Shown here: positions 1-64,000 of the stretch, one piece after another
How the letters are laid out: each line of letters begins with the position of its first letter
Position numbering within the stretch: position 1 is the stretch's first letter
NCBI GenBank assembly: GCA_026770025.1
Contig: JAMXDE010000079.1
Location: forward strand, 1-64,000
Origin: Craspedostauros australis
Taxonomy: Eukaryota > Bacillariophyta > Bacillariophyceae > Mastogloiales > Achnanthaceae
Reading direction: 5' to 3'
DNA: 64,000 nt
Notes under the pieces: model-generated
The model's database searches: none
Told to the model about the DNA's origin: nothing
Seen by the model: the letters and a program-made list of their open reading frames with translations, nothing else
Position numbers and translations under genes: made by a program

Positions 1-2480
1 ATGGAGAAACGCAGAACACAGCATTGCTTCTGCAAGCATGCCAGCAACGCATTCAACAATCTCATGACGACTCCATCAACACGAATGAAGTCACGATGAT
101 CACGATGATCACGTTGTGAACGTGCACGGATGCAGATCATGCCACCATGCTCAGAGGCATCATCAATGGCAGCTTCTGCGACAACGCGAATCGATGGTCA
201 GGGTGGCATCGCAGGATGTGGCCGGAAGCTGGCGTCGCAGATTCAAGAAGCCCGAGGATGCGCAACACGAACCAGATATGCTGATCCTCGGCAATACTTC
301 AGCAGCCGCGGTTGCTCGACATGCTCCTAAAGCAGGATACAACACAGCTGCATGAAACGGAGAAGCTCTGCATGCGTGCCTGCATGTCGAGCATCCATGG
401 ATGGAGGATGCTTCCACATGGCAAGCTCACAGTTGCCAACGCCAGTATTCGTCCTCGACACTTCATCAAGTGTCATGGGTTTGAAAACACACACACACAC
501 AGATCAGGATTTAGGAAAGCAATGATTGCCTGTCGCCGGATGAATCCAGCACCAGTTCTATCATGGAGGAGATCATTGCATGCCAGGCGACGATGAAGGA
601 GAGGATTGGCAAAAAATGACCAACATCTTCCCGCAATCTACATCCAATGGAGATGAGAACATCAGGCAGCCGATGCCATGAGTACCATACAACATGTCCG
701 ACGAGTCATCCCCACATGAAGTCCTCAAGTGACGGGCACAGCAGTGCGTTGTGAAGGCTTGTAGCCATCAAAACATCAGCAGATCCGCGGCACAAGTTCC
801 AACGTGCTGCCCGAAGCATGGTGCATTGGTATGAATGCTCCTGCTCTCCACCTTCGGAGGGCATGTGTTGCGTTTCGCATCCTCCCCCTGCACTCTTTGC
901 TTTCCCGGACGGTTGCGGTAGAATTGGCTTGCGTGAACTGTGCGGCAGTGACATCAGGCAACACTATTGGACTTGATTTCGTTTCGAGTGGAAGGGACGC
1001 ATGCTTTATCAGCTGATATACTACGTCAGCTAGAGACGGTTGGCAATGGATTCTCTCAAGGCTCGGCTGTGCTGACGTTCCGTGCTCCTCGCTAGTTCAC
1101 CATCGCACCAACATCTATGGGATCTTCCTATCAGGTTGAGGCGTCACAAATCCGGACCAAAACATCAGCTCTGGCGATTCTGGTATGCAGCTGGATACCA
1201 TCCACACCACAAAGCACAGCAATTGCAAAGCGAGCACAACGTGCAGATTCACCTACGTCCTTTTCACTGAAATGCAAGCAAAAAGGGTTGAACTAATGAG
1301 TGGCTCGACATGCGCGGCGCGGCATTGAATGGATCACTGATCATCTGCTTGAATCATAGTTACTAGTACTACTCGACATCCTCATCTAATTCATCTTCTT
1401 CATTGCATGACATGCTTGCTCATCAGTTTGGTTGTTGCTGCTGTTGTTTGCTGCTTTATTATTCTCTTCCCTCGGCAGCGCCGTCGCTCTCAGTCACCCT
1501 GGAAGATGTTGATGGAACGCACGAAGCGCAACAGCGCAACGCGAGTACATGTACGAAACCACCTGCGCAGCACCCTCATCCTCGTCTACAACCTTGTACA
1601 TGTCCATCATGGACATACGACCGTAACCCATCATCAACTCCATCACTCTCCACTGCCCACTGCGGAGGACATGAATGCCTCCCATCAGTTGATGGTGTGG
1701 AATCGGTTTGCTGAAATCTGGATGAGTGAACATATCTTTCTCCTTTCAACTTTCAGCTGCAACTCTCATGCTGCATCCTTCAACACCACGCAGTTGCGTT
1801 GATTGGCGAATAGCAATGCGTCTATCGGTGTCCTGTGTGAGATGCTTGTGAGACCAACTCTGCTTCAGAACAAGCTTGAGTCGCCAGAAGCCGAACTCGT
1901 TGGCCACAAGGATCAGCTGTTGCAGATCATTCTGTCCAGTGAGGATGGGAGTTGGCTGGTGAGAGACATCTATATCGTGGTGAGCAATTGGGCATGAGCG
2001 CCGATGTGAGCAACAGGCGTTGTCACGAGCGCTGTCATCAGAGGATAAGCTTGGCTGTGCAGATGCATTGGATGACGTATCGGACGTGTTTTGGTTGAAG
2101 GTTGGGGAGAGGAATGGTTACTTGCATGGGTGCCGCGCCGTTCTTTGGTGCCATCATTCGCATGCTGATGTTGGATTTCCTTGTCGATCAGTGTCTGCAT
2201 AGATGGGATGGTGATCATGAGGACTTCGGCATTTGTCTTGATTGGTTTCTGTTAGTTGCCCTGTCCACACAAGAAGATGGTGTCTGTCCTGTTCCCAGAT
2301 TAGAAGGATTTGAGTCGATCTTCTTCAATGCTGATGTTGGTCCGCTTGTGGCTGCTGTGTTTGTGTTCATTCTCTTGCTTCTTTCGCTTCAACTGGTGTC
2401 CCAACTGTTCTTGTGGTTGTTCATTTACTTGTTCGTTTTGTTGCAAGCGTTGCTGTAGTTGCTGCAGTTGTGGGTGAGCT
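1..2480. other. No recognisable gene
   Basis: No stretch here translates on either strand into a protein I recognise. The longest open frames (for example 1407-1802 on + and 163-417 on -) have erratic composition, no family motif, and overlap in several frames, which suggests chance. A short CA run lies near 486-500. I see no tRNA or rRNA. The region may be decayed repeat DNA or an intergenic spacer. Confidence 0.5.
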
Positions 2481-2499
2481 GAAGGCGAAAGTCCTCTAA

Positions 2500-2990
2500 T
2501 GAGAGGACTCCATACACTCCAGCTTGCCGTTGCGGCATGCCCAATGAAAGGGGAGGTTTCACCTTGGTTGTTTTGGCAGTGGATGTTTCGCCTCACATGT
2601 TTTGATGAGGTACTCCATACACTCCAGGCGGCCGTTGTTGCATGCCCGATGAAGGGGAGTGTTGCCATAGTTGGTTTTGCAGTTGATGTTCGCCTCACAT
2701 GATTCGATGAGGTACTCGATACACTCCAGGTGGCCACCAAAGCATGCCCAATGAAGGGGAGTGTTGCCATCGCTGGCTTTGCAGTTGATGTTCGCCCCAC
2801 ATGATTCGATGAGGTACTTCACACACTCCAGCTGGCCTTTGTAGGCATGCGCAATGAAGGGAAGTCCAACCAATAGTGTCTTTGCAGTTGATGTACGCCC
2901 CACATGATTCGATGAGGTACTTCACACACTCCAGCTGCCGTTGCAGCATGCCCAATGAAGGGGAGTCCGACTAGCCGGGTCTGGTGACCT
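2500..2990 (-). pseudogene. Ankyrin-repeat protein remnant
   Basis: Read on the minus strand, this contains at least four tandem units of about 99 bases. Each encodes an ankyrin repeat of the form TPLHWAC-x-GHLECVKYLIES followed by CGANINCK. The frame breaks three times by single-base indels: in the unit near 2,940, between units near 2,845, and near 2,590 where an extra A shifts the frame and leads to a stop. Units two and three stay in one frame (about 2,600-2,845). The protein would have been a repeat scaffold with no catalytic domain. The units are very similar in DNA, so the array expanded recently before or while it decayed. No intact start is visible upstream, where the sequence changes character at about 2,990. 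A frame-corrected gene model cannot be excluded if the assembly has indel errors, but three breaks in 400 bases favour a pseudogene. Confidence 0.75.
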
Positions 2991-3734
2991 CGTTGACATC
3001 AACTCTTTTATCCTGCGTCAATTGTCTGCTTCTTTCCATTCCTTCACACCGACAAGCCACCTACCCTGTAGCACGAAAGAGTTGTTGGTCAGTGACATTC
3101 GGCATTTTGAGGGGATGGTCGATGGCGTTGGATTGGCTGCCAAGGAAGTGTGCAGTCTGAGCTACTATGGCAGAGATATCGATGGTGTGTCTTCAATAGG
3201 TTGTATTAGTATTTGGATGCGTACCATGCACTGTGTGGTATCTCGATGTCTGTTGCTGATGTGCTCGAGTATGGGAGTGAATGGTGTGTGTTGTTGTCTT
3301 GTAGTCTTGGTCGCATGGTCCTCTCTTCTCTCTTTGCGCACAAGTCGTCGTACAACTTGTGTTGCCGTGGGTGTTTCGAATGACCTTCGGGTCCCGTCAC
3401 TCAAACCAGTCGTACGAGTGAAGGCGATTCGGCGACTCCACTTTGTCACGGTGCACGTGCGTATCTTTGGCTCGGAAATGTTCGCCATCTGCGTTCGCTC
3501 AGATTCTCCCTCGAGAAGACAGCAACACACATCACGCAAGCTTCGACCCACGATACCCAAACACAATGCGTGCTCTTCTCTAGAGTAAATATGACATTAC
3601 AACTCCCCTTGCTCGACGATGATCAGATCGCATTGCCTCATCGCATGCTATGCGTTCGCATGCTGGTCTGTCAACAAGCATTGCGTTCGTTCCTTCATTG
3701 CCTTCATGGCCTTCGTCAGCTTCGATAACAGGTC
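2991..3734. other. Unassigned spacer with a solo transposon-end motif
   Basis: No gene is recognisable. At 3389-3404 lies GGGTCCCGTCACTCAA. Fifteen of these bases match the terminal inverted repeat of the family-B transposon at 35.9-40.3 kb, preceded by a weakly similar stretch from about 3,361. It may be a decayed solo end of that family. An open frame at 3022-3588 has no recognisable motif. Confidence 0.35.
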
Positions 3735-5360
3735 ATGAGACTCATGGGATGCTGGTGCTTGCGCCGCTCGGAGACTTCCTTCGTTGCGCCTGACACCAAG
3801 CAAGAGATCTCCTTTGATGCGCTGGACGGAAAGAATGTCCTGTGATCGGTGGATCGGGAAGCGTGGGCGGAAGCGTCGTGGCGCAGCTGCTGAAGCGAGG
3901 ATCGGCGGTCACCGTGGGTGGCACCAGCACCGATTCCTTCTTCGCGGCGCAGCAACGCTGGCGCACCAGCTTCCCCAATCTGCTGGTGGACGATGTGCAA
4001 TTCCAGGCTCTGGACCGCGAGGAGGAGCAATCCGTCGCATCGGTGCTGCAGCGGGGCAGCTACGATATGTGAGTCCACACGGCCGGTCCCTTCCAAGGCA
4101 AGGTCAAGACGCCCAACGGTGTCATCGCGGCCTGCGTGTCCAACGGCGTTGCTTACATCAACGTCTGCAATGACTACTGCACACGCTCTGCCGCCAAGGC
4201 GAAGTACAATGCCAAGGCCATCGAATCCAACGTCCCTTGCATCATCAGCACCGGATGCTGGCGAGGCATATCCAGTCTCATGGCCAAGTAGCTCGTGCGG
4301 CAAGTCCTGCAGCAAACCAAGAACCTCAAGCCGGCCAATCTCAATGTCGATTTCGGGTTCTTTACAGCGGGATCGGGCGGTGCCGGAGCAACCCTGCTCG
4401 TGGCGACGTTCCTCATTCTGGCGGAAGAAGCGTTGACGGTCGTCAAGTGTCGCCGCATTCCAGTCGCGGCGATGAAGGACTACGAGACGGTCAATTTCGG
4501 TTCCATCGTGGGGGACAAGCCGATCGCCCCTTTGAATCTATTGGAGAGCGCGTCCGTGTGAGTGATCGGCATGGTTCTATTCGGGGGAGATGAGGTGGAC
4601 GAGGAGATTTGTGGAGACCGTCGCATCTCCCTTTCATGCTGCTCCTTGTTGCCCAATCCTGACTGAGCCTTTGTACCGGTCGATGAGCCAGGTTTGCAAG
4701 CATTACATCCAGCCACATCACAATCATACACTCATCCTTTGACTTCTGCACTGCTTCGTTACAAATTCTTGGATTGTTCCTTCTCGAAATACTGCCAACC
4801 AATCATGCACACGACACGACATGAAACCACACCAATCCAAACCATACGAATCAACAGCCACGACGTTCTGGGAGTCGGCAGCGTCAAGTCATTGTTCGGA
4901 ACCGCACCAGGATTCTGGAACACGTTGCTCGGCGCCATGGCGCAGCTTCCATCATCCTTGCTTGCCAACGAACAGATCATGACCAAGCTCGCAATCTTCT
5001 CGCTGCCGATCGTCCGCGTCGTCGATTATTTTGCCGGCGCCACCAACGCCATGAGATGCGACGTCACGTGCGATTCGGATTCATCCATCCGAGCTACGGC
5101 CCTCTACGCGCATGAGAATCTGGAACCCTGCGTCGGTGAATGTGTGGTCGCGTTTTGCTGCGCGGTCCTTGCCGATCACGTGCGGGCTGGGGTCCAATTT
5201 CCGGAAGAAGCCATCGCGGGCGGCGAAAGTGCCGTCTCCGTTCTGTCGTTGGCCAGCGTCGGAGCGCACACGAAGGAAGTGAGCGGCAACCGGCGATCTG
5301 AAGGTCCAAGATGCGTGGGGTGCGCCGAATCGCGATTTCATAACCGAGGCGCTGCGATAG
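3735..5360 (+). pseudogene. Saccharopine-dehydrogenase-like oxidoreductase, broken
   Basis: The protein is recognisable from the NADP-binding Rossmann motif VIGGSGSVGGSVVAQLLKRG near 3,842, the following HTAGPFQGKVKTPNGV and STGCW-x-GISSLMAK, and, after an intron, GSVKSLFGTAPGFWN and YFAGATNAMRCDV. This is the saccharopine-dehydrogenase (LYS9-type) fold, which is also used by oxidoreductases of unknown substrate. A clean GT-AG intron (4558-4857, GTGAGT to CAACAG) joins SASV to HDVLGVGS in frame. Lesions: a one-base deletion just before VIGG (about 3,842), an in-frame TGA at 4070, a Gln-to-stop TAG at 4289, and a frameshift near 5,298, after which the ending DAWGAPNRDFITEALR and a TAG at 5358 appear in another frame. 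The proposed start at 3735 is the first Met in the upstream frame; the true N-terminus is uncertain. The preserved intron suggests decay in place rather than a retrocopy. Confidence 0.8.
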
Positions 5361-5587
5361 CTTATGTATCTCTCCATGTGGTGCCATTCTTGATTGACAT
5401 TCGATTTACTCGTGTGACGAAGGTATTCTGTTCCATTTTTCTGCCAGACCTACAAGTCCGGCAGCGACGATGCAGAGTATTTCCATTCATTGGGAGCTCT
5501 AGAGAGTATTTGCACGAGCTTGACAGATGTAGAGTGCAACGATAATGCTTACAGCGTGAGGAAGAATCCTTCGAAATTGCTATTGTT

Positions 5588-6481
5588 TTACGCTGTCTCT
5601 CTCTCTCTCTCTACTGACCATGACGATTGCCGAGTCAATCGGATCATCGACTTGGTTGTGGATGTCGGCATCTCCGTCCCAGCAACACCATCCAAAACAC
5701 GGTACGTCTTCATGATCTCCAAGCCTTCCACAATTCGATTGCCGCCATCATCATATCCCCTTCGGAATCTGCGTTTGACTTGCGCGGCGCGTTCGAACAG
5801 ACCTTCCTCGATCAGAAACAGTTCGGCGGAACCAAACCCCTTGTCGCTCGGAAGCTCCACAGATCTTTGCACGGCGGTGATCATCCTCCCATCATAACGC
5901 AACACATTCGGGGAATCCGTGTCCCAGAAGATCTTGGTCGCGCCTGCCCGAGATTGTATCTCGAATGCTCGATCCATCACAACACCTTCGACGTCGCCGA
6001 TTTGTGCGGATAGGATGAACTTGACTTGGTACCGCTCGGGCGCCTTGAGCTTGCCATTATTTCTACTTCCTCCGCCAAGTGCCTTCCACGCTGATTTGGC
6101 TTGGAAACCATCTCCCTCCGACGACACGACCACACGTTTGCAATTCCATGTTCCTTCCATCGATTTTGGAAATACTGCGTCGATCACCTTGAGCTGCTTG
6201 CCAGATCGCAGATCGAAGCCACCGCCAACATTCACCGTGCGCGATGTCGTACCTACGGGCGCGGCTATAGCATGGGAAAGTGACGGTGGTGATATCAGCA
6301 TGGTGCTGGCAATGCATGATGCGCTAGTAGCTGGTGTGCGTCGCAAGAAAGATCTTCTGCTGTTCTCCGATGATGCTGGCGATGGCCTGCGACACTCGTG
6401 GTGATGATGAATGCTGTACCGACGATGGTGAGAACGATGACGGAAACGGAGTTGCCTGATGCGTACCAAGGCGAAGCCCAT
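5588..6481 (-). CDS. Putative thylakoid-lumen protein, DUF6816-like
   Basis: From the first in-frame ATG at 6481 the product is about 297 residues. Residues near 45-80 contain SRRSFLRR followed by a mostly uncharged stretch ending SLSHA|IAAP. That resembles a twin-arginine (Tat) lumenal signal, which would place the mature protein in the thylakoid lumen. The mature part has MEGTWNCKRVV, GVVMDRAFEIQSRAG, DSPNVL and an ending TKSMIRLTR, an arrangement I associate with the DUF6816 family of cyanobacteria and plastids; function unknown. The family call is from memory of motif order, not a search. The expected ER signal for a complex plastid is missing in this frame, but a neighbouring frame starting at 6542 encodes a hydrophobic MMRITLLSLFWPSRLG. 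A frameshift or an unrecognised first exon may therefore separate the targeting signal from the body. The C-terminus runs into a CT microsatellite (about 5,597-5,612). Confidence 0.5.
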   Translation of the reverse strand: MGFALVRIRQLRFRHRSHHRRYSIHHHHECRRPSPASSENSRRSFLRRTPATSASCIASTMLISPPSLSHAIAAPVGTTSRTVNVGGGFDLRSGKQLKVIDAVFPKSMEGTWNCKRVVVSSEGDGFQAKSAWKALGGGSRNNGKLKAPERYQVKFILSAQIGDVEGVVMDRAFEIQSRAGATKIFWDTDSPNVLRYDGRMITAVQRSVELPSDKGFGSAELFLIEEGLFERAAQVKRRFRRGYDDGGNRIVEGLEIMKTYRVLDGVAGTEMPTSTTKSMIRLTRQSSWSVERERETA

Positions 6482-7175
6482 CACATACAATCGATCCAAG
6501 TCGCGATGGCCAGAAGAGAGAGAGCAACGTTATTCGCATCATCGTTGGTTCGAATACAAGTCCGCTGTGGTGTTTGATCCTTCTTTAATCCTCCCGTGGA
6601 TGTTGTTGTTGTTGTTAATCGTTGGGGTATCAGGTTGGGAATTGAAGATCGAGAGCAATGGCTCATGCTGTCATCCGGCACGGCCGTGTCGGTGCTGTGA
6701 TTGTGGGTTCGAATAGGTCACATTGGCTCGTTCGTCCCCGCTGAAGCAGATCTTTGGGGTTGATTGTCGTGATGTCAAGGAGGCATGGCAGAAGTATCGT
6801 CGCTGACGCAGACCAAGTGCTCATATCCATGAGGAAATTCTGTCGCGATAGAGGACCCCTGATGTCTCAGGAGACAAACTTTTTGACCTTTGTGCGAGGG
6901 CGTTGTCTCCTGAGACAAAACCAAAAATAACACGACGTTTCCTCGCGATGGGAAAAGTGGTCGACAAGTTGGACTAAAACTAGAATTGGAGACTCGTCTC
7001 GTCACACATTTTCTTCGTGTATTTTCTTCGTACTTTTTTGTTGTCCACGTTTTCACGTAGTAATGGCGTAGTTTCGGACACTCGGTAGGTGTTGTCGTTG
7101 TGTGCATTGAATACAAAGTTGATTGCTCTCTATTTTTATGCAATACCATTGCTAATAACACACTGGCAACTACCA

Positions 7176-8015
7176 TAATAAGAATAGCACAGAGATTAAA
7201 CCCACGTATGAGGCTGCGCTGGTGGCGCTATTCTCCGCCTCCTTTCACCTTCGTGCGGGACACGAAGGGAGCACGGAATCTATGCGTTGTGTGTGTATGC
7301 TGTGTATGTGTTTTTCTCCTTGCGTGCTGCCAAGGGAGTCTTTGCTGGGGGGGGGGGGGGGGGGGGGGTGAGCTTGTTGTCTGCATTTCAGCCACTTGAG
7401 CAGGGCGCCAGAGGCGGCCGGTTCATGTAGCGTCAGCGCGGCTTGCTCCACCCATACCGTGACCTGTGCCTCACCAGCCAGCGCCGGCCAGAACCGTCTG
7501 GAGTAGTCGTAGATGCTGGTGCAGTCCTGCTCGAGGCGAAGACAGAGTGACTCTGCCCTGTCATGTAGGGCCTGAACTGTCCAGCTTTGGCCAAGTCTTG
7601 ACCTTCGAACAATGCCTCATTGCATGCTCTCCATTTCTCCCAGGCAATGCACCAACTGCAACATATGAGCTGTCTGGACCACTTGGCTTCCGATTTCTGA
7701 GACTGTTGCTGCTGCAGGAATTCGCTCTGCATTGGTTCCTGCTGCCTGTCTAGGATGCCTTTTTGGAGTGCCTGTGGACCCACAGCTAACTGCTGCCGAA
7801 CCGCCTCATAGAGAGAGCTGCCCAGGCTCGTAGCCCTGAGATGGACCGACCCCTCAAGCTGGCTTTGCAGGATGGCGGTCATATTGATGGCAATTCCCGC
7901 ATCCAGCGCCGCAACTCCCATAAATGCCTCCTCAAGATTTTATGCCGGTCCTCCCCTGCACACTGCCAGAAGTGCAACACATCCTTGCAGCCTCCACAAC
8001 TGGGGCATTGGTCTG
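7176..8015 (-). mobile_element. R2: 5'-truncated non-LTR retroelement in X1
   Basis: The insertion is bracketed by an 18-bp direct repeat, ACACACTGGCAACTACCA, at 7158-7175 and 8016-8033, a typical target duplication from target-primed reverse transcription. The minus strand encodes the last part of a retroelement protein: SDQCPSCGG with HFWQC (a CxxC...HxxxxC zinc-knuckle pattern), then IAWEKWRACNEALFEGQDLA. R1 (10.3-12.2 kb) carries the matching SSDICPSCGEQ, HFWEC and IAWEQWQLRNETLFRQEELA. Both copies share a related 3' non-coding block near their lower-coordinate ends (about 7,225-7,290 here). No reverse-transcriptase or RNase H portion remains. Confidence 0.75.
7347..7368 (+). repeat. Run of 22 consecutive G
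   Basis: An uninterrupted homopolymer of 22 guanines inside the 3' region of R2. It can form a G-quadruplex and is prone to slippage, so its length in the assembly is uncertain. Confidence 0.9.
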
Positions 8016-9509
8016 ACACACTGGCAACTACCACTTGTTCTTCTCCACCAATCCAGTACCAGAATGTCACCAGCAACTGTTTTCATTTTGTTACGTTCTC
8101 ATTGCAGCTGTGGCCCTTTCCGTTCCTACTTGCTTTTGTTCTGTGGCTGTCACAGGTCTCACACACTGCATTCATACAAATACCTTGCGCCTTGATCGAT
8201 TTCTGAATCAGCATTGCGCTCCTTTGCGGTTGGATCCAATCTCATACAACAGCGCAACTGATTGGGAGTTTGTATTCGTGCTCTTGTCGTCCAAGAGGAG
8301 GCTTCTCGTTCTACCCAAGCATATGACTGATATGTAGTGAATGATGGAGTATTGGTTTTCAATGCAAGAGGGATGGAATGAATAGTAGCTTGCACTTGCA
8401 CAGTATTGCAGAGAATATTACAGATGGTGAACTTGCCATGACGGATGGGCGCAGACAAGCATCAATCCTTGTGCTCGCCACAACACTGGAGAGATGGCAC
8501 GAAGCTAGCAAGTGAATGGATGTGCCCTTCCAACAGAGCAGGTACAATAATGGCCAACAAAGCAAGCAACCGGAGAGGTTGGTTTGCAAGATGAACGGAT
8601 ACAACCAAACTGGGGACGATAGCATGTATCTTCGTCCCCTCAATCCCATGGCAAGCAACTACAACAACAGGTAGACAGCACCATGTATATTTTATGCAAC
8701 ATCGATGTCATTCATGTGCTCTGCAGTGAGTTGGTTAGTCAGATATCAACGAAGCCAACATATCACTGCTGATGGTCAAAAAGCACGGGAAAGTACGCAG
8801 TATTTGGCTTCCTGGTCGGAAAAGCACAGGAGACAATTTGCGGTTTTGGGTGTGGTTGTTTTTGGTTGTACTCGATTGAGTCCGCTGTCTTTCGGCTCCG
8901 TGTTAATTTACCGCACTAATTTTGAGTTTGTCTCCTGAGACAACAATCTTGGTCCACATCCGGGTGCCTTGTCTCAGGAGACAAAAAGGCCCGATTTTGT
9001 CTCCTGAGACATGAAAATTTCCTCATGGATATTCCTGGCGGCGGTGGCGCTGCCGCATGGCTTCCTGGGGAACACGGTAATTTGTCCACTCACGACTCCA
9101 CGAGCTCGTGATTGAGCTGAATCGAGTCGTGCTTTATGACGTAGTTCCCGTCAAGCGCTGAAGTTGCGCGCCGGGCGTGCCTGATCCCGGAACGCCGCTC
9201 TCGCCCGATTCCCAATCGCGCGCTTGGTTAGTTGTGAGGTTCGCTTGTGCAAACGAGTGTCATTTTCGTGTCGTTTGGCGAACGGGCGTGATGCCGAAAA
9301 CAAGCTTCAGAGTACTGCGACATGTTACATTGTGTCAATTCGGACAAATGTGTCTTCATTTTTGGACAAGTCACGATTTCGTGTCGCATACACATAATAT
9401 GCTAGCTATTTCGATTATGTTTGAAATGTCCTACCGCCAATGAAAAATATTGTGTACAAATATACGTAGCACAAGTACCAAGTTTGGCTTTGTTTGAGTT
9501 TTTGTGTCC

Positions 9510-9636
9510 GGGGACACAGGGGGAACACAGGGGGACACAGGGGGGACAGAGGGGGTACACAGGGGGGACAGAGGGGGTACACAGGGGGGACAGAAGGGGT
9601 ACACAGGGGGGACAGAGGGGGGACACAGGGGGGACA
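9510..9636 (+). repeat. G-rich minisatellite, left arm
   Basis: About eleven units of roughly 11 bp, alternating forms of GGGGGGACAGA and GGGGGTACACA. The G-runs lie on the + strand, so quadruplex formation is possible. Because three units make 33 bp, every frame stays open and gives false repetitive proteins (VPPVYPLCPP types on the opposite strand). Confidence 0.9.
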
Positions 9637-10338
9637 TTTTGGAGCTGATCCAACGGTGAAGTTTTGTCTTGTCATGTCGCTTGGGTTTCGTTCCGCAGAA
9701 GCCATTCGTCACGCATCTGTGCGCATGGCAAACGGCAACCACGATCATGGCGAATGAATCTGCCTGTGTTTACAATACTTAGTGGCACAAAACGTCCGAA
9801 TGTCTATGCGACATCACATGGACACAAAGGCTTCGCATCAGCTTCCAAGGCTAGTACATAATGTAGATCACCTGTACTACACAGAAAAGTACAAGCCACA
9901 TCATACATGTTTGTCATTGTCTTCACAGCATGCATTTAATTAATCCATAAAATATAGTATCTAATGAAGGGAATAAGTGCCTGATTTAGTTGTAGATATG
10001 TGCATCATCCATCTGTTGCTCCAATTCCTTGCGTTGTGGGTCGTATTCTGACCAAACCTTCATTGGAAAGGATAAACATACTACATTATAACAAGATCAG
10101 CGCATTGAGGGCATTCCAATGGGTATAATACCAGCTTGCAAACATCTAGATCCATCTGGAAGAGACACTGGTATCCAAATCTGTGAATCGTGTGATACTG
10201 CACGGCACGCATCACAATGTACATTCTTCTTCATATCTATGCATTCCGCAGACCGTTTGGAGCAATCCAACCAGCCATATCACTCCAATCACACTCCAAA
10301 GAGTACATACATAGAGTGTGGAGTCCTAGATCTATCAA

Positions 10339-12194
10339 TTAATGAATACCGCAAGGATTGGATTACCTCTCTGGCATCTGTGCCGTCTGCACTTTTCTCC
10401 TCCTCCTTTCAATTTCCCGCCATGCGGAAAGGGAGCACGGACTCCATAGTGCGTAGTTGATATGAATATTGACGCTGAGCCTGCGGCCCTCCTTAATCCG
10501 TCAAACGCTCCCCTTGTCACTCGCGACCTGCTGCTTTTACCATATCCATCGGCTTGGTGTGCCATAGGCGGCTGGCTCTGCGAGCATTCGCGCTGCTTGC
10601 TCCAACCAGACCGCAATTTGTTGCGCCGGAGCTGTACTTCCTGGAGCTGTTCTGACAATCCTCTCGCTGTTGGTATGGGCGTCTTTGAGGTGAAGCCGGA
10701 CTGAAGCTGCTTGCTGTCTTAGAGCCTGCTCCATTTTGGCTTCGGCCAATTCCTCTTGTCGAAACAGCGTTTCATTCCGAAGCTGCCACTGCTCCCATGC
10801 GATTTCCCAAATGTGTTGAATTAAGCGTGTGGACCACTTGTTGGCTGTTCGTTTGGTATCATGCTGACTCAGGAATGTTTCTTGCAAGATGCTCCATTCT
10901 TTGGATAGCAATCCCTTCCGCAGGGCCATGGACCCCACAGATGCCTGACTGCTCACTGCGGATCTCATTCCTGGTCCCATGTCTGTTGGTCGCAGAAAGA
11001 CAGTGCCGCTGACCTGACTACACAGAGCTGAAACCATCGCTTGCAAGACGCCTGGGCTGGTTGTATATCGATTCATCCAGTTGCGGGTGTCAGCCACAGG
11101 CCTTGCCGCTGCTCTCACCCTGGCAGGGTCCTTGCACTCCCAAAAGTGCGCGCTGCTCTCCTGTTCTCCACAACTGGGACATATATCAGAGCTGCACAGG
11201 CCCCACAGTTGCGTGCATTTTCCTGTCACCGCCTCTCCCGCAATGAGTTTGAATGATATAATCCTTTTGGAATGGTCGGGGCCTTGTAACTCCCCTGCAA
11301 TGGCTTCCCACAGTATCTGGTTGCTGCTGCTGAACACCTTTCGCGCCTGAAGAATACCAATCGCCTATCGACTGGCTTGCTCCCCGATACGTTGTCCTAT
11401 CCTATGGACGTCAGCTTGGATTGGCAGTGGAATGACACTCAGTCCCCTCAGATATGGCAGCCGTAAACGCACTCCTCTGACAGGGAAGCGCGCACCGCCC
11501 CTGCGAGTCGATCTGCCTCCACATTGAGGTGGGCCCAGTCATCAAGCTCTGCCCACGCCCTGACACAGTCTTGGTGCCCTTTTACGTGCCACCCTTGCTC
11601 CTTGATCGGGAGTTCATGACTTTGATTATGGACTGCTCTCTGCAGGTCTGCATCTGCGGACCCTGGGGATAAATGCCAAGCTTGGCCGAGATCCTTGAAA
11701 GAACCCACGGCATTGCACTCCGGCACAGCTTTGCCTTGGGTGACTTGGCATGCCTTGCATATCACCTCTAGCATGACAAGGACCTGTCAATGCTTGCCAG
11801 CTCCACTCGGTGCGATTGCATGACTTTGTTGGTGGCCGGTTTGCGGTGGGTTATCCACAGCCTGGCTGCTTTGTCACCATGCTTGGCGTGTATGCCCATG
11901 CCAGCTGCGCCTCTACAGGCTGTGACCGATCCGCCACTGCACTCCACGAGCAATCCAGCTCGCATTGCTTCTGTGAATGTGAGTACGTCTCCCATGATAT
12001 CATGAACCTGGATTGCCCAAGATTTGGTCTGCGACACCTGGCCGATCAGATCGGGAAACTCCAAGCTTGGCACCTCAGATTGTGCCAGTCCCGGCCCCGA
12101 GCTCGGGACAATGATACGCCTTCTGTATTCATACCCATTGACCACTTCCTGACCCGGTCCAACTGTTCTGTCAGCCATTGCATAGAGTTGCCGC
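10339..12194 (-). mobile_element. R1: truncated non-LTR retroelement in the left foldback arm
   Basis: R1 is bracketed by a 14-bp direct repeat CCTAGATCTRTCAA (10325-10338 and 12195-12208, one mismatch). The other foldback arm has the same site without the insertion. On the minus strand are the remains of an RNase H domain (11768-12194: ECSGGSVTACRGAAGMGIHA, then HRVELASI; 11448-11774: WHVKGHQD and LNVEADRLAG) and then a C-terminal domain with CPSCGEQESSAHFWEC (10537-11337). These lie in three different frames, so at least two frameshifts separate them. In the RNase H the usual first catalytic Asp position reads Ser in CSGGS. No reverse transcriptase is present, so the copy is 5'-truncated and dead. 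Confidence 0.75.
10537..11337 (-). pseudogene. C-terminal domain of R1 retroelement protein
   Basis: This is the longest intact frame of R1. It has a zinc-knuckle-like CPSCGEQESSAHFWEC near residues 50-70, then a helical region including IAWEQWQLRNETLFRQEELA and a coiled, Gln- and Glu-rich tail ending SRWIW. The same domain occurs in R2. It follows the RNase H domain in the ancestral protein. Function is unknown beyond probable nucleic-acid binding. Confidence 0.6.
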
Positions 12195-12242
12195 CCTAGA
12201 TCTGTCAAGGAGGGATCCAATTCTATGAATGCTGATATCACG

Positions 12243-12822
12243 GATTTCTGCGTGGGACGGGCCTGTGCAGTGGGTATGGCGCTGTACAGTCTTCTGCCTA
12301 TCTATGGATTTGGCAGGTCTTCTTGAGAGATGCTATCAACCGCACCACTCCAAGTAGATTGCAAAAGCTACAGCCATGAAGTTTGAAATAGTGTATCCAT
12401 TTGGAAGTGATCCAATTCTACGGATAGTGATGTCAGGTGGCACTGAGCGGTGTCATGACGCGTGGATCACCTGAGCGCATCTCGATACGCCTTCCTGATG
12501 CATTCACAGCATCAAGCTGCATATCCGTGCTCTATGGAGTGTGTTCAGAGTCATCGAAGCATTGGATTGGAATATGGTCGACATGCCATTGGCACATATT
12601 CTCAGAACGCTGCACAACACAATGATCACCGTTCAGCATTGTGACATACCAGCATCTGTAGACAGCAATCCCTTCATGGCAGATCTAAGTCTTCAAACTT
12701 CACGACCACACCCATTTGAGTATATCCGAAGCAAAGCGCTTCTTCGAATCCAATAATACCGACATTGTAAGTTTGCATATGCTTAGAACGTTGTCTACCG
12801 TGATGTGTATTGTGCAGTATTG
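12243..12822. other. Loop of the foldback element
   Basis: Non-repeated 580 bp between the two arms. It holds several degraded copies of a motif found in the arm ends (for example GATCCAATTCTACGGATAGTG near 12,410), as if the loop grew by short duplications. No gene is recognised. Confidence 0.5.
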
Positions 12823-15360
12823 CGTGATATTAGCATCCATAGAATTGGATCCCTCCTTGACGGATCTAGGACTCCACACTCTATGTATGTACTCTTTGGA
12901 GTGTGATTGGAGTGATATGGCTGGTTGGATTGCTCCAAATGGTCTGCGGAATGCATAGATATGAAGAAGAATGTACATTGTGATGCGTGCCGTGCAGTAT
13001 CACACGATTCACAGATTTGGATACCAGTGTCTCTTCCAGATGGATCTAGATGTTTGCAAGCTGGTATTATACCCATTGGAATGCCCTCAATGCGCTGATC
13101 TTGTTATAATGTAGTATGTTTATCCTTTCCAATGAAGGTTTGGTCAGAATACGACCTGCACTCAATGTAAAACGGTGTCGCGATAGCACTAGTTGTGGAG
13201 TGTTTTTTGAGTTTTACTCGTGATGAGTCGTGATAAAGTAGACTAAAATAGAGCACATCCAAAACCATCCAAACAACTGCTTATGATGTTATATCTCAAC
13301 AACACATTGTTTAAAATTAAAAATAAACAGTGCATCCAGCCGAGTGGCTATCAGTGATTCTGAATATTGAAGTTAAATTTGTATGCACTTTATTTTTAAT
13401 GTCGTTTTGGCTTGCTGTCTGTCAGGTGGTGGGTGCGAAAAATTCTCGATGGCACCATGCTGCCCTCCCTTCAGCACCCATGATCATCATTATCATCCCT
13501 GGCATTTTCACAATCCGCGCACCACATTGGCTCCGCATACCCCCCATCTATCCACTCCATGAAGGACAGGCAAATCTGGGCGCATTGGATATCCCAAAGG
13601 CTCCCTGCACTGAAACGCAGAAATTTCGAACACCCGATTCCGACACGGATGCCGTTCGTATTTGGATCCGTATCTCGTCGATACGATCCTTGCAGCTCCT
13701 CCACATGCCCCTCATGCGTTCCCACATTCTCTGGCGACACACTGATGTGTTCAGAATGGGTTGGGAGTTCGTACCTCCAAAGGTACATCTCCATGTGATG
13801 ATGCCACCATGGAGTTTTTGCGACACCCCAAAAACACCATTTTGTGTGCATCCCAGGCTGCAGCCTCTTCCAGACCTTTGATTTGTCCGACGCTTCAGGA
13901 ACCGATCCCTGAGTTAATTTTGAACACATCTGCAATGGGTGGCTTGGCGATCTGGGTGACTTGTGAATGGCACCCATCACCGGCGAAGTCACGTGATGTG
14001 TCCGCCGCCACCCACCAAAAAACTCTTGCCCGCCACTTGTTTCTTGCGGAGGGCACCTTCCAGGCCACCCCCGACCCTCAAACTTCGTGTGCATCTTCAC
14101 CGTATCCTCTTGGATGCATCTTGCCCATCAATAGTCGTTGGAATGGCCTGTGCATTCCAGGCAGAGACCATATCCAACGAGCAGATTTTCCTCCGAATCG
14201 TGTCGTTTGCGCGTGGGCCTGCGACGGCCCCAAATCAACCACGATGGCATCCCCCTCTCGCTCATCCACCAAGCTTTACATGGCGGTTCCGCCTATGCGC
14301 TCAGATCTTGCACTGGACCGCTGGTTGTCGCAGTGACGATGATGCCATTCGACAGCGCTTGAGGAGTTTTGTTGTGTTTCTCCATTGTCGTGTTGTTGTG
14401 TTGTGTTTGGTGTTCTCAAACAGTTTTTGCTGTTGGGGGCCATGGAGATTAACCACAATTCTACCGAATGCGCCAACCAATGCGAACACTTTTCGAGTCC
14501 CGAATTGCGCCTCCATTCCACAACGACACAGCGAAGGCACAAAATCCTCCTCACAAAGTGAACACAGAAAAGACAGCGCATGTCAAACGAGTTCCTCCTG
14601 TTTCTCTGCTGCTTGTAGTCATAGCTTGCACAGAATGTAGAATGACTGTGACCTTCCCACAAAGGAAAGAGTGGATGGTACAAGGCACCTTGTGACCATC
14701 CTCCGTGTTGTCCATGCCGTTCTGTGGTGCGCTGCGCCGTGCTGTGCTGAGCCGTGCTGTGCTGTGCTGTGCTGTTCTCCTTGTGTGCCTGGTGTGCGTC
14801 ATGACCAGCCAATCTTGTACAATCAGCTTGCAACCTCTATTGGCACACAGCTAGTATTCACCATGAGTTCCCTTGTTGTTAGGCCATGTGTGCTGAATCA
14901 ATCCAATCGTTGTTCGAGTTTTGAGTCCTTTGTGTCAATCACGCTTCGATTCGAAAGATCCAAGAAAACTGCTCGATAGAATTCGGAAAATGTGATGCGG
15001 GTTTCAGACCCAAGACAAAATTATGAAGATGATCCAAGAGGATCAAAGAGACTCTATTAGACCTCCAAACATGTGTCATAGCACATGTTTGGACACAGAT
15101 ACACTAATTAGCAGGAGTAACCAGAAGTTTGGCATGGTTACAACACGATGGACAATGGTGAATAGCACCATTAGTGGAGCCAAGAAGTAGAAAACAGGAA
15201 GATGATGAGCTCTTATTGATTAGCTCATAATCTCAACAAACTTAACTTTGTAAACCATCACTTCAAACAAGCACACACAATAACACAGTTCTATCAACCT
15301 TCACCCACATTGGACGTAGTTGTATCATCCCGCAATCACTGTCCTCTTCACCTTGCAAAC

Positions 15361-17910
15361 ATGCTGCGCGCTGGTGATTGTGTGAAGGTGGCACCTCACA
15401 CGGACTCAAATGACAGGATCCGTGACCTGGGCGTATGTCATGTTGAATTTGCAATGAAGCAGACCACGGATGGTGCTACAGTCAAACGCGATGGGCCCCT
15501 TGCACCAGGAGAGGTGGCAATGGTCATGGTGACCCCAGTGATGGGGCAGCGCCGAATGTACGTTGTTCGTGAGGATCTGTGCGCGCCACACAGCCTCGCT
15601 ACCTTCGCGCGGACTCGCACTGCTGGTGGCCTTGCTAAGCCTTCCCTCCTTTCTCCCCAGCATCACTCCGTCGCTGTTACGCGTGTCAACAACAAGGCTA
15701 AGCCCCCCACACCATCCCCAACTACCACGGAATCGCAAGAAGCCAACATTGCTGCTTTTCTCGAGGTCTCATGCCGGCAGAAGGAAACAGCAATCGCCCA
15801 GCTCACGAAGCAGATGAAGAGAGGCGCGAAAACAAAAGGATGGTTGCGAAAGGATGGAGGGCGTAGCAACACTAAGCCCACCAATAGAAAGAAACAACTT
15901 GATATGCAAGACAAGCACAACTACATCGTTCTCTACTTCAACTTGGGTGCGATCCCAGCCAACACGAAATTGATCGCCCATGCTTGGGATATTGGTGCCA
16001 CCACTGTTGCAAGCAACATCAAGAAATTCCAAAAGAACAAGCTGGAACGGAAGAAGCGCAGTGATGCAGGCAGCACCATCTTCACCTGCCCCAAGAAGCA
16101 AAAGCAATACTTCACGCCGCGTGCCATCTTCGCGAAACAACTGCAGCTCAAACATCCACAACAACGGTTGCCGCCCGAAGACATCTCTTATGCCTATGCC
16201 TCTGCTTCTCCTGAAGAGCTGGCATCCGCAAAATCCCTGTCTGATTCGTGGTTGGAGCGTGGTCCGTTCCTGCAATTTGAGCTCCAGGATGTGTTGCAAC
16301 GATGCAATGGCGCAATCTCGTGGGACGATATTGCACGCGAACTAGCAGGAAGGGGCAATGTCCAATGCGTTTGCGCGAACACCATTCGAACATACGTGAT
16401 GGGATTGGAGGGCAGCAACTACCGTTCTACAACGATGCTCCCCAAGATCAAGGGCGACATCAAGGTGAAGCGCGACAGGTGGGCCAAGGACTTCTGTGTG
16501 TTCTGGGAATCAGCGGAGCTGTTCCTGAAAACGCAAGTTGTTGTTGTTCACATGGACAAAAAGTGGTTCTACTCTATTGTCGCTCGGCGCAACCTCAAAC
16601 ATGTGCCCCAGATGGGAGTTAAGCCTGTTGACCATGCTGTGCACCACAAGTGCCACATCGAAAAGACCATGGCGATTGCATCAACAGCGTTCGCCCCAAC
16701 AAATAACTGTTTTGCGAAAGGAGGAAAGGCGTATCGGGTCAGCTTTGAACGTGTTGGGCGCATGGTCCCAGCGCAGAAGAATACGTACCAGCGAACTTGG
16801 GTCTCGCCAACCAAGTACAAGCACCTTCCTGATCCCAACAAAATCTCTTGTGTGAAGGGTGAACTGTACTTCCAAGCACTGGAGATCACGGGCAGCAAGG
16901 AAACAGATGGTCATCGTGTTAAGCCCAAGCCAAAATACAGCCTCAAGAAATTCTTCCGCGAAAAAGAACTCCCTGCACTGGATTCGCTCGCCAACAAAAT
17001 CAGGGACGAAACGGGCAAGAACGTGGTGATTCGGTACCAGATGGATGGCGCAGGGCCACACAGAGACACGGAACTACTCAGGTTCATCAACGAGGAGTTC
17101 GACAGTCGCGGATGGCATCTACGATTTCAACCATCGAATTCTCCCATCACGAACGTGAAAGACGATGCGATATTCCCAGCGATGTCGAAACACGTGTCAG
17201 CACATCAAGGTAAGCACCACGGGAGTCGCATGTTCACCACTGATGCGTTGTGGGAAGCTTGCAAAACCTGTTGGGAGCAATTTGGGCTGGACAAGCTGGC
17301 GCGTGCGTATGTTCGTCACCATCAGATCGCCTACGCAATTTGTGCTGCGGAAGGAGGTGACGAATTTGTGACGGAGCGCAAGGGACTGAGCATGAATGTG
17401 CGGAAACAAACGTTCACTGAAACTGACAAGGACGGCAACGAGATTGGTGTGACTGTGTCTCACATGGACTTCGCGTTGGAGGAGGATGATGATGAGGCAA
17501 CCAACACGACCACGAAGAAACCAACTGCAACAGGCAAGAAAGACAAATCAGCTGGCTTCAAATATGCCAAGCCCGACATCAAAGGTATGTACAATGATGC
17601 CCTCAAGGTGATGGCTGTGAGTGGACTGCAGTGCCTGAAAACGAACCTACCAACAACCAGCAGCCTCATTCCGTTGCTGGAGGAGCAAATCGTTGCGACC
17701 ACCAAAGCCAATGAGGAGGCTGAACACCAGAAGAAAGGCAAGAAGAAGAAGACACCCAGAAAGAGCAAAGCCGAGATCATTGAGCCTTGCAACAGCAATA
17801 GCAAAGCCAAAGCAGCACCCGCCATGAACACATTCGACGTGGCCATGTTCACTGGCAAGGACGAGCATCACAGCAAAGCAGGGAAGGATACCAACACAGC
17901 AGAGGTGTAG
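15361..17910 (+). CDS. Mariner-like DDD transposase of M1, intact, 849 aa
   Basis: The start at 15361 (MLRAGDCVKVA) is the first ATG of the frame and matches the start of the M2 copy. The DDE/D catalytic core is VVVHMDKKWFYS (Asp399), IRYQMDGAGPHRD (Asp562) and SNSPITNVKDDAIF (Asp601 or Asp602), the pattern of mariner-like transposases of the NVxD type. The last spacing is 38 or 39 residues depending on which Asp is used. A helix-turn-helix-like segment lies near residues 195-225 (YFNLGAIPANTKLIAHAWDI). At 849 residues it is more than twice the usual mariner transposase. There is a long N-terminal extension and a Lys-rich C-terminal tail with acidic patches and stretches such as KKGKKKKTPRKSKAE. 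Asp399 to Asp562 is also unusually wide at 163 residues. The reading frame is intact, so the protein could be active. Confidence 0.85.
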   Translation: MLRAGDCVKVAPHTDSNDRIRDLGVCHVEFAMKQTTDGATVKRDGPLAPGEVAMVMVTPVMGQRRMYVVREDLCAPHSLATFARTRTAGGLAKPSLLSPQHHSVAVTRVNNKAKPPTPSPTTTESQEANIAAFLEVSCRQKETAIAQLTKQMKRGAKTKGWLRKDGGRSNTKPTNRKKQLDMQDKHNYIVLYFNLGAIPANTKLIAHAWDIGATTVASNIKKFQKNKLERKKRSDAGSTIFTCPKKQKQYFTPRAIFAKQLQLKHPQQRLPPEDISYAYASASPEELASAKSLSDSWLERGPFLQFELQDVLQRCNGAISWDDIARELAGRGNVQCVCANTIRTYVMGLEGSNYRSTTMLPKIKGDIKVKRDRWAKDFCVFWESAELFLKTQVVVVHMDKKWFYSIVARRNLKHVPQMGVKPVDHAVHHKCHIEKTMAIASTAFAPTNNCFAKGGKAYRVSFERVGRMVPAQKNTYQRTWVSPTKYKHLPDPNKISCVKGELYFQALEITGSKETDGHRVKPKPKYSLKKFFREKELPALDSLANKIRDETGKNVVIRYQMDGAGPHRDTELLRFINEEFDSRGWHLRFQPSNSPITNVKDDAIFPAMSKHVSAHQGKHHGSRMFTTDALWEACKTCWEQFGLDKLARAYVRHHQIAYAICAAEGGDEFVTERKGLSMNVRKQTFTETDKDGNEIGVTVSHMDFALEEDDDEATNTTTKKPTATGKKDKSAGFKYAKPDIKGMYNDALKVMAVSGLQCLKTNLPTTSSLIPLLEEQIVATTKANEEAEHQKKGKKKKTPRKSKAEIIEPCNSNSKAKAAPAMNTFDVAMFTGKDEHHSKAGKDTNTAEV

Positions 17911-18699
17911 CTGCAAATCGAAGTAGTAGTAGTATATGTTATAGGCACACCTGTGATTGGAGTGCCTGTGTGCACATCGTCTGCTTGATGGCATGGAGAA
18001 TTGTGATGTGATGTGTGGTGTGTGATGTTTGTTTTGTGTTTTGTGTTTTGTGATGAGTGATGTGATGAGTGGTGTGATTTTTTGTGTTTTGTGATGAGTG
18101 ATGTGATTTTTGTGACGAGGACCGTTATTTTTGTGTCGTGAATGGTGTGCGTCGTGGAGCCATCGCGTTGTGTCGTTCCACTCTGGTCGGAAAAATTCCA
18201 GCCGAACCACACACAAAAAACGCTCCAAGGCCTCAACTGCGTCGATCGGAGCGCCAGCACAATCGGTGTGTGTCGCACAAACCAATCGAATGGCAAAGGC
18301 TCCTCTTGGTTGGTACCGCACTCGTACATCTGTACCACATCGTACCATGCCAGTACTCCACTTCCTTTTCATCACACATGTGCAACCCTCGCGATCTTTG
18401 CTGCCATCAAGTCCACGTGTCTGTACTCGTCACTGGAGCACCAACGATGCATCCTGTGATCATTCATCTCTGCTCGTGCCCTGTCAGCGGCATGGCCACT
18501 GGCACAATCGTCATGTATTGGTAGAGCAGAGCAGAGTAGAGCGCAACGAATACACACCATACAATGCTCGTATGCTATACTATGCTATGTTGTGATGTGC
18601 TAGTGCAGCTCCTATAATACGTTACATGCGACTATGTATTGTGCCCATTGCACCTGCTGTACCTTTCTTGTGTAATCTATCTATTCCACCACAGTTCGG

Positions 18700-18960
18700 A
18701 GGCATCCAGATGATGAACGTTGGTGATCTTCTTCAGGCAAATCATGTTGTTGCGCTTGGTATCGTACGCGGTGTGATGGCTGGGTGACAGCCAGCTGACA
18801 TCGACCTCGTCAAGTCCACATTCAATGAACCATTCCGTCGTCTGCGTGCTGAAGACGGAGATGCAGGACGCCCCCTCCTGAAGACACAGACGTTCCAGGT
18901 AGCCAAGCATGGCATCACTGAGTCTTCGTTTTAGTTCGCACATACCGTTTCCTCGATGAG
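18700..18960 (-). pseudogene. N-acetylglutamate-synthase-like GNAT fragment
   Basis: On the minus strand the sequence reads DAMLGYLERLCLQEG, then VFSTQTTEWFIECGLDEVDV, then SWLSPSHHTAYDTKRNNMIC and LKKI. This order (acetyl-CoA loop end, ST-T-x-WF, then a Pro/Ser segment with YD-x-KR and KK at the end) is that of the C-terminal GNAT domain of N-acetylglutamate synthase, the first enzyme of arginine synthesis. Only this last part is present; the amino-acid-kinase-like domain and most of the acetyltransferase are missing, and the frame upstream breaks up. It lies in the M1-specific DNA absent from M2. Identification is from motif order; another GNAT is possible. Confidence 0.5.
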
Positions 18961-20079
18961 CTGGCCTCGGACAGGACAAGTTTAGAATACTCGACGAGTT
19001 GAACAACGAGAACGCAAGTGCACTCGTATGAACGTCTGGACGGAGTGGTTGAGACTGCAGTCAGGTTGTGTGGTTCATCTTTGGATATGCTCCCTTGAAG
19101 TCATGGGCGAAGGTACCATATTATACTATACTAGCACATGGAAGTACGAGAACGCACAACTGGCAAGGCGCGGCGCAGCGCAGCACAGGATGCAAACAAT
19201 TGTTCCACGACCGTATTGTAACGTGTAAAGATGTACTCTTAATTCGTTATCTTGATGACGTTTCCGGATCACATCGACATGTGGTGATGCGATGTGATCA
19301 AGATATCTTCTCGTTGTTGGCCTTTCTGTCCTCCGTCTGTTCTTCAGTGTTTGTGTGCCAGCATGTGTTCGTGCGAGTACACACACACATGTGTGTGCGG
19401 CAGGGAAGTGGAATTCTCCTCATCCATTCTCTCCGCAGAACGACGACGCTCTTGTTTGGTGACGATGTGCGATGGATCTCAGCGTGCTTGGGGTACCTGC
19501 CATGCCTTGTTGTACCTGCTCTTGTGTCTGCAATTTCTGAGATGTGCTGATCGGCGCCCCGGATGTGAAAAGATCATCGTTGGACATGTGCTCACATGGA
19601 TCGAAAAATTCCGTGGCACTGCTGTTGTCGTCGCTGTTGTCGTTGTTGGCCTCCATGCTTACTTCGTTCATGATCATTTCATGTGAATCCCTGATCCATC
19701 TCACTTCCGTCCTGCAAGCTTCTGCCATCTCCATTTTCAACGTGACTTTCGTCATCGTCAATGTCAACATTGGCAATGTCGCCCAAAAGATTTTGTTTGC
19801 CCGCATTATCACTGATGTCATCATCTTCCTCCTCTCCGCAAAAGTCCGCGTCGATGTCGTAATCTCTGGATCGGTTGGACGTTCTGGCATCAAGATGATC
19901 ATGCGTTGATCTGCGAAGAGTGAATCCACCTCTCAGTAGTCCAGAATATCCGACATGGTTCCTTGCTGGCGACCTCGTCGCGAGAGATTTGATCTGATTC
20001 AGCGTGAAGCGAACTGGAAGCGCGAGCGAGCAGTCGATGAACATCCCAATCTTGCGCGACCATACAATACCTCACTTTG

Positions 20080-22008
20080 GCTGCTGGACGGGCCTCATTG
20101 GCCTCATGGTCCTCCTGCTGTGCTTCCTTCAGTCTCCGCTTGAGGATCTCAACCTCGGTATGAGGTGTTTGGAACCCATGGCGGGGGAGTTGTGCAGTTG
20201 CGCAGTTGAGTCATGGGAGATCTGTGAGAAAGGAAAGCGAGGGAACATGCGGCACAACTGAAGAAGTGAATGGAAGAGTGCCAAAATCTTGAAAATAGAA
20301 TGGGAGTTCGGTCGACATCTCGAATCGCCCCACTTCACGCAATGAAGGCAATCTCAGCGATGGCAAGGCAGTGGCATCTGAAACAGAATTGGGAATCTCT
20401 CCGGATCTCAACTTACAATCTTTGGGTGTGTGGGACGCGATTTCCATCCACGAGACCTTGGGGAGGGCAGCCACAATGTTGGCATGATGTGCTGGTTGTG
20501 GCACAATTGGCTGCACGACGTTGGCATTGGCACACATCATGAGATATTTGAACGACTCTCGGAAGCTATCAGGGTAGTGGCTGGCAAGGACGGCTCCATA
20601 TTCGACTGAGGATGACAACTTCATTTGTGCCATGGGCATCTTCCACCATTCCGCTGAAACGGACTGAGGATTCAACAGTGTTTGCGAAATCTTGAGTCTT
20701 TGGCGAGATCACCGAAAATGGATCCGCACAGCTGTCCCTCCGCGACACCATGATGAATTCATCATCCACTCAAATTGTTGCATCGATTCGGATGATGCGA
20801 AAGTATGTGTTCGTTTGTTTTTCATTTGCAATGCAACGATGAAGAGCAAGGGGTGGGTACCAAGACGTCAGATTCTATCACATCGTGGTGAATTGGCGTT
20901 GGCATTGCGGCGCAGCGCACAGCAGTCCACTGTTCGCTTCGCACAAGCAACAGAGCAAAATGATCTCCAATAATTGCACAGTGGGTGACGAGCAACAGGC
21001 CCATTGCAAATTGACAGCAATGGACCGTCGAAGGGCTGTGCTGGTTTGAACGAGTGAACGGATGGTGGTGAAGGTTGTGGGCGATTATCAACAGAGCGTT
21101 TGTCGTGAGCGTCGCCGCATGGCACCTACCTGGTGCGATCAAGATACTGTCTGGTTTGAGGAGATTCTGTATTTTCAATATGCACGCGATATTGATGCCA
21201 GCCCAATGTAGATCCGGTCAAACACAAATGGGGCCTCTCCTTTGGCTGCGGCTATTTTCAGGGCATTGCCTGGATGACATGAATGTCATCAATCTTCTGC
21301 GCTCCAAGATTATTCGGCGTCCATCTTTGCAATGACTTGTGGCAGTGCTGAACTACCTCTTGTTGAAGCTCAATGCATGGCATTTGATTTGGTGGCGGAA
21401 TGGAGCACCAGGTAGGGGACGTGTTATGAATTGAGGAGGAGACGTGGCGAGAAACAGTTAGATGCGAGAAGCGATGGGATCATAGTTGTGCAACAAGGGA
21501 CCTTGGTGCTGATCATATGACAACTAGTGTCCGGTGTGATTAGCAGGTGTGCAGCTCAAGAACTGGACCATCTCAACATGTTGCTCAGACAGGAAGAGAA
21601 AGAAGAAAGAATGAATTCAGGTATGGGCCCATACATTCAACGTGCATGAGCGAAAGATCCACCTGCTCACATCATTTCAAAGCGTGTCATAGCAGAGCGA
21701 CGAATCACGACCATCACTTACCATATTGTGCCGAGCAAGGCCCAAAGAAGGACACCATGAGACACATCAGATATCCTGTTCTGGAACCTGCATTGAGTAC
21801 CTTGAGCATAGTGTTGGGATGAAAGTCGAACAGCTCCGTGATGAAGTTGTACATGTGTGGGGCTGAGGAGTGGACGTAACCCTCTCGAATGGGCTGATTG
21901 CTGTGCGCCACTCGAAGTTGGCTTTGCGCGACGAAGTGCGCCCGATCAACATTTTGGCATTCATCCGCCACATCCATGCACTTGATGACGTCGTTGCCCA
22001 AAAATTGC
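20080..22008 (-). pseudogene. PCMTD-like isoaspartyl methyltransferase remnant
   Basis: Exon 22008-21722 (minus) has NVDRAHFV, IREGYVHSSAPHMYNFI and LNAGSRTGYL, the SAM-binding core of protein-L-isoaspartate methyltransferases in the form seen in PCMTD proteins. It ends at a canonical donor (GTAAGT, 21721-21716). The next exon near 21,380 reads IELQQEVVQHCHKSL and IDDIHVIQ, then shifts frame by a missing G before GNALKIAAAKGEA and FDRIYIG, and shifts again before LLKPDSILIAPG. Further on are LPKVSWMEIASHTPKD (about 20,430-20,475), the tail motif of this family, and a coiled-coil EVEILKRRLKEAQQED (about 20,120-20,170). At least two frameshifts make it a pseudogene. It lies inside M1 and is absent from M2. 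Confidence 0.65.
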
Positions 22009-22620
22009 CTGGAATGTGGAATGCAGCCAGGGTGTTGCCATGGTTGGCGGTGTAGTTCGCGGAACCACAGAACGTGTCGGCGATGGTCGATTCTTGGATG
22101 CTGTTGGCATCCATCCCCTCTGGCAGTTCGCAGCTATTCGCTGCATCGGTATCCAGCTCGTCATCGTCGACGATATTGATGACCTTTGGATCGATGGTGA
22201 GGAAGGATGTGTCTTCGCATTTGGAATCGTCAGCATTGACATCAGCAGTTGCGGCTTGTGCTGCTACTGTTTCGTCTGCGTCGGACAGCTCGTCAATGCG
22301 CTTCGTCGAATTCCGAGACGATTGGATGTTGCTGGTTTCCATTGTGAGACTGGTCAACGTGGAGTGTTGTTGGCTGTCCTGGCATGGCACATTCTGTTGT
22401 TGCTGCACACGGTCATCACGTTGTCTTGTGGAGGAAGAGTCACACGATGTCTCTTCCTCTGTTGTGACTCGTTTTTCATGACGTGGAATCCGTCCCCTGT
22501 GACGTAGAAGACGGATCAGCGAGAGTAAACACGAAATAGCTCTAAATATCCAATCGCCGTTTCTCCCAAAAGCAAGCAAACCAGTGGCAACAAGGGGCCA
22601 AAACTCCACAACTAGTGTTA

Positions 22621-25600
22621 CGACCTGCAGAGAATGTAAAATGGGTCACGATAGCACTAGTTGTGGAGTTTTACTCGTGATGAGTCGTGATAAAGTAGAC
22701 TAAAATAGAGCACACCCAAAACCATCCAAACAACTGCTTATGATGTTATATCTCAACAACACATCTTTTAAAATTAAAACTAGACAGTGCATTCGGACGC
22801 TTGGCTATCGCTTATTCTGAATATCGAAGTTACAATTGTATGAACTTTATTTTTAATGTCATTTTGGCTTGCTGTCAGTCAGGTGGTGGGTGCAAAAAAT
22901 TCTCGATGGCACCATGCTGCCCTCCCTTCAGCACCCATGATCATCATTATCATCCCTGGCATTTTCACAATCTGCGCACCACATTGGCTCCGGATACCCC
23001 CCATCTATCCACTTCATGAAGATCCTGCGCAGATAGGCTCATCTCATACTCCAAACTGTCCCTGCACTGAAAAGCAGAATTTTTGAAAACACGATTTCGA
23101 TGCTGATGCCATTCGGATTTGGATCCGTATCTCGTCGATACGATCCTTGCAGCTCCTCCACATGCCCCTCATGCGTTCCCACATTCTCTGGCGACACACT
23201 GATGTGTTCAGAATGGGTGGGGAGTTCGTACCTCCAAAGGTACATCTCCATGTGATGATGCCATCATGCTGTTTTTCCGACACCCCAAAAAAACCATTTT
23301 TTGTGCATCCCAGGCTGCAGCCTCTTCCAGACCGTATCTGCGCAGGATACTTCGTCATAGCCATCTTGAGTTGATTACGAACACATCTTGTATGAGTGGC
23401 TTGGCGATTTGGGTGACTTGTGAACGGCACCCATCACCACCCAAGTCACGTGATGTGTCCGCCGCCACCCGCCAAAAAACTCTTGCTCTCCACTTGTTTC
23501 TTGCGGAGGGCACCTTCCAGGCCACCCCCGACCCTCAAACTTCGTGTGCATCTTCATCGTATCCTCTTGGATACGTCTTGCCCATCCATGGTCGTTGGAA
23601 TGGCCTGTGCATTCCAGGCAGAGACCATATCCAACGAGCTGATGTTCCTCCGAATCGTATCGTTTGCGCGTGGGCCTGCGACGGCCCCAAATCAACCACG
23701 ATGGCATCCCCCTCTCGCTCATCCACCAATCTTTCCATGGCGGTTCCGCCTATGCCCTCGGATCTTGCACTGGACCGCTGGTTGTCGCAGTGTCGATGAT
23801 GCCGTTCGACGGCGCTTGGAGAGTTTTGTTGTGTTTCTCCATTGTCGTGTTGTTGTGTTGTGTTTGGTGTTCTCAAACAGTTTTTGCTGTTGGGGGCCAT
23901 GGAGATTAACCACAAATCTACCGAATGTGGCAACCAATGCGAACACTTTTCGAGTCCCGAATTGCGCCTCCATTCCACAACAACAAAACTGACCTCACAA
24001 AGTGGACAACGGAAACAATGCGCATCTGGGACGACCTGCTGTTGATTCTCTGCTGCTTGTAGCCATTGCTTTTACAACAATGTACAATGACTGTGACTCT
24101 CCACATGAGAGAGAGTGGATGATACAATGCACCTTGTGCCCGTCCTCCAATGTTGCCCGTGCCCCCTGTGATGCGCCGCGCCGTGCTGTGCTTCGATGGC
24201 TGGTGATGCAATGCGCTGTCTCGCTGTCCTCGTGTGCCTGGTGTGCGATGCGACGCGCCTTTCAAATCAACTGCAGCCTCCATCAACACAGCACACACCA
24301 TCCTGCAACCACTGAACTCTTCACCTTGCAAGCATGCTGCGCGTTGGTGACTGTGTGAAGGTGGCACCCCACCAGAGCGCAAGTGGCAGGGTCCATGACC
24401 TGGGCGTATGTCATGTTGAGTTTGCAATGAAGCAGACCACGGACGGAGCTACAGTCAAACGCGACGGGCCTCTTGCACCAGGAGAGGTGGCAATGGTCAT
24501 GGTGACCCCAGTGATGGGGCAGAGCCGAATGTATGTTGTTCGTGAGGATCTGTGCGCGCCACACAGCCTCGCTACCTTCGCACGGACTCCAAACGCTGGT
24601 GGCCTTGCTAAGCCTTCCCTCCTTTCTCCCCAGCATCACTCCGTCGCTGCCACACGTGCCAACAACAAGGCGAAGCCCCCCACACCATCCCCAACTACCA
24701 CGGAATCGCAAGACGCCAAAATCGCAGCTTTCCTCGAGGTCTCGCGGCAGCAGAAGGCAACAGCAATCGCCCGTCTCAACAAGCAGATGAAGAGAGGCGC
24801 GAAAACAAAAGGATGGAGGGTGTAGCAACACTAAGACCATCAATAGAAAGAAACAACTTGGCAGAGACGAACATCAAAACTACATCGTTCTCTATTTCAA
24901 TTTGGGTGGGATCCCAGCCAACATGAAATTGATCGCCCACGCGTGGGATATTGGCACTAGCACTGTCGATCGCAACATCAAGAAATTCCAACAGAACAAG
25001 CTGGAACGGAAGAAGCGCAGCGATGCGGGCAGCACCATCTTCACTTGCCCCAAGAAGCAACAGCAATACTTCACGCCGCGTGCCATCTTCGCAAAGCAAC
25101 TGCAGCTTAAGCATCCCAGACAACAGTTGACAACTGAGGACATCTCTTATGCCTTTGACCATGCTTCGCCTGAAGAGCTGGCATCCGCAAAATCCCTGTC
25201 TGATTCGTGGTTGGAGCGTGGTCCCTTCCTGCAAGTTGAGCTCCAGGATGTGTTGCGACGATGCAATGGCGCAATCTCGTGGGACGATGTTGCACGCGAA
25301 CTAGCAGGAAACAGCAACGTCCAATGCGTCTGCAAAGACACCATCCGAACATACGTGATGGGATTGGAGGGCAGCGAATACCGTTCCACAACAATACTTC
25401 CCAAGATCAAGGGCGACACGAAGGCAAAGCGCGAGATCTGGGCCAAGGACTTCTGTGTGTTCTGGGAAGCAGCTGAGCAGTTCGAGAATACGCAAGTTGT
25501 TGTTGTCCACATGGATGAGAAGTGGTTCTACTCTATTGTCGCTCGGCGCAACCTCAAACATGTGCCCCAGATGGGAGTTAAGCCTGTTGACCATGCTGTG

Positions 25601-27385
25601 CACCACAAGTGCCACATCGAAAAGACCATGGCGATTGCATCAACAGCGTTCGCCCCAACAAATAACTGTTTTGCGAAAGGAGGAAAGGCGTATCGGGTCA
25701 GCTTTGAACGTGTTGGGCGCATGGTCCCAGCGCAGAAGAATACGTACCAGCGAACTTGGGTCTCGCCAACCAAGTACAAGCACCTTCCTGATCCCAACAA
25801 AATCTCTTGTGTGAAGGGTGAACTGTACTTCCAAGCACTGGAGATCACGGGCAGCAAGGAAACAGATGGTCATCGTGTTAAGCCCAAGCCGAAGTACAGC
25901 CTCAAGAAATTCTTCCGCAAAAAAGAACTCCCTGCACTGGATTCGCTCGCCAGCAAAATCAAGGCCGAAACGGGAAAAAACGTGGTGATTCGGTACCAGA
26001 TGGATGGCGCAGGGCCACACAGAGACACGGAACTGCTCAGGTTCATCAACAAGGAGTTCGACAGTCGCGGGTGGCACCTCCGATTTCAACCATCGAATTC
26101 TCCCATCACGAACGTGAAAGACGATACGATATTCCCAGCGATGTCGAAACACGTGTCAGTGCATCAAGGTAAGCACCACGGGAGTCGCATGTTCACCACT
26201 GATGCGTTGTGGGGTGCTTGTGGAACCTGTTGGGAGCAATTTGGGCTGGACAAGGTAGCTCGCGCGTATGTTCGCCACCATCAGATCGCCTACGCAATTT
26301 GTGCTGCGGAAGGAGGTGACGAATTTGTGACGGAGCGCAAGGGACTGAGCATGAACGTGCGGAAGCAAACGTTCACCGAAACTGACGAGGACGGCAATGA
26401 GATCGGTGTGACTGTGTCTCACACGGACTTCGTGTTGGAGGAGGAGGAGGAGGAGGATGAGGCAACCAACACGACCACCAAGAAACCAACTGCAACAGGC
26501 AAGAAAGGCAAATCAGCTGGCTTCAAATACGACAAGCCCGACATCAAAGGTATGTACAATGATGCGCTCAACGTGATGGCTGTCAGTGGTCTGCAATGCC
26601 TTAAAACGAACCTGCGAACAACCAGCAGCCTCATTCCGTTGCTGGAGAAGCAAATCGTCGCGACCACCAGAGCCAACGAGGAGGCTGAGCAACAGAAGAA
26701 AGGCCAGAAGAAGAAGACGCCCAGCAAGAGCAAAGCCGAGATCATTGAGCCCCACAACAACAAGAGCAAGACCGAAGCAGCACCCACCATGAATACATTC
26801 AAAGTTGCCATGTTCGTTGGCAAGACCGAGCATCACAGCAAAGCAGAGCAGGATGCCAACACAGCAGAGGTGTAGCTGCAAATCGTAGTAGTAGTAGTAT
26901 TATATGTGTGAGGTACACCTGTGGTTCGAATGGTGGTGTGCGCATCGTTTTCTTGATGGCATGGAGGATTGTGATGTGATGTGTTGTGTTTGTTTGTTTT
27001 TTGTGACGGGGACCGTGATTTTTGTGTCGTGGTTGGTGCGCGTCGCCACACGATCGGTGTGTTGTGTCGCGAAGTCGTCACGTTGTGTTGTGGCACGGTC
27101 CGCGTGTGTTGCGGCGCGATTGGTGTGTGCTGCGCAGCCATCACGTTGTCTCGCGAAGCAAGGGCGACGTGCTGCGAGACGCACTCACATCTTGTGTTGT
27201 GAGTGGTTTCGCATGACGTCGAATCCTTCCTGTGACGTAGAAGACGGATCAGGGAGGAACTACACGAAATAGCTCTAAATATACAATCGCCGTTGCTCCC
27301 AAAGGCAAGCAAACCAGTGGCAACAAGGGGCCAAAACTCTACAACTAGTGCTATCGTGACCCCATTTTACATTCTCTGCAGCTAG
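22621..27385 (+). mobile_element. M2: second mariner-like copy, inside M1
   Basis: M2 is flanked by TA at 22619-22620 and 27386-27387. The surrounding sequence rejoins into the right end of M1 when M2 and one TA are removed. Its ends are inverted repeats of about 48 bp (22625-22672 and 27333-27381) beginning CTGCAGAGAATG. The 4.77-kb element carries the same 5' block, transposase and 3' region as M1 but lacks the extra gene fragments. The innermost end motif, GCACTAGTTGTGGAGTTTT, starts at a TA (22652-22653) and ends at a TA (27352-27353). The outermost ~65 bp could therefore be a separate palindromic element into which a 4.70-kb core inserted. Confidence 0.8.
24334..26875 (+). pseudogene. 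Transposase of M2, split by a 14-bp deletion
   Basis: The first 158 or so codons match M1 (start MLRVGDCVKVA). At about 24,811, M1 reads AAAGGATGG-(5 nt)-AAAGGATGG where M2 has a single AAAGGATGG. This 14-bp loss shifts the frame and the first part ends at TAG 24823. The rest is open in another frame to 26875 with all catalytic motifs: HMDEKWFYS, YQMDGAGPHRD and SPITNVKDDTIF. It is inactive as a single protein. Apart from the deletion the two copies are collinear, which suggests a recent event. Confidence 0.85.
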
Positions 27386-27829
27386 TATCGTGACACCGTT
27401 TTACATTGAGTGCAGCTAGTACGACCCACAACGCAAGGAATTGGAGCAACAGATGGATGATGCACATATCTACAACTAAATCAGGCACTTATTCCCTTCA
27501 TTAGATACTATATTTTATGGATTAATTAAATGCATGCTGTGAAGACAATGACAAACATGTATGATGTGGCTTGTACTTTTCTGTGTAGTACAGGTGATCT
27601 ACATTATGTACTAGCCTTGGAAGCTGATGCGAAGCCTTTGTGTCCATGTGATGTCGCATAGACATTCGGACGTTTTGTGCCACTAAGTATTGTAAACACA
27701 GGCAGATTCATTCGCCATGATCGTGGTTGCCGTTTGCCATGCGCACAGATGCGTGACGAATGGCTTCTGCGGAACGAAACCCAAGCGACATGACAAGACA
27801 AAACTTCACCGTTGGATCAGCTCCAAAAT

Positions 27830-27956
27830 GTCCCCCCTGTGTCCCCCCTCTGTCCCCCCTGTGTACCCCTTCTGTCCCCCCTGTGTACCCCCTCTGTCCC
27901 CCCTGTGTACCCCCTCTGTCCCCCCTGTGTCCCCCTGTGTTCCCCCTGTGTCCCCG
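27830..27956 (-). repeat. G-rich minisatellite, right arm
   Basis: Inverse copy of the minisatellite at 9510-9636, with the G-runs now on the minus strand and the same unit order. Confidence 0.9.
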
Positions 27957-28398
27957 GACACAAAAACTCAAACAAAGCCAAACTTGGTACTTGTGCTACG
28001 TATATTTGTACACAATATTTTTCATTGGTGGTAGGACATTTCAAACATAATCGAAATAGCTAGCATATTATGTGTATGCGACACGAAATCGTGACTTGTC
28101 CAAAAATGAAGACACATTTGTCCGAATTGACACAATGTAACATGTCGCAGTACTCTGAAGCTTGTTTTCGGCATCACGCCCGTTCGCCAAACGACACGAA
28201 AATGACACTCGTTTGCACAAGCGAACCTCACAACTAACCAAGCGCGCGATTGGGAATCGGGCGAGAGCGGCGTTCCGGGATCAGGCACGCCCGGCGCGCA
28301 ACTTCAGCGCTTGACGGGAACTACGTCATAAAGCACGACTCGATTCAGCTCAATCACGAGCTCGTGGAGTCGTGAGTGGACAAATTACCGTGTTCCCC

Positions 28399-29364
28399 TG
28401 CATCTCTTCCATTTGCTTGTAGTGGTAGTAGTTTTCGATCTCTGCGAGGAATCGAGGGTACAACTTTGTCGGAATGTCCATTATCGCCGCACCTCCCAAC
28501 AGTATTTGTCACACCTTTGAATATTGTTCGTCACATGTTTGGAGACTATCCATCACACCTTTGAATACTATGTCATTTCGACTATGCTTAAGGATACGGA
28601 CGCGATTGATACCTGTATAACCGCGAGGAGGGTATTCTGTCCTCTGGTAACATAAGGACGACACCCATGGCGGATCAGGAGGTCCCAATACCAAACCAAC
28701 CATGGTAACCATGCAGACGACAACGTCAATCAGAACAGCAGGTCAATGGGCAAGTGACGCACCCCCTTCAGAGGACAGCACGCGCCCCTCCTGCAGACAA
28801 GAACATCCACAGGTTTGGGACATCAGAAGGGATCAGAACATCCGCAGGTTTGGAACGTCACCAAGGTTGACATTGATTGTGGAATGATGGTGTCATGAGA
28901 TCAACAACGGAAAAATATGATAAGCAAGTGCTCAGGACTACAGATCCCTACCATGCAAGCGTAGACAGCTATGACGACGCAGAGGCAAGCAATAACGAGG
29001 CCAAGACAAGGAAGCAATAACAGAGCATGATGAACGGAGAAAGAAGCACCTAAGAACAACAGGACGCCCCGTGTCGCCACCGCGACAGATGCCTACTATG
29101 AAACATGAAATCGGAAGAGAAGTGAGATTGTGCTCACAGTTCTAAAACGGTGCAGTTTCTAACAGCGGATTAGATTACAGTACTAACTATAACCCCGGAT
29201 TTCCAACATGTGTCTGACTTTGGAAGATCGACTAGTCTATTTTTGTTGTTGTGAGAGGTGCGGCAATCTAGTATATAATGACATAGTCGTACCCTTGATT
29301 CCTGACAGATACACCACACTGGCTGCCGTCGTCGTCGGCCACCACGACGATTGACACGACCAAC
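28399..29364. other. No recognisable gene
   Basis: Spacer between the foldback element and the next coding region. It has two short local repeats (CACACCTTTGAATA near 28,511 and 28,555). Nothing else is recognised. Confidence 0.5.
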
Positions 29365-30540
29365 ATGGCCAGCTTCCACGAATCCCTCATGGGCGTGCAT
29401 TTAGAATCTAACATACTCACTTCGCAGGAAAGCCGCATTCGGTTGATCTGAATTGGACGTGCCAAGTTGCATCATTTTACCAATGAGGAAACGACGTTTG
29501 ACGTCGTCTTCCGGGAACAGAAGGAAGCGGCGGCTGCGGTGGAAGGCGAGGACGAAGATGAAAACGAAGAAGACAATTTCAACAAGAACATCCCAGAGGG
29601 CATGTCGCAAGAGGAACTGTGGCGTATGAAGCAGCGGCAGCAGCAGCAACAACGCGGCGGTGATCATATGTACGGCGATATCAACAATCCACAAAAGCAA
29701 GACAACGATGAGGACGAGGATGATGACGACGACGCCATGCCGCACATAATCATTGACACCAAAAGCAGCATCCTCATGGCCGAGATGGATCTCCTCATGG
29801 ACAACGCCGATTCCAACCTCTCGCTCAATCACGCCATCTCCCAAATGGCCACGTTGGCCAACCGCATCCATTTCCTGCATGCCGACCGCCAGCGATACCT
29901 CAAGACCATCCAGGCCGCCGCCATCCGTTTGGAGTTGGCCTTCGAGCAGTGAGAGGATCTGGATGGCATCGGTCAGCTCTTTGCCGACAACGACGATGAC
30001 AAGAAATCGCCGCCGCTGTCGCGACGTCTCGTCAACAGGAACCGACAACGCGAGGCGTCGCCGCAAGTTCAGAAACAGCAGCAGAAGCTCAAATCGCAGT
30101 TGCAGACCCATTTCATCCAATCCAATCAATCCAGATCCATCTCCAAATCGGCGCAGAAGCTGCTGCAAAAGACCAACTACGGCATGGGATACTTGCCAAC
30201 GTCGTACACAGCTGCCATGGCTCGCGGCGGCAACGCCAACACGCAGCCTCTCACTGCCATGGTCCAGGTGCTGCTGGAAGAGCTGCGTCCGTACTATTCG
30301 CAAGAGCAGCTCAAGTCAGAGTCGTTTGGCTACACCTCTCTTTCACTGGTGGCGCTATCCAGCTTGCAGTGCACCATCTCGACGCAGCAGCTATCGATGG
30401 CGCTGCAAACCACGGACACGGTCGAGCGTCTGGAATGGATCTTGGAATGGATGCAGGAGCATTCGAATGGATTGCAGGAAATTGCAGAAAGCCGTAAGCA
30501 GGAGCTGTTGGATTGTGGTGAACGCACGGACGATTTGTGA
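29365..30540 (+). CDS. Unrecognised acidic, Gln-rich protein; two in-frame TGAs
   Basis: From an ATG in good context (29365, MASFHESLMG) a single frame runs to a TGA at 30538, interrupted by TGA at 29449 and 29950. The composition throughout is protein-like: FTNEETTFDVVFREQKEA, a long Glu/Asp stretch, a Gln run, a helical NHAISQMATLANRIHFLHAD, and a C-terminal helical domain with LQTTDTVERLEWILEWMQEH. The second TGA can be removed by a 90-nt intron (29949-30038, GTGAGA to CAACAG) that keeps the frame. The first can be removed only by a weaker 72-nt candidate (29395-29466, GTGCAT to CCAAG). Alternatives are a young pseudogene or recoding. I do not recognise the family; the product may be a coiled-coil protein of a nuclear or cytoskeletal complex. 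Confidence 0.5.
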
Positions 30541-32416
30541 AATGGCGATACAACACAGAGGAACGCAATGCAACGCAATGCAACGCGACGCGACGCGACG
30601 ATGATGGATTAATTGAGGCACATATAATTGTAGTAGAGCAATGCTTCAGTACTACGATTATGTATGATCGACGATGCAGTGCAAACACCTAGCTCGTATT
30701 CGATGTACAGGATGAGGATGATACTGGCAAGGGAAACAGTTCCTTGTAGCTGTTGTCGTTGTGCAAGCTGTCTTGCCAACCTCGTCCATTCTTGTTTCCA
30801 TACCATACGTTTGGTATCTCAAGTCAAGCAAATGCAGGTATCGGGAGAACCACATTACGATCCACTCGACTCTTCCACGGTACCACCTCGAATCCAACGC
30901 ACGGATGGAGAGTTGCGATTGCTGCATGGATGGGGACATCTACGCTGCCATTCTGACGTGATGAACACGAAGTCCACATGTGTTGGGAAGGTGCATCGCG
31001 GAGCGCCTACACCAAGTGACGAAACGCCCGATGAACTTGAAGACAATTGCGAACGTGGGTGACAACTCCTGCAATTATGTGACTGAAGTACGAAGGCTAC
31101 CAATGGGGATGCTTTCCATTCATTGATGAACCAGAAATTATGTGACTGAAGAGGAATTGTTATGTGCATGGGGACGTTGTCGAGGCTGTGATACAATTGC
31201 AATTAGGGTAGAGATGACAAGTTGCGAAGGTGCGAGGTTCAGCGATTGTTCGCCCATCGCGACAGGAACAGTCTCCAGACATTGTTCCTTGTCCCGGCCC
31301 ACGCTTAAACATCTTTGTTGTTTTGCTCAGCGCTTCTCTGGGTGCATCACATCCATAATGGATTGAAAAGAGTCAATGTTCCCATCGCTTCTTTGGGCGC
31401 ATCACATCCATAATGTGTCCTCCACCCATGGTAGAATATGTACCATGCAAATGGACGTGCAGTTCCCTCCATCACATGATAGCATCAAATCTGAGTCTTT
31501 CTTCGCATCCTTGGACGGGAAGGTTGAGGTTCGTCGGCAGCTAGGGAAGCCATCGCGTGGAAGGTTGGCCGATTCAGCAAGGAACACACGCACACGAGCC
31601 ATACGAAGAGGTATCACATCCATAATCGGATGACGTTGAACTTTCTCGTGCTCCTGGAGAGCTTGCTGTAGAATTCTACCCTTGCGCATTGCCAACTCAG
31701 AGGACGCAACCTCCGATGCCGAGAATCAAAGTGAAGCCTCGCAAGACGCAAACCCGAATTACACCACAGAGATGACCAACCACCAAGCAAACATTCGCAG
31801 CAAGGCTTGCAATGCGATGCGCACTAGCGTTCGACTCTGATACGACCACCTCTGGCGCAGGAGGACGGTGGAAGAATTCATTCATCTGTGGCATGGCATC
31901 AACGCACATCGCGGTGTTCATCGCTTGTCGGCTCGCCCTGCCCCTCGAGAAATCACCTGTCCTCCTCCAAAACCGATCTTGTCAGTCTCATAAAACCAAT
32001 CGACCACCAGATTGCAAGACATCAAATCACCACAGAACAGACAACAGCCAACAGCCGTTAACCAACAACCATCGCAAGGTGAGCACAGGTCAATCCGAGG
32101 CTGAAGAGACGACGAGCTATCCAAAGACGCCACGGATCCTCACCCTGCCTTCCCATGACAATACCAGACTCGCACCAGTCAACATCTTGCTGTCGAATCC
32201 TCCAACTCTACCAACCTTCATTGACTCACGCTTTCCTTTTCCACATCGCCGTTGCTTTCGCATGTACACCTCGTCGAATCATCGCAACATCCTGCTGATT
32301 GCACAATCTATCTGTGCTCTATTCGGATTCAACGCGAACTTGGCGCATACACAATTGATCCAACCACTCTCGTTACGACAACGGCAACGGCAACGGCAAC
32401 GACATCGACAGCAACC
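30541..32416. other. No recognisable gene
   Basis: Intergenic. A short motif, GCATCACATCCATAATG, occurs at about 31,342 and 31,397, and a variant near 31,615. A hexanucleotide run (CGGCAA) lies at about 32,381-32,402, just before the next start codon. No conserved protein is seen on either strand. Confidence 0.5.
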
Positions 32417-35400
32417 ATGATCTACATCAAGGGAGCCTTCGTCGCTTTTCTCGCTCTCGTCGACACGGCAACGGTCCACGCTGTGCTCCGCGGCAACAGG
32501 ACCCCCTTGGACCCAACTAAGGAACTCCGCACGGCGATGAACAAGATCCGCGCCCTCAAGGTCGGCGCTGATGACAACGCGAAGGCTGTCAAACAAAACA
32601 AGGGCGAACGAGAGCCACCCACTGAGAACCCAGCTGCTGCAGCAACAGCCGCGCCAACCGCATTGCCTACTGGGCCGCCGACAGGCTTGATTTCGGAGAT
32701 GCCCTCGATGACACCTGTGGCCCAGCCAACCGCGTCGCCGACCTCTCAACCGACTCTCCTGCCAACATCAAAGCCAACAGCCGCTCCAGCCATCTTCGAT
32801 TCCACCATCGAAGTTTTTTGCGAGCCCGATGGAAACACCGCCCTCTCATCACAAGAAACAAGCGGCAAGACTATCATCTGCGATGCGAACAAGCCATCCT
32901 GCCGCGAGGCCGTGACTGCCGTGAGGGAATCCGAGCAATTGCAGAACTTCTTCGGATGCGCAGGAGACCTCGGGGAAGGAGCCGCACGCAAGCTCTTCCA
33001 AAAGTACTCATCCAACGACATCCTTGCTGGCCAATTGGCCCTGGTTGCTGCCACCAACGCGATCCTCGTCACCGAACGTCCGGATGCGATGAAGGCAGCA
33101 TGCGCGGCCATCGCGGCGATGCAATCGCCTGCCGTCGCGGACCCATGCTGCCAAGGATCGTCTGGATGCACCTCAGTCACTGGTTCCGCCTCCAACTCCC
33201 CGCCATTCATGACCATCGCCATCACGGCATGCACCGGCGACAGCGCCTGCAAGGATATGGGCCCCAATCCCCTCATCCTCGGTTCCTCCTGCACTGGCGC
33301 AAGTGCATGCGAGTTGATGAATGAGAACGAGATCAATCCCTTCATCACTGGAGTCACCTTCGTTGGCGAGATGGCATGCACCACCCCTCAATCTTGCGAG
33401 GGAGTGGGACGCCGCTCCCATGGCGATGTCACCATCCAGACCGGTGCATGCATTGGATCAGATGCATGCAACTCCGCTGGACGCCGCGTCGTGCAGAAGT
33501 CACCATCATATCGCTTCCGCAGCCACATCGACATTGGCCCGAATGCGTGCGTAGGTGCCAACGCCTGCAAGGATGCCCATTCCACTGTCAACCATGGTAC
33601 TGCTGGCAAGCCTGCAGGCAGCCTGACCATTGGTGCTGGTGGTTGCGCTGCCGATGGGTCATGCGAGAAAATGGGCTTCAGTGACAGGATGAGAACCGAC
33701 ATCATCGTTCCTCCTGCTGGATGTGGCAGTGTCGAAGGCTGCAGGGGTTGCATGACGAAGACTGAGTGCAGCCCTGATGAATTCTACTTCATCAGCGATA
33801 TCGACGGAGCCTGCCCAAAGGGAGGCAGCAGCTCTGGGGGCAATCCTACTGGCGACAAAGTGGAGGAGTACTGTATTGGAAAGGACACGTTGCCCACAGA
33901 CTCTCCGACTTTTTCTCCCACTCCTTTCCCAACACCTCTCACGTCCAGTCCAACCAGCGCCCCAACCAATTCGCCATCCCAGGCGCCGTCATATTTTCCG
34001 TCAGACAGTCCATCGCGAGTCCCGTCTGAGATGCCGTCAGATATGCCAACCTCACTCCCGTCGAGCAGTCCATCGCAAGTCCCCTCTGAGGTGCCGTCCG
34101 CACAGCCCTCTGATCTTCCGTCCGAGGAGCCGTCCACACAGCCCTCCGACCTTCCGTCCGTACTGCCTTCCGCACAACCCTCCCAACAGCCCTCCGACCT
34201 TCCGTCCGTACAGCCGTCCGACCTTCCATCCGTACAGCCCTCCCAACAGCCGTCCAACACTCCGTCTGAGCAGCTGTCCGGACAGCCGTCCAACACTCCG
34301 TCAACCCAACCATCTGACATACCGTCAGTTGTACCAAGCTCACAGCCTTCGCAAGTGCCTACAAGAACAAGCAGCCCAACTGCCACCCCAGCATCCATGA
34401 CTGTTGGATGTCTCGCAACACCGGGTGACGGCACATCGACGTTCAATACGATCACTGGCGACGTCCTGTGCGATGGTGCAACAGGCGTCTGCGCAAACTT
34501 CGTCGCTATGGTTGATGCTCTGGATGAGGGTAAGCGCAAAATGGTCAAGAGCATCTTTGGATGCGATGATTCGGACCCTCCAATGATCGTGGCGTTGGAG
34601 GTGGCGCAGGCACGCTTTGATAAGATCAAGAAGGACGAAAGTGTGACCGACGCATTGTTGAAGATCGTGGAGACCAAGACGCTCTTCACTGGTAGCGGGG
34701 CTGTGGTGACCACTGCGTGCAATGACGACTGCTGCAGTGGTAGCGATGCCTGCATCGTTGACCCTGTCGATGGCGGTGTGATGACCGTGACCTCAGGGTC
34801 ATGCAACGGAAAAGAGGCATGCAAAAACGCACATCCCAACGCAATCATACTGGACAGTTGCAGCGGAGAAATAGCTTGCCTTCGTTTGGGCAATTTCTTC
34901 GTAGGTCCGCGACCTGTCGGTGTCGAAGTTGGTTTCAGGGTGATCGGACCAACAGCTTGCTTTGGGGACGAAAGTTGCAGCAATGGTGGAGTTAATATAT
35001 TTGGCAATATACGAGTGGAAGAAGGAGCATGCGATACACGACAATCGTGCCGTTCCATCGCGGCGCGCGGCAACCAAGGGGCTGCACCCATGCCACCGAT
35101 CGTGGCAAGCATCTTCATCGGAAACAATGCGTGCAAAGGGGAGCGAGCTTGTGTTGATATGCATCACTCATTCTCCAAATCTACAGGAAGCGTGATCGTC
35201 GAAGCCGGTGCCTGTTCGGGCGCGTACGCGTGCGAAATGGTTGGCACCAGTGGCAGTGCAACCAATGACATCCTCATCAAAACAGGAGTTTGCACGACAG
35301 ACAACCCCTGCCACAGTTGCGCCCAAGCATCATTGTGTACATCAGATACAGCAACGTACGTAATCGACGACGAAGCCGCGGATTGCCCTGGACCAGAGTC

Positions 35401-35422
35401 ATCTGCCTGTGAAGAACTCTAA
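32417..35422 (+). CDS. Secreted Cys-rich protein, two modules joined by a Pro-Ser linker
   Basis: The ATG at 32417 starts a clear signal peptide (MIYIKGAFVAFLALVDTATV, then HA|VLRG), so the 1,001-residue product should enter the secretory pathway. After a Pro-Thr stretch (about 75-125), residues 130-500 form a Cys-rich module with repeats of the form GAC-x-G-x-x-AC (CTGDSACKDMG, CTGASACELM, CIGSDACNSAG, CVGANACKDA). Residues about 500-650 are a linker of PS-dipeptide repeats (VPSEVPSAQPSDLPSEEPS type). Residues about 655-1001 are a second Cys-rich module that starts like the first and has the same repeats (CNGKEACKNA, CKGERACVDM). Such proteins are frequent in diatoms and often assumed to be cell-wall or surface proteins; no enzyme motif is seen. 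The gene has no intron and an intact frame ending TAA. The linker invites length variation. Confidence 0.8.
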   Translation: MIYIKGAFVAFLALVDTATVHAVLRGNRTPLDPTKELRTAMNKIRALKVGADDNAKAVKQNKGEREPPTENPAAAATAAPTALPTGPPTGLISEMPSMTPVAQPTASPTSQPTLLPTSKPTAAPAIFDSTIEVFCEPDGNTALSSQETSGKTIICDANKPSCREAVTAVRESEQLQNFFGCAGDLGEGAARKLFQKYSSNDILAGQLALVAATNAILVTERPDAMKAACAAIAAMQSPAVADPCCQGSSGCTSVTGSASNSPPFMTIAITACTGDSACKDMGPNPLILGSSCTGASACELMNENEINPFITGVTFVGEMACTTPQSCEGVGRRSHGDVTIQTGACIGSDACNSAGRRVVQKSPSYRFRSHIDIGPNACVGANACKDAHSTVNHGTAGKPAGSLTIGAGGCAADGSCEKMGFSDRMRTDIIVPPAGCGSVEGCRGCMTKTECSPDEFYFISDIDGACPKGGSSSGGNPTGDKVEEYCIGKDTLPTDSPTFSPTPFPTPLTSSPTSAPTNSPSQAPSYFPSDSPSRVPSEMPSDMPTSLPSSSPSQVPSEVPSAQPSDLPSEEPSTQPSDLPSVLPSAQPSQQPSDLPSVQPSDLPSVQPSQQPSNTPSEQLSGQPSNTPSTQPSDIPSVVPSSQPSQVPTRTSSPTATPASMTVGCLATPGDGTSTFNTITGDVLCDGATGVCANFVAMVDALDEGKRKMVKSIFGCDDSDPPMIVALEVAQARFDKIKKDESVTDALLKIVETKTLFTGSGAVVTTACNDDCCSGSDACIVDPVDGGVMTVTSGSCNGKEACKNAHPNAIILDSCSGEIACLRLGNFFVGPRPVGVEVGFRVIGPTACFGDESCSNGGVNIFGNIRVEEGACDTRQSCRSIAARGNQGAAPMPPIVASIFIGNNACKGERACVDMHHSFSKSTGSVIVEAGACSGAYACEMVGTSGSATNDILIKTGVCTTDNPCHSCAQASLCTSDTATYVIDDEAADCPGPESSACEEL

Positions 35423-35935
35423 CCATCACATACATACCCACACATACTAGCATGCTCTAGCTCGTACTCTACCACCATTTTCCTACTTTGTGCTGGCAAA
35501 GCAGAGCACTCTGTGACGATGATGTAAAATCTAGCTTCGCTTGTGTCTTCTACACTATCTCAGTCACTAGTCGAGGCAAGAATACTGCCTTGGTGCTGCA
35601 TGTCTCTTTGTTGTTGCTGTTGCTGGTGTTGTTTTCCGTGGAATGGCAAGCAATGATCATTGCCATCATCAATCGTCACACTCCCATGACCATCATCAAC
35701 AATACCCAAATTGGAGTCAAACGCAGGAACACTGACCTGGCAAGCACAGTAGCATCAATAAGATCACAACGCTTGTGACGGTTGCGCCAGAAACGGTGGT
35801 ATTGGTTGCATCAGATGCCCTACAATGGCATGTATGCCACTTGAGTGTCGGGACCTACAGTCGGTCCTGGGGTGCCGGCAACACACGAAGCCTTCAACCC
35901 AACCACTCATCTGGTCTTAAAGTAAATGAAATTAT

Positions 35936-38900
35936 AAGACCCACTTGAGTGACGGGACCTGCAGTCCGTCCTGGGATGGTGGCAACATACGGGGCCTTCG
36001 ACCAAGCCACCCACATATTCATAAACTAGATAAAAATATAAGATGCATTATGGACGCCGATTTTGCTTTAACGTCTAATTTTAAGTTTTATGGACCCATC
36101 GATTTCGCGCTCATCTAGACACGACTAGCGCACAACGGCCAGATTCAGTGTCTTTGTGCCTTGATTCGTATCACCAAAAGAAAAAATATCGATGTCAATT
36201 GCAGGGCTAATTTATTTTTTTAGTCCCTCCATTGCGGTTCTGACTCGCCGAAGCAATTGTGTTCTCACATTTTGTTCCACCAACTCCGGAGATTCCGTAT
36301 TCTTCTTCATTGTTTGTGTCTCGCACGCAATTTGCTCCGATGCTTCGTTTTCTTCTTGTTGCAGCGCGATTTCCTCCTCATCTGCTGTTGTGTGTTGTGC
36401 AGGCACGATCTCTGTGTGGGTGCTGTTCGCGTTCGTCGGTGGTGGGGTGATTGTTTTGTTTGTCGCGTTTTTGTTGATCGTGGTTTCCGGGGTACTAGTG
36501 TTCGTGGGCTTCGGTTTCGTGCGTTGGTAGGACGCGGACATGTACTGCTTCACTTGCATTGGGTTTACGTGCACCTGTGCATACCAGTCAGTCTTCATTT
36601 CGGTCGTCTCCATGCACCGCCTGTATGCCTCGTACTCGGTTGGTCTGTTCTTCGGGTCCGCGCGTGCCACTCTGCACACTTCCTCCAACACTTCCACCAG
36701 GTATGGGCGAATGGGCTCGTTGCATCGCAGGGCTTTCACAGCCCAACCAGGCTCAGCCAATCGTGGGTGTTCTGTTGCTGCTGTGGTGTCCTGCAGCACA
36801 CTACTTACGTCAGGCGTCTCCAAGGCTGCCATGTTGATCGCTTCGAGGTACGTCAGCGCCTTGCTTTTGGTGGCACTCTTCGCGAACCTGAGGGTCTTTT
36901 TCTGCTTCCGCGGTGATATTGCTGTGAGTGGTTGTTGCGTCGATTGGTGTTCGTTGATGATGGGAACCTCGAAATTCATGACATCATAGTCTTCCCATTC
37001 CGCTTCCTCCACACGCACTGGATCAGTGACATTTGAAGCTGCAAGTAAGTCTGTGTAGCCGTTTCCGTGTTGCACCTCGTGCGTTGATCGTACATTCATG
37101 CCCTTCGCGCGGAACCTGTTGTGCGGATTTGTTTTGTGCATCACACAGCGACCTTCCAAACCTGATGCATCAACCAAGACGGTGGTAGTGCCTCTGATAT
37201 TTCCCATTCGCATCGCGTCGAAGATTTCGTGTTCGGTTTGAATTTTGCCACCGCTTTGCACGTAGGATCGTAGTACGATAGTGATGTAGGCAAAGTGAGT
37301 GTCGATTCGCCCTTTGCCTGTTTGGGCTTCTGTGTAGATCCAAACAACAAATTGGGGAAGTCCGTTGCGTGACGCATTCTTGTTGATCCGCGATGAGACG
37401 AGCGCGATGTGCTCGTGGCTGGCGAAGCAGCCCGCGTTGTCTGACCGCAGGATGATTTCTGTGACCGATGGTAGGAGATCGTGTACCTTCTTCTGGATGA
37501 TTTTGAGAAGCCCACCAACTTGAAGTGTGTCTTGGGTTGGCCGGCCATGAACAATTATGTCAACAAAGCGATATGTGAATTCGTCATCTTTGCAGGTGAC
37601 AATCATAACACCAAGGAGCGACATGCCCTTCTTGCCCCAGTACTCTGTCTGTGATTCTCCTTGTGCCGTCGGCAGAATCTTCTGCTTATGGCCGATGACA
37701 ACGTAGGCGCACTTGTCATTGTTGTTGAGCTTGGCCTTGTACTTGTTCATCTGCTTGAATTGGACCTTTGCTCTCACTTGGTGTGCCATGTACACAGTGA
37801 TCTCGTTGTTGAAGCCCGGTACTGTCTCCAGCATACCGTCTAATTCATCCGCGTGGTCGCATAGATGATTGGCCTTGAGCGTCTCGATGAATGGGGCGAT
37901 GCGAGCATCCATGAATCGCATTGCTTCTCCACATCTGTCGCATACCTTGCCTTGTTGATCGTGAACGATGGGAGAAAGGGCGTTGACGTCACACTCTGTG
38001 GTTGCTGTGGGAGGATGAATGACCATGCATGCTGTATCGGTGTTGGCAGGCGCTGTTGTGTTTTCGGTGCTGAGCGTAGACTTAGCCTGTCACGTTTTTG
38101 AATCCTTGCGAAGGGCGAAATGAGGGCAGTGCATGGGGTCTTCTTTGCACTTGATCTGCATGTGCAAAGCAGTATACTCCCACTTGAGGAATGTGATCAT
38201 AAGGTCTAGATCATGCACCAACATCTCACAGGTTTGAATATGCTCAACTGTGACATCGTCATGTCCGTCATCACTGTTGAATGAATCCTTGAGTAGAGCA
38301 TTCAAGCGCACAAGCATCTCCTTCAACGTCTTCGTTGCCATCCAGAAGTAGTTTTCGAAAGAGGAGAGGCCAGAAATCACTTTGCCTCTGCGTGTGAGCA
38401 GGCCTGTCATTGCTCGGAATGCAGGTTCGCCGACTGGGTTGTTCGTCGCAGTCTTGTACATTGCGAACAACTCGTCTACGCTCGTCTCACCACATTCGAA
38501 TACCGTCACATTTTCAAATATCACCCCTCCCCACTTGATGTTGTGACAAAGTCCTGCCTTGTATGTGGTAGTGTTGCTGATGAAGGACACCATGCCAGCC
38601 AAGCTGTATGCGCTGATGCGATAGTTGTAGACAGCAGCACCAAGCACATTGCCCTCGCTCAACAGCTTGTAGTAGTTGCGCAGAGTGAGGAGCTGGCCCT
38701 GTGTGATGGCGTATTGCTGTGGCAAGAGACCGAGATGCTGAACATCTGGAAGTTCACTCTTGTACTGGGTGAGGAGGTTTGTGCACTGGCGTGGCGAAGC
38801 GGACATGGCGAGAATGCACCTTGCTGTACGTGCGATGTTCTTCTCACCGACGAGGCAAATCGTGTAGAGGTTGGGAGCCAGCTTGACTGGCGGCAAGTCC

Positions 38901-40337
38901 ACTCCAGCGCGCACGAATGCCACCACTTGCTCCATCTGCGGAACTGGCAAGGTCATGGCTGGGATCAGCGCTTTCCACAGCACATTGGAGGCCACCGCAA
39001 AGATCTTCTTCACTTTGCTCCACACTTGCCTGTCGGAATTGCGCCCCAATACAAATCCGCAACGAGGAAAGGCAGCAAGAACAGAAGCGAGGTTCTTCAC
39101 TCCAAGCTCCCGCAAAACCTTGTGCATGGCTTCAAATGCATCTGCCTTGTCCTTGCTGTGTTTGTTTTGGAATCTTCCGCTGCTTGATTTCCTGGCTATG
39201 GTTCTGTTGTGTCCCTTGTGGCAGTAGGTTTCGTCGTCTCCAGCACCGCGGCGTTGGATGCGCTCGCCTTTCTTTTCTGGTTGGATGGCTGGTGCGGAAG
39301 GTGGTGTCAGAGTCGGGACGCAGACAGAGATATGCACTTTTGTATTCGCATCGACGCCATGTCCAAAGGCCTGCACAGTGACCTTGGAGGTATCAAGAAT
39401 CATGCCGTTGTCAGTGGTGATGTGCACGCGAACGAAGAGCTTCTCGTTGGTTGCATTGAGTGTGCAAACCTGTTCGTTGTTGGTGAGGATCTCCACATCA
39501 CACTCGTTGTCGAAGGTCGCGCCTTTGAGTGCAGGAGGCAACAGCTTGTTTGTTGTAGGTGGTGGAATGTGTTGCTTACCACCCATACCCAATGGAGGCA
39601 GAAGCTTCTCACCAGTAGATGGTGCAAACAGTTCCTTGCGATTGATTGGATCCGATGGAAACGGGCGCACGGATGGAGAGGATGGCAAGCGTTGCTTCTT
39701 GGAGGGAGAAGGATTGGCGTCCTTCGATGCAGCTTTCGTGGTAGAGACGGGCATGATGCTGATTGGTACTGAAGGGTGGATGGAGATGAGTAGTATTGAT
39801 GGAAGCGAACTGAGCAAGAGGAGGGTAAGAGAGCGACTATACAAACGCTGATGAGCATGTATCAAACACAGCACACTACCACGAAAAGCAAAACTTAATT
39901 TGGTGGCAAAATGTGAGGAGATTTGTGACGTGTGACGAGGGTCAAATTTGAATCGTATTGATAACGTCTACTAACGGTTATTTATTTCAAAAACGTGTTC
40001 GGACAGGTTGAACAATGACGTCGCTGAAATGTCAAATTCCGTACGCAACCCGTCAAAAAAAGTTCTTTCCCGAACGTGTCTGCGCACATTGCGTTGTTTG
40101 CATCGGAAAAGCTAATCAATGCCTTGTGATCATCACGGAGCAGCGTGCATATTCGACCAAGTGGACCGTAAATCTACAAACGTCGATAAAACTTAAATTA
40201 AGACATTAAAGCAAAATCGGCGTCCACAGTGCATCTTATATTTTTATCTAGTTTATGAATATGTGGGTGGCTTTGTCGAAAGCCCCGTATGTTGCCACCA
40301 TCCCAGGACGGACTGCAGGTCCCGTCACTCAAGCATC
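35936..40337 (-). mobile_element. B1: family-B DDE transposon with ~150-bp inverted repeats
   Basis: The left (about 35,943-36,090) and right (about 40,186-40,331) ends are inverted repeats beginning CTTGAGTGACGGGACCTGC. TTAT at 35932-35935 and 40338-40341 flanks the element; the duplicated match extends up to TTATAAGA. It carries one long gene on the minus strand. It is inserted in the left inverted repeat of B3, so it is younger than B3. Confidence 0.75.
36212..39754 (-). pseudogene. B1 transposase, one in-frame TGA
   Basis: From ATG 39754 (MPVSTTKAASKD) the frame is open for 1,180 codons except for a TGA at 38092-38090, between LRKDSKT and QAKSTLST. Domains match the intact B2 protein: a helical N-terminal half, a Cys pair (CDRCGEAM), and the catalytic-type motifs VIGHKQKILPTAQGES, RSDNAGCFASHEH and YTEAQTGKGRIDTHFAYI. 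In the first motif B1 has Gly where B2 has Asp, so a likely catalytic Asp is also lost. Nonsense and catalytic-site changes together indicate an inactive copy. Confidence 0.75.
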
Positions 40338-40350
40338 TTATAAGATGCTT
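40331..40350. repeat. Perfect 20-bp palindrome at the B1/B3 junction
   Basis: AAGCATCTTATAAGATGCTT reads the same on both strands. It spans the right end of B1 and the B3 sequence it entered, and its centre is the TTAT/TATAAGA target. Confidence 0.85.
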
Positions 40351-40887
40351 GGTGGACCCCGATTTTGCTACAAGGCCTTAGTTTAATTTTTATGAGCCAC
40401 CCGAGTGAGTCGACCAACACTTTGAAATGGACATTCTAACTTTTCATCTGCGATATCCAAACCAAGCACATATACGTAATCCCTATAATCTGATTATACA
40501 TAATTAACCGTTACATTTTTTGTTAGATCCTTATTTTAAGTTTTATGGAGTGATCTATGTATGTATAGCAGTCACGTTGGTCCAACAGCACAAAACTCGT
40601 TGTTGTTGGCAGAAGGTTCTATCATGTTCTCGTGTATTTATCGTGAGGTGATCAGTCACGGACTTGCTTCCGAAGGTGTCAGTCGTTTGGTACGCGTTAA
40701 TTACACGTTAGCATGTGGCACCTGATTCCACATTCTGCTCGTCACAAAACACATGACACAAAACACATCACACAAAACACATCATCGCCATCATTTCGCA
40801 AATTTGTGCCACACTTCGGCTCCATTCACAACTTGCCTCGCCAATGCCCTGCACACTCGCCCTTTCGCTCCATGCTAGTTCTCGTTG

Positions 40888-40890
<3 letters not shown>

Positions 40891-40929
<39 letters not shown>
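40891..40929 (+). repeat. (TAG)13 microsatellite
   Basis: Thirteen uninterrupted TAG units in the 5' leader of the B2 gene. In the other frames it codes for false poly-Val or poly-Ser. Confidence 0.95.
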
Positions 40930-41061
40930 GGTGTTGTCATTGTTGTTGTCAACGAATGGTCGACCATTCATCGTTTTCTCTCCTTCCTCACTTCATCTCA
41001 ACCTGTGCAGTTCATCACATCCACCTAGCAAACAACACTACTCTCCACCAACAATCCCACC

Positions 41062-44000
41062 ATGTTTCCCTCTGCTGCTGCCAAGGCCCTCTCCAAGGAT
41101 GGCAACCCCTCTCCTCGTAAGAAGCCGTGTTCTGCTTACCCTGTATCTGCTCCTCCATTCGACTCCAGGGGGTTCCTGCTGCCTACTGCGGAGCAACTGT
41201 TTCCTGACAAGCCATCCGCTGCGTTGAGGAAGCCAACCACCATCACGCGAGTGATTGATGTGAAGCCGATGCTCGCAGCGGATGACAGCCTCGTCCCGAA
41301 CGGTACGCATGCGCACGCTCGCGTGCTGCATGTGTTCGTTCACATCCTCGATGACAAAGGAGGCGTCTTCGACGACTCCAACGTCAACGTGCGATCCGAG
41401 GGACGAGGTGTCGGCGATGGAACAGTGGTGAGCGTTGTCGTGAACGCGCCACCCCGGCCTGCTGCAGCTGATGTTGCTCTGCCTGTCGAGCCTACCCCGC
41501 CAGCGAGGCTTCCCCGGCGCTGCAATACTGTTGTTGCTGGGGGCTACGCAGATGCCTCTGGCGACAGCGACAGCACCTACGACGACAACGGCAAGGAGGA
41601 ACGGGCGCGTGCCAGCAGGAACAGGAGAGGAGGTCAGTTCGGGTACAATCTGGAAGAGGCGGGAAACTGGAGGCGCGATGCCATCGTTCGTGCGATGGTG
41701 GCTCTTGGATCTAACCTAGATCCAAAACTGTTGCAGCTGATGCCGAAAAAAGGGTTCGTCCTCACAGGCAGCCACGATCGGACCATCTGGAGCTCTGTGA
41801 AACAGATGTGGAATGTTGTCTCATCCGCGCTTTGGACAGTGCTGCTGCCAGAAGAGGACGTGCCAACTCGTCAGATGGAACAGGTGGTTGCATTCGTGCG
41901 CGGCAACGTGGATCTTCCGCCAATCATGTTGGCGCCCAATCTGTACACCCTGGGCTTGCTCGGAGAAACTCAATCATCCCGCGCGGTGAGAGCTGCTTTG
42001 GCCATGTCTGCGCCACATGCACTGTGTACTTCCATCCTCGAAAAGCGCGCGCAAGAACTGTCCGACGAACAGAAGACTCGTATGCTTCCCAAACGCGACA
42101 TCATCACACATAGCCAGGTATGCACCTTGCGTCGCTACTACGACATGTTGAGCCATGGCGAAACCATCTCACCGCCAGTTCTTCAGTATCGCGTGCGTGC
42201 TTGCGACCTGTCTGGCGTGGTGTCCTTCCTCATGACAACAACAACATACAAGGCAGGGTTAAGTCACAAGGTACAGTATGGTGGAATTGAATTTGAGAAT
42301 GTCCCGGTGTTCGATCGTGGCAGCACCACCATCCAAGAATTATTCGACATGTACTCTTCCACTACCAATACTCCGGTTGGGATGCCTGCTTTCACCACCA
42401 TGACCCACCTCCTCACACGCAAAAGCAAGATCAAGACAGGCCTCTCTTCCTTCGAAAGTTACTTCTGGATGGCAACGGGGAAACTCAAACAGGCAATTTC
42501 GCGCCTAGTAGACCTACTGAAGGCTAAGTATGGAGCAGATGGGGAGGAGCAAAGTGATACCGCTGTGGATGCCAATGACGAGTATCAGCACCAGAACAAT
42601 GAGCCTGATGATGTCATCACACAGCATGTGTGCACAGCCGATTCTCTCTTGCATGCACTCGAACTGCTTGTTGTGTTCCTCAAATGGGAGTTCACCGCCT
42701 CCCACATGCAGCTTCAGTGTGACGATCCAATGCACTCGGCCACGTTCGCTCTCACCACCAAAAAGGAGAAGAAGAAGGCATCAACCACATCGACCAATCA
42801 ACGCAAAGCACGCACCAACAAACACAAGCGCAAGAAGAACACCACTGTCACAAATGACACTTCTCCCACCACTGCAAGCGAACAACCACGTACAGTATGC
42901 AACCGTTGTGGAGCAGCAATGCGATTTGTGAATGATCGTTTTGTTCCTTTTGTCAAAATGCTTAAGGACAACGAACTCGCAGAACACAAGGACGAATTGC
43001 AATCAATGCTTGCAGCGGCCCCGGGATTCGCCAACGAAATTGTTAACTACATGGCTCACAAAGTGCGTGCCAAAGTGCAATTCGGACAAATCGCCTTTTA
43101 TCAATCCCAGCTCAACGAAAAGCCTGAAAGAGCCTATGTGGTACTCGACCATAAGCAAAAAATTCTACCGACAAGCCAAGGCGAAGCCCAACAAGAATAT
43201 TGGGGGAAGAAGGGGATGTCACTGCTTGGGGCAATGGTCATCACATGTCGCAATGACATTTTTACTTATCGGTTCATCGACATTGTGGTCGATGGAAGAC
43301 CGACGCAAGACACACTTCAAGTTGGTGGACTGCTGGAGATCGTGCAAAAAAAGGTCAAAGACATTCATCCATCCGTGACTGAAATCATCCTACAGAGCGA
43401 TAACGCGTGTTGTTTCGCCAGTCACGAGCACATCGCGCTCATCACGTCCAAACTCAACAAGAACCTTGTGACACGAAACGCGGCCAAAATCATCGCGTGG
43501 ATCTACACGGAGGCCCAAACCGGTAAGAGCATGTTGGACACCCACTTCGCGTACATCACCCGTGTACTGCGAAAATACGTGCAAAGTGGCAAGGACATCA
43601 AGACCCCTTTCCAAGTCTTCCTCGCGCTCCAAGCCGGTAACATCGCAGGTACGACAACGGTACTTGTCAACGCGGCGCTCCTGGCAGGCAACATCACCAC
43701 GCTGCCTGGTGCACCAAAACGACGATTCCGCGCAAGTGGGCAACAGGTACGTATGACTCACGAGGTGAAGTACGACGATGACCAGGCGCGGTTGGTGGCT
43801 GCATCTGGAATCACGGAAGATGTTGTGGTGAAGAGCACCGAATGGGGAGGGTGGATCATCAACCAGTTGGGTGTCATCGCGGACAAAACATTCACGTCCG
43901 ACAAGCTGCCGATCACGTCCGAATCATTCAGGAAGACGGACAAGACGCGAAAACTCGGGCGCACAGCGGCAGAGAGCAAGGGGCTTGCGTTCGGCAAGGC

Positions 44001-44586
44001 CCTCCAAGACGGACAACAACATCTACCATCCGATCACACCACAGCGCTACAAGACCAGACCGCAGAAACCGAACACCCACCACTCGCAGTACAAGGCTGG
44101 GCGAGCAAAACTACGCGCAAACCAGCGGAACTACCAGACTACATTGCGGACAAATTGAAGGACATCAGTGAAGCGTCCGCGAAGGACCCGAAAAACAGAC
44201 CATCTGAACACGAAGCACACGAGCAATTGATGGACAGTGAAAAAGCCAAAACTGACTGGTACGTACAACTGCACGCTAACCCGATGCGCGTGAAAGCGTC
44301 GCTGTCTGCAGCGTACAACGCCAAACAACGCAAGGAAAAGAAGGAGGCCGCTCTCATCAAGACAGACACCAACACAACACCCAGCACAACAAGCAAAACA
44401 ACAGCAACAGCATCCACAATCGTGGCCATCCATAATGTGCCAGGCGAAACAGAGGAGGAACGAATTGAAGAGGAGTTGCAGAAAGAGGAAGAGGAATTGG
44501 ACCATCAGATGTGGTGTGATGCTCACACCATGAAGGCGAACACAGAAAGTGAGGCTGTGTTGGATGATGAGACGGAAATTTTGTGA
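41062..44586 (+). CDS. B2 transposase-like protein, 1,174 aa, superfamily unassigned
   Basis: The start at 41062 (MFPSAAAKALSKD) matches the start in B1. The first half (about 170-560) is helical, with no motif I know. A Cys/His cluster (CDDPMHSATFAL near 550, CNRCGAAM at 613-616) suggests zinc binding. The second half has the expected order for an RNase-H-fold DDE enzyme: YVVLDHKQKILPTSQGEAQ (Asp696), EIILQSDNACCFASHEH (Asp780), and WIYTEAQTGKSMLDTHFAYI (Glu817, 36 residues after Asp780; Asp826 is an alternative). Highly conserved neighbours are YWGKKGMSLLGA and DGRPTQDTLQVGGLL. The C-terminus is acidic. Similar D/D/E arrangements occur in uncharacterised proteins of protists and animals as far as I recall, but I cannot place this in a named superfamily. 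The frame is intact. Confidence 0.75.
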   Translation: MFPSAAAKALSKDGNPSPRKKPCSAYPVSAPPFDSRGFLLPTAEQLFPDKPSAALRKPTTITRVIDVKPMLAADDSLVPNGTHAHARVLHVFVHILDDKGGVFDDSNVNVRSEGRGVGDGTVVSVVVNAPPRPAAADVALPVEPTPPARLPRRCNTVVAGGYADASGDSDSTYDDNGKEERARASRNRRGGQFGYNLEEAGNWRRDAIVRAMVALGSNLDPKLLQLMPKKGFVLTGSHDRTIWSSVKQMWNVVSSALWTVLLPEEDVPTRQMEQVVAFVRGNVDLPPIMLAPNLYTLGLLGETQSSRAVRAALAMSAPHALCTSILEKRAQELSDEQKTRMLPKRDIITHSQVCTLRRYYDMLSHGETISPPVLQYRVRACDLSGVVSFLMTTTTYKAGLSHKVQYGGIEFENVPVFDRGSTTIQELFDMYSSTTNTPVGMPAFTTMTHLLTRKSKIKTGLSSFESYFWMATGKLKQAISRLVDLLKAKYGADGEEQSDTAVDANDEYQHQNNEPDDVITQHVCTADSLLHALELLVVFLKWEFTASHMQLQCDDPMHSATFALTTKKEKKKASTTSTNQRKARTNKHKRKKNTTVTNDTSPTTASEQPRTVCNRCGAAMRFVNDRFVPFVKMLKDNELAEHKDELQSMLAAAPGFANEIVNYMAHKVRAKVQFGQIAFYQSQLNEKPERAYVVLDHKQKILPTSQGEAQQEYWGKKGMSLLGAMVITCRNDIFTYRFIDIVVDGRPTQDTLQVGGLLEIVQKKVKDIHPSVTEIILQSDNACCFASHEHIALITSKLNKNLVTRNAAKIIAWIYTEAQTGKSMLDTHFAYITRVLRKYVQSGKDIKTPFQVFLALQAGNIAGTTTVLVNAALLAGNITTLPGAPKRRFRASGQQVRMTHEVKYDDDQARLVAASGITEDVVVKSTEWGGWIINQLGVIADKTFTSDKLPITSESFRKTDKTRKLGRTAAESKGLAFGKALQDGQQHLPSDHTTALQDQTAETEHPPLAVQGWASKTTRKPAELPDYIADKLKDISEASAKDPKNRPSEHEAHEQLMDSEKAKTDWYVQLHANPMRVKASLSAAYNAKQRKEKKEAALIKTDTNTTPSTTSKTTATASTIVAIHNVPGETEEERIEEELQKEEEELDHQMWCDAHTMKANTESEAVLDDETEIL

Positions 44587-44605
44587 TGGCTGTGCATCAC
44601 CGCGA

Positions 44606-46108
44606 TAACACTAGTTGTGGAGTTTTGTGGGCGACAGACCATGCTACTAAAGCGAGTCTAGAGGCCATCCAAAAATCACTTCTAATATCTGCTTGTCATG
44701 CTATATCTCAACAACACATCGTCTACAATTAAATCTAAACAGTGCGTTCATACGCCTGACTAGTGTTTATACAGAATATCGAAGTTAAATTGACAAAGAA
44801 ATTATTTTTAGTGTCATGTTGGTCCACCACACAGTTGTGTGGTGGATTCACAAAATTCTCGACCAAGCAATGTTGCCCTCCAATCAGCACCCATGATCAT
44901 CATCATCATCATCCTGGTATTTTGATAAACTGCGCACCACAATGGCTCGGTATTCCCCCCATCTATCCACTCCGTGAAGATGGGCCACAGATACCCACAT
45001 GACATGGCCCAAAGTGTCCCTGCAGTGAAAAAGAGCGTTATCAAAAAACCATTCGCAATCTGGATGCAGTGTGGATACGGATACATACCTCATTCATCCA
45101 ATCCTTGCAGCCCCTTCACGTGGTCCTCGTGCATTATCATACTCCCTGGCGACACGCTGATGTATCCAGAATGGGCTGGGCATGTGTGCTCCCAAAGATA
45201 CACCTCCATTTGGTGATGCCATTGAATTTTTGGGGCACCCACCAACAACGACCATTCGACGGATATGGTGGGGTGCCGCCTCTTGTAGACCGTCTCCGCG
45301 GCGCAAACTTCGCGAGGTGAATCTTCCATTGATTCCGTACGCATCTTGTATGGGTGGCTTGGTGATTGTGTGAGTTGGCGATGGTGCCCTGCACAGCCAA
45401 AGCCACATGATGGAATCCCCACGACACACCGCGAAAACTCTTGCCCTCCACTTTTTCCTCCGCGCGGAGGCCTTCCCGGTCCTCCCCGAGCCTGAAACTT
45501 CGTGTGAATCTTGGTCTTGGCCTCCTGGATCCATCCTGCCCATCCATAGGCGTTGGGGTGGGTTGTGGATGGAGTACACCGGCCATATGCAACGAGGCAA
45601 TCTGGTGCGAAATTGTGACGTTTGATCTGGGGCCTGCGACGGCCCCAAATCAAGCGCTCTCGCGACCCCCTCTCGTCCACCCACCAACGGCTGCATCGCG
45701 GTGACGGCGATGTGCTTGGATTTTGTGGTGGATCACTGGTTGGTGCGGCGCAGTGATTGCCGTTGGACGGCCATTGTGGCGTTTTTTGGTGTTCCGCCAT
45801 TGTCATGTTGTTGTTTTTTGGAGTCTGGCACTCTCAACCAGTCGGACATACTGGGGGATAAGGTAATTTCAAACACCTAACCAAACGCACGAAAAAAGCA
45901 TGACACAAAACACTTCCGGAGTACCAATGCAACTCGACCATTCCGTCACGACGAAACGTGGCTGATGCTGCTTCACATCGTGCTGTGATTGGTGGTTCAT
46001 GACGCAGCAGCCAGTCTGGTGACGTAGATGACGGATCAGACAGGCACAGGGTAGAATGGATGCAAACGCGCACTCGCCGCTTCTCCCAAAACTCTACAAC
46101 TAGCGCTA
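44606..46108. mobile_element. M3: non-autonomous mariner derivative in B2
   Basis: The ends are ACACTAGTTGTGGAGTTTTG and the complement of GCGCTAGTTGTAGAGTTTTG, each bordered by TA (44606-44607, 46107-46108). The interior matches the 5' block of M1 and M2 (Tyr-His-rich minus-strand coding potential, ATCATCATCATC stretch, GGGGCCTGCGACGGCCCCAA) and then jumps to their 3' region (GTGACGTAGATGACGGATCA). The whole transposase is missing. It is about 1.5 kb and more diverged from M1 and M2 than they are from each other. Confidence 0.75.
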
Positions 46109-46879
46109 TCGTGGACGGGGCGTTGGATGGTCTGATCGGAACACCTCAAAAAGAGACTAAACAATTCAAAATGGGAACAACGTCGCTGAAACGAAGAACA
46201 GCAAAGGGTTAAATTGGATCGATGTAGTCGTAGGCGAAAGGCTGAAACCCGAGAGAGATCGAAAATTGCGCATATCCATCGGTCCGTAAAACTTAAAATA
46301 GGATCTAACTCAAAAATGTAATGGTTAATTATTTGTATTAGACCTACAGGGATTACGAATATGTGCTTGGTTTGGACAACGGAGACAAAAATCCAAGAGG
46401 TCTATTTCAAAGTGTTGGTCGACTCACTCGAGGGGCTCTTATGGACCTTTGTAGATTTTCGGTCCTCTTCGTCGAACATGCACCGTTCTCCGTGACGATC
46501 GCATGGTATTTGCCAGTCTTTCCAACGCAAACAACGCGATGCTCTCGGACACGTTCGGGAAAGACCGTGTATTGACGGGTTGCGGACAGAACTTGCCTTT
46601 TCAACATTGTCATCGTTTGATCTATTCGAACACATTCTTGTAGCCAATAACCGTTATTACACGTTATAATACACGTTCAAAATTGTCGCTGTGACCACGT
46701 TGCAAGTCTCCTCACATTTCAGCACAGAATCAACCTTTGCTTCTCTGCGGTGGTGTGGTGTGTCTGTTGCTTGTTCATGCAGCGTGTGTATCATCACCTT
46801 CTTGCCTTCCTCCTGCCCAGGTCACTTCCATCCATACTAGTCTTCTCCATCCACCCTTCAGTATCAATCAATCAACATC

Positions 46880-47387
46880 ATGCTCGTCTCTGCCACGAAA
46901 GCTGTGCCCAAAGACGCCAATCCTCCCCCTCCAAGAAACAACGTATGCCATCCTCTCCATCTGTGTGCCTTTCCCATCCAATCCGATCGATGGCAAGGAA
47001 CTGTCCGCGCCATCTACTGCTGAGAAGCTGTTGCCTCTATTGGATATGGATGGTAAGCAGCACATTCTGCCACCTACAACAGACAGGCTCTTGCCTCCTG
47101 TGCTCAAAGACGCGACCTTCGACAACGAGTGTGACGTTGAAATCATGACCAACAACGAACGGAATCGCACATTCCAACAAAACGCAACGAACACAATGAA
47201 CACAACAATTACCCAACCACCGACGAACGCAAACAACACTGACACAGGAATCGTGCCTGTACAACAAACAACAGCAGAAGAGGAGGAAATCGTGCTGCAA
47301 CAAGAAGAAAACGAAACATCGGAGCGAATTGCGTATGAGGCACAAACCATGACGGAAAATACGGAGTCTCCTGAGATGGTGGAATAA
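46880..47387 (+). pseudogene. B3 fused remnant of family-B transposase
   Basis: The start region resembles B1 (MLVSATKAVPKDANP; then, after a frameshift, KELSAPSTAEKLLPL, KDATFDNECDVEIMTNNE). It jumps directly to the C-terminus (NATNTMNTTITQPPTNANN, EEEEIVLQQEENETSERIA, NTESPEMVE). About 1,000 codons including all catalytic motifs are deleted. The N-terminal part needs one frameshift to read through. Confidence 0.7.
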
Positions 47388-47732
47388 GATGTGAAAGCAC
47401 AATTGCTGCGTCAGTGTTGTTTGCTACAATGGAGGGACTAAAAAATACAATTGCATTGAAATTGCATTGAAGTTGACATCGGCCATCCTTCTTTTGGCTA
47501 GACCAGCCAAGGCACCAGTAAACCGAGTCTGGACGTAGTGCGATAGTCGTTTCTAGATGCGTGCAAAATTGAAGGGTTCATAAAAATGAAATTAAGACCT
47601 TAGAGCAAAAATCTACGCCCGCCATGTATCTTACAATTTATCTAGTATATGAATATGTGAGTGGTTTAGTTTAAATCTCCGTATGTTGCCACCCCTCCAG
47701 GACCGACTGCTGGTCTTGTCACTCAAGTGTGT

Positions 47733-48303
47733 CATGTTTAGTCGAAGTGATCAATCGACGACTTCCGAACAGACAGACACGACACAACGCGGGTTCCTGG
47801 CACAATTGCACGAACTCGTGGTACAACCTGTTCGTACGCGTGCACGCAGAGTGACACTCCAAAGAGAAGAGAGAAAACGACGAAGACTGCCCGCGACCTT
47901 CCGCTGCGACCGCCTTCTTCCGCTTGCTTGGCGCCCAGAAGGACAGCACAGAGCGGCACTTTCGCAAGGAACACACAGACTTCGCACAAATACTCTTCTC
48001 TGTGGATACATCACATGAAGAGTGTTGCACAAGTACTCTACTCACACAAATCACCAATACCAAGAGAGCACTGCTACGGCGTGAAAGAGAGACAGATCAA
48101 AAAACAGGAGCGTGGTATATTGCACTGTTCACGGTAGAGGACCTTCGCACGAGAAAAGACCAGAAGGGGAGAGAAGGAGAAGTGAAGCGGCTTCGATTTG
48201 ATTGCACATTGAGGTCGCCGAGTTCACATTCGGGACACAGAAAACAGGCAAGATTCCATTCCAGTCGATAAACGCGGCCGGTGGGTTGACGGCCGGTAAA
48301 ACG
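47733..48303. other. Upstream region of the cyclase-like gene
   Basis: Between the B3 end and the start codon at 48304. There is no recognisable gene, and no clear promoter motif could be assigned. A frame without ATG continues upstream of 48304 to 48202, so an additional 5' exon cannot be excluded. Confidence 0.4.
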
Positions 48304-51300
48304 ATGTCCGACCGCAATAGGAGGGGGAGCTTGCTGGATCAGATGGCCCTGGCCGCTGCTGTGCTTGATGCCGGGGATCTGGACAGCGACGATGACGATA
48401 CCGACGCCGATCTCAATGGCGCGGGTATGGGAATCGGTGTTGGGAGTGGATCGAACGGTGGTGATGACGACGTTGACGACGTTGACGACGATGACGATCA
48501 AGGACTCATCAACAGCGCCATGCACTTCAGCGGAGGCCGCGCTGGCATGAGCGACGGTGCCGTCGGCGGCCTCCGTGGCGGGCTTGGGGACAGGCCTTTC
48601 ACCGCTGGTTCCGAAGCACGACAATCGCCGGGGGGCATGATCCTCACTACTGACGAGTCAGAGGAGGCGGATGAATTCGAGAACCTGGGATACAAGCCCA
48701 TGAGCATGGACTACCAGTGGAATCCGACTCTCGGTCCAGTCCGGGACGACTCCATGGGAACCGAGGCCGAGGATGGCAACGGTGAAGATCTTGAAAAGTA
48801 CGGCTACGAACCCATGAGCATCAACGACCTCATTGACCCCGGTCGGCAGCGCCGCTCATCGTACCGCCCGGCCTCGCGGCGCACGTCTCACGCTGAGTCG
48901 GAGGGATCCTTCAATTCCGCACCAGCCAGAGCGGGATTGGACTCGTTGTCGCCCGGGCTTCCGCACGAACACCATCGTGTGGAGCGCCGGAGACCGCTCT
49001 CCATCTCTGTTCCAAATGCGCAGGGCGTCGAAACATCGAGGCGACACTCCGCCACGCTGCGCCGCCCATCGGTCAAAATCCACGCTCCCTTGTCTGGCTC
49101 GCTGGCATCCCAAAGCGACGAGACAACGCATTCCCAATCCTCCGGTTCGGGACACGGTCTGTTGGGCAGCGTGCGATCACGCAAGCGACGGTCAACACGA
49201 CGGCAAAACCTATCGTTGGCCATCAGTTCACGCAATGGGTCCGGATCGACGGGCACAGGAAGGAACGAGCTGGAGGCGGCGATCGAGGTTTTCAAGAATC
49301 AAGATGCGAACAACGAATGGGAGAATGTGGCTGCGGCAGCCGCGGTTGTCAGCGCGAGCGTCTCCGGAGAGGCGGCCAACAAGCGCAATCAGCAATTCGC
49401 CATCAACGAGACAGTCCTGGTCAACCTCACGTTGCTCAATGTAACTGCCGAGAAGGACTATCCGAAGGATCTTTGCACGATCGCGCCCGTCAATGCCGTT
49501 GGATTTCCGCAAGGCGAGGGTCAATCCGAAGCGGAGAGGAGCGGCCCGTACGCGTATGTTCTGTCGACGGTCAAGCATGCTCACTTCGATGAGGATGCCA
49601 GATACTACACCGTCACCCGTGCCGACACGGGGATGGAACAGCGGGCGGATTCCAGTAAGTATACACAAGTGCAATCGCAAAATTCGGTGCAGATTCGCCA
49701 AAATGCATGTGAATGGAGATGGCGTTGCATCGCATTTCATTGCATGTTGGTGCTTGCATCAGCAACATTGTTTCCTTTCATCGGCTTGGTTTGGTTTGAT
49801 TTGGTTTGGTTTTCGACCATGCATGGTCATGCAGTGCCAAGCTAACGATTTCATAACTTCTGCATTGTCGTAATTTCTCCATGATCAACATTGCTGAACT
49901 ACGGATATTGTTCTGCTCCGCCTCTGTCCCGTTCACAGATTGGATGGAACCCCTTCGAGATCCGGTTGCAATTCAATCGGCATACCGCGCCGCGGGCAGG
50001 ACGGTGCGATCCATGCAAGACAAGCCAGAAGAAGTCGGCGCCGCGCAGCACTTCGCAGATTGCTTTTGGATTGCCATCATGTGGCCGATTCAGTTCTTCG
50101 AGGATCGCATGGTTCCGTACTACAGGAAGCAAAGGATGAACCTCAAAATGATCGTCACCAAGCTTCTGTTCGGTGACGCGCCCTTCGCCTGCAGGCTCCG
50201 GATCACTGTGATCAATCTTCTCGTCTGCTGCAGCTTCTCCTTCCTGTTCCTGGAACTGGCCAACCTGGCCTTCATTCCCGCGGAATTCGATTACGGAGTT
50301 GCAGTCGCCGGTGTGTAAGTGCAGATGCAAGCGCGAACGCGAACAGCCGTCAACGAGATGGTTGTGCGAAGATGCGTTGCGATGCGATTGCCATGCATTG
50401 TGTCGTTTGTGTGGCATCAGCTCAACAAGCATATGAAAGGGACATGCTTGCGCATTGGCTGATGCACAGACCAAAGCAACTTTGCATCGCAGGCGTATTC
50501 TCACACATTTGTGCCTTGCCTTGGTGAAATTACAACTTTTCTTTCGCATTTCCCATCATCTACATCGTGTCCTCTAACAACAGCGTGATTTGGAGCATTC
50601 TTGCGTTGGAGCTCCTCTTTGAAGCAATCATTCGCCCGGCCGGTTACTACGACCTCATTACGACGGACAAGGCGTTTGCACCGTCCACCGCGCGACATGT
50701 GAACACCTTCCATCTCTTTTTCGAGGGTTTGGCGTTGCTCACATTCATTCCAGAGTTCAGCTGCCTCTCGGATGTAGACATGTGCACGCGACGCGGGGAA
50801 TTCTCCCGCCTCCAGGCATCGTTGGATTCCGTTCTTTCCGACGACTACGCGACTGCGATGAGAGGGCGTTTCATCCTGGGCATCACGACCTTGCGGTTGT
50901 TTGGGTTGGTGCGGCACTGGAAGCAAATGTGGATCAACACGTCTTTTAGCCCCGCGAAACGCGAAGGACTGGACAACTGGCTGTTCAGTCAAAGTCAAGT
51001 TCTGGGTTTGGAAAAACAGCGCACCAACACGCGATACAAGAAGACAGATGTGAGTTGTGATGCGTTGCGAAGTGTTGCTGAGTGCTGTGTGCTGACGACA
51101 TCGCTGCTGCTGATGCAATTGCTGATATCACTGGAATTGCTACCACAGCTGTGCACCAGTCCCCCATTATCGCCCGTTGTAAAAATCGGTTGTGATCGAG
51201 ACCTGGTGTTGCAACCGAGCATGTTTTCGACGATTCCCACTCCATCTCACCAAACGTTGCACTGCCAATGGTCCCTTTCTGCTGAATGCTGGCATTCTAC

Positions 51301-54300
51301 CATGTGCGCATTTCAAACCACTCTATGGCAATCTTGCAGGATGAGAGGGACAACGCTAATGCTTTGGAGAAGAGCGAGAGAAGTCCGCGAGATAGCAAGG
51401 GTACATCAGAAGAGGATGAACGGCTGAAGAATGCTGCAACCATTGGAACGGCGCTGATGGTTGTCAACTCCCATCGCGCACTGATACTTCTGTAAGTGTT
51501 TCCTCAACTTCGAGATCATTTGGAGGTTGAAGGCATCATGAAAGGGTGTTGCGAATTGCACACGCATTGGTGCCGCGAATTGCGTTTGAGTAAATGCAGT
51601 CCAGTCCAGTCTAATTCAATCGATGGTGTGCCATTTGAATTGTTCGCATCACGTTCTCACACATTCACGCTTTTGCTCTCTCGCTCCGTGCTCTCCCTCG
51701 TCTGCGACGAGATAACACACGATTCTGTTCTGCAATTCTCGCAACAACAAACCAATATCGATTGGCCATGAATGTCTCATGACGATTCAGAGTGGTAATT
51801 GTCATCGTGCTCCCGATCATCGATTCGTTGAAGCAAAACAATGTGGTTGCAACAGAATACATGAATCTATTGCAGGCCAACAACATTGCTGCCAAGACTT
51901 CCACCGACACTGACTGCGCCTTCTTGGAAACAGCAGTGAATTCGTGGCTGAACATGGCGTCCATTCCGCAACCGGAATTCTTTCAGGGTGATGTCGAGAG
52001 CACCTACGTGCTCTGGGCTCAACTCATGCCCGTGCGTTGTGACTTCCAGCGCTCTGATGGCGTCATCACGGTTTGCAGCGATGACATGAAATCAGAAGCT
52101 CCGGCAGTCTGTGAGGTGTGGGATTATACTGCCTCAGCCACGGACACGTCCGCGCGGTATTTTGCCAATGCGATCGGAGTTCGACCTGGTGGTATTCGGG
52201 AAGAATTCGGCAGTCCAATCGATGCTGAGTACACTGTGACTGCATTTTACAATGAAAATCCAAGCATCGCTCTTTCGTAAGTCACTTTGCTGCATTGATT
52301 GCTGTCAACTGCTCAAGCGGGAGCTGTTGGCCTTGTTGTGCATCATCTGAGTTGCTTGCCGTGATACTTCGGGTGTCGGAGCCTCATTGCATGACATTGG
52401 AAGCTCCCTACAAAGCGGAGATTCTGCGCGCGCAATAGTGTCAAATATATATATGAATGCTCACTCACTCACCCAAACGTACATCCATGCGTGCACCCAC
52501 ACACACACAATTGCGTGCTACGACGCCATTCCCATCATACACGGCGCCATTGTTTTTGGATGGAATGCGGAACGTGGTTGGGTCTGAATCTGGATTTACA
52601 GAAACATGGGGCTTCTCTTCCTGCTGTTTGGAATCCTCTTCCTTGGATTGTTTGGATTGCAGGCCCTCCGCAGTGACGCAATTCGACTGGTTTTGGATCC
52701 GCTGCAAAAAATGTTGAAAATCATCCTTCGATGTAAGTCCCACAGCACTCATACAGTAGATGAGGTAGAGGGCCGTGCGGCATGCCATGACATGGCCATT
52801 GCTGTTGATGCTGCTGCGTTGCATAACATTTTTGCATCAACGTTCATGAAGCGGATGTTTGGTGCCAAGCCTGCAATGCGATCCAACTCCACTCACCCAA
52901 ACCCACTCCCCAACTTACTCACCCATTCATTTGATTTTCCATCTGGTTATTCATTTTTATGTTTGTGTTCAACAGATGCCGAGAACCCATTGGCAGAACA
53001 AACGAAGGATGACGGGAAGGACGGAGATGACAGATCGTCGGCATCGGACAACGATGCTCTCGAAGAAATTGGAAACTACGAAACGAAACAGCTCATCAAC
53101 GCGATTGCCAAAATCGCGGACTTGCTCCGAAAGTGCTGGGGTGTTGCTGGAGCAGGCATCATCTCCTCCAACCTTGCCAGGACAAAGGATGGTGAAACTG
53201 TGGTGTTCAACCCGACCGTTCCAGGCAAGCGGGTTTACGCTCTGTTTGGATTCGTTGCCATCAACGGCTTCAGTCATCAGCTCCGCGCCCTGGATGGGCT
53301 CGTCATGGTACTCATCAATGACGTTGCGAAGGTTGTTCACGACGAGGTGTATCGATGGGCGTTGGGAGATAGTGGCCAGTGCAACAAGAATCTTGGTTCG
53401 GCCTTCCTGATGGTGTTCCGTATCGGCGACTTTTCGGAAGTCCATGAGAAGCAGAGACTGGCAACAGCTGTGGTGTTCGACGGGAACGGAAAAAGCACCG
53501 CCCGCAAGGTGCCGACCTTGCGCAACATGAGAGGAGGTAGGAAGAAACGCAAAGGCCATGGCGATGGCGATACCCTGCAACTGGCGTCGCTTCCAGGAAT
53601 CCAATCATTCTCGGACCGTGCGTTGCTTGGAATGCTAAAATCATTCGCCGGCCTTCACCGCGATCACAAGCTCAAGAAATGGAAGACGGACTTCCGACTG
53701 AGTGCTGGTGTGAATACGTACAGCGTCGAAGTCATCTACGGAATGGATGCTGGTTGGGCGGTTGAGGGCGCGGTTGGGAGCGAGTACAAGATCGATGCCA
53801 CGTACCTGTCACCCCATGTCAACATGGCATCGAGAATGATGAGCGCAACGAAGCAGTACGGCGTCACGATTCTGCTCAGCAAGGCCGTCGAGGAGATTCT
53901 TTCACGACAGTGCCGCAAGAAGCTACGTCATCTTGACACCGTCTACGTGAAAGGCAGCAAGGTCAAGCAGGATATCTTCACGTACGACGCACGACATCGC
54001 GGGGTCGACTTCTTCCTCATCGAACGAAGGCCTGAACAGGCAGAGGAGGATGCCGAAGCGTACAGCCCCACGATTTGGGAGGATGACCCCGACCTGCGCG
54101 CCATGAGACAGCATGTCACGGACCAATTTGCCGAGACCTTCGCTCTTGGTATCAGGCACTACCTCTCCGGCAAATGGACGTCGGCATACGAATACCTGCG
54201 ATCCGCCAACAACATCATGGTCGAGACGGTGGTCAGCGAAGGGTACATGGATCATGATCTGGAGGAGATGGGCGACGATGTCCTGGATTTCAGCACAACA

Positions 54301-54432
54301 GACGAAGAAATCATCCGCTTGCGCAATGAGTTTGGCGACGGTGCCTGCCGAGTGCTCATGTCTTACATCGAGAGGCGCAACTTTAAGGCGCCGCTTGATT
54401 GGGACGCCGTCCGACCGCTGCTCAGCAAGTAA
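48304..54432 (+). CDS. Multi-pass membrane protein with degenerate adenylyl-cyclase domain
   Basis: Seven exons join in frame to 1,472 residues: 48304-49654, 49939-50314, 50584-51049, 51340-51491, 51791-52276, 52602-52732, 52976-54432; all introns are GT-AG, five of the six with GTAAGT donors and intron 3 with GTGAGT. Residues 1-450 are disordered and acidic, with a repeated GY-[KE]-PMS motif. Four hydrophobic helices follow (about 539-560, 575-595, 616-635, 668-690), the fourth basic (RFILGITTLRLFGLVRHWK), like a voltage-sensor bundle. Then come a helix (765-795), a ~150-residue exposed loop, and a helix (945-966). The C-terminal class III cyclase domain has FGFVAINGF and NKNLGSAF, where active enzymes have Asp at Ala1082 and Ser1129. 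Lys1125, Asp1261 and VNMASR (Asn1270, Arg1274) are kept. It probably acts as a partner or binding domain rather than a cyclase by itself. Confidence 0.8.
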
Positions 54433-54744
54433 TGCAGGAGATGCAAACGACAACGAAGAGAAACATGCCGCCTTCAATGAGAGGCATCCAAGTCTTTGCA
54501 CGTGCACACAGCCAAACGGAAAAGGAATCGTGAAGTGACGGGAGCGCAAAAGGAACGTGCCGTGAACGCTGTCACCCTCTGGATGAATAACAGTACTCGT
54601 AAACCATACGTACCAGTGTGTGCCTCTATCAGGCTAATGTTCTTGCTACTGGAATCGATTGGCCATACTGGTATTAGCACATGTTATCATTGCGTAATAC
54701 ATACACGTCAAGCGTATTACACCTTATATTTCCACGTTCAAGCC
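54433..54744. other. Convergent 3' spacer
   Basis: 312 bp between the ends of the cyclase-like gene (+) and the helicase gene (-). No gene is recognised; it is expected to hold both polyadenylation regions. Confidence 0.5.
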
Positions 54745-56661
54745 CTACAGAAAGTCTCCAACGTTGGCTGGCATCGGCCGAATTTTCGTGCGATAGAATT
54801 GTTCGATGCTCCTGAGGGTGGGCTTTTCCTCGTCCTTGACCAAGTTGATCGACACACCCTTGCGCCCAAATCGACCGGATCGTCCGATGCGGTGGATGTA
54901 GAGCTCCTTGTCCGCCGAGATATCGTAGCAAATGACCAAGCTGACCTGCTGCACATCGATACCGCGTCCCCAAAGATCCGTCGTCACGAGGACGCGGGAA
55001 GTTCCACCACGGAACTCGCTCATCACCTTGTCACGTCCCTCCTGATCCATGTCTCCGTGCATCGCACTGACGGTGAACTTCTTCTCTCGCAGCTTGTCCG
55101 CCAACCAATCCACCTTGGTGCGGGTGTTGCAAAAGATGACGGCCTGCGTGATGGTGAGGGTGTCGTAAAGATCGCAGAGGGTATCGAACTTCCATTCTTC
55201 CTTCTCGACGTCAATGTAAAACTGTTGGATGCCCTCCAGCGTGAGTTCGTCGCGCTTGATGAGAATTCGGATGGGATCGTTCATGAATTTCCTCGTCATG
55301 TCCAAGATGGTCGGTGGCAAAGTAGCGCTCATCAGGACGACCTGGCAGGCCGGTGGGATGTAGCGGTAGATGTCGTAAATCTGATCCTTGAACCCCCTGC
55401 TGAGTATCTCGTCTGCTTCGTCCAAGATGAGAGCCTTGAGGTTCTTCATGTTCAGGGCGTTGCGACGGATCAGATCGTAGACACGACCGGGCGTTCCCGA
55501 CACTGCTTGGACGCCGCCTCCTTCTAGTTCCTTGAGATCGAGTCCCAACGATTTACCTCCTACACAGGCATGGCAATTGACCTGTGCGCATGTTTGTTTA
55601 TGGAGCCCATCAGTACGTTGGAGTTGCGCGCAAAGTGTGGAGTCAGTGCGCATCGAAGAATTCAGCGAAATGTGAGAAAGGATCTGATGTTGTTGAAGTG
55701 TCTGCAGAGCGCTCGTAAGTACTCCGACCGCGGGTGCAGAGATGACCGGAGGAGTAGGGTACGAGCACTTTGTGTTCTCTCCCAAGAAAGAACGAATGCA
55801 GCTTTCATGACCAGCCTCATCAGCATCTGGTTACAAGTCATGGTGCATGTTGCGGCATCGCAACAATCGTATCGTTCAAGCAGTGGCGCACTCACGTTCA
55901 TGTAATCTCCAAGGGACTGCATGACCTTCTGCGTTTGCTCGGCAAGTTCTCTGGTTGGACTCAGAATGAGCACCTGGCAGTCACGCGATGCTTCGTCCAG
56001 CAATTGCAAGCCGGAGATCGTGAAGACTGCCGTTTTACCCTGAACATTATGGCAATGGATTGACAGAGTGAATGAAACATTGCATGAAGCATCATAGTAT
56101 ATTCAATTGTGTGAAGACGACCGAATGAATGTGAACGTTGCAACGACGTAAGGCGGTGAAAAACATGGGCATCAGAACGAACACGGGGATTGAAGATGAG
56201 GATGGAGTACTCGAAGCACAAATGAGGCTGCATGTGGAAGCAATGCAATGCAACGCAATCCATCCAAAGAAGAGCAAAACATGGCCGAATGCAGTGCATC
56301 ATCATAGCATGACTTGGCCCGACGCAACGCAACGCACCGTTCCTGCTTGCGATTGTGCAATGACGTCCCGTCCTCGGATGATGGGACGGATGGCCCTCTG
56401 CTGGATCGCTGACGGTTTCTCGAAGCCGTAAGCGTAAATCCCCTTGATCAGATCCTTCTTCAGATTCATTTCATCGAATGTGGCGCAGGGCGCCATGTCA
56501 TCGTTGGGATTCCATTTGCGACGTTGGTTCCTGTCGTGGCTGTTGCCATCCCGACCGCCCCTGCGGTTGCGATTATCATTGCCATTGCCACCGCGCCCGC
56601 GCTGATCGTACGGTCGAGGATTCTTGTGAGAGGCTCGTTCTTCTCGTTCGTGCTTTGGCAT
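54745..56661 (-). CDS. DEAD-box RNA helicase, eIF4A-III type
   Basis: Three exons on the minus strand (56661-56338, 56039-55896, 55581-54745) give 434 residues; both introns are GT-AG and phase 0. The start at 56661 (MPKHEREE) is the only ATG before the conserved region. Motifs in order: Q-motif region [13 protein letters not shown], motif I AGTGKT (split by intron 1 after AGT, 106-111), [18 protein letters not shown] (210-213), SAT (241-243), and [13 protein letters not shown]. The sequence [20 protein letters not shown] is a signature of eIF4A-III (DDX48/FAL1), the exon-junction-complex ATPase, rather than eIF4A-I. Unusual points are a Gly/Arg/Asn-rich N-terminus ([16 protein letters not shown]) and TDLWGRGID where the family usually has WARG. 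It is probably nuclear. It is transcribed divergently from the trigger-factor-domain gene, 610 bp away. Confidence 0.9.
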
Positions 56662-57271
56662 CTTTACGGTGGTGTTCAATTTGAAGTGTAGTCGGACGGT
56701 CGGTAAGCAGAGGAGAGTGTGGTGTTGTCGTACATTGTTGTGCTATCTGCAACACTCCAACTATCGAACCGATGACTGGCTGAATCTCACCAGATTGGTG
56801 GGAGGTGTCGCTGGATTCATTGCACAAGAGGAACGAAGCTGTTTGATCGTGTTTTGTCTCGCGAAGCGTGAACCGCGAAGCGTGGCCTCACTTTTTTGGT
56901 TGGTGTGAGGTCTCCAAACGATTCCTTTGACTCATTGATTAATCACGAGTAAGGTGTCACGAATCGACCGCGATTTGCGTTTGATGTGTGATGGGTGCTC
57001 AAGCAAACTTTTCGTGTGCGTCAGTCGGCAACCCTCGCCATGTGCTGCCAATACAGACCACGATGACGCTGTTTGCGAGGGCGAGGATCCGGTTGCTGGT
57101 CCAGACCGCTTGCCCCGACCGTTCAGACACCATGGATCACGATGTTTGACGCCACGGCGAAAAAGTGTGCCGATCGAGACTGATCAGAACACAGCAATTC
57201 CATTCGCCCAATCCATACTTTCCATTTCGAACCACGGTGCCTCCTATTATACTTAAGCACTCTACTTTACA
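56662..57271. promoter_or_regulatory. Shared upstream region of divergent genes
   Basis: 610 bp separate the start codons of the helicase (-) and the plastid trigger-factor-domain gene (+). Both promoters must lie here or nearby. A TATTATACTTAAG stretch 25-ish bases before the + start is AT-rich, but I cannot assign a specific element. Confidence 0.4.
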
Positions 57272-57886
57272 ATGCAATCCATCCGCGCTCTTCTGTTATT
57301 GCTCGTTGCGGCACGATGCTCCGCCTTCGTCGTCACCAAGTCGTCGGCCCCATCGTCGCTGATGCGACTGCAGGCCTACGAGCTCAAGCCAGAGCCGGAG
57401 GGCGGCGAGGTTCTGGAAGCCGTCAACACCATCGAGAACACCATCATGAAGCAAATGAATGAGGAGCCAGATGTCCAGAGCGACATGGGCGCCGTCTACA
57501 GCTTCTGGTTGAAGACCGAGTCCAAGGGCGCCCTGATCAAGGAACTGCACACCACGGTGCTCAAGGATGCCTCCAAGAAGGCCAACTTCCCTGGATTCCG
57601 CAAGGGGCAGGTGCCACCGTACGCCCTGCCGCAGATCCGCGGATTTGCTGTCCAGGAGAGCGTTATCCGCACCATCCAGTCCACCGTTGAGGCCTACGGA
57701 CTCAAGTACCTTCCAGGCAGCGACGGCGAAGCCGAGGTGCTCGAGGACATCCCAGAGATCGCCAAGGGATACAAGATGGGTGACGACATCGCCTTCACCG
57801 CGCAATTCAAGGCCGTCTACGACCCCGAATTGGCGAAGGCCGACGAGGAGGCCACACCAGAAGCAGCAGTCGAGGAAGAGTCATAG
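57272..57886 (+). CDS. Plastid-targeted trigger-factor N-domain protein
   Basis: 204 residues, no intron. Residues 1-18 are a signal peptide (MQSIRALLLLLVAARCSA) followed directly by Phe (CSA|FVV), the ASAF-type junction that directs proteins across the membranes of complex red plastids; a Ser-rich transit peptide follows. The mature part carries NFPGFRKGQVPPYALPQI, the ribosome-docking signature of bacterial trigger factor (GFRxGxxP). It continues through the end of the ribosome-binding domain (YKMGDDIAFTAQFKAVYDPEL) and stops with an acidic tail. The peptidyl-prolyl isomerase and substrate-binding arms of a full trigger factor are absent. Small N-domain-only proteins are also known in plant plastids. 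It is probably involved in nascent-chain handling on plastid ribosomes. The start codon is unambiguous because the signal peptide begins there. Confidence 0.85.
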   Translation: MQSIRALLLLLVAARCSAFVVTKSSAPSSLMRLQAYELKPEPEGGEVLEAVNTIENTIMKQMNEEPDVQSDMGAVYSFWLKTESKGALIKELHTTVLKDASKKANFPGFRKGQVPPYALPQIRGFAVQESVIRTIQSTVEAYGLKYLPGSDGEAEVLEDIPEIAKGYKMGDDIAFTAQFKAVYDPELAKADEEATPEAAVEEES

Positions 57887-58369
57887 AGGGTTCAGAAGCA
57901 CAGTGTTGCCGCTTGCGTGAGACGCAGAATGAAGCGAGTGACGAAGCAAGCTAACACTAGAGAGGATATTAGTACTCGTAGCAGCGGCATCTCATGCTTC
58001 CTCAAGCTGTTGAATGACGAGATGGTGCGACAGAACAGTACATTCCGAGCAATGATCTGCGAAGATTGGCAAGTTGGCTATTGTCATGAACAATTAGAGA
58101 CCATGAGTATGGTAGGCACTACGTGTGCTTGACTGGCGTCTTGAGTTCCGCTTGCGTCTCCATGTCAATGTTCATGAATTCTTGTATTGAAAGCTGCACC
58201 AGAACTTTTACTAGTACAAGCAAGGGTCTCATCTGCGCATAGTGCGTAAGGGTGGCATGGTGGCCGATGATTCCAATGTTCAAGAGCGCCGCGAGTCCTG
58301 ACCCAATGAACTTGAGCACAATTTTTGAAGGGGAGCAGTCATACAACTACTCTATGCTGTTGGTAACAT
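57887..58369. other. Convergent 3' spacer
   Basis: 483 bp between the trigger-factor-domain gene (+) and the threonyl-tRNA synthetase gene (-). No conserved coding potential is seen. Confidence 0.5.
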
Positions 58370-61300
58370 TTACTTGTACTCGTCGCGGTACTTCTTGAAC
58401 ATGGTGATCATATCTTCCACCTTCATCTCGCCGTCGACCTTGTTCTCTCTTGTGCGGATGTTAACGGAGCCATTCTCCTTCTCCTTAGCACCGACGACCA
58501 GCTGGTAGTTGTACTGCGAGACCTGAGCTGTGCGAACCTTCTTCTGGAATGTGTTCTTGGACAGATCGACGTCGACGTAGAAGCCTTCGGCGTGCAGCTT
58601 GTCGCGGATGCCCTGGCAGTACTCGTTCCAGTCGGCGTGGATGGGGATGATCATCGCTTGACGCGGGCTGAGCCAGAACGGCCACTTTCCACCGTAGTGT
58701 TCGCACAAGACAGCGAACATGCGTTCCACACTTCCAAGCATGGCTCTGTGGACCATCACCGGGATTCCGAACTGCTCGCCATCTCCCTCTTTCTTTCCGG
58801 TGTTGTACGTGAGTCCGAATCTGCGTGGGAGCTGGAAGTCGAGCTGGATGGTTGCGCACTGGTGCACTCTCTCCATGGCGTCCATGACCTTGATGTCAAT
58901 TTTTGGTCCATAGAAGGCACCGTCGCCTGGGTTTTCTCTCCAGTTGCCTTCCCCGATGAATCTGTTCATGGCTTCGGCAAGGGCGCTCTCGGCGCGGTCC
59001 CACAGCTCCATTTCACCAAGGGCCTTCGCTGGTCTTGTGGAGAGCTCAAGCTTGTAAGTCATGCCGAAGATGTCGTACACATACTTCATGAATTCCAGAG
59101 CACCAAGAACTTCATCGGCGATCTGGTCCTCGCGGCAGTAGATATGGGCGTCGTCCTGCTGAAAGCGGCGGACACGGGTCAAACCGCTGAGGGCACCAGA
59201 AAGCTCGTTGCGGTGCAGCACACCGAAGTCTGCGAATCGGATTGGAAGGTCACGGTATGAACGGAGGGAGTTGCCGAACATGAGACAGTGACCTGGGCAG
59301 TTCATTGGCTTCATGGCCCATTCCTGCCCTTCCACATCGAAGCAGAACATGGCATCCTTGTAGTGCATGGCGTGGCCGGACTTGTGCCACAGATCGAGGT
59401 TGTAAACATTTGGTGTGATGACCTCGTCGTAGCCGCGCACCCAGTACTGCTTCTTGATGAATTCGATGAGCTTGTTGTAGATTCTGGCACCGTGTGGCAA
59501 CCAGAACGCACTTCCAGCCGACAGATCATGGAACATGATGAGCTCTTGCTTGGCAGCAATTCGTCTGTGATCTCTCTCCTTGGCCTGTGCGTGTTGTTTG
59601 TTTGTTTGTTTGTTTGTTTGTTGCGTTGGTGTTTTGTGTTGTTATTCGTCCGCAGCCGAGTGTTTGCATCGTTTGCATCATTCGTGTTGTTGTTATCGGT
59701 TTGGTTTGCATGGGATCGGATCAGAACATGAGTGTGCAAAGCAACAAGGGGGGAGGAAGAGATGTGTTAGTCAGAAGTTGGTGCTGATCGTGTTGGTTGC
59801 CTGTGCCTGAATGCAAGAAAAGGTTGCGCGGACTTGGTGTTGATGCTCAGAATAATCAGCGAGTTGGATAGATGTTTCGATCATGTGTATTTTGGATCTG
59901 AGAATGAGATTCGTATCGGATATCGTCATTGCATCGTCGTGCGGTTGTATTGTAACCGCTGCCACCATTGCTGCTTCTGCTACGTGTGCATGCAATGGTG
60001 TAGTGCCATGGTGTCACAAGGTGTGCTTTGTTGTGTGTGTTGCGGCGTGCTCTGTTGAGTTGTGATCTTACCTTCTCCTGGTTCTCCTTCCATGCCTTGA
60101 GCATCTTCTTGTCTGGGAAACTGATACCGTATATGCGCTGCAGCGAATCGTTGTCGGTGTCACCGAGCCAGTTGGTGGCAGAGTGCTTGGTGGTGGCAAA
60201 CGCCTTGATCTTTCCCGTGTGCGCCACGTGCGGTCCGCGACACAAGTCGATCAAATTGCCGCATTTGTAGACTGTGGTGCGGGTTCCATCAGCGACCTTG
60301 GTGGTCAAAATCTCCTGCTTGAATGGATTGTCAGCAAACAGTTCCAAGGCTTCTTCTTTTGTGACGACCATGCGTTCAAACTTTTGCTTCTGCTTGGTGA
60401 TTTTGGAAACCTTCGCCTCGATTGGCTTGTCTGTTGTTGTTGTTGTTGTTGTTGTGAGTCCAGAATGAATGTAACATGGTTGTCATTGTGCAGTGATTGC
60501 AGTTGTTGTTGTGAGAAGGACATGATGGAATGGACGGACGAGGATACTGCTGCGATGCGCTAGTGTGTGCGTTGTGAATACACGAAGCCTGTCACAACGA
60601 AAACAAGAACAGCAGCAGCAGCAGCATGTGATCACCACAAGCGGAAATGGCCATTTGAAGGCCAACCCACTTCTTGAATGCACGATCGGGATATGCAGAT
60701 CCATGTGCACATCCTTAACCATGCCCAATCAATCATACGCAGCTGACGTCGGTACTCACAATCATCCTCACGGAATGCATCCGCTCCCATGTAGGAATCG
60801 TAGTAGAAACCTCCCGCAAGTGGTGGTCCGATGGTGAGCTTGCAACCGAAGAGGTTCTCCATGGCCTCTCCCATCATGTGAGCGGAAGAATGCCAGAAGG
60901 TGGTCTTGGCATCCTTGTCGTCGGCGAATTTGAGGAACTCTATTTTGCTGACAGGGCCAACGAGCGGTCTCGTCATGTCCCAGAGCAGGGTGTTCTTGGC
61001 GGCGTCATCGTTCTCGACGCCACCGTCGTCCATGGCGTCCATGAGCGTGTCCTCTCCCTCCATGCCGTCCTCGGCGGCATCGTAGTCGTCGGCGAACTTC
61101 TCGTAGGTGACGCGCGCAACGATGGAGTTGTCGGCCAGACCTTGGCTGATGGTCTGCGCGACGAGGTAGGGAGTGGTCTTCCAGGTCATGTAGTCCTCGC
61201 CCTGCTTGGTCTTGTCGAGGACCTTGCCGTCGGGCAGGGTGACCGTGATGGCGACGGGGATCTTGGTGGCAAACTCTGCCTCGCGTCGGGCCTTGATCTT

Positions 61301-61588
61301 GGCGTAGACCTCCTCTCGTTGCTTGAGGAATTCTGGGTCCATGGTGCGCTGCACGAAGGAGTCTCCTCCGATCAGCTTCTTCCCGGAGTTGTCCATGCGC
61401 GGTCCTGCGGAGGCATTGGCACGGCGTCCCTGCGCGCCTTCCTTCTGCTGCTTGGATGCGGCGGCCGGTGCCGCAGCCGGTGCGGCTGCTTCGGGCTGCT
61501 TGACTCCTGGCGCATCCAGCACCATGAATTTGCCCGTCTTGTTGAGCATGATGGCGGCGGCTCCGCCCTTCTGATTCTTCTTGCCCAT
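58370..61588 (-). CDS. Threonyl-tRNA synthetase
   Basis: Three exons on the minus strand (61588-60760, 60430-60072, 59584-58370) join in frame to 800 residues; introns are 329 and 487 nt, the second with a (GTTT)7 run. The start at 61588 (MGKKNQKGG) is the only ATG; the frame continues upstream without one. Domains: a Lys/Ala-rich tail, a TGS domain (about 110-165, [16 protein letters not shown]), an editing domain with HSSAH (233-237) and LCRGPHV, class II core motif 2 ([21 protein letters not shown]) and motif 3 ([12 protein letters not shown]), then the anticodon-binding domain ([19 protein letters not shown]). It charges tRNA-Thr with threonine. No plastid or mitochondrial signal is visible on this start, so it is probably cytosolic. 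A short upstream frame from ATG 61938 (MTFEKPKRVILP) might be an alternative first exon for organelle targeting, but no splice link is clear. Confidence 0.93.
59594..59621 (+). repeat. (GTTT)n run in ThrRS intron 2
   Basis: Seven tetranucleotide units just upstream (in gene direction) of the CAG acceptor of intron 2. Confidence 0.9.
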
Positions 61589-62431
61589 CTTGGTGTCTGT
61601 TGGAGTGCTGTCAAATGATGTCCTTTCTTGTGATGTGATGTCTTGTGATGTCTTGTGGTGTCTTGTGATGTCTCCTATGGTATAGTCTGTGGGGGTTGTG
61701 AAGGGATCCGATCTTGTGATCGCTCTGGCGCAGGCTGTTGTCGTGATGATGGCTGATGTGGATGTCTGCAACAGGCAAGGCTGAAGGCTCTTTGGCGGCA
61801 CCAAGTAACAGATTCACGACGGCCTTTGGACGCAGGGAGAGATGTCATGTTGGCCTTGTTGTTGGTGTTGGAGGTGTTGGTGTTTGGGACATTCTTGGGT
61901 TTGGGCAGAATCACTCGTTTCGGCTTCTCAAAGGTCATTTTCTTGATGCGAGACAGATGAATTCCTGATTCCGTTCGCCGCTTCTTCGACTATTCGTCCA
62001 ACATGCTATGGTATAAATCTAGAGGCAGACACACAGAGAGACAGAGAGAGGGAGGATACTCGTGGGAACTCAAGGCAGAGGTGCAGAGCAGAGAATCGTA
62101 CACCCGCACTCTGGAACTGCTCAAGAGCAAGGGCTTTCAATGAGAAGCCCAACGATGGTGGTCCTTGTGAACGTGGAGAAGGAGGTTTTGGCTATCTCAT
62201 CACATGTGCAAGTACACATACCCTTGGGTGACTCTACTTCTCTGATCCTCGCCTACTCCTCTATGTGTGTATTACTCCACTCCCGTGCGATGCAATGCAA
62301 TGCGACACCAAGAGGTTGATCAAGTGCAGACCGAGACGGATGAAACCAAATGGTCAGACTGCCTTGTGAGTCATACTCGTAAGTAGGGTGTACTAGAATG
62401 TTCTGCTCTATAGAACAGTCACGTGCAAGCA
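61589..62431. other. Spacer between KIN17 and ThrRS genes
   Basis: 843 bp. Near the ThrRS start it has a short imperfect tandem repeat of TCTTGTGATG (about 61,620-61,675). A minus-strand open frame from ATG 61938 codes for a Lys/Asn/Thr-rich peptide of uncertain meaning. It should contain the ThrRS promoter and the KIN17 3' end. Confidence 0.5.
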
Positions 62432-63781
62432 TCACGACATCTTCGAGAAATCTTCGTACGCCACCTTCTTGGCGCTCGTCCCATCCCGTTCCAATTCCAA
62501 CGACGCCACGGCTTTGTCCTTGTTGAGGTCCTTCACAACTGCCTTCTCCCCACGGTGCGGTCCATTCAAAATGCGCACGCGCTTGCCGACGCTCGGGATC
62601 ACCGTCTCCAAATCTGCCTGATCCAGCCTCAGCACATCGCCGCCGTCGTCGGCGCGTGGGCCAGAGTCCAGAACCTCCACCTCCGCCATGTACTTGTCGA
62701 TCACCTTTTCCACGATGGCCTTGCGTTTGAAGTACTGTCCGTCCGCCAGCTTCTTTGACACGATGCGGACGAGGATGCCTTGCTTCAACCAGTAGTCCTT
62801 CCAATCGGAATTGCTCGTCTTGGATCGTTTGCCGCTGCTTTTCTTGCTCTTATCCTTTTCACTTTTGGATTCGGATATGTCCTTGTTCTTTCGTTTGTTC
62901 TTTTTGGATTCGCGCCGTGACACATCGGCTGCGTCATCCCGCTTCGGATTTCTGAATGATGGCATTTCGTTGGAGGCAGAAGTTGGCGGATCCATGCTCT
63001 TGTTGATGTTTTCATCGCCACCGCTGCCGTTTCCCACTTCGTCGCCATCACTGTCATCACTGTCATCATCTCCAAAGACGGATCCCTTCTTCTTGTTCTT
63101 GCCCTTCGACTTGGATTTCGACGATGACGACACCGCAGATGGCTGCTTCCCCAGTGCTAACTTCACCTGCTCGCCGTCCTTGCGTTGCATTTTGGTCACG
63201 ACAGCATCCACATTGCCACCTGCTCTATCGAATGCCTTGGCCGCTTCGACTCGCTGGATCTTCATTCGCTGTGCCTCGGCTGCCTCCGCCTCCTTTTCCG
63301 CCTGCTGCCGACGTTCCAACGCTTCCTTACGCGCGATGATGTTCACATCACGTTCGATGTACGACACGTACCAACCGCGCTCCGTCTCCTCCACGACGCA
63401 TTTTCCCATCTTTCCCAGGTACTGCACGAACTCGGACAGCGTCACCCACTTCGTGGCATTCATGTGAATGTGCCCCTTGTCAGCGATCATCTCCTGGTAG
63501 ACGTTGTTGGCGTTGACGCGTTTCGTGCCATGGCGCATCCGCAGCGTGCTCATGTACGCCGATTCGAATTCCTTGGAGAAGCTGTCCAGGATGCCGCTCG
63601 CGTTGTCGCTGAAGATCTTCATTTGTCGCAGATGGGCCTCCGAGGTGAGATGACATTTGAAACCGTTGGCATCGCGGCATTGCTTTTCGCACATCTGGCA
63701 GTAGAACTTCAGCTTCTGCAGTCCCTTGGACTTCATGCGCTTGGCAATGTCCTTCGGTGTTCCCTTTTCGGCTTTCGGCAT
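62432..63781 (-). CDS. KIN17-like DNA/RNA-binding protein
   Basis: 449 residues, no intron, start at 63781 and stop TGA at 62432. The N-terminus (KGTPKDIAKRMKSKGLQKL) is that of eukaryotic KIN17. Next come its zinc finger (YCQMCEKQC...HLTSEAH, residues about 27-53) and the winged-helix region (about 51-160: FSKEFESAYMSTLRMRHGTK, HMNATKWVTLSEFVQYLGK, ERGWYVSYIERD). The middle is Lys-rich with nuclear-localisation-like stretches. The C-terminus has the tandem SH3/KOW-type domain (YFKRKAIVEKVIDKYMAEV, VGKRVRILNGPHRGEKAVVK). KIN17 proteins bind DNA and RNA and act in nuclear replication, repair and splicing. Here the linker between the winged helix and the KOW part is long and charged. Its TGA stop sits at the expected end of the family, so TGA is a true stop codon in this genome. 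Confidence 0.93.
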   Translation of the reverse strand: MPKAEKGTPKDIAKRMKSKGLQKLKFYCQMCEKQCRDANGFKCHLTSEAHLRQMKIFSDNASGILDSFSKEFESAYMSTLRMRHGTKRVNANNVYQEMIADKGHIHMNATKWVTLSEFVQYLGKMGKCVVEETERGWYVSYIERDVNIIARKEALERRQQAEKEAEAAEAQRMKIQRVEAAKAFDRAGGNVDAVVTKMQRKDGEQVKLALGKQPSAVSSSSKSKSKGKNKKKGSVFGDDDSDDSDGDEVGNGSGGDENINKSMDPPTSASNEMPSFRNPKRDDAADVSRRESKKNKRKNKDISESKSEKDKSKKSSGKRSKTSNSDWKDYWLKQGILVRIVSKKLADGQYFKRKAIVEKVIDKYMAEVEVLDSGPRADDGGDVLRLDQADLETVIPSVGKRVRILNGPHRGEKAVVKDLNKDKAVASLELERDGTSAKKVAYEDFSKMS

Positions 63782-64000
63782 GTTGGCGATTCAGTCGGAT
63801 GGCGTTGATCGATCTCTGGATGTTCGGTCGGAATGGGGTGATGGGATCGGACGAGTTACGATGATGATGTGATGATCTCTTGTGATGATGATGTTGTGTT
63901 GGGGTACCGAAAGTGGAGATGCGACAAGAAGAAGCGGGTGAGTAACGAAATCAACGCGGGACAACTCGAAAGAGTGGTTGTTGTGAGCATCGTGTTGCGG
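63782..64000. other. Upstream of KIN17
   Basis: Presumed KIN17 promoter and leader. No motif assigned; runs of GATGATGATG lie near 63,863-63,892. Confidence 0.4.

Follow-up and report, generated by a model that had tools for sequence, protein, structure and literature searches.

To our knowledge, the membrane adenylyl cyclases described so far are either homodimers or single-chain C1-C2 tandems. The catalytic site of the mammalian membrane enzymes is divided between C1 and C2, and the same kinds of residues are divided in the diatom genes studied here. A division between separate genes, also shared with these genes, is found in soluble guanylyl cyclase (sGC), whose complementary subunits are described in the excerpts of PMC3591389 as carrying the metal Asps in alpha and Arg552 and Lys593 in beta, with homodimers inactive owing to this same residue split. 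However, according to the same excerpts sGC is soluble, NO-regulated and forms cGMP, and its sensor parts are unrelated to those of the diatom proteins. The chytrid rhodopsin-guanylyl cyclases RGC1/2 with NeoR are, in the excerpts of two studies, obligate heterodimeric membrane cyclases of a microbial eukaryote that are encoded by separate genes (PMC7655827, PMC8815786), although RGC1 and RGC2 retain all catalytic residues and their obligate pairing has another cause (PMC8815786).

A voltage-sensor region is combined with a class III adenylyl cyclase in the ion-channel adenylyl cyclases of Plasmodium, Paramecium and Tetrahymena (Weber et al. 2004, as cited in excerpts of PMC12414865 and PMC10651576). 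Those proteins have a K+ channel pore, whereas by eye the protein studied here has no GYG-type filter between its last two membrane segments. For the Phytophthora VSD-cyclase family (PPTG_13136 type), the excerpted description gives a voltage-sensor-like membrane region without pore-helix homology, a C-terminal class III cyclase, and two diverged paralogues in one genome (38.75% identity; PMC12223298). The main text of that paper does not use the words homodimer, heterodimer, aspart or diatom, and it seems to leave pairing and the metal residues aside. The same text ties the family exclusively to flagellated or ciliated organisms, whereas a search of the present genome for dynein heavy chain (AAA_9) yielded a single match (G000:C11:1049233-1049889), which suggests that axonemal dyneins are absent from it. 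Searches for IFT46 and IFT57 gave no match, with IFT46 matching no control and IFT57 matching its control only under the cut-off, so that neither result indicates absence.

The window, a 64,000-nucleotide stretch of eukaryotic sequence on contig C77 of the diatom Craspedostauros australis genome, contains a gene of seven exons with GT..AG introns (48304-54432, + strand; Table 1). The residue numbering of its 1472-aa product is identical to that of a preliminary description of this DNA. The protein has a membrane region, segments flanking a loop, and a single C-terminal cyclase domain. Four hydrophobic segments were above threshold in a hydropathy scan (539-557, 570-588, 778-796 and 948-966); two further segments in exon 3, placed as S3 and S4 (with the end RLFGLVRHWKQMW), were under this threshold and were assigned by eye. 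Structure comparison indicated that the cyclase domain has the class III fold, and its Guanylate_cyc match of 25.1 bits (cut-off 21.9) was confined to profile positions 98-178 of 183.

Table 1. Exons and active-site residues of the cyclase gene, and neighbouring open frames in the window.
Feature	Position	Strand	Description and basis
Exon 1	48304..49654	+	Long N-terminal region, acidic and Ser-rich; no Pfam match; GT donor at 49655
Exon 2	49939..50314	+	Hydrophobic segment 1 (539-557) and start of the second (570-588); GT..AG, frame and hydropathy scan
Exon 3	50584..51049	+	Remainder of hydrophobic segment 2, segments placed as S3 and S4; acceptor chosen by frame
Exon 4	51340..51491	+	Linker, beginning of membrane segment 778-796
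Exon 5	51791..52276	+	Remainder of membrane segment 778-796, then inter-segment region of ~150 aa, presumably extracellular
Exon 6	52602..52732	+	Membrane segment 948-966, leading into the cyclase
Exon 7	52976..54432	+	Class III cyclase domain and C-terminal extension; Pfam (25.1 bits) and fold
Ala1082	53257..53259	+	Replaces first metal Asp (FGFVAINGF)
Lys1125	53386..53388	+	Purine-specifying Lys, kept
Ser1129	53398..53400	+	Replaces second metal Asp (NKNLGSAF)
Thr1263	53800..53802	+	True purine position, 7 before Asn
Asn1270	53821..53823	+	Transition-state Asn, kept
Arg1274	53833..53835	+	Transition-state Arg, kept
Lys1313	53950..53952	+	Kept; equivalent of C2-half Lys1065 (VKGS motif)
DEAD-box helicase	54745-55785	-	Neighbouring open frame
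Class II tRNA synthetase core and anticodon-binding domain	58373-59536	-	Neighbouring open frame
TGS domain	60635-61804	-	Neighbouring open frame
KIN17-like protein	62435-63781	-	Neighbouring open frame

Alignments of the cyclase domain bore out the preliminary description in its main point, that both metal Asp are absent: Ala1082 and Ser1129 stand at their positions, and no alternative Asp was found at either. Lys1125, Asn1270 and Arg1274 are present as it had stated, and the purine residue, which it had placed at Asp1261, was corrected to Thr1263. The window protein does not have both metal Asp in one chain, as a self-sufficient homodimer would, and its residues are of the C2 type, with the metal Asps gone and the Lys, the purine residue, Asn, Arg and the Lys1065 equivalent all present. 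Mammalian C2 has a Ser at the second metal position, comparable to Ser1129. In addition, among the 50 structure matches listed, the heteromeric mammalian entries shown were 8hbh, 8hbf, 4ni2, 1cul and 8sl4, and in all five the best chain or range among those listed is of the C2 or beta type.

Protein searches of the genome (74.8 Mb, 90 contigs) used three queries, namely the window protein, the C50A protein and 528 aa of a complete Poribacteria relative; each identified the identical four genes and no others, and none of the searches with these three cyclase-bearing queries found a complete subfamily member in the genome. The four are the window gene; a paralogue on contig C38 that is 57% identical to it over the last exon; and C50A and C50B, a convergent gene pair on contig C50 whose products are 59% mutually identical. 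At seven active-site positions (D396, K938, D440, purine T/D, N1025, R1029 and K1065, in mammalian numbering), the residues are A-K-S-T-N-R-K in the window protein, A-K-G-T-N-R-K in C38, D-K-D-T-E-F-L in C50A and D-K-D-T-E-F-E in C50B. The C2-like set of the window protein is seen in C38 as well, the equivalent of Lys1313 included, and the C50 set is nearly its mirror image.

Both C50 genes have the residues of a C1-type partner, with the Asps kept (in FLFCDIRQF and NKNVGDAF) and the Asn and Arg lost. The preliminary description had suggested either a nucleotide sensor or a partner with the two Asp present and Lys, Asn and Arg missing. The latter prediction was accurate for the Asps, for Asn (now Glu) and for Arg (now Phe), and the C2-type Lys of the VKG motif is replaced too, by Leu or Glu; it failed for the purine Lys, which is retained. 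The retention of this Lys and of the Thr, by which the C2 set is only partly lost in the C50 pair, counts against a heteromer. So does the Arg484 position, which is Gly in the C50 pair and Ile or Val in window/C38; L132, L134 and L123, relatives with a complete site described below, have Gly there too. Were losses distributed randomly among the seven positions, the two losses of the C2-like pair would coincide with the metal pair, and all three losses of the C1-like pair would avoid it, with a chance of 1/21 x 10/35, about 1 in 74, a rough figure calculated after the fact.

Because the window gene is without the metal half and sister genes in the same genome are without the other half, a cyclase that functions only as a pair is probable. 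On our reading, the window protein is quite likely a C2-like subunit in an obligately heteromeric membrane adenylyl cyclase made from separate genes, for which either C50 gene would provide the C1-like partner. The dimer would pair a C50 protein with a protein of the window or C38 type. As in animal adenylyl cyclase or soluble guanylyl cyclase, one of its sites would be complete and able to cyclise ATP, and the other would be degenerate. Where the two chains meet, the C50 protein would give the two metal-binding Asps, and the window protein would give Lys1125 and Thr1263 for adenine selection, Asn1270 and Arg1274 for the transition state, and Lys1313 for the phosphate. Such a complex would be expected to assemble, to produce cAMP and to respond to membrane voltage or to a signal from outside the cell. 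Each of the four genes showed a single cyclase domain, so that none has C1 and C2 in one polypeptide as the mammalian tmACs do, and C1-like and C2-like genes are found on separate contigs.

Alternatively, C50A and C50B might be active alone, either weakly or with other residues replacing Asn and Arg, and the window and C38 proteins might be only modulators. Some mycobacterial class III cyclases function with altered purine or transition-state residues and offer a precedent; moreover, the C50 proteins keep both Asps, the Lys and the Thr, and their altered Asn/Arg half shows good conservation from one gene to the other (42/47). Yet in both genes the residues that replace the Asn, the Arg and the C2-type Lys (Glu, Phe and Leu/Glu) differ from them chemically, and we regard independent activity of the C50 proteins as improbable.

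Comparison of the two halves of the site indicated different constraint in the two gene pairs. Between the window gene and C38, identity was 45/47 for the Asn/Arg half and 44/62 for the metal half (p = 0.0009, Fisher), with dN/dS ratios of ~0.03 and 0.19, respectively (Nei-Gojobori; dS was 0.9-1.6, near saturation). Between C50A and C50B the identities were 42/47 in the Asn/Arg half and 54/58 in the metal half (p = 0.51), and dN/dS was 0.06 and 0.07, again by Nei-Gojobori with dS near saturation. Constraint is strong on the half expected from each subunit, and the metal half is relaxed in the window/C38 pair. That relaxation is confined to this pair counts against a heteromer, as the C50 Asn/Arg half, with its Glu and Phe, is as conserved as the C50 metal half. 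This half still holds the kept Lys-Thr region, and it may perhaps have gained another role.

The pattern in the window/C38 pair is unlike that expected for decay or for a pure nucleotide sensor. Loss of both metal residues is what a decaying, functionless duplicate could display. However, the near identity of the Asn/Arg half and its dN/dS of ~0.03 argue against decay, as do a 1472-aa frame that is intact across seven exons with GT..AG introns and the occurrence of the same pattern, under strong purifying selection, in a 57%-identical paralogue; we consider decay very improbable. The window and C38 proteins could also be regulatory pseudoenzymes, forming homodimers or pairing with other proteins and binding ATP that is not cyclised, as nucleotide sensors or dominant modulators. 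The absence of both metal Asps from both paralogues would agree with this, and nucleotide binding is plausible with the purine Lys/Thr pair kept. A mere sensor would have no need of the transition-state Asn and Arg, however, and these lie within the most conserved stretch; the phosphate Lys is retained as well, and a complementary gene pair is present in the same genome. A role as pseudoenzymes is accordingly unlikely in our estimation.

Complete relatives of the subfamily were identified outside this genome via a DNA pattern for the Asn/Arg motif, on two contigs in the GTDB collection. (A first pattern scan of a collection of genome contigs had given 87 matches, of which 0 were confirmed; no relatives were confirmed in viral contigs, where the pattern match L122 was a chance match within a 62-aa frame.) One of the two, L124/L132, is a 790-aa open frame of a Candidatus Poribacteria genome that adjoins ABC-transporter genes, and by eye its segment order is the same as that of the window protein. 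Relatives at E <= 1e-30 were carried by 3/84 Poribacteria genomes, the source included, the other two being 86% and 52% identical. The second, L123, is from a Verrucomicrobia metagenome bin and is probably a eukaryotic contaminant, because its frame is broken as if by introns and its own bin was the sole match among 387 genomes of its phylum (E <= 1e-40).

In L132, L134, L135 and L123 both Asps, the Lys, the Asn, the Arg and the VKG Lys are all present, and the purine position is Ser. As these relatives, from three Poribacteria genomes and one eukaryote-like contig, are complete, each diatom gene pair has probably lost a different half of the site. Identity to the Poribacteria protein was 33/58 (C50A) and 32/58 (C50B) in the metal half, compared to 19/58 (window) and 20/58 (C38), and in the Asn/Arg half it was 30/47 (window) and 28/47 (C38), compared to 21/47 (C50A) and 23/47 (C50B). 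In a tree, the four diatom genes grouped with these relatives against two outgroup cyclases, and the diatom pairs were supported at 100/100 and 98/99, with the branching order among the pairs and the relatives not settled.

The membrane regions of the two diatom pairs were compared with a Poribacteria voltage-sensor profile, as single comparisons. The C50 region gave E = 7.6e-05 with a probability of 34%, and the window/C38 region gave E 0.26, which is not significant. By eye, the C50 pair has an FWCD motif in S3 and C50A has an S4-like FRTLRVARYVR. The C50 pair thus probably carries a voltage-sensor domain, judging from a weak match. The layout of the window/C38 region is similar by eye to that of C50, although no homology was detectable between them (E 0.43). 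Exon 3 of the window gene is 47% identical to C38 (over query 147-281), and the C38 membrane region as a query matched only C38 and the window gene. In Pfam, exon 3 of the window gene had no match and the C50 membrane exons had no Ion_trans match. The Poribacteria protein matched Ion_trans over positions 3-129 of 241 (E = 5e-4; 19.8 bits, under the 25-bit cut-off), a match that spans the voltage-sensor region without the pore part. Against solved channels, it gave sodium channels at E values (0.39-1.4) that are not significant and ranked under ribosomal proteins.

These comparisons bear on a broader scenario, in which diatoms swapped a self-sufficient cyclase linked to a voltage sensor for an obligate heteromer with two C1-like and two C2-like genes, the sensor being recognisable only in the C1-like proteins. 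We consider this scenario credible, with the balance tilted slightly against it.

A PF00211 profile search of the genome matched at least 150 stretches (150 of 155 candidates were scored). The C50 genes are absent from this listing though their proteins, scanned directly, score 25.6 and 22.2 bits and so exceed the cut-off, and for this reason further diverged cyclases may be missed. The stretches were joined into loci, of which 95 were examined and 28 were outside the count, with the window, C38 and two odd loci treated apart. Asp, Asp, Asn and Arg were all present in 84/95 loci; in three more (L097, L102 and L118) the first Asp was outside the matched exon, and eight were degenerate, one of which (L089) may be an exon edge. 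At the Lys position, 93/95 had the Glu of the guanylyl type; L117 has Asp instead, and L118 has a Lys that lies at an exon edge. Set beside the loci examined, the four subfamily genes stand apart as a Lys-type, complementary set.

With so many guanylyl-type receptor cyclase domains in the genome, the C2-like proteins could in principle partner with these and not with the C50 proteins. Most of these domains, however, look self-sufficient, given the 84 complete loci and the 93 with Glu at the Lys position, and as they were missed by the subfamily protein searches they are only distant relatives; we find such a partnership hard to credit. Two low-scoring Guanylate_cyc loci (C2:1632726 and C9:2294862) were candidate relatives by score and were of other types by eye. 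Locus L043 (G000:C9:2291500-2298500) has two cyclase-like segments followed by ATPase-like sequence and resembles, by eye, soluble adenylyl cyclase of the ADCY10 type. Two guanylyl-type loci are half-degenerate: L090 (G000:C57:342059-342998) keeps both Asps, with Asn replaced by Asp and Arg by Ser, and L088 (G000:C11:1655471-1656431) has Asn and Glu for the Asps and keeps Asn and Arg. These are possibly another complementary pair. In L119 and L120 (G000:C15) and L121 (G000:C1), a cyclase domain with degenerate positions follows a kinase-like motif (by eye), and these loci look like receptor pseudocyclases.

No report of a diatom cyclase or a voltage-sensor cyclase with a split active site was found in the open-licence PMC literature. 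If the broader scenario outlined above holds, the enzyme would be a membrane adenylyl cyclase with its catalytic site split between genes, up to four subunit combinations would be possible, one kind of chain would sense voltage and the other a second signal, and the Phytophthora paralogue pair may work likewise. Membrane cyclase halves from separate genes would make a natural AND gate that joins two signals, and would point to more than one origin of the C1/C2 split. The proposal provides a direct, testable hypothesis for diatom cAMP signalling and for the pair of oomycete flagellar cyclase paralogues whose function is unexplained.

Two neighbours of the cyclase genes examined have, by eye, plastid-type transit peptides; taken with the single dynein heavy chain match and the silicon transporters, this agrees with a diatom origin, which is very probable on these grounds. 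Elsewhere in the genome, the silicon transporter profile PF03842 matched 88 stretches (best E = 4e-249), an unusually large family in which ~30 stretches are close to full length and some contain internal stops.
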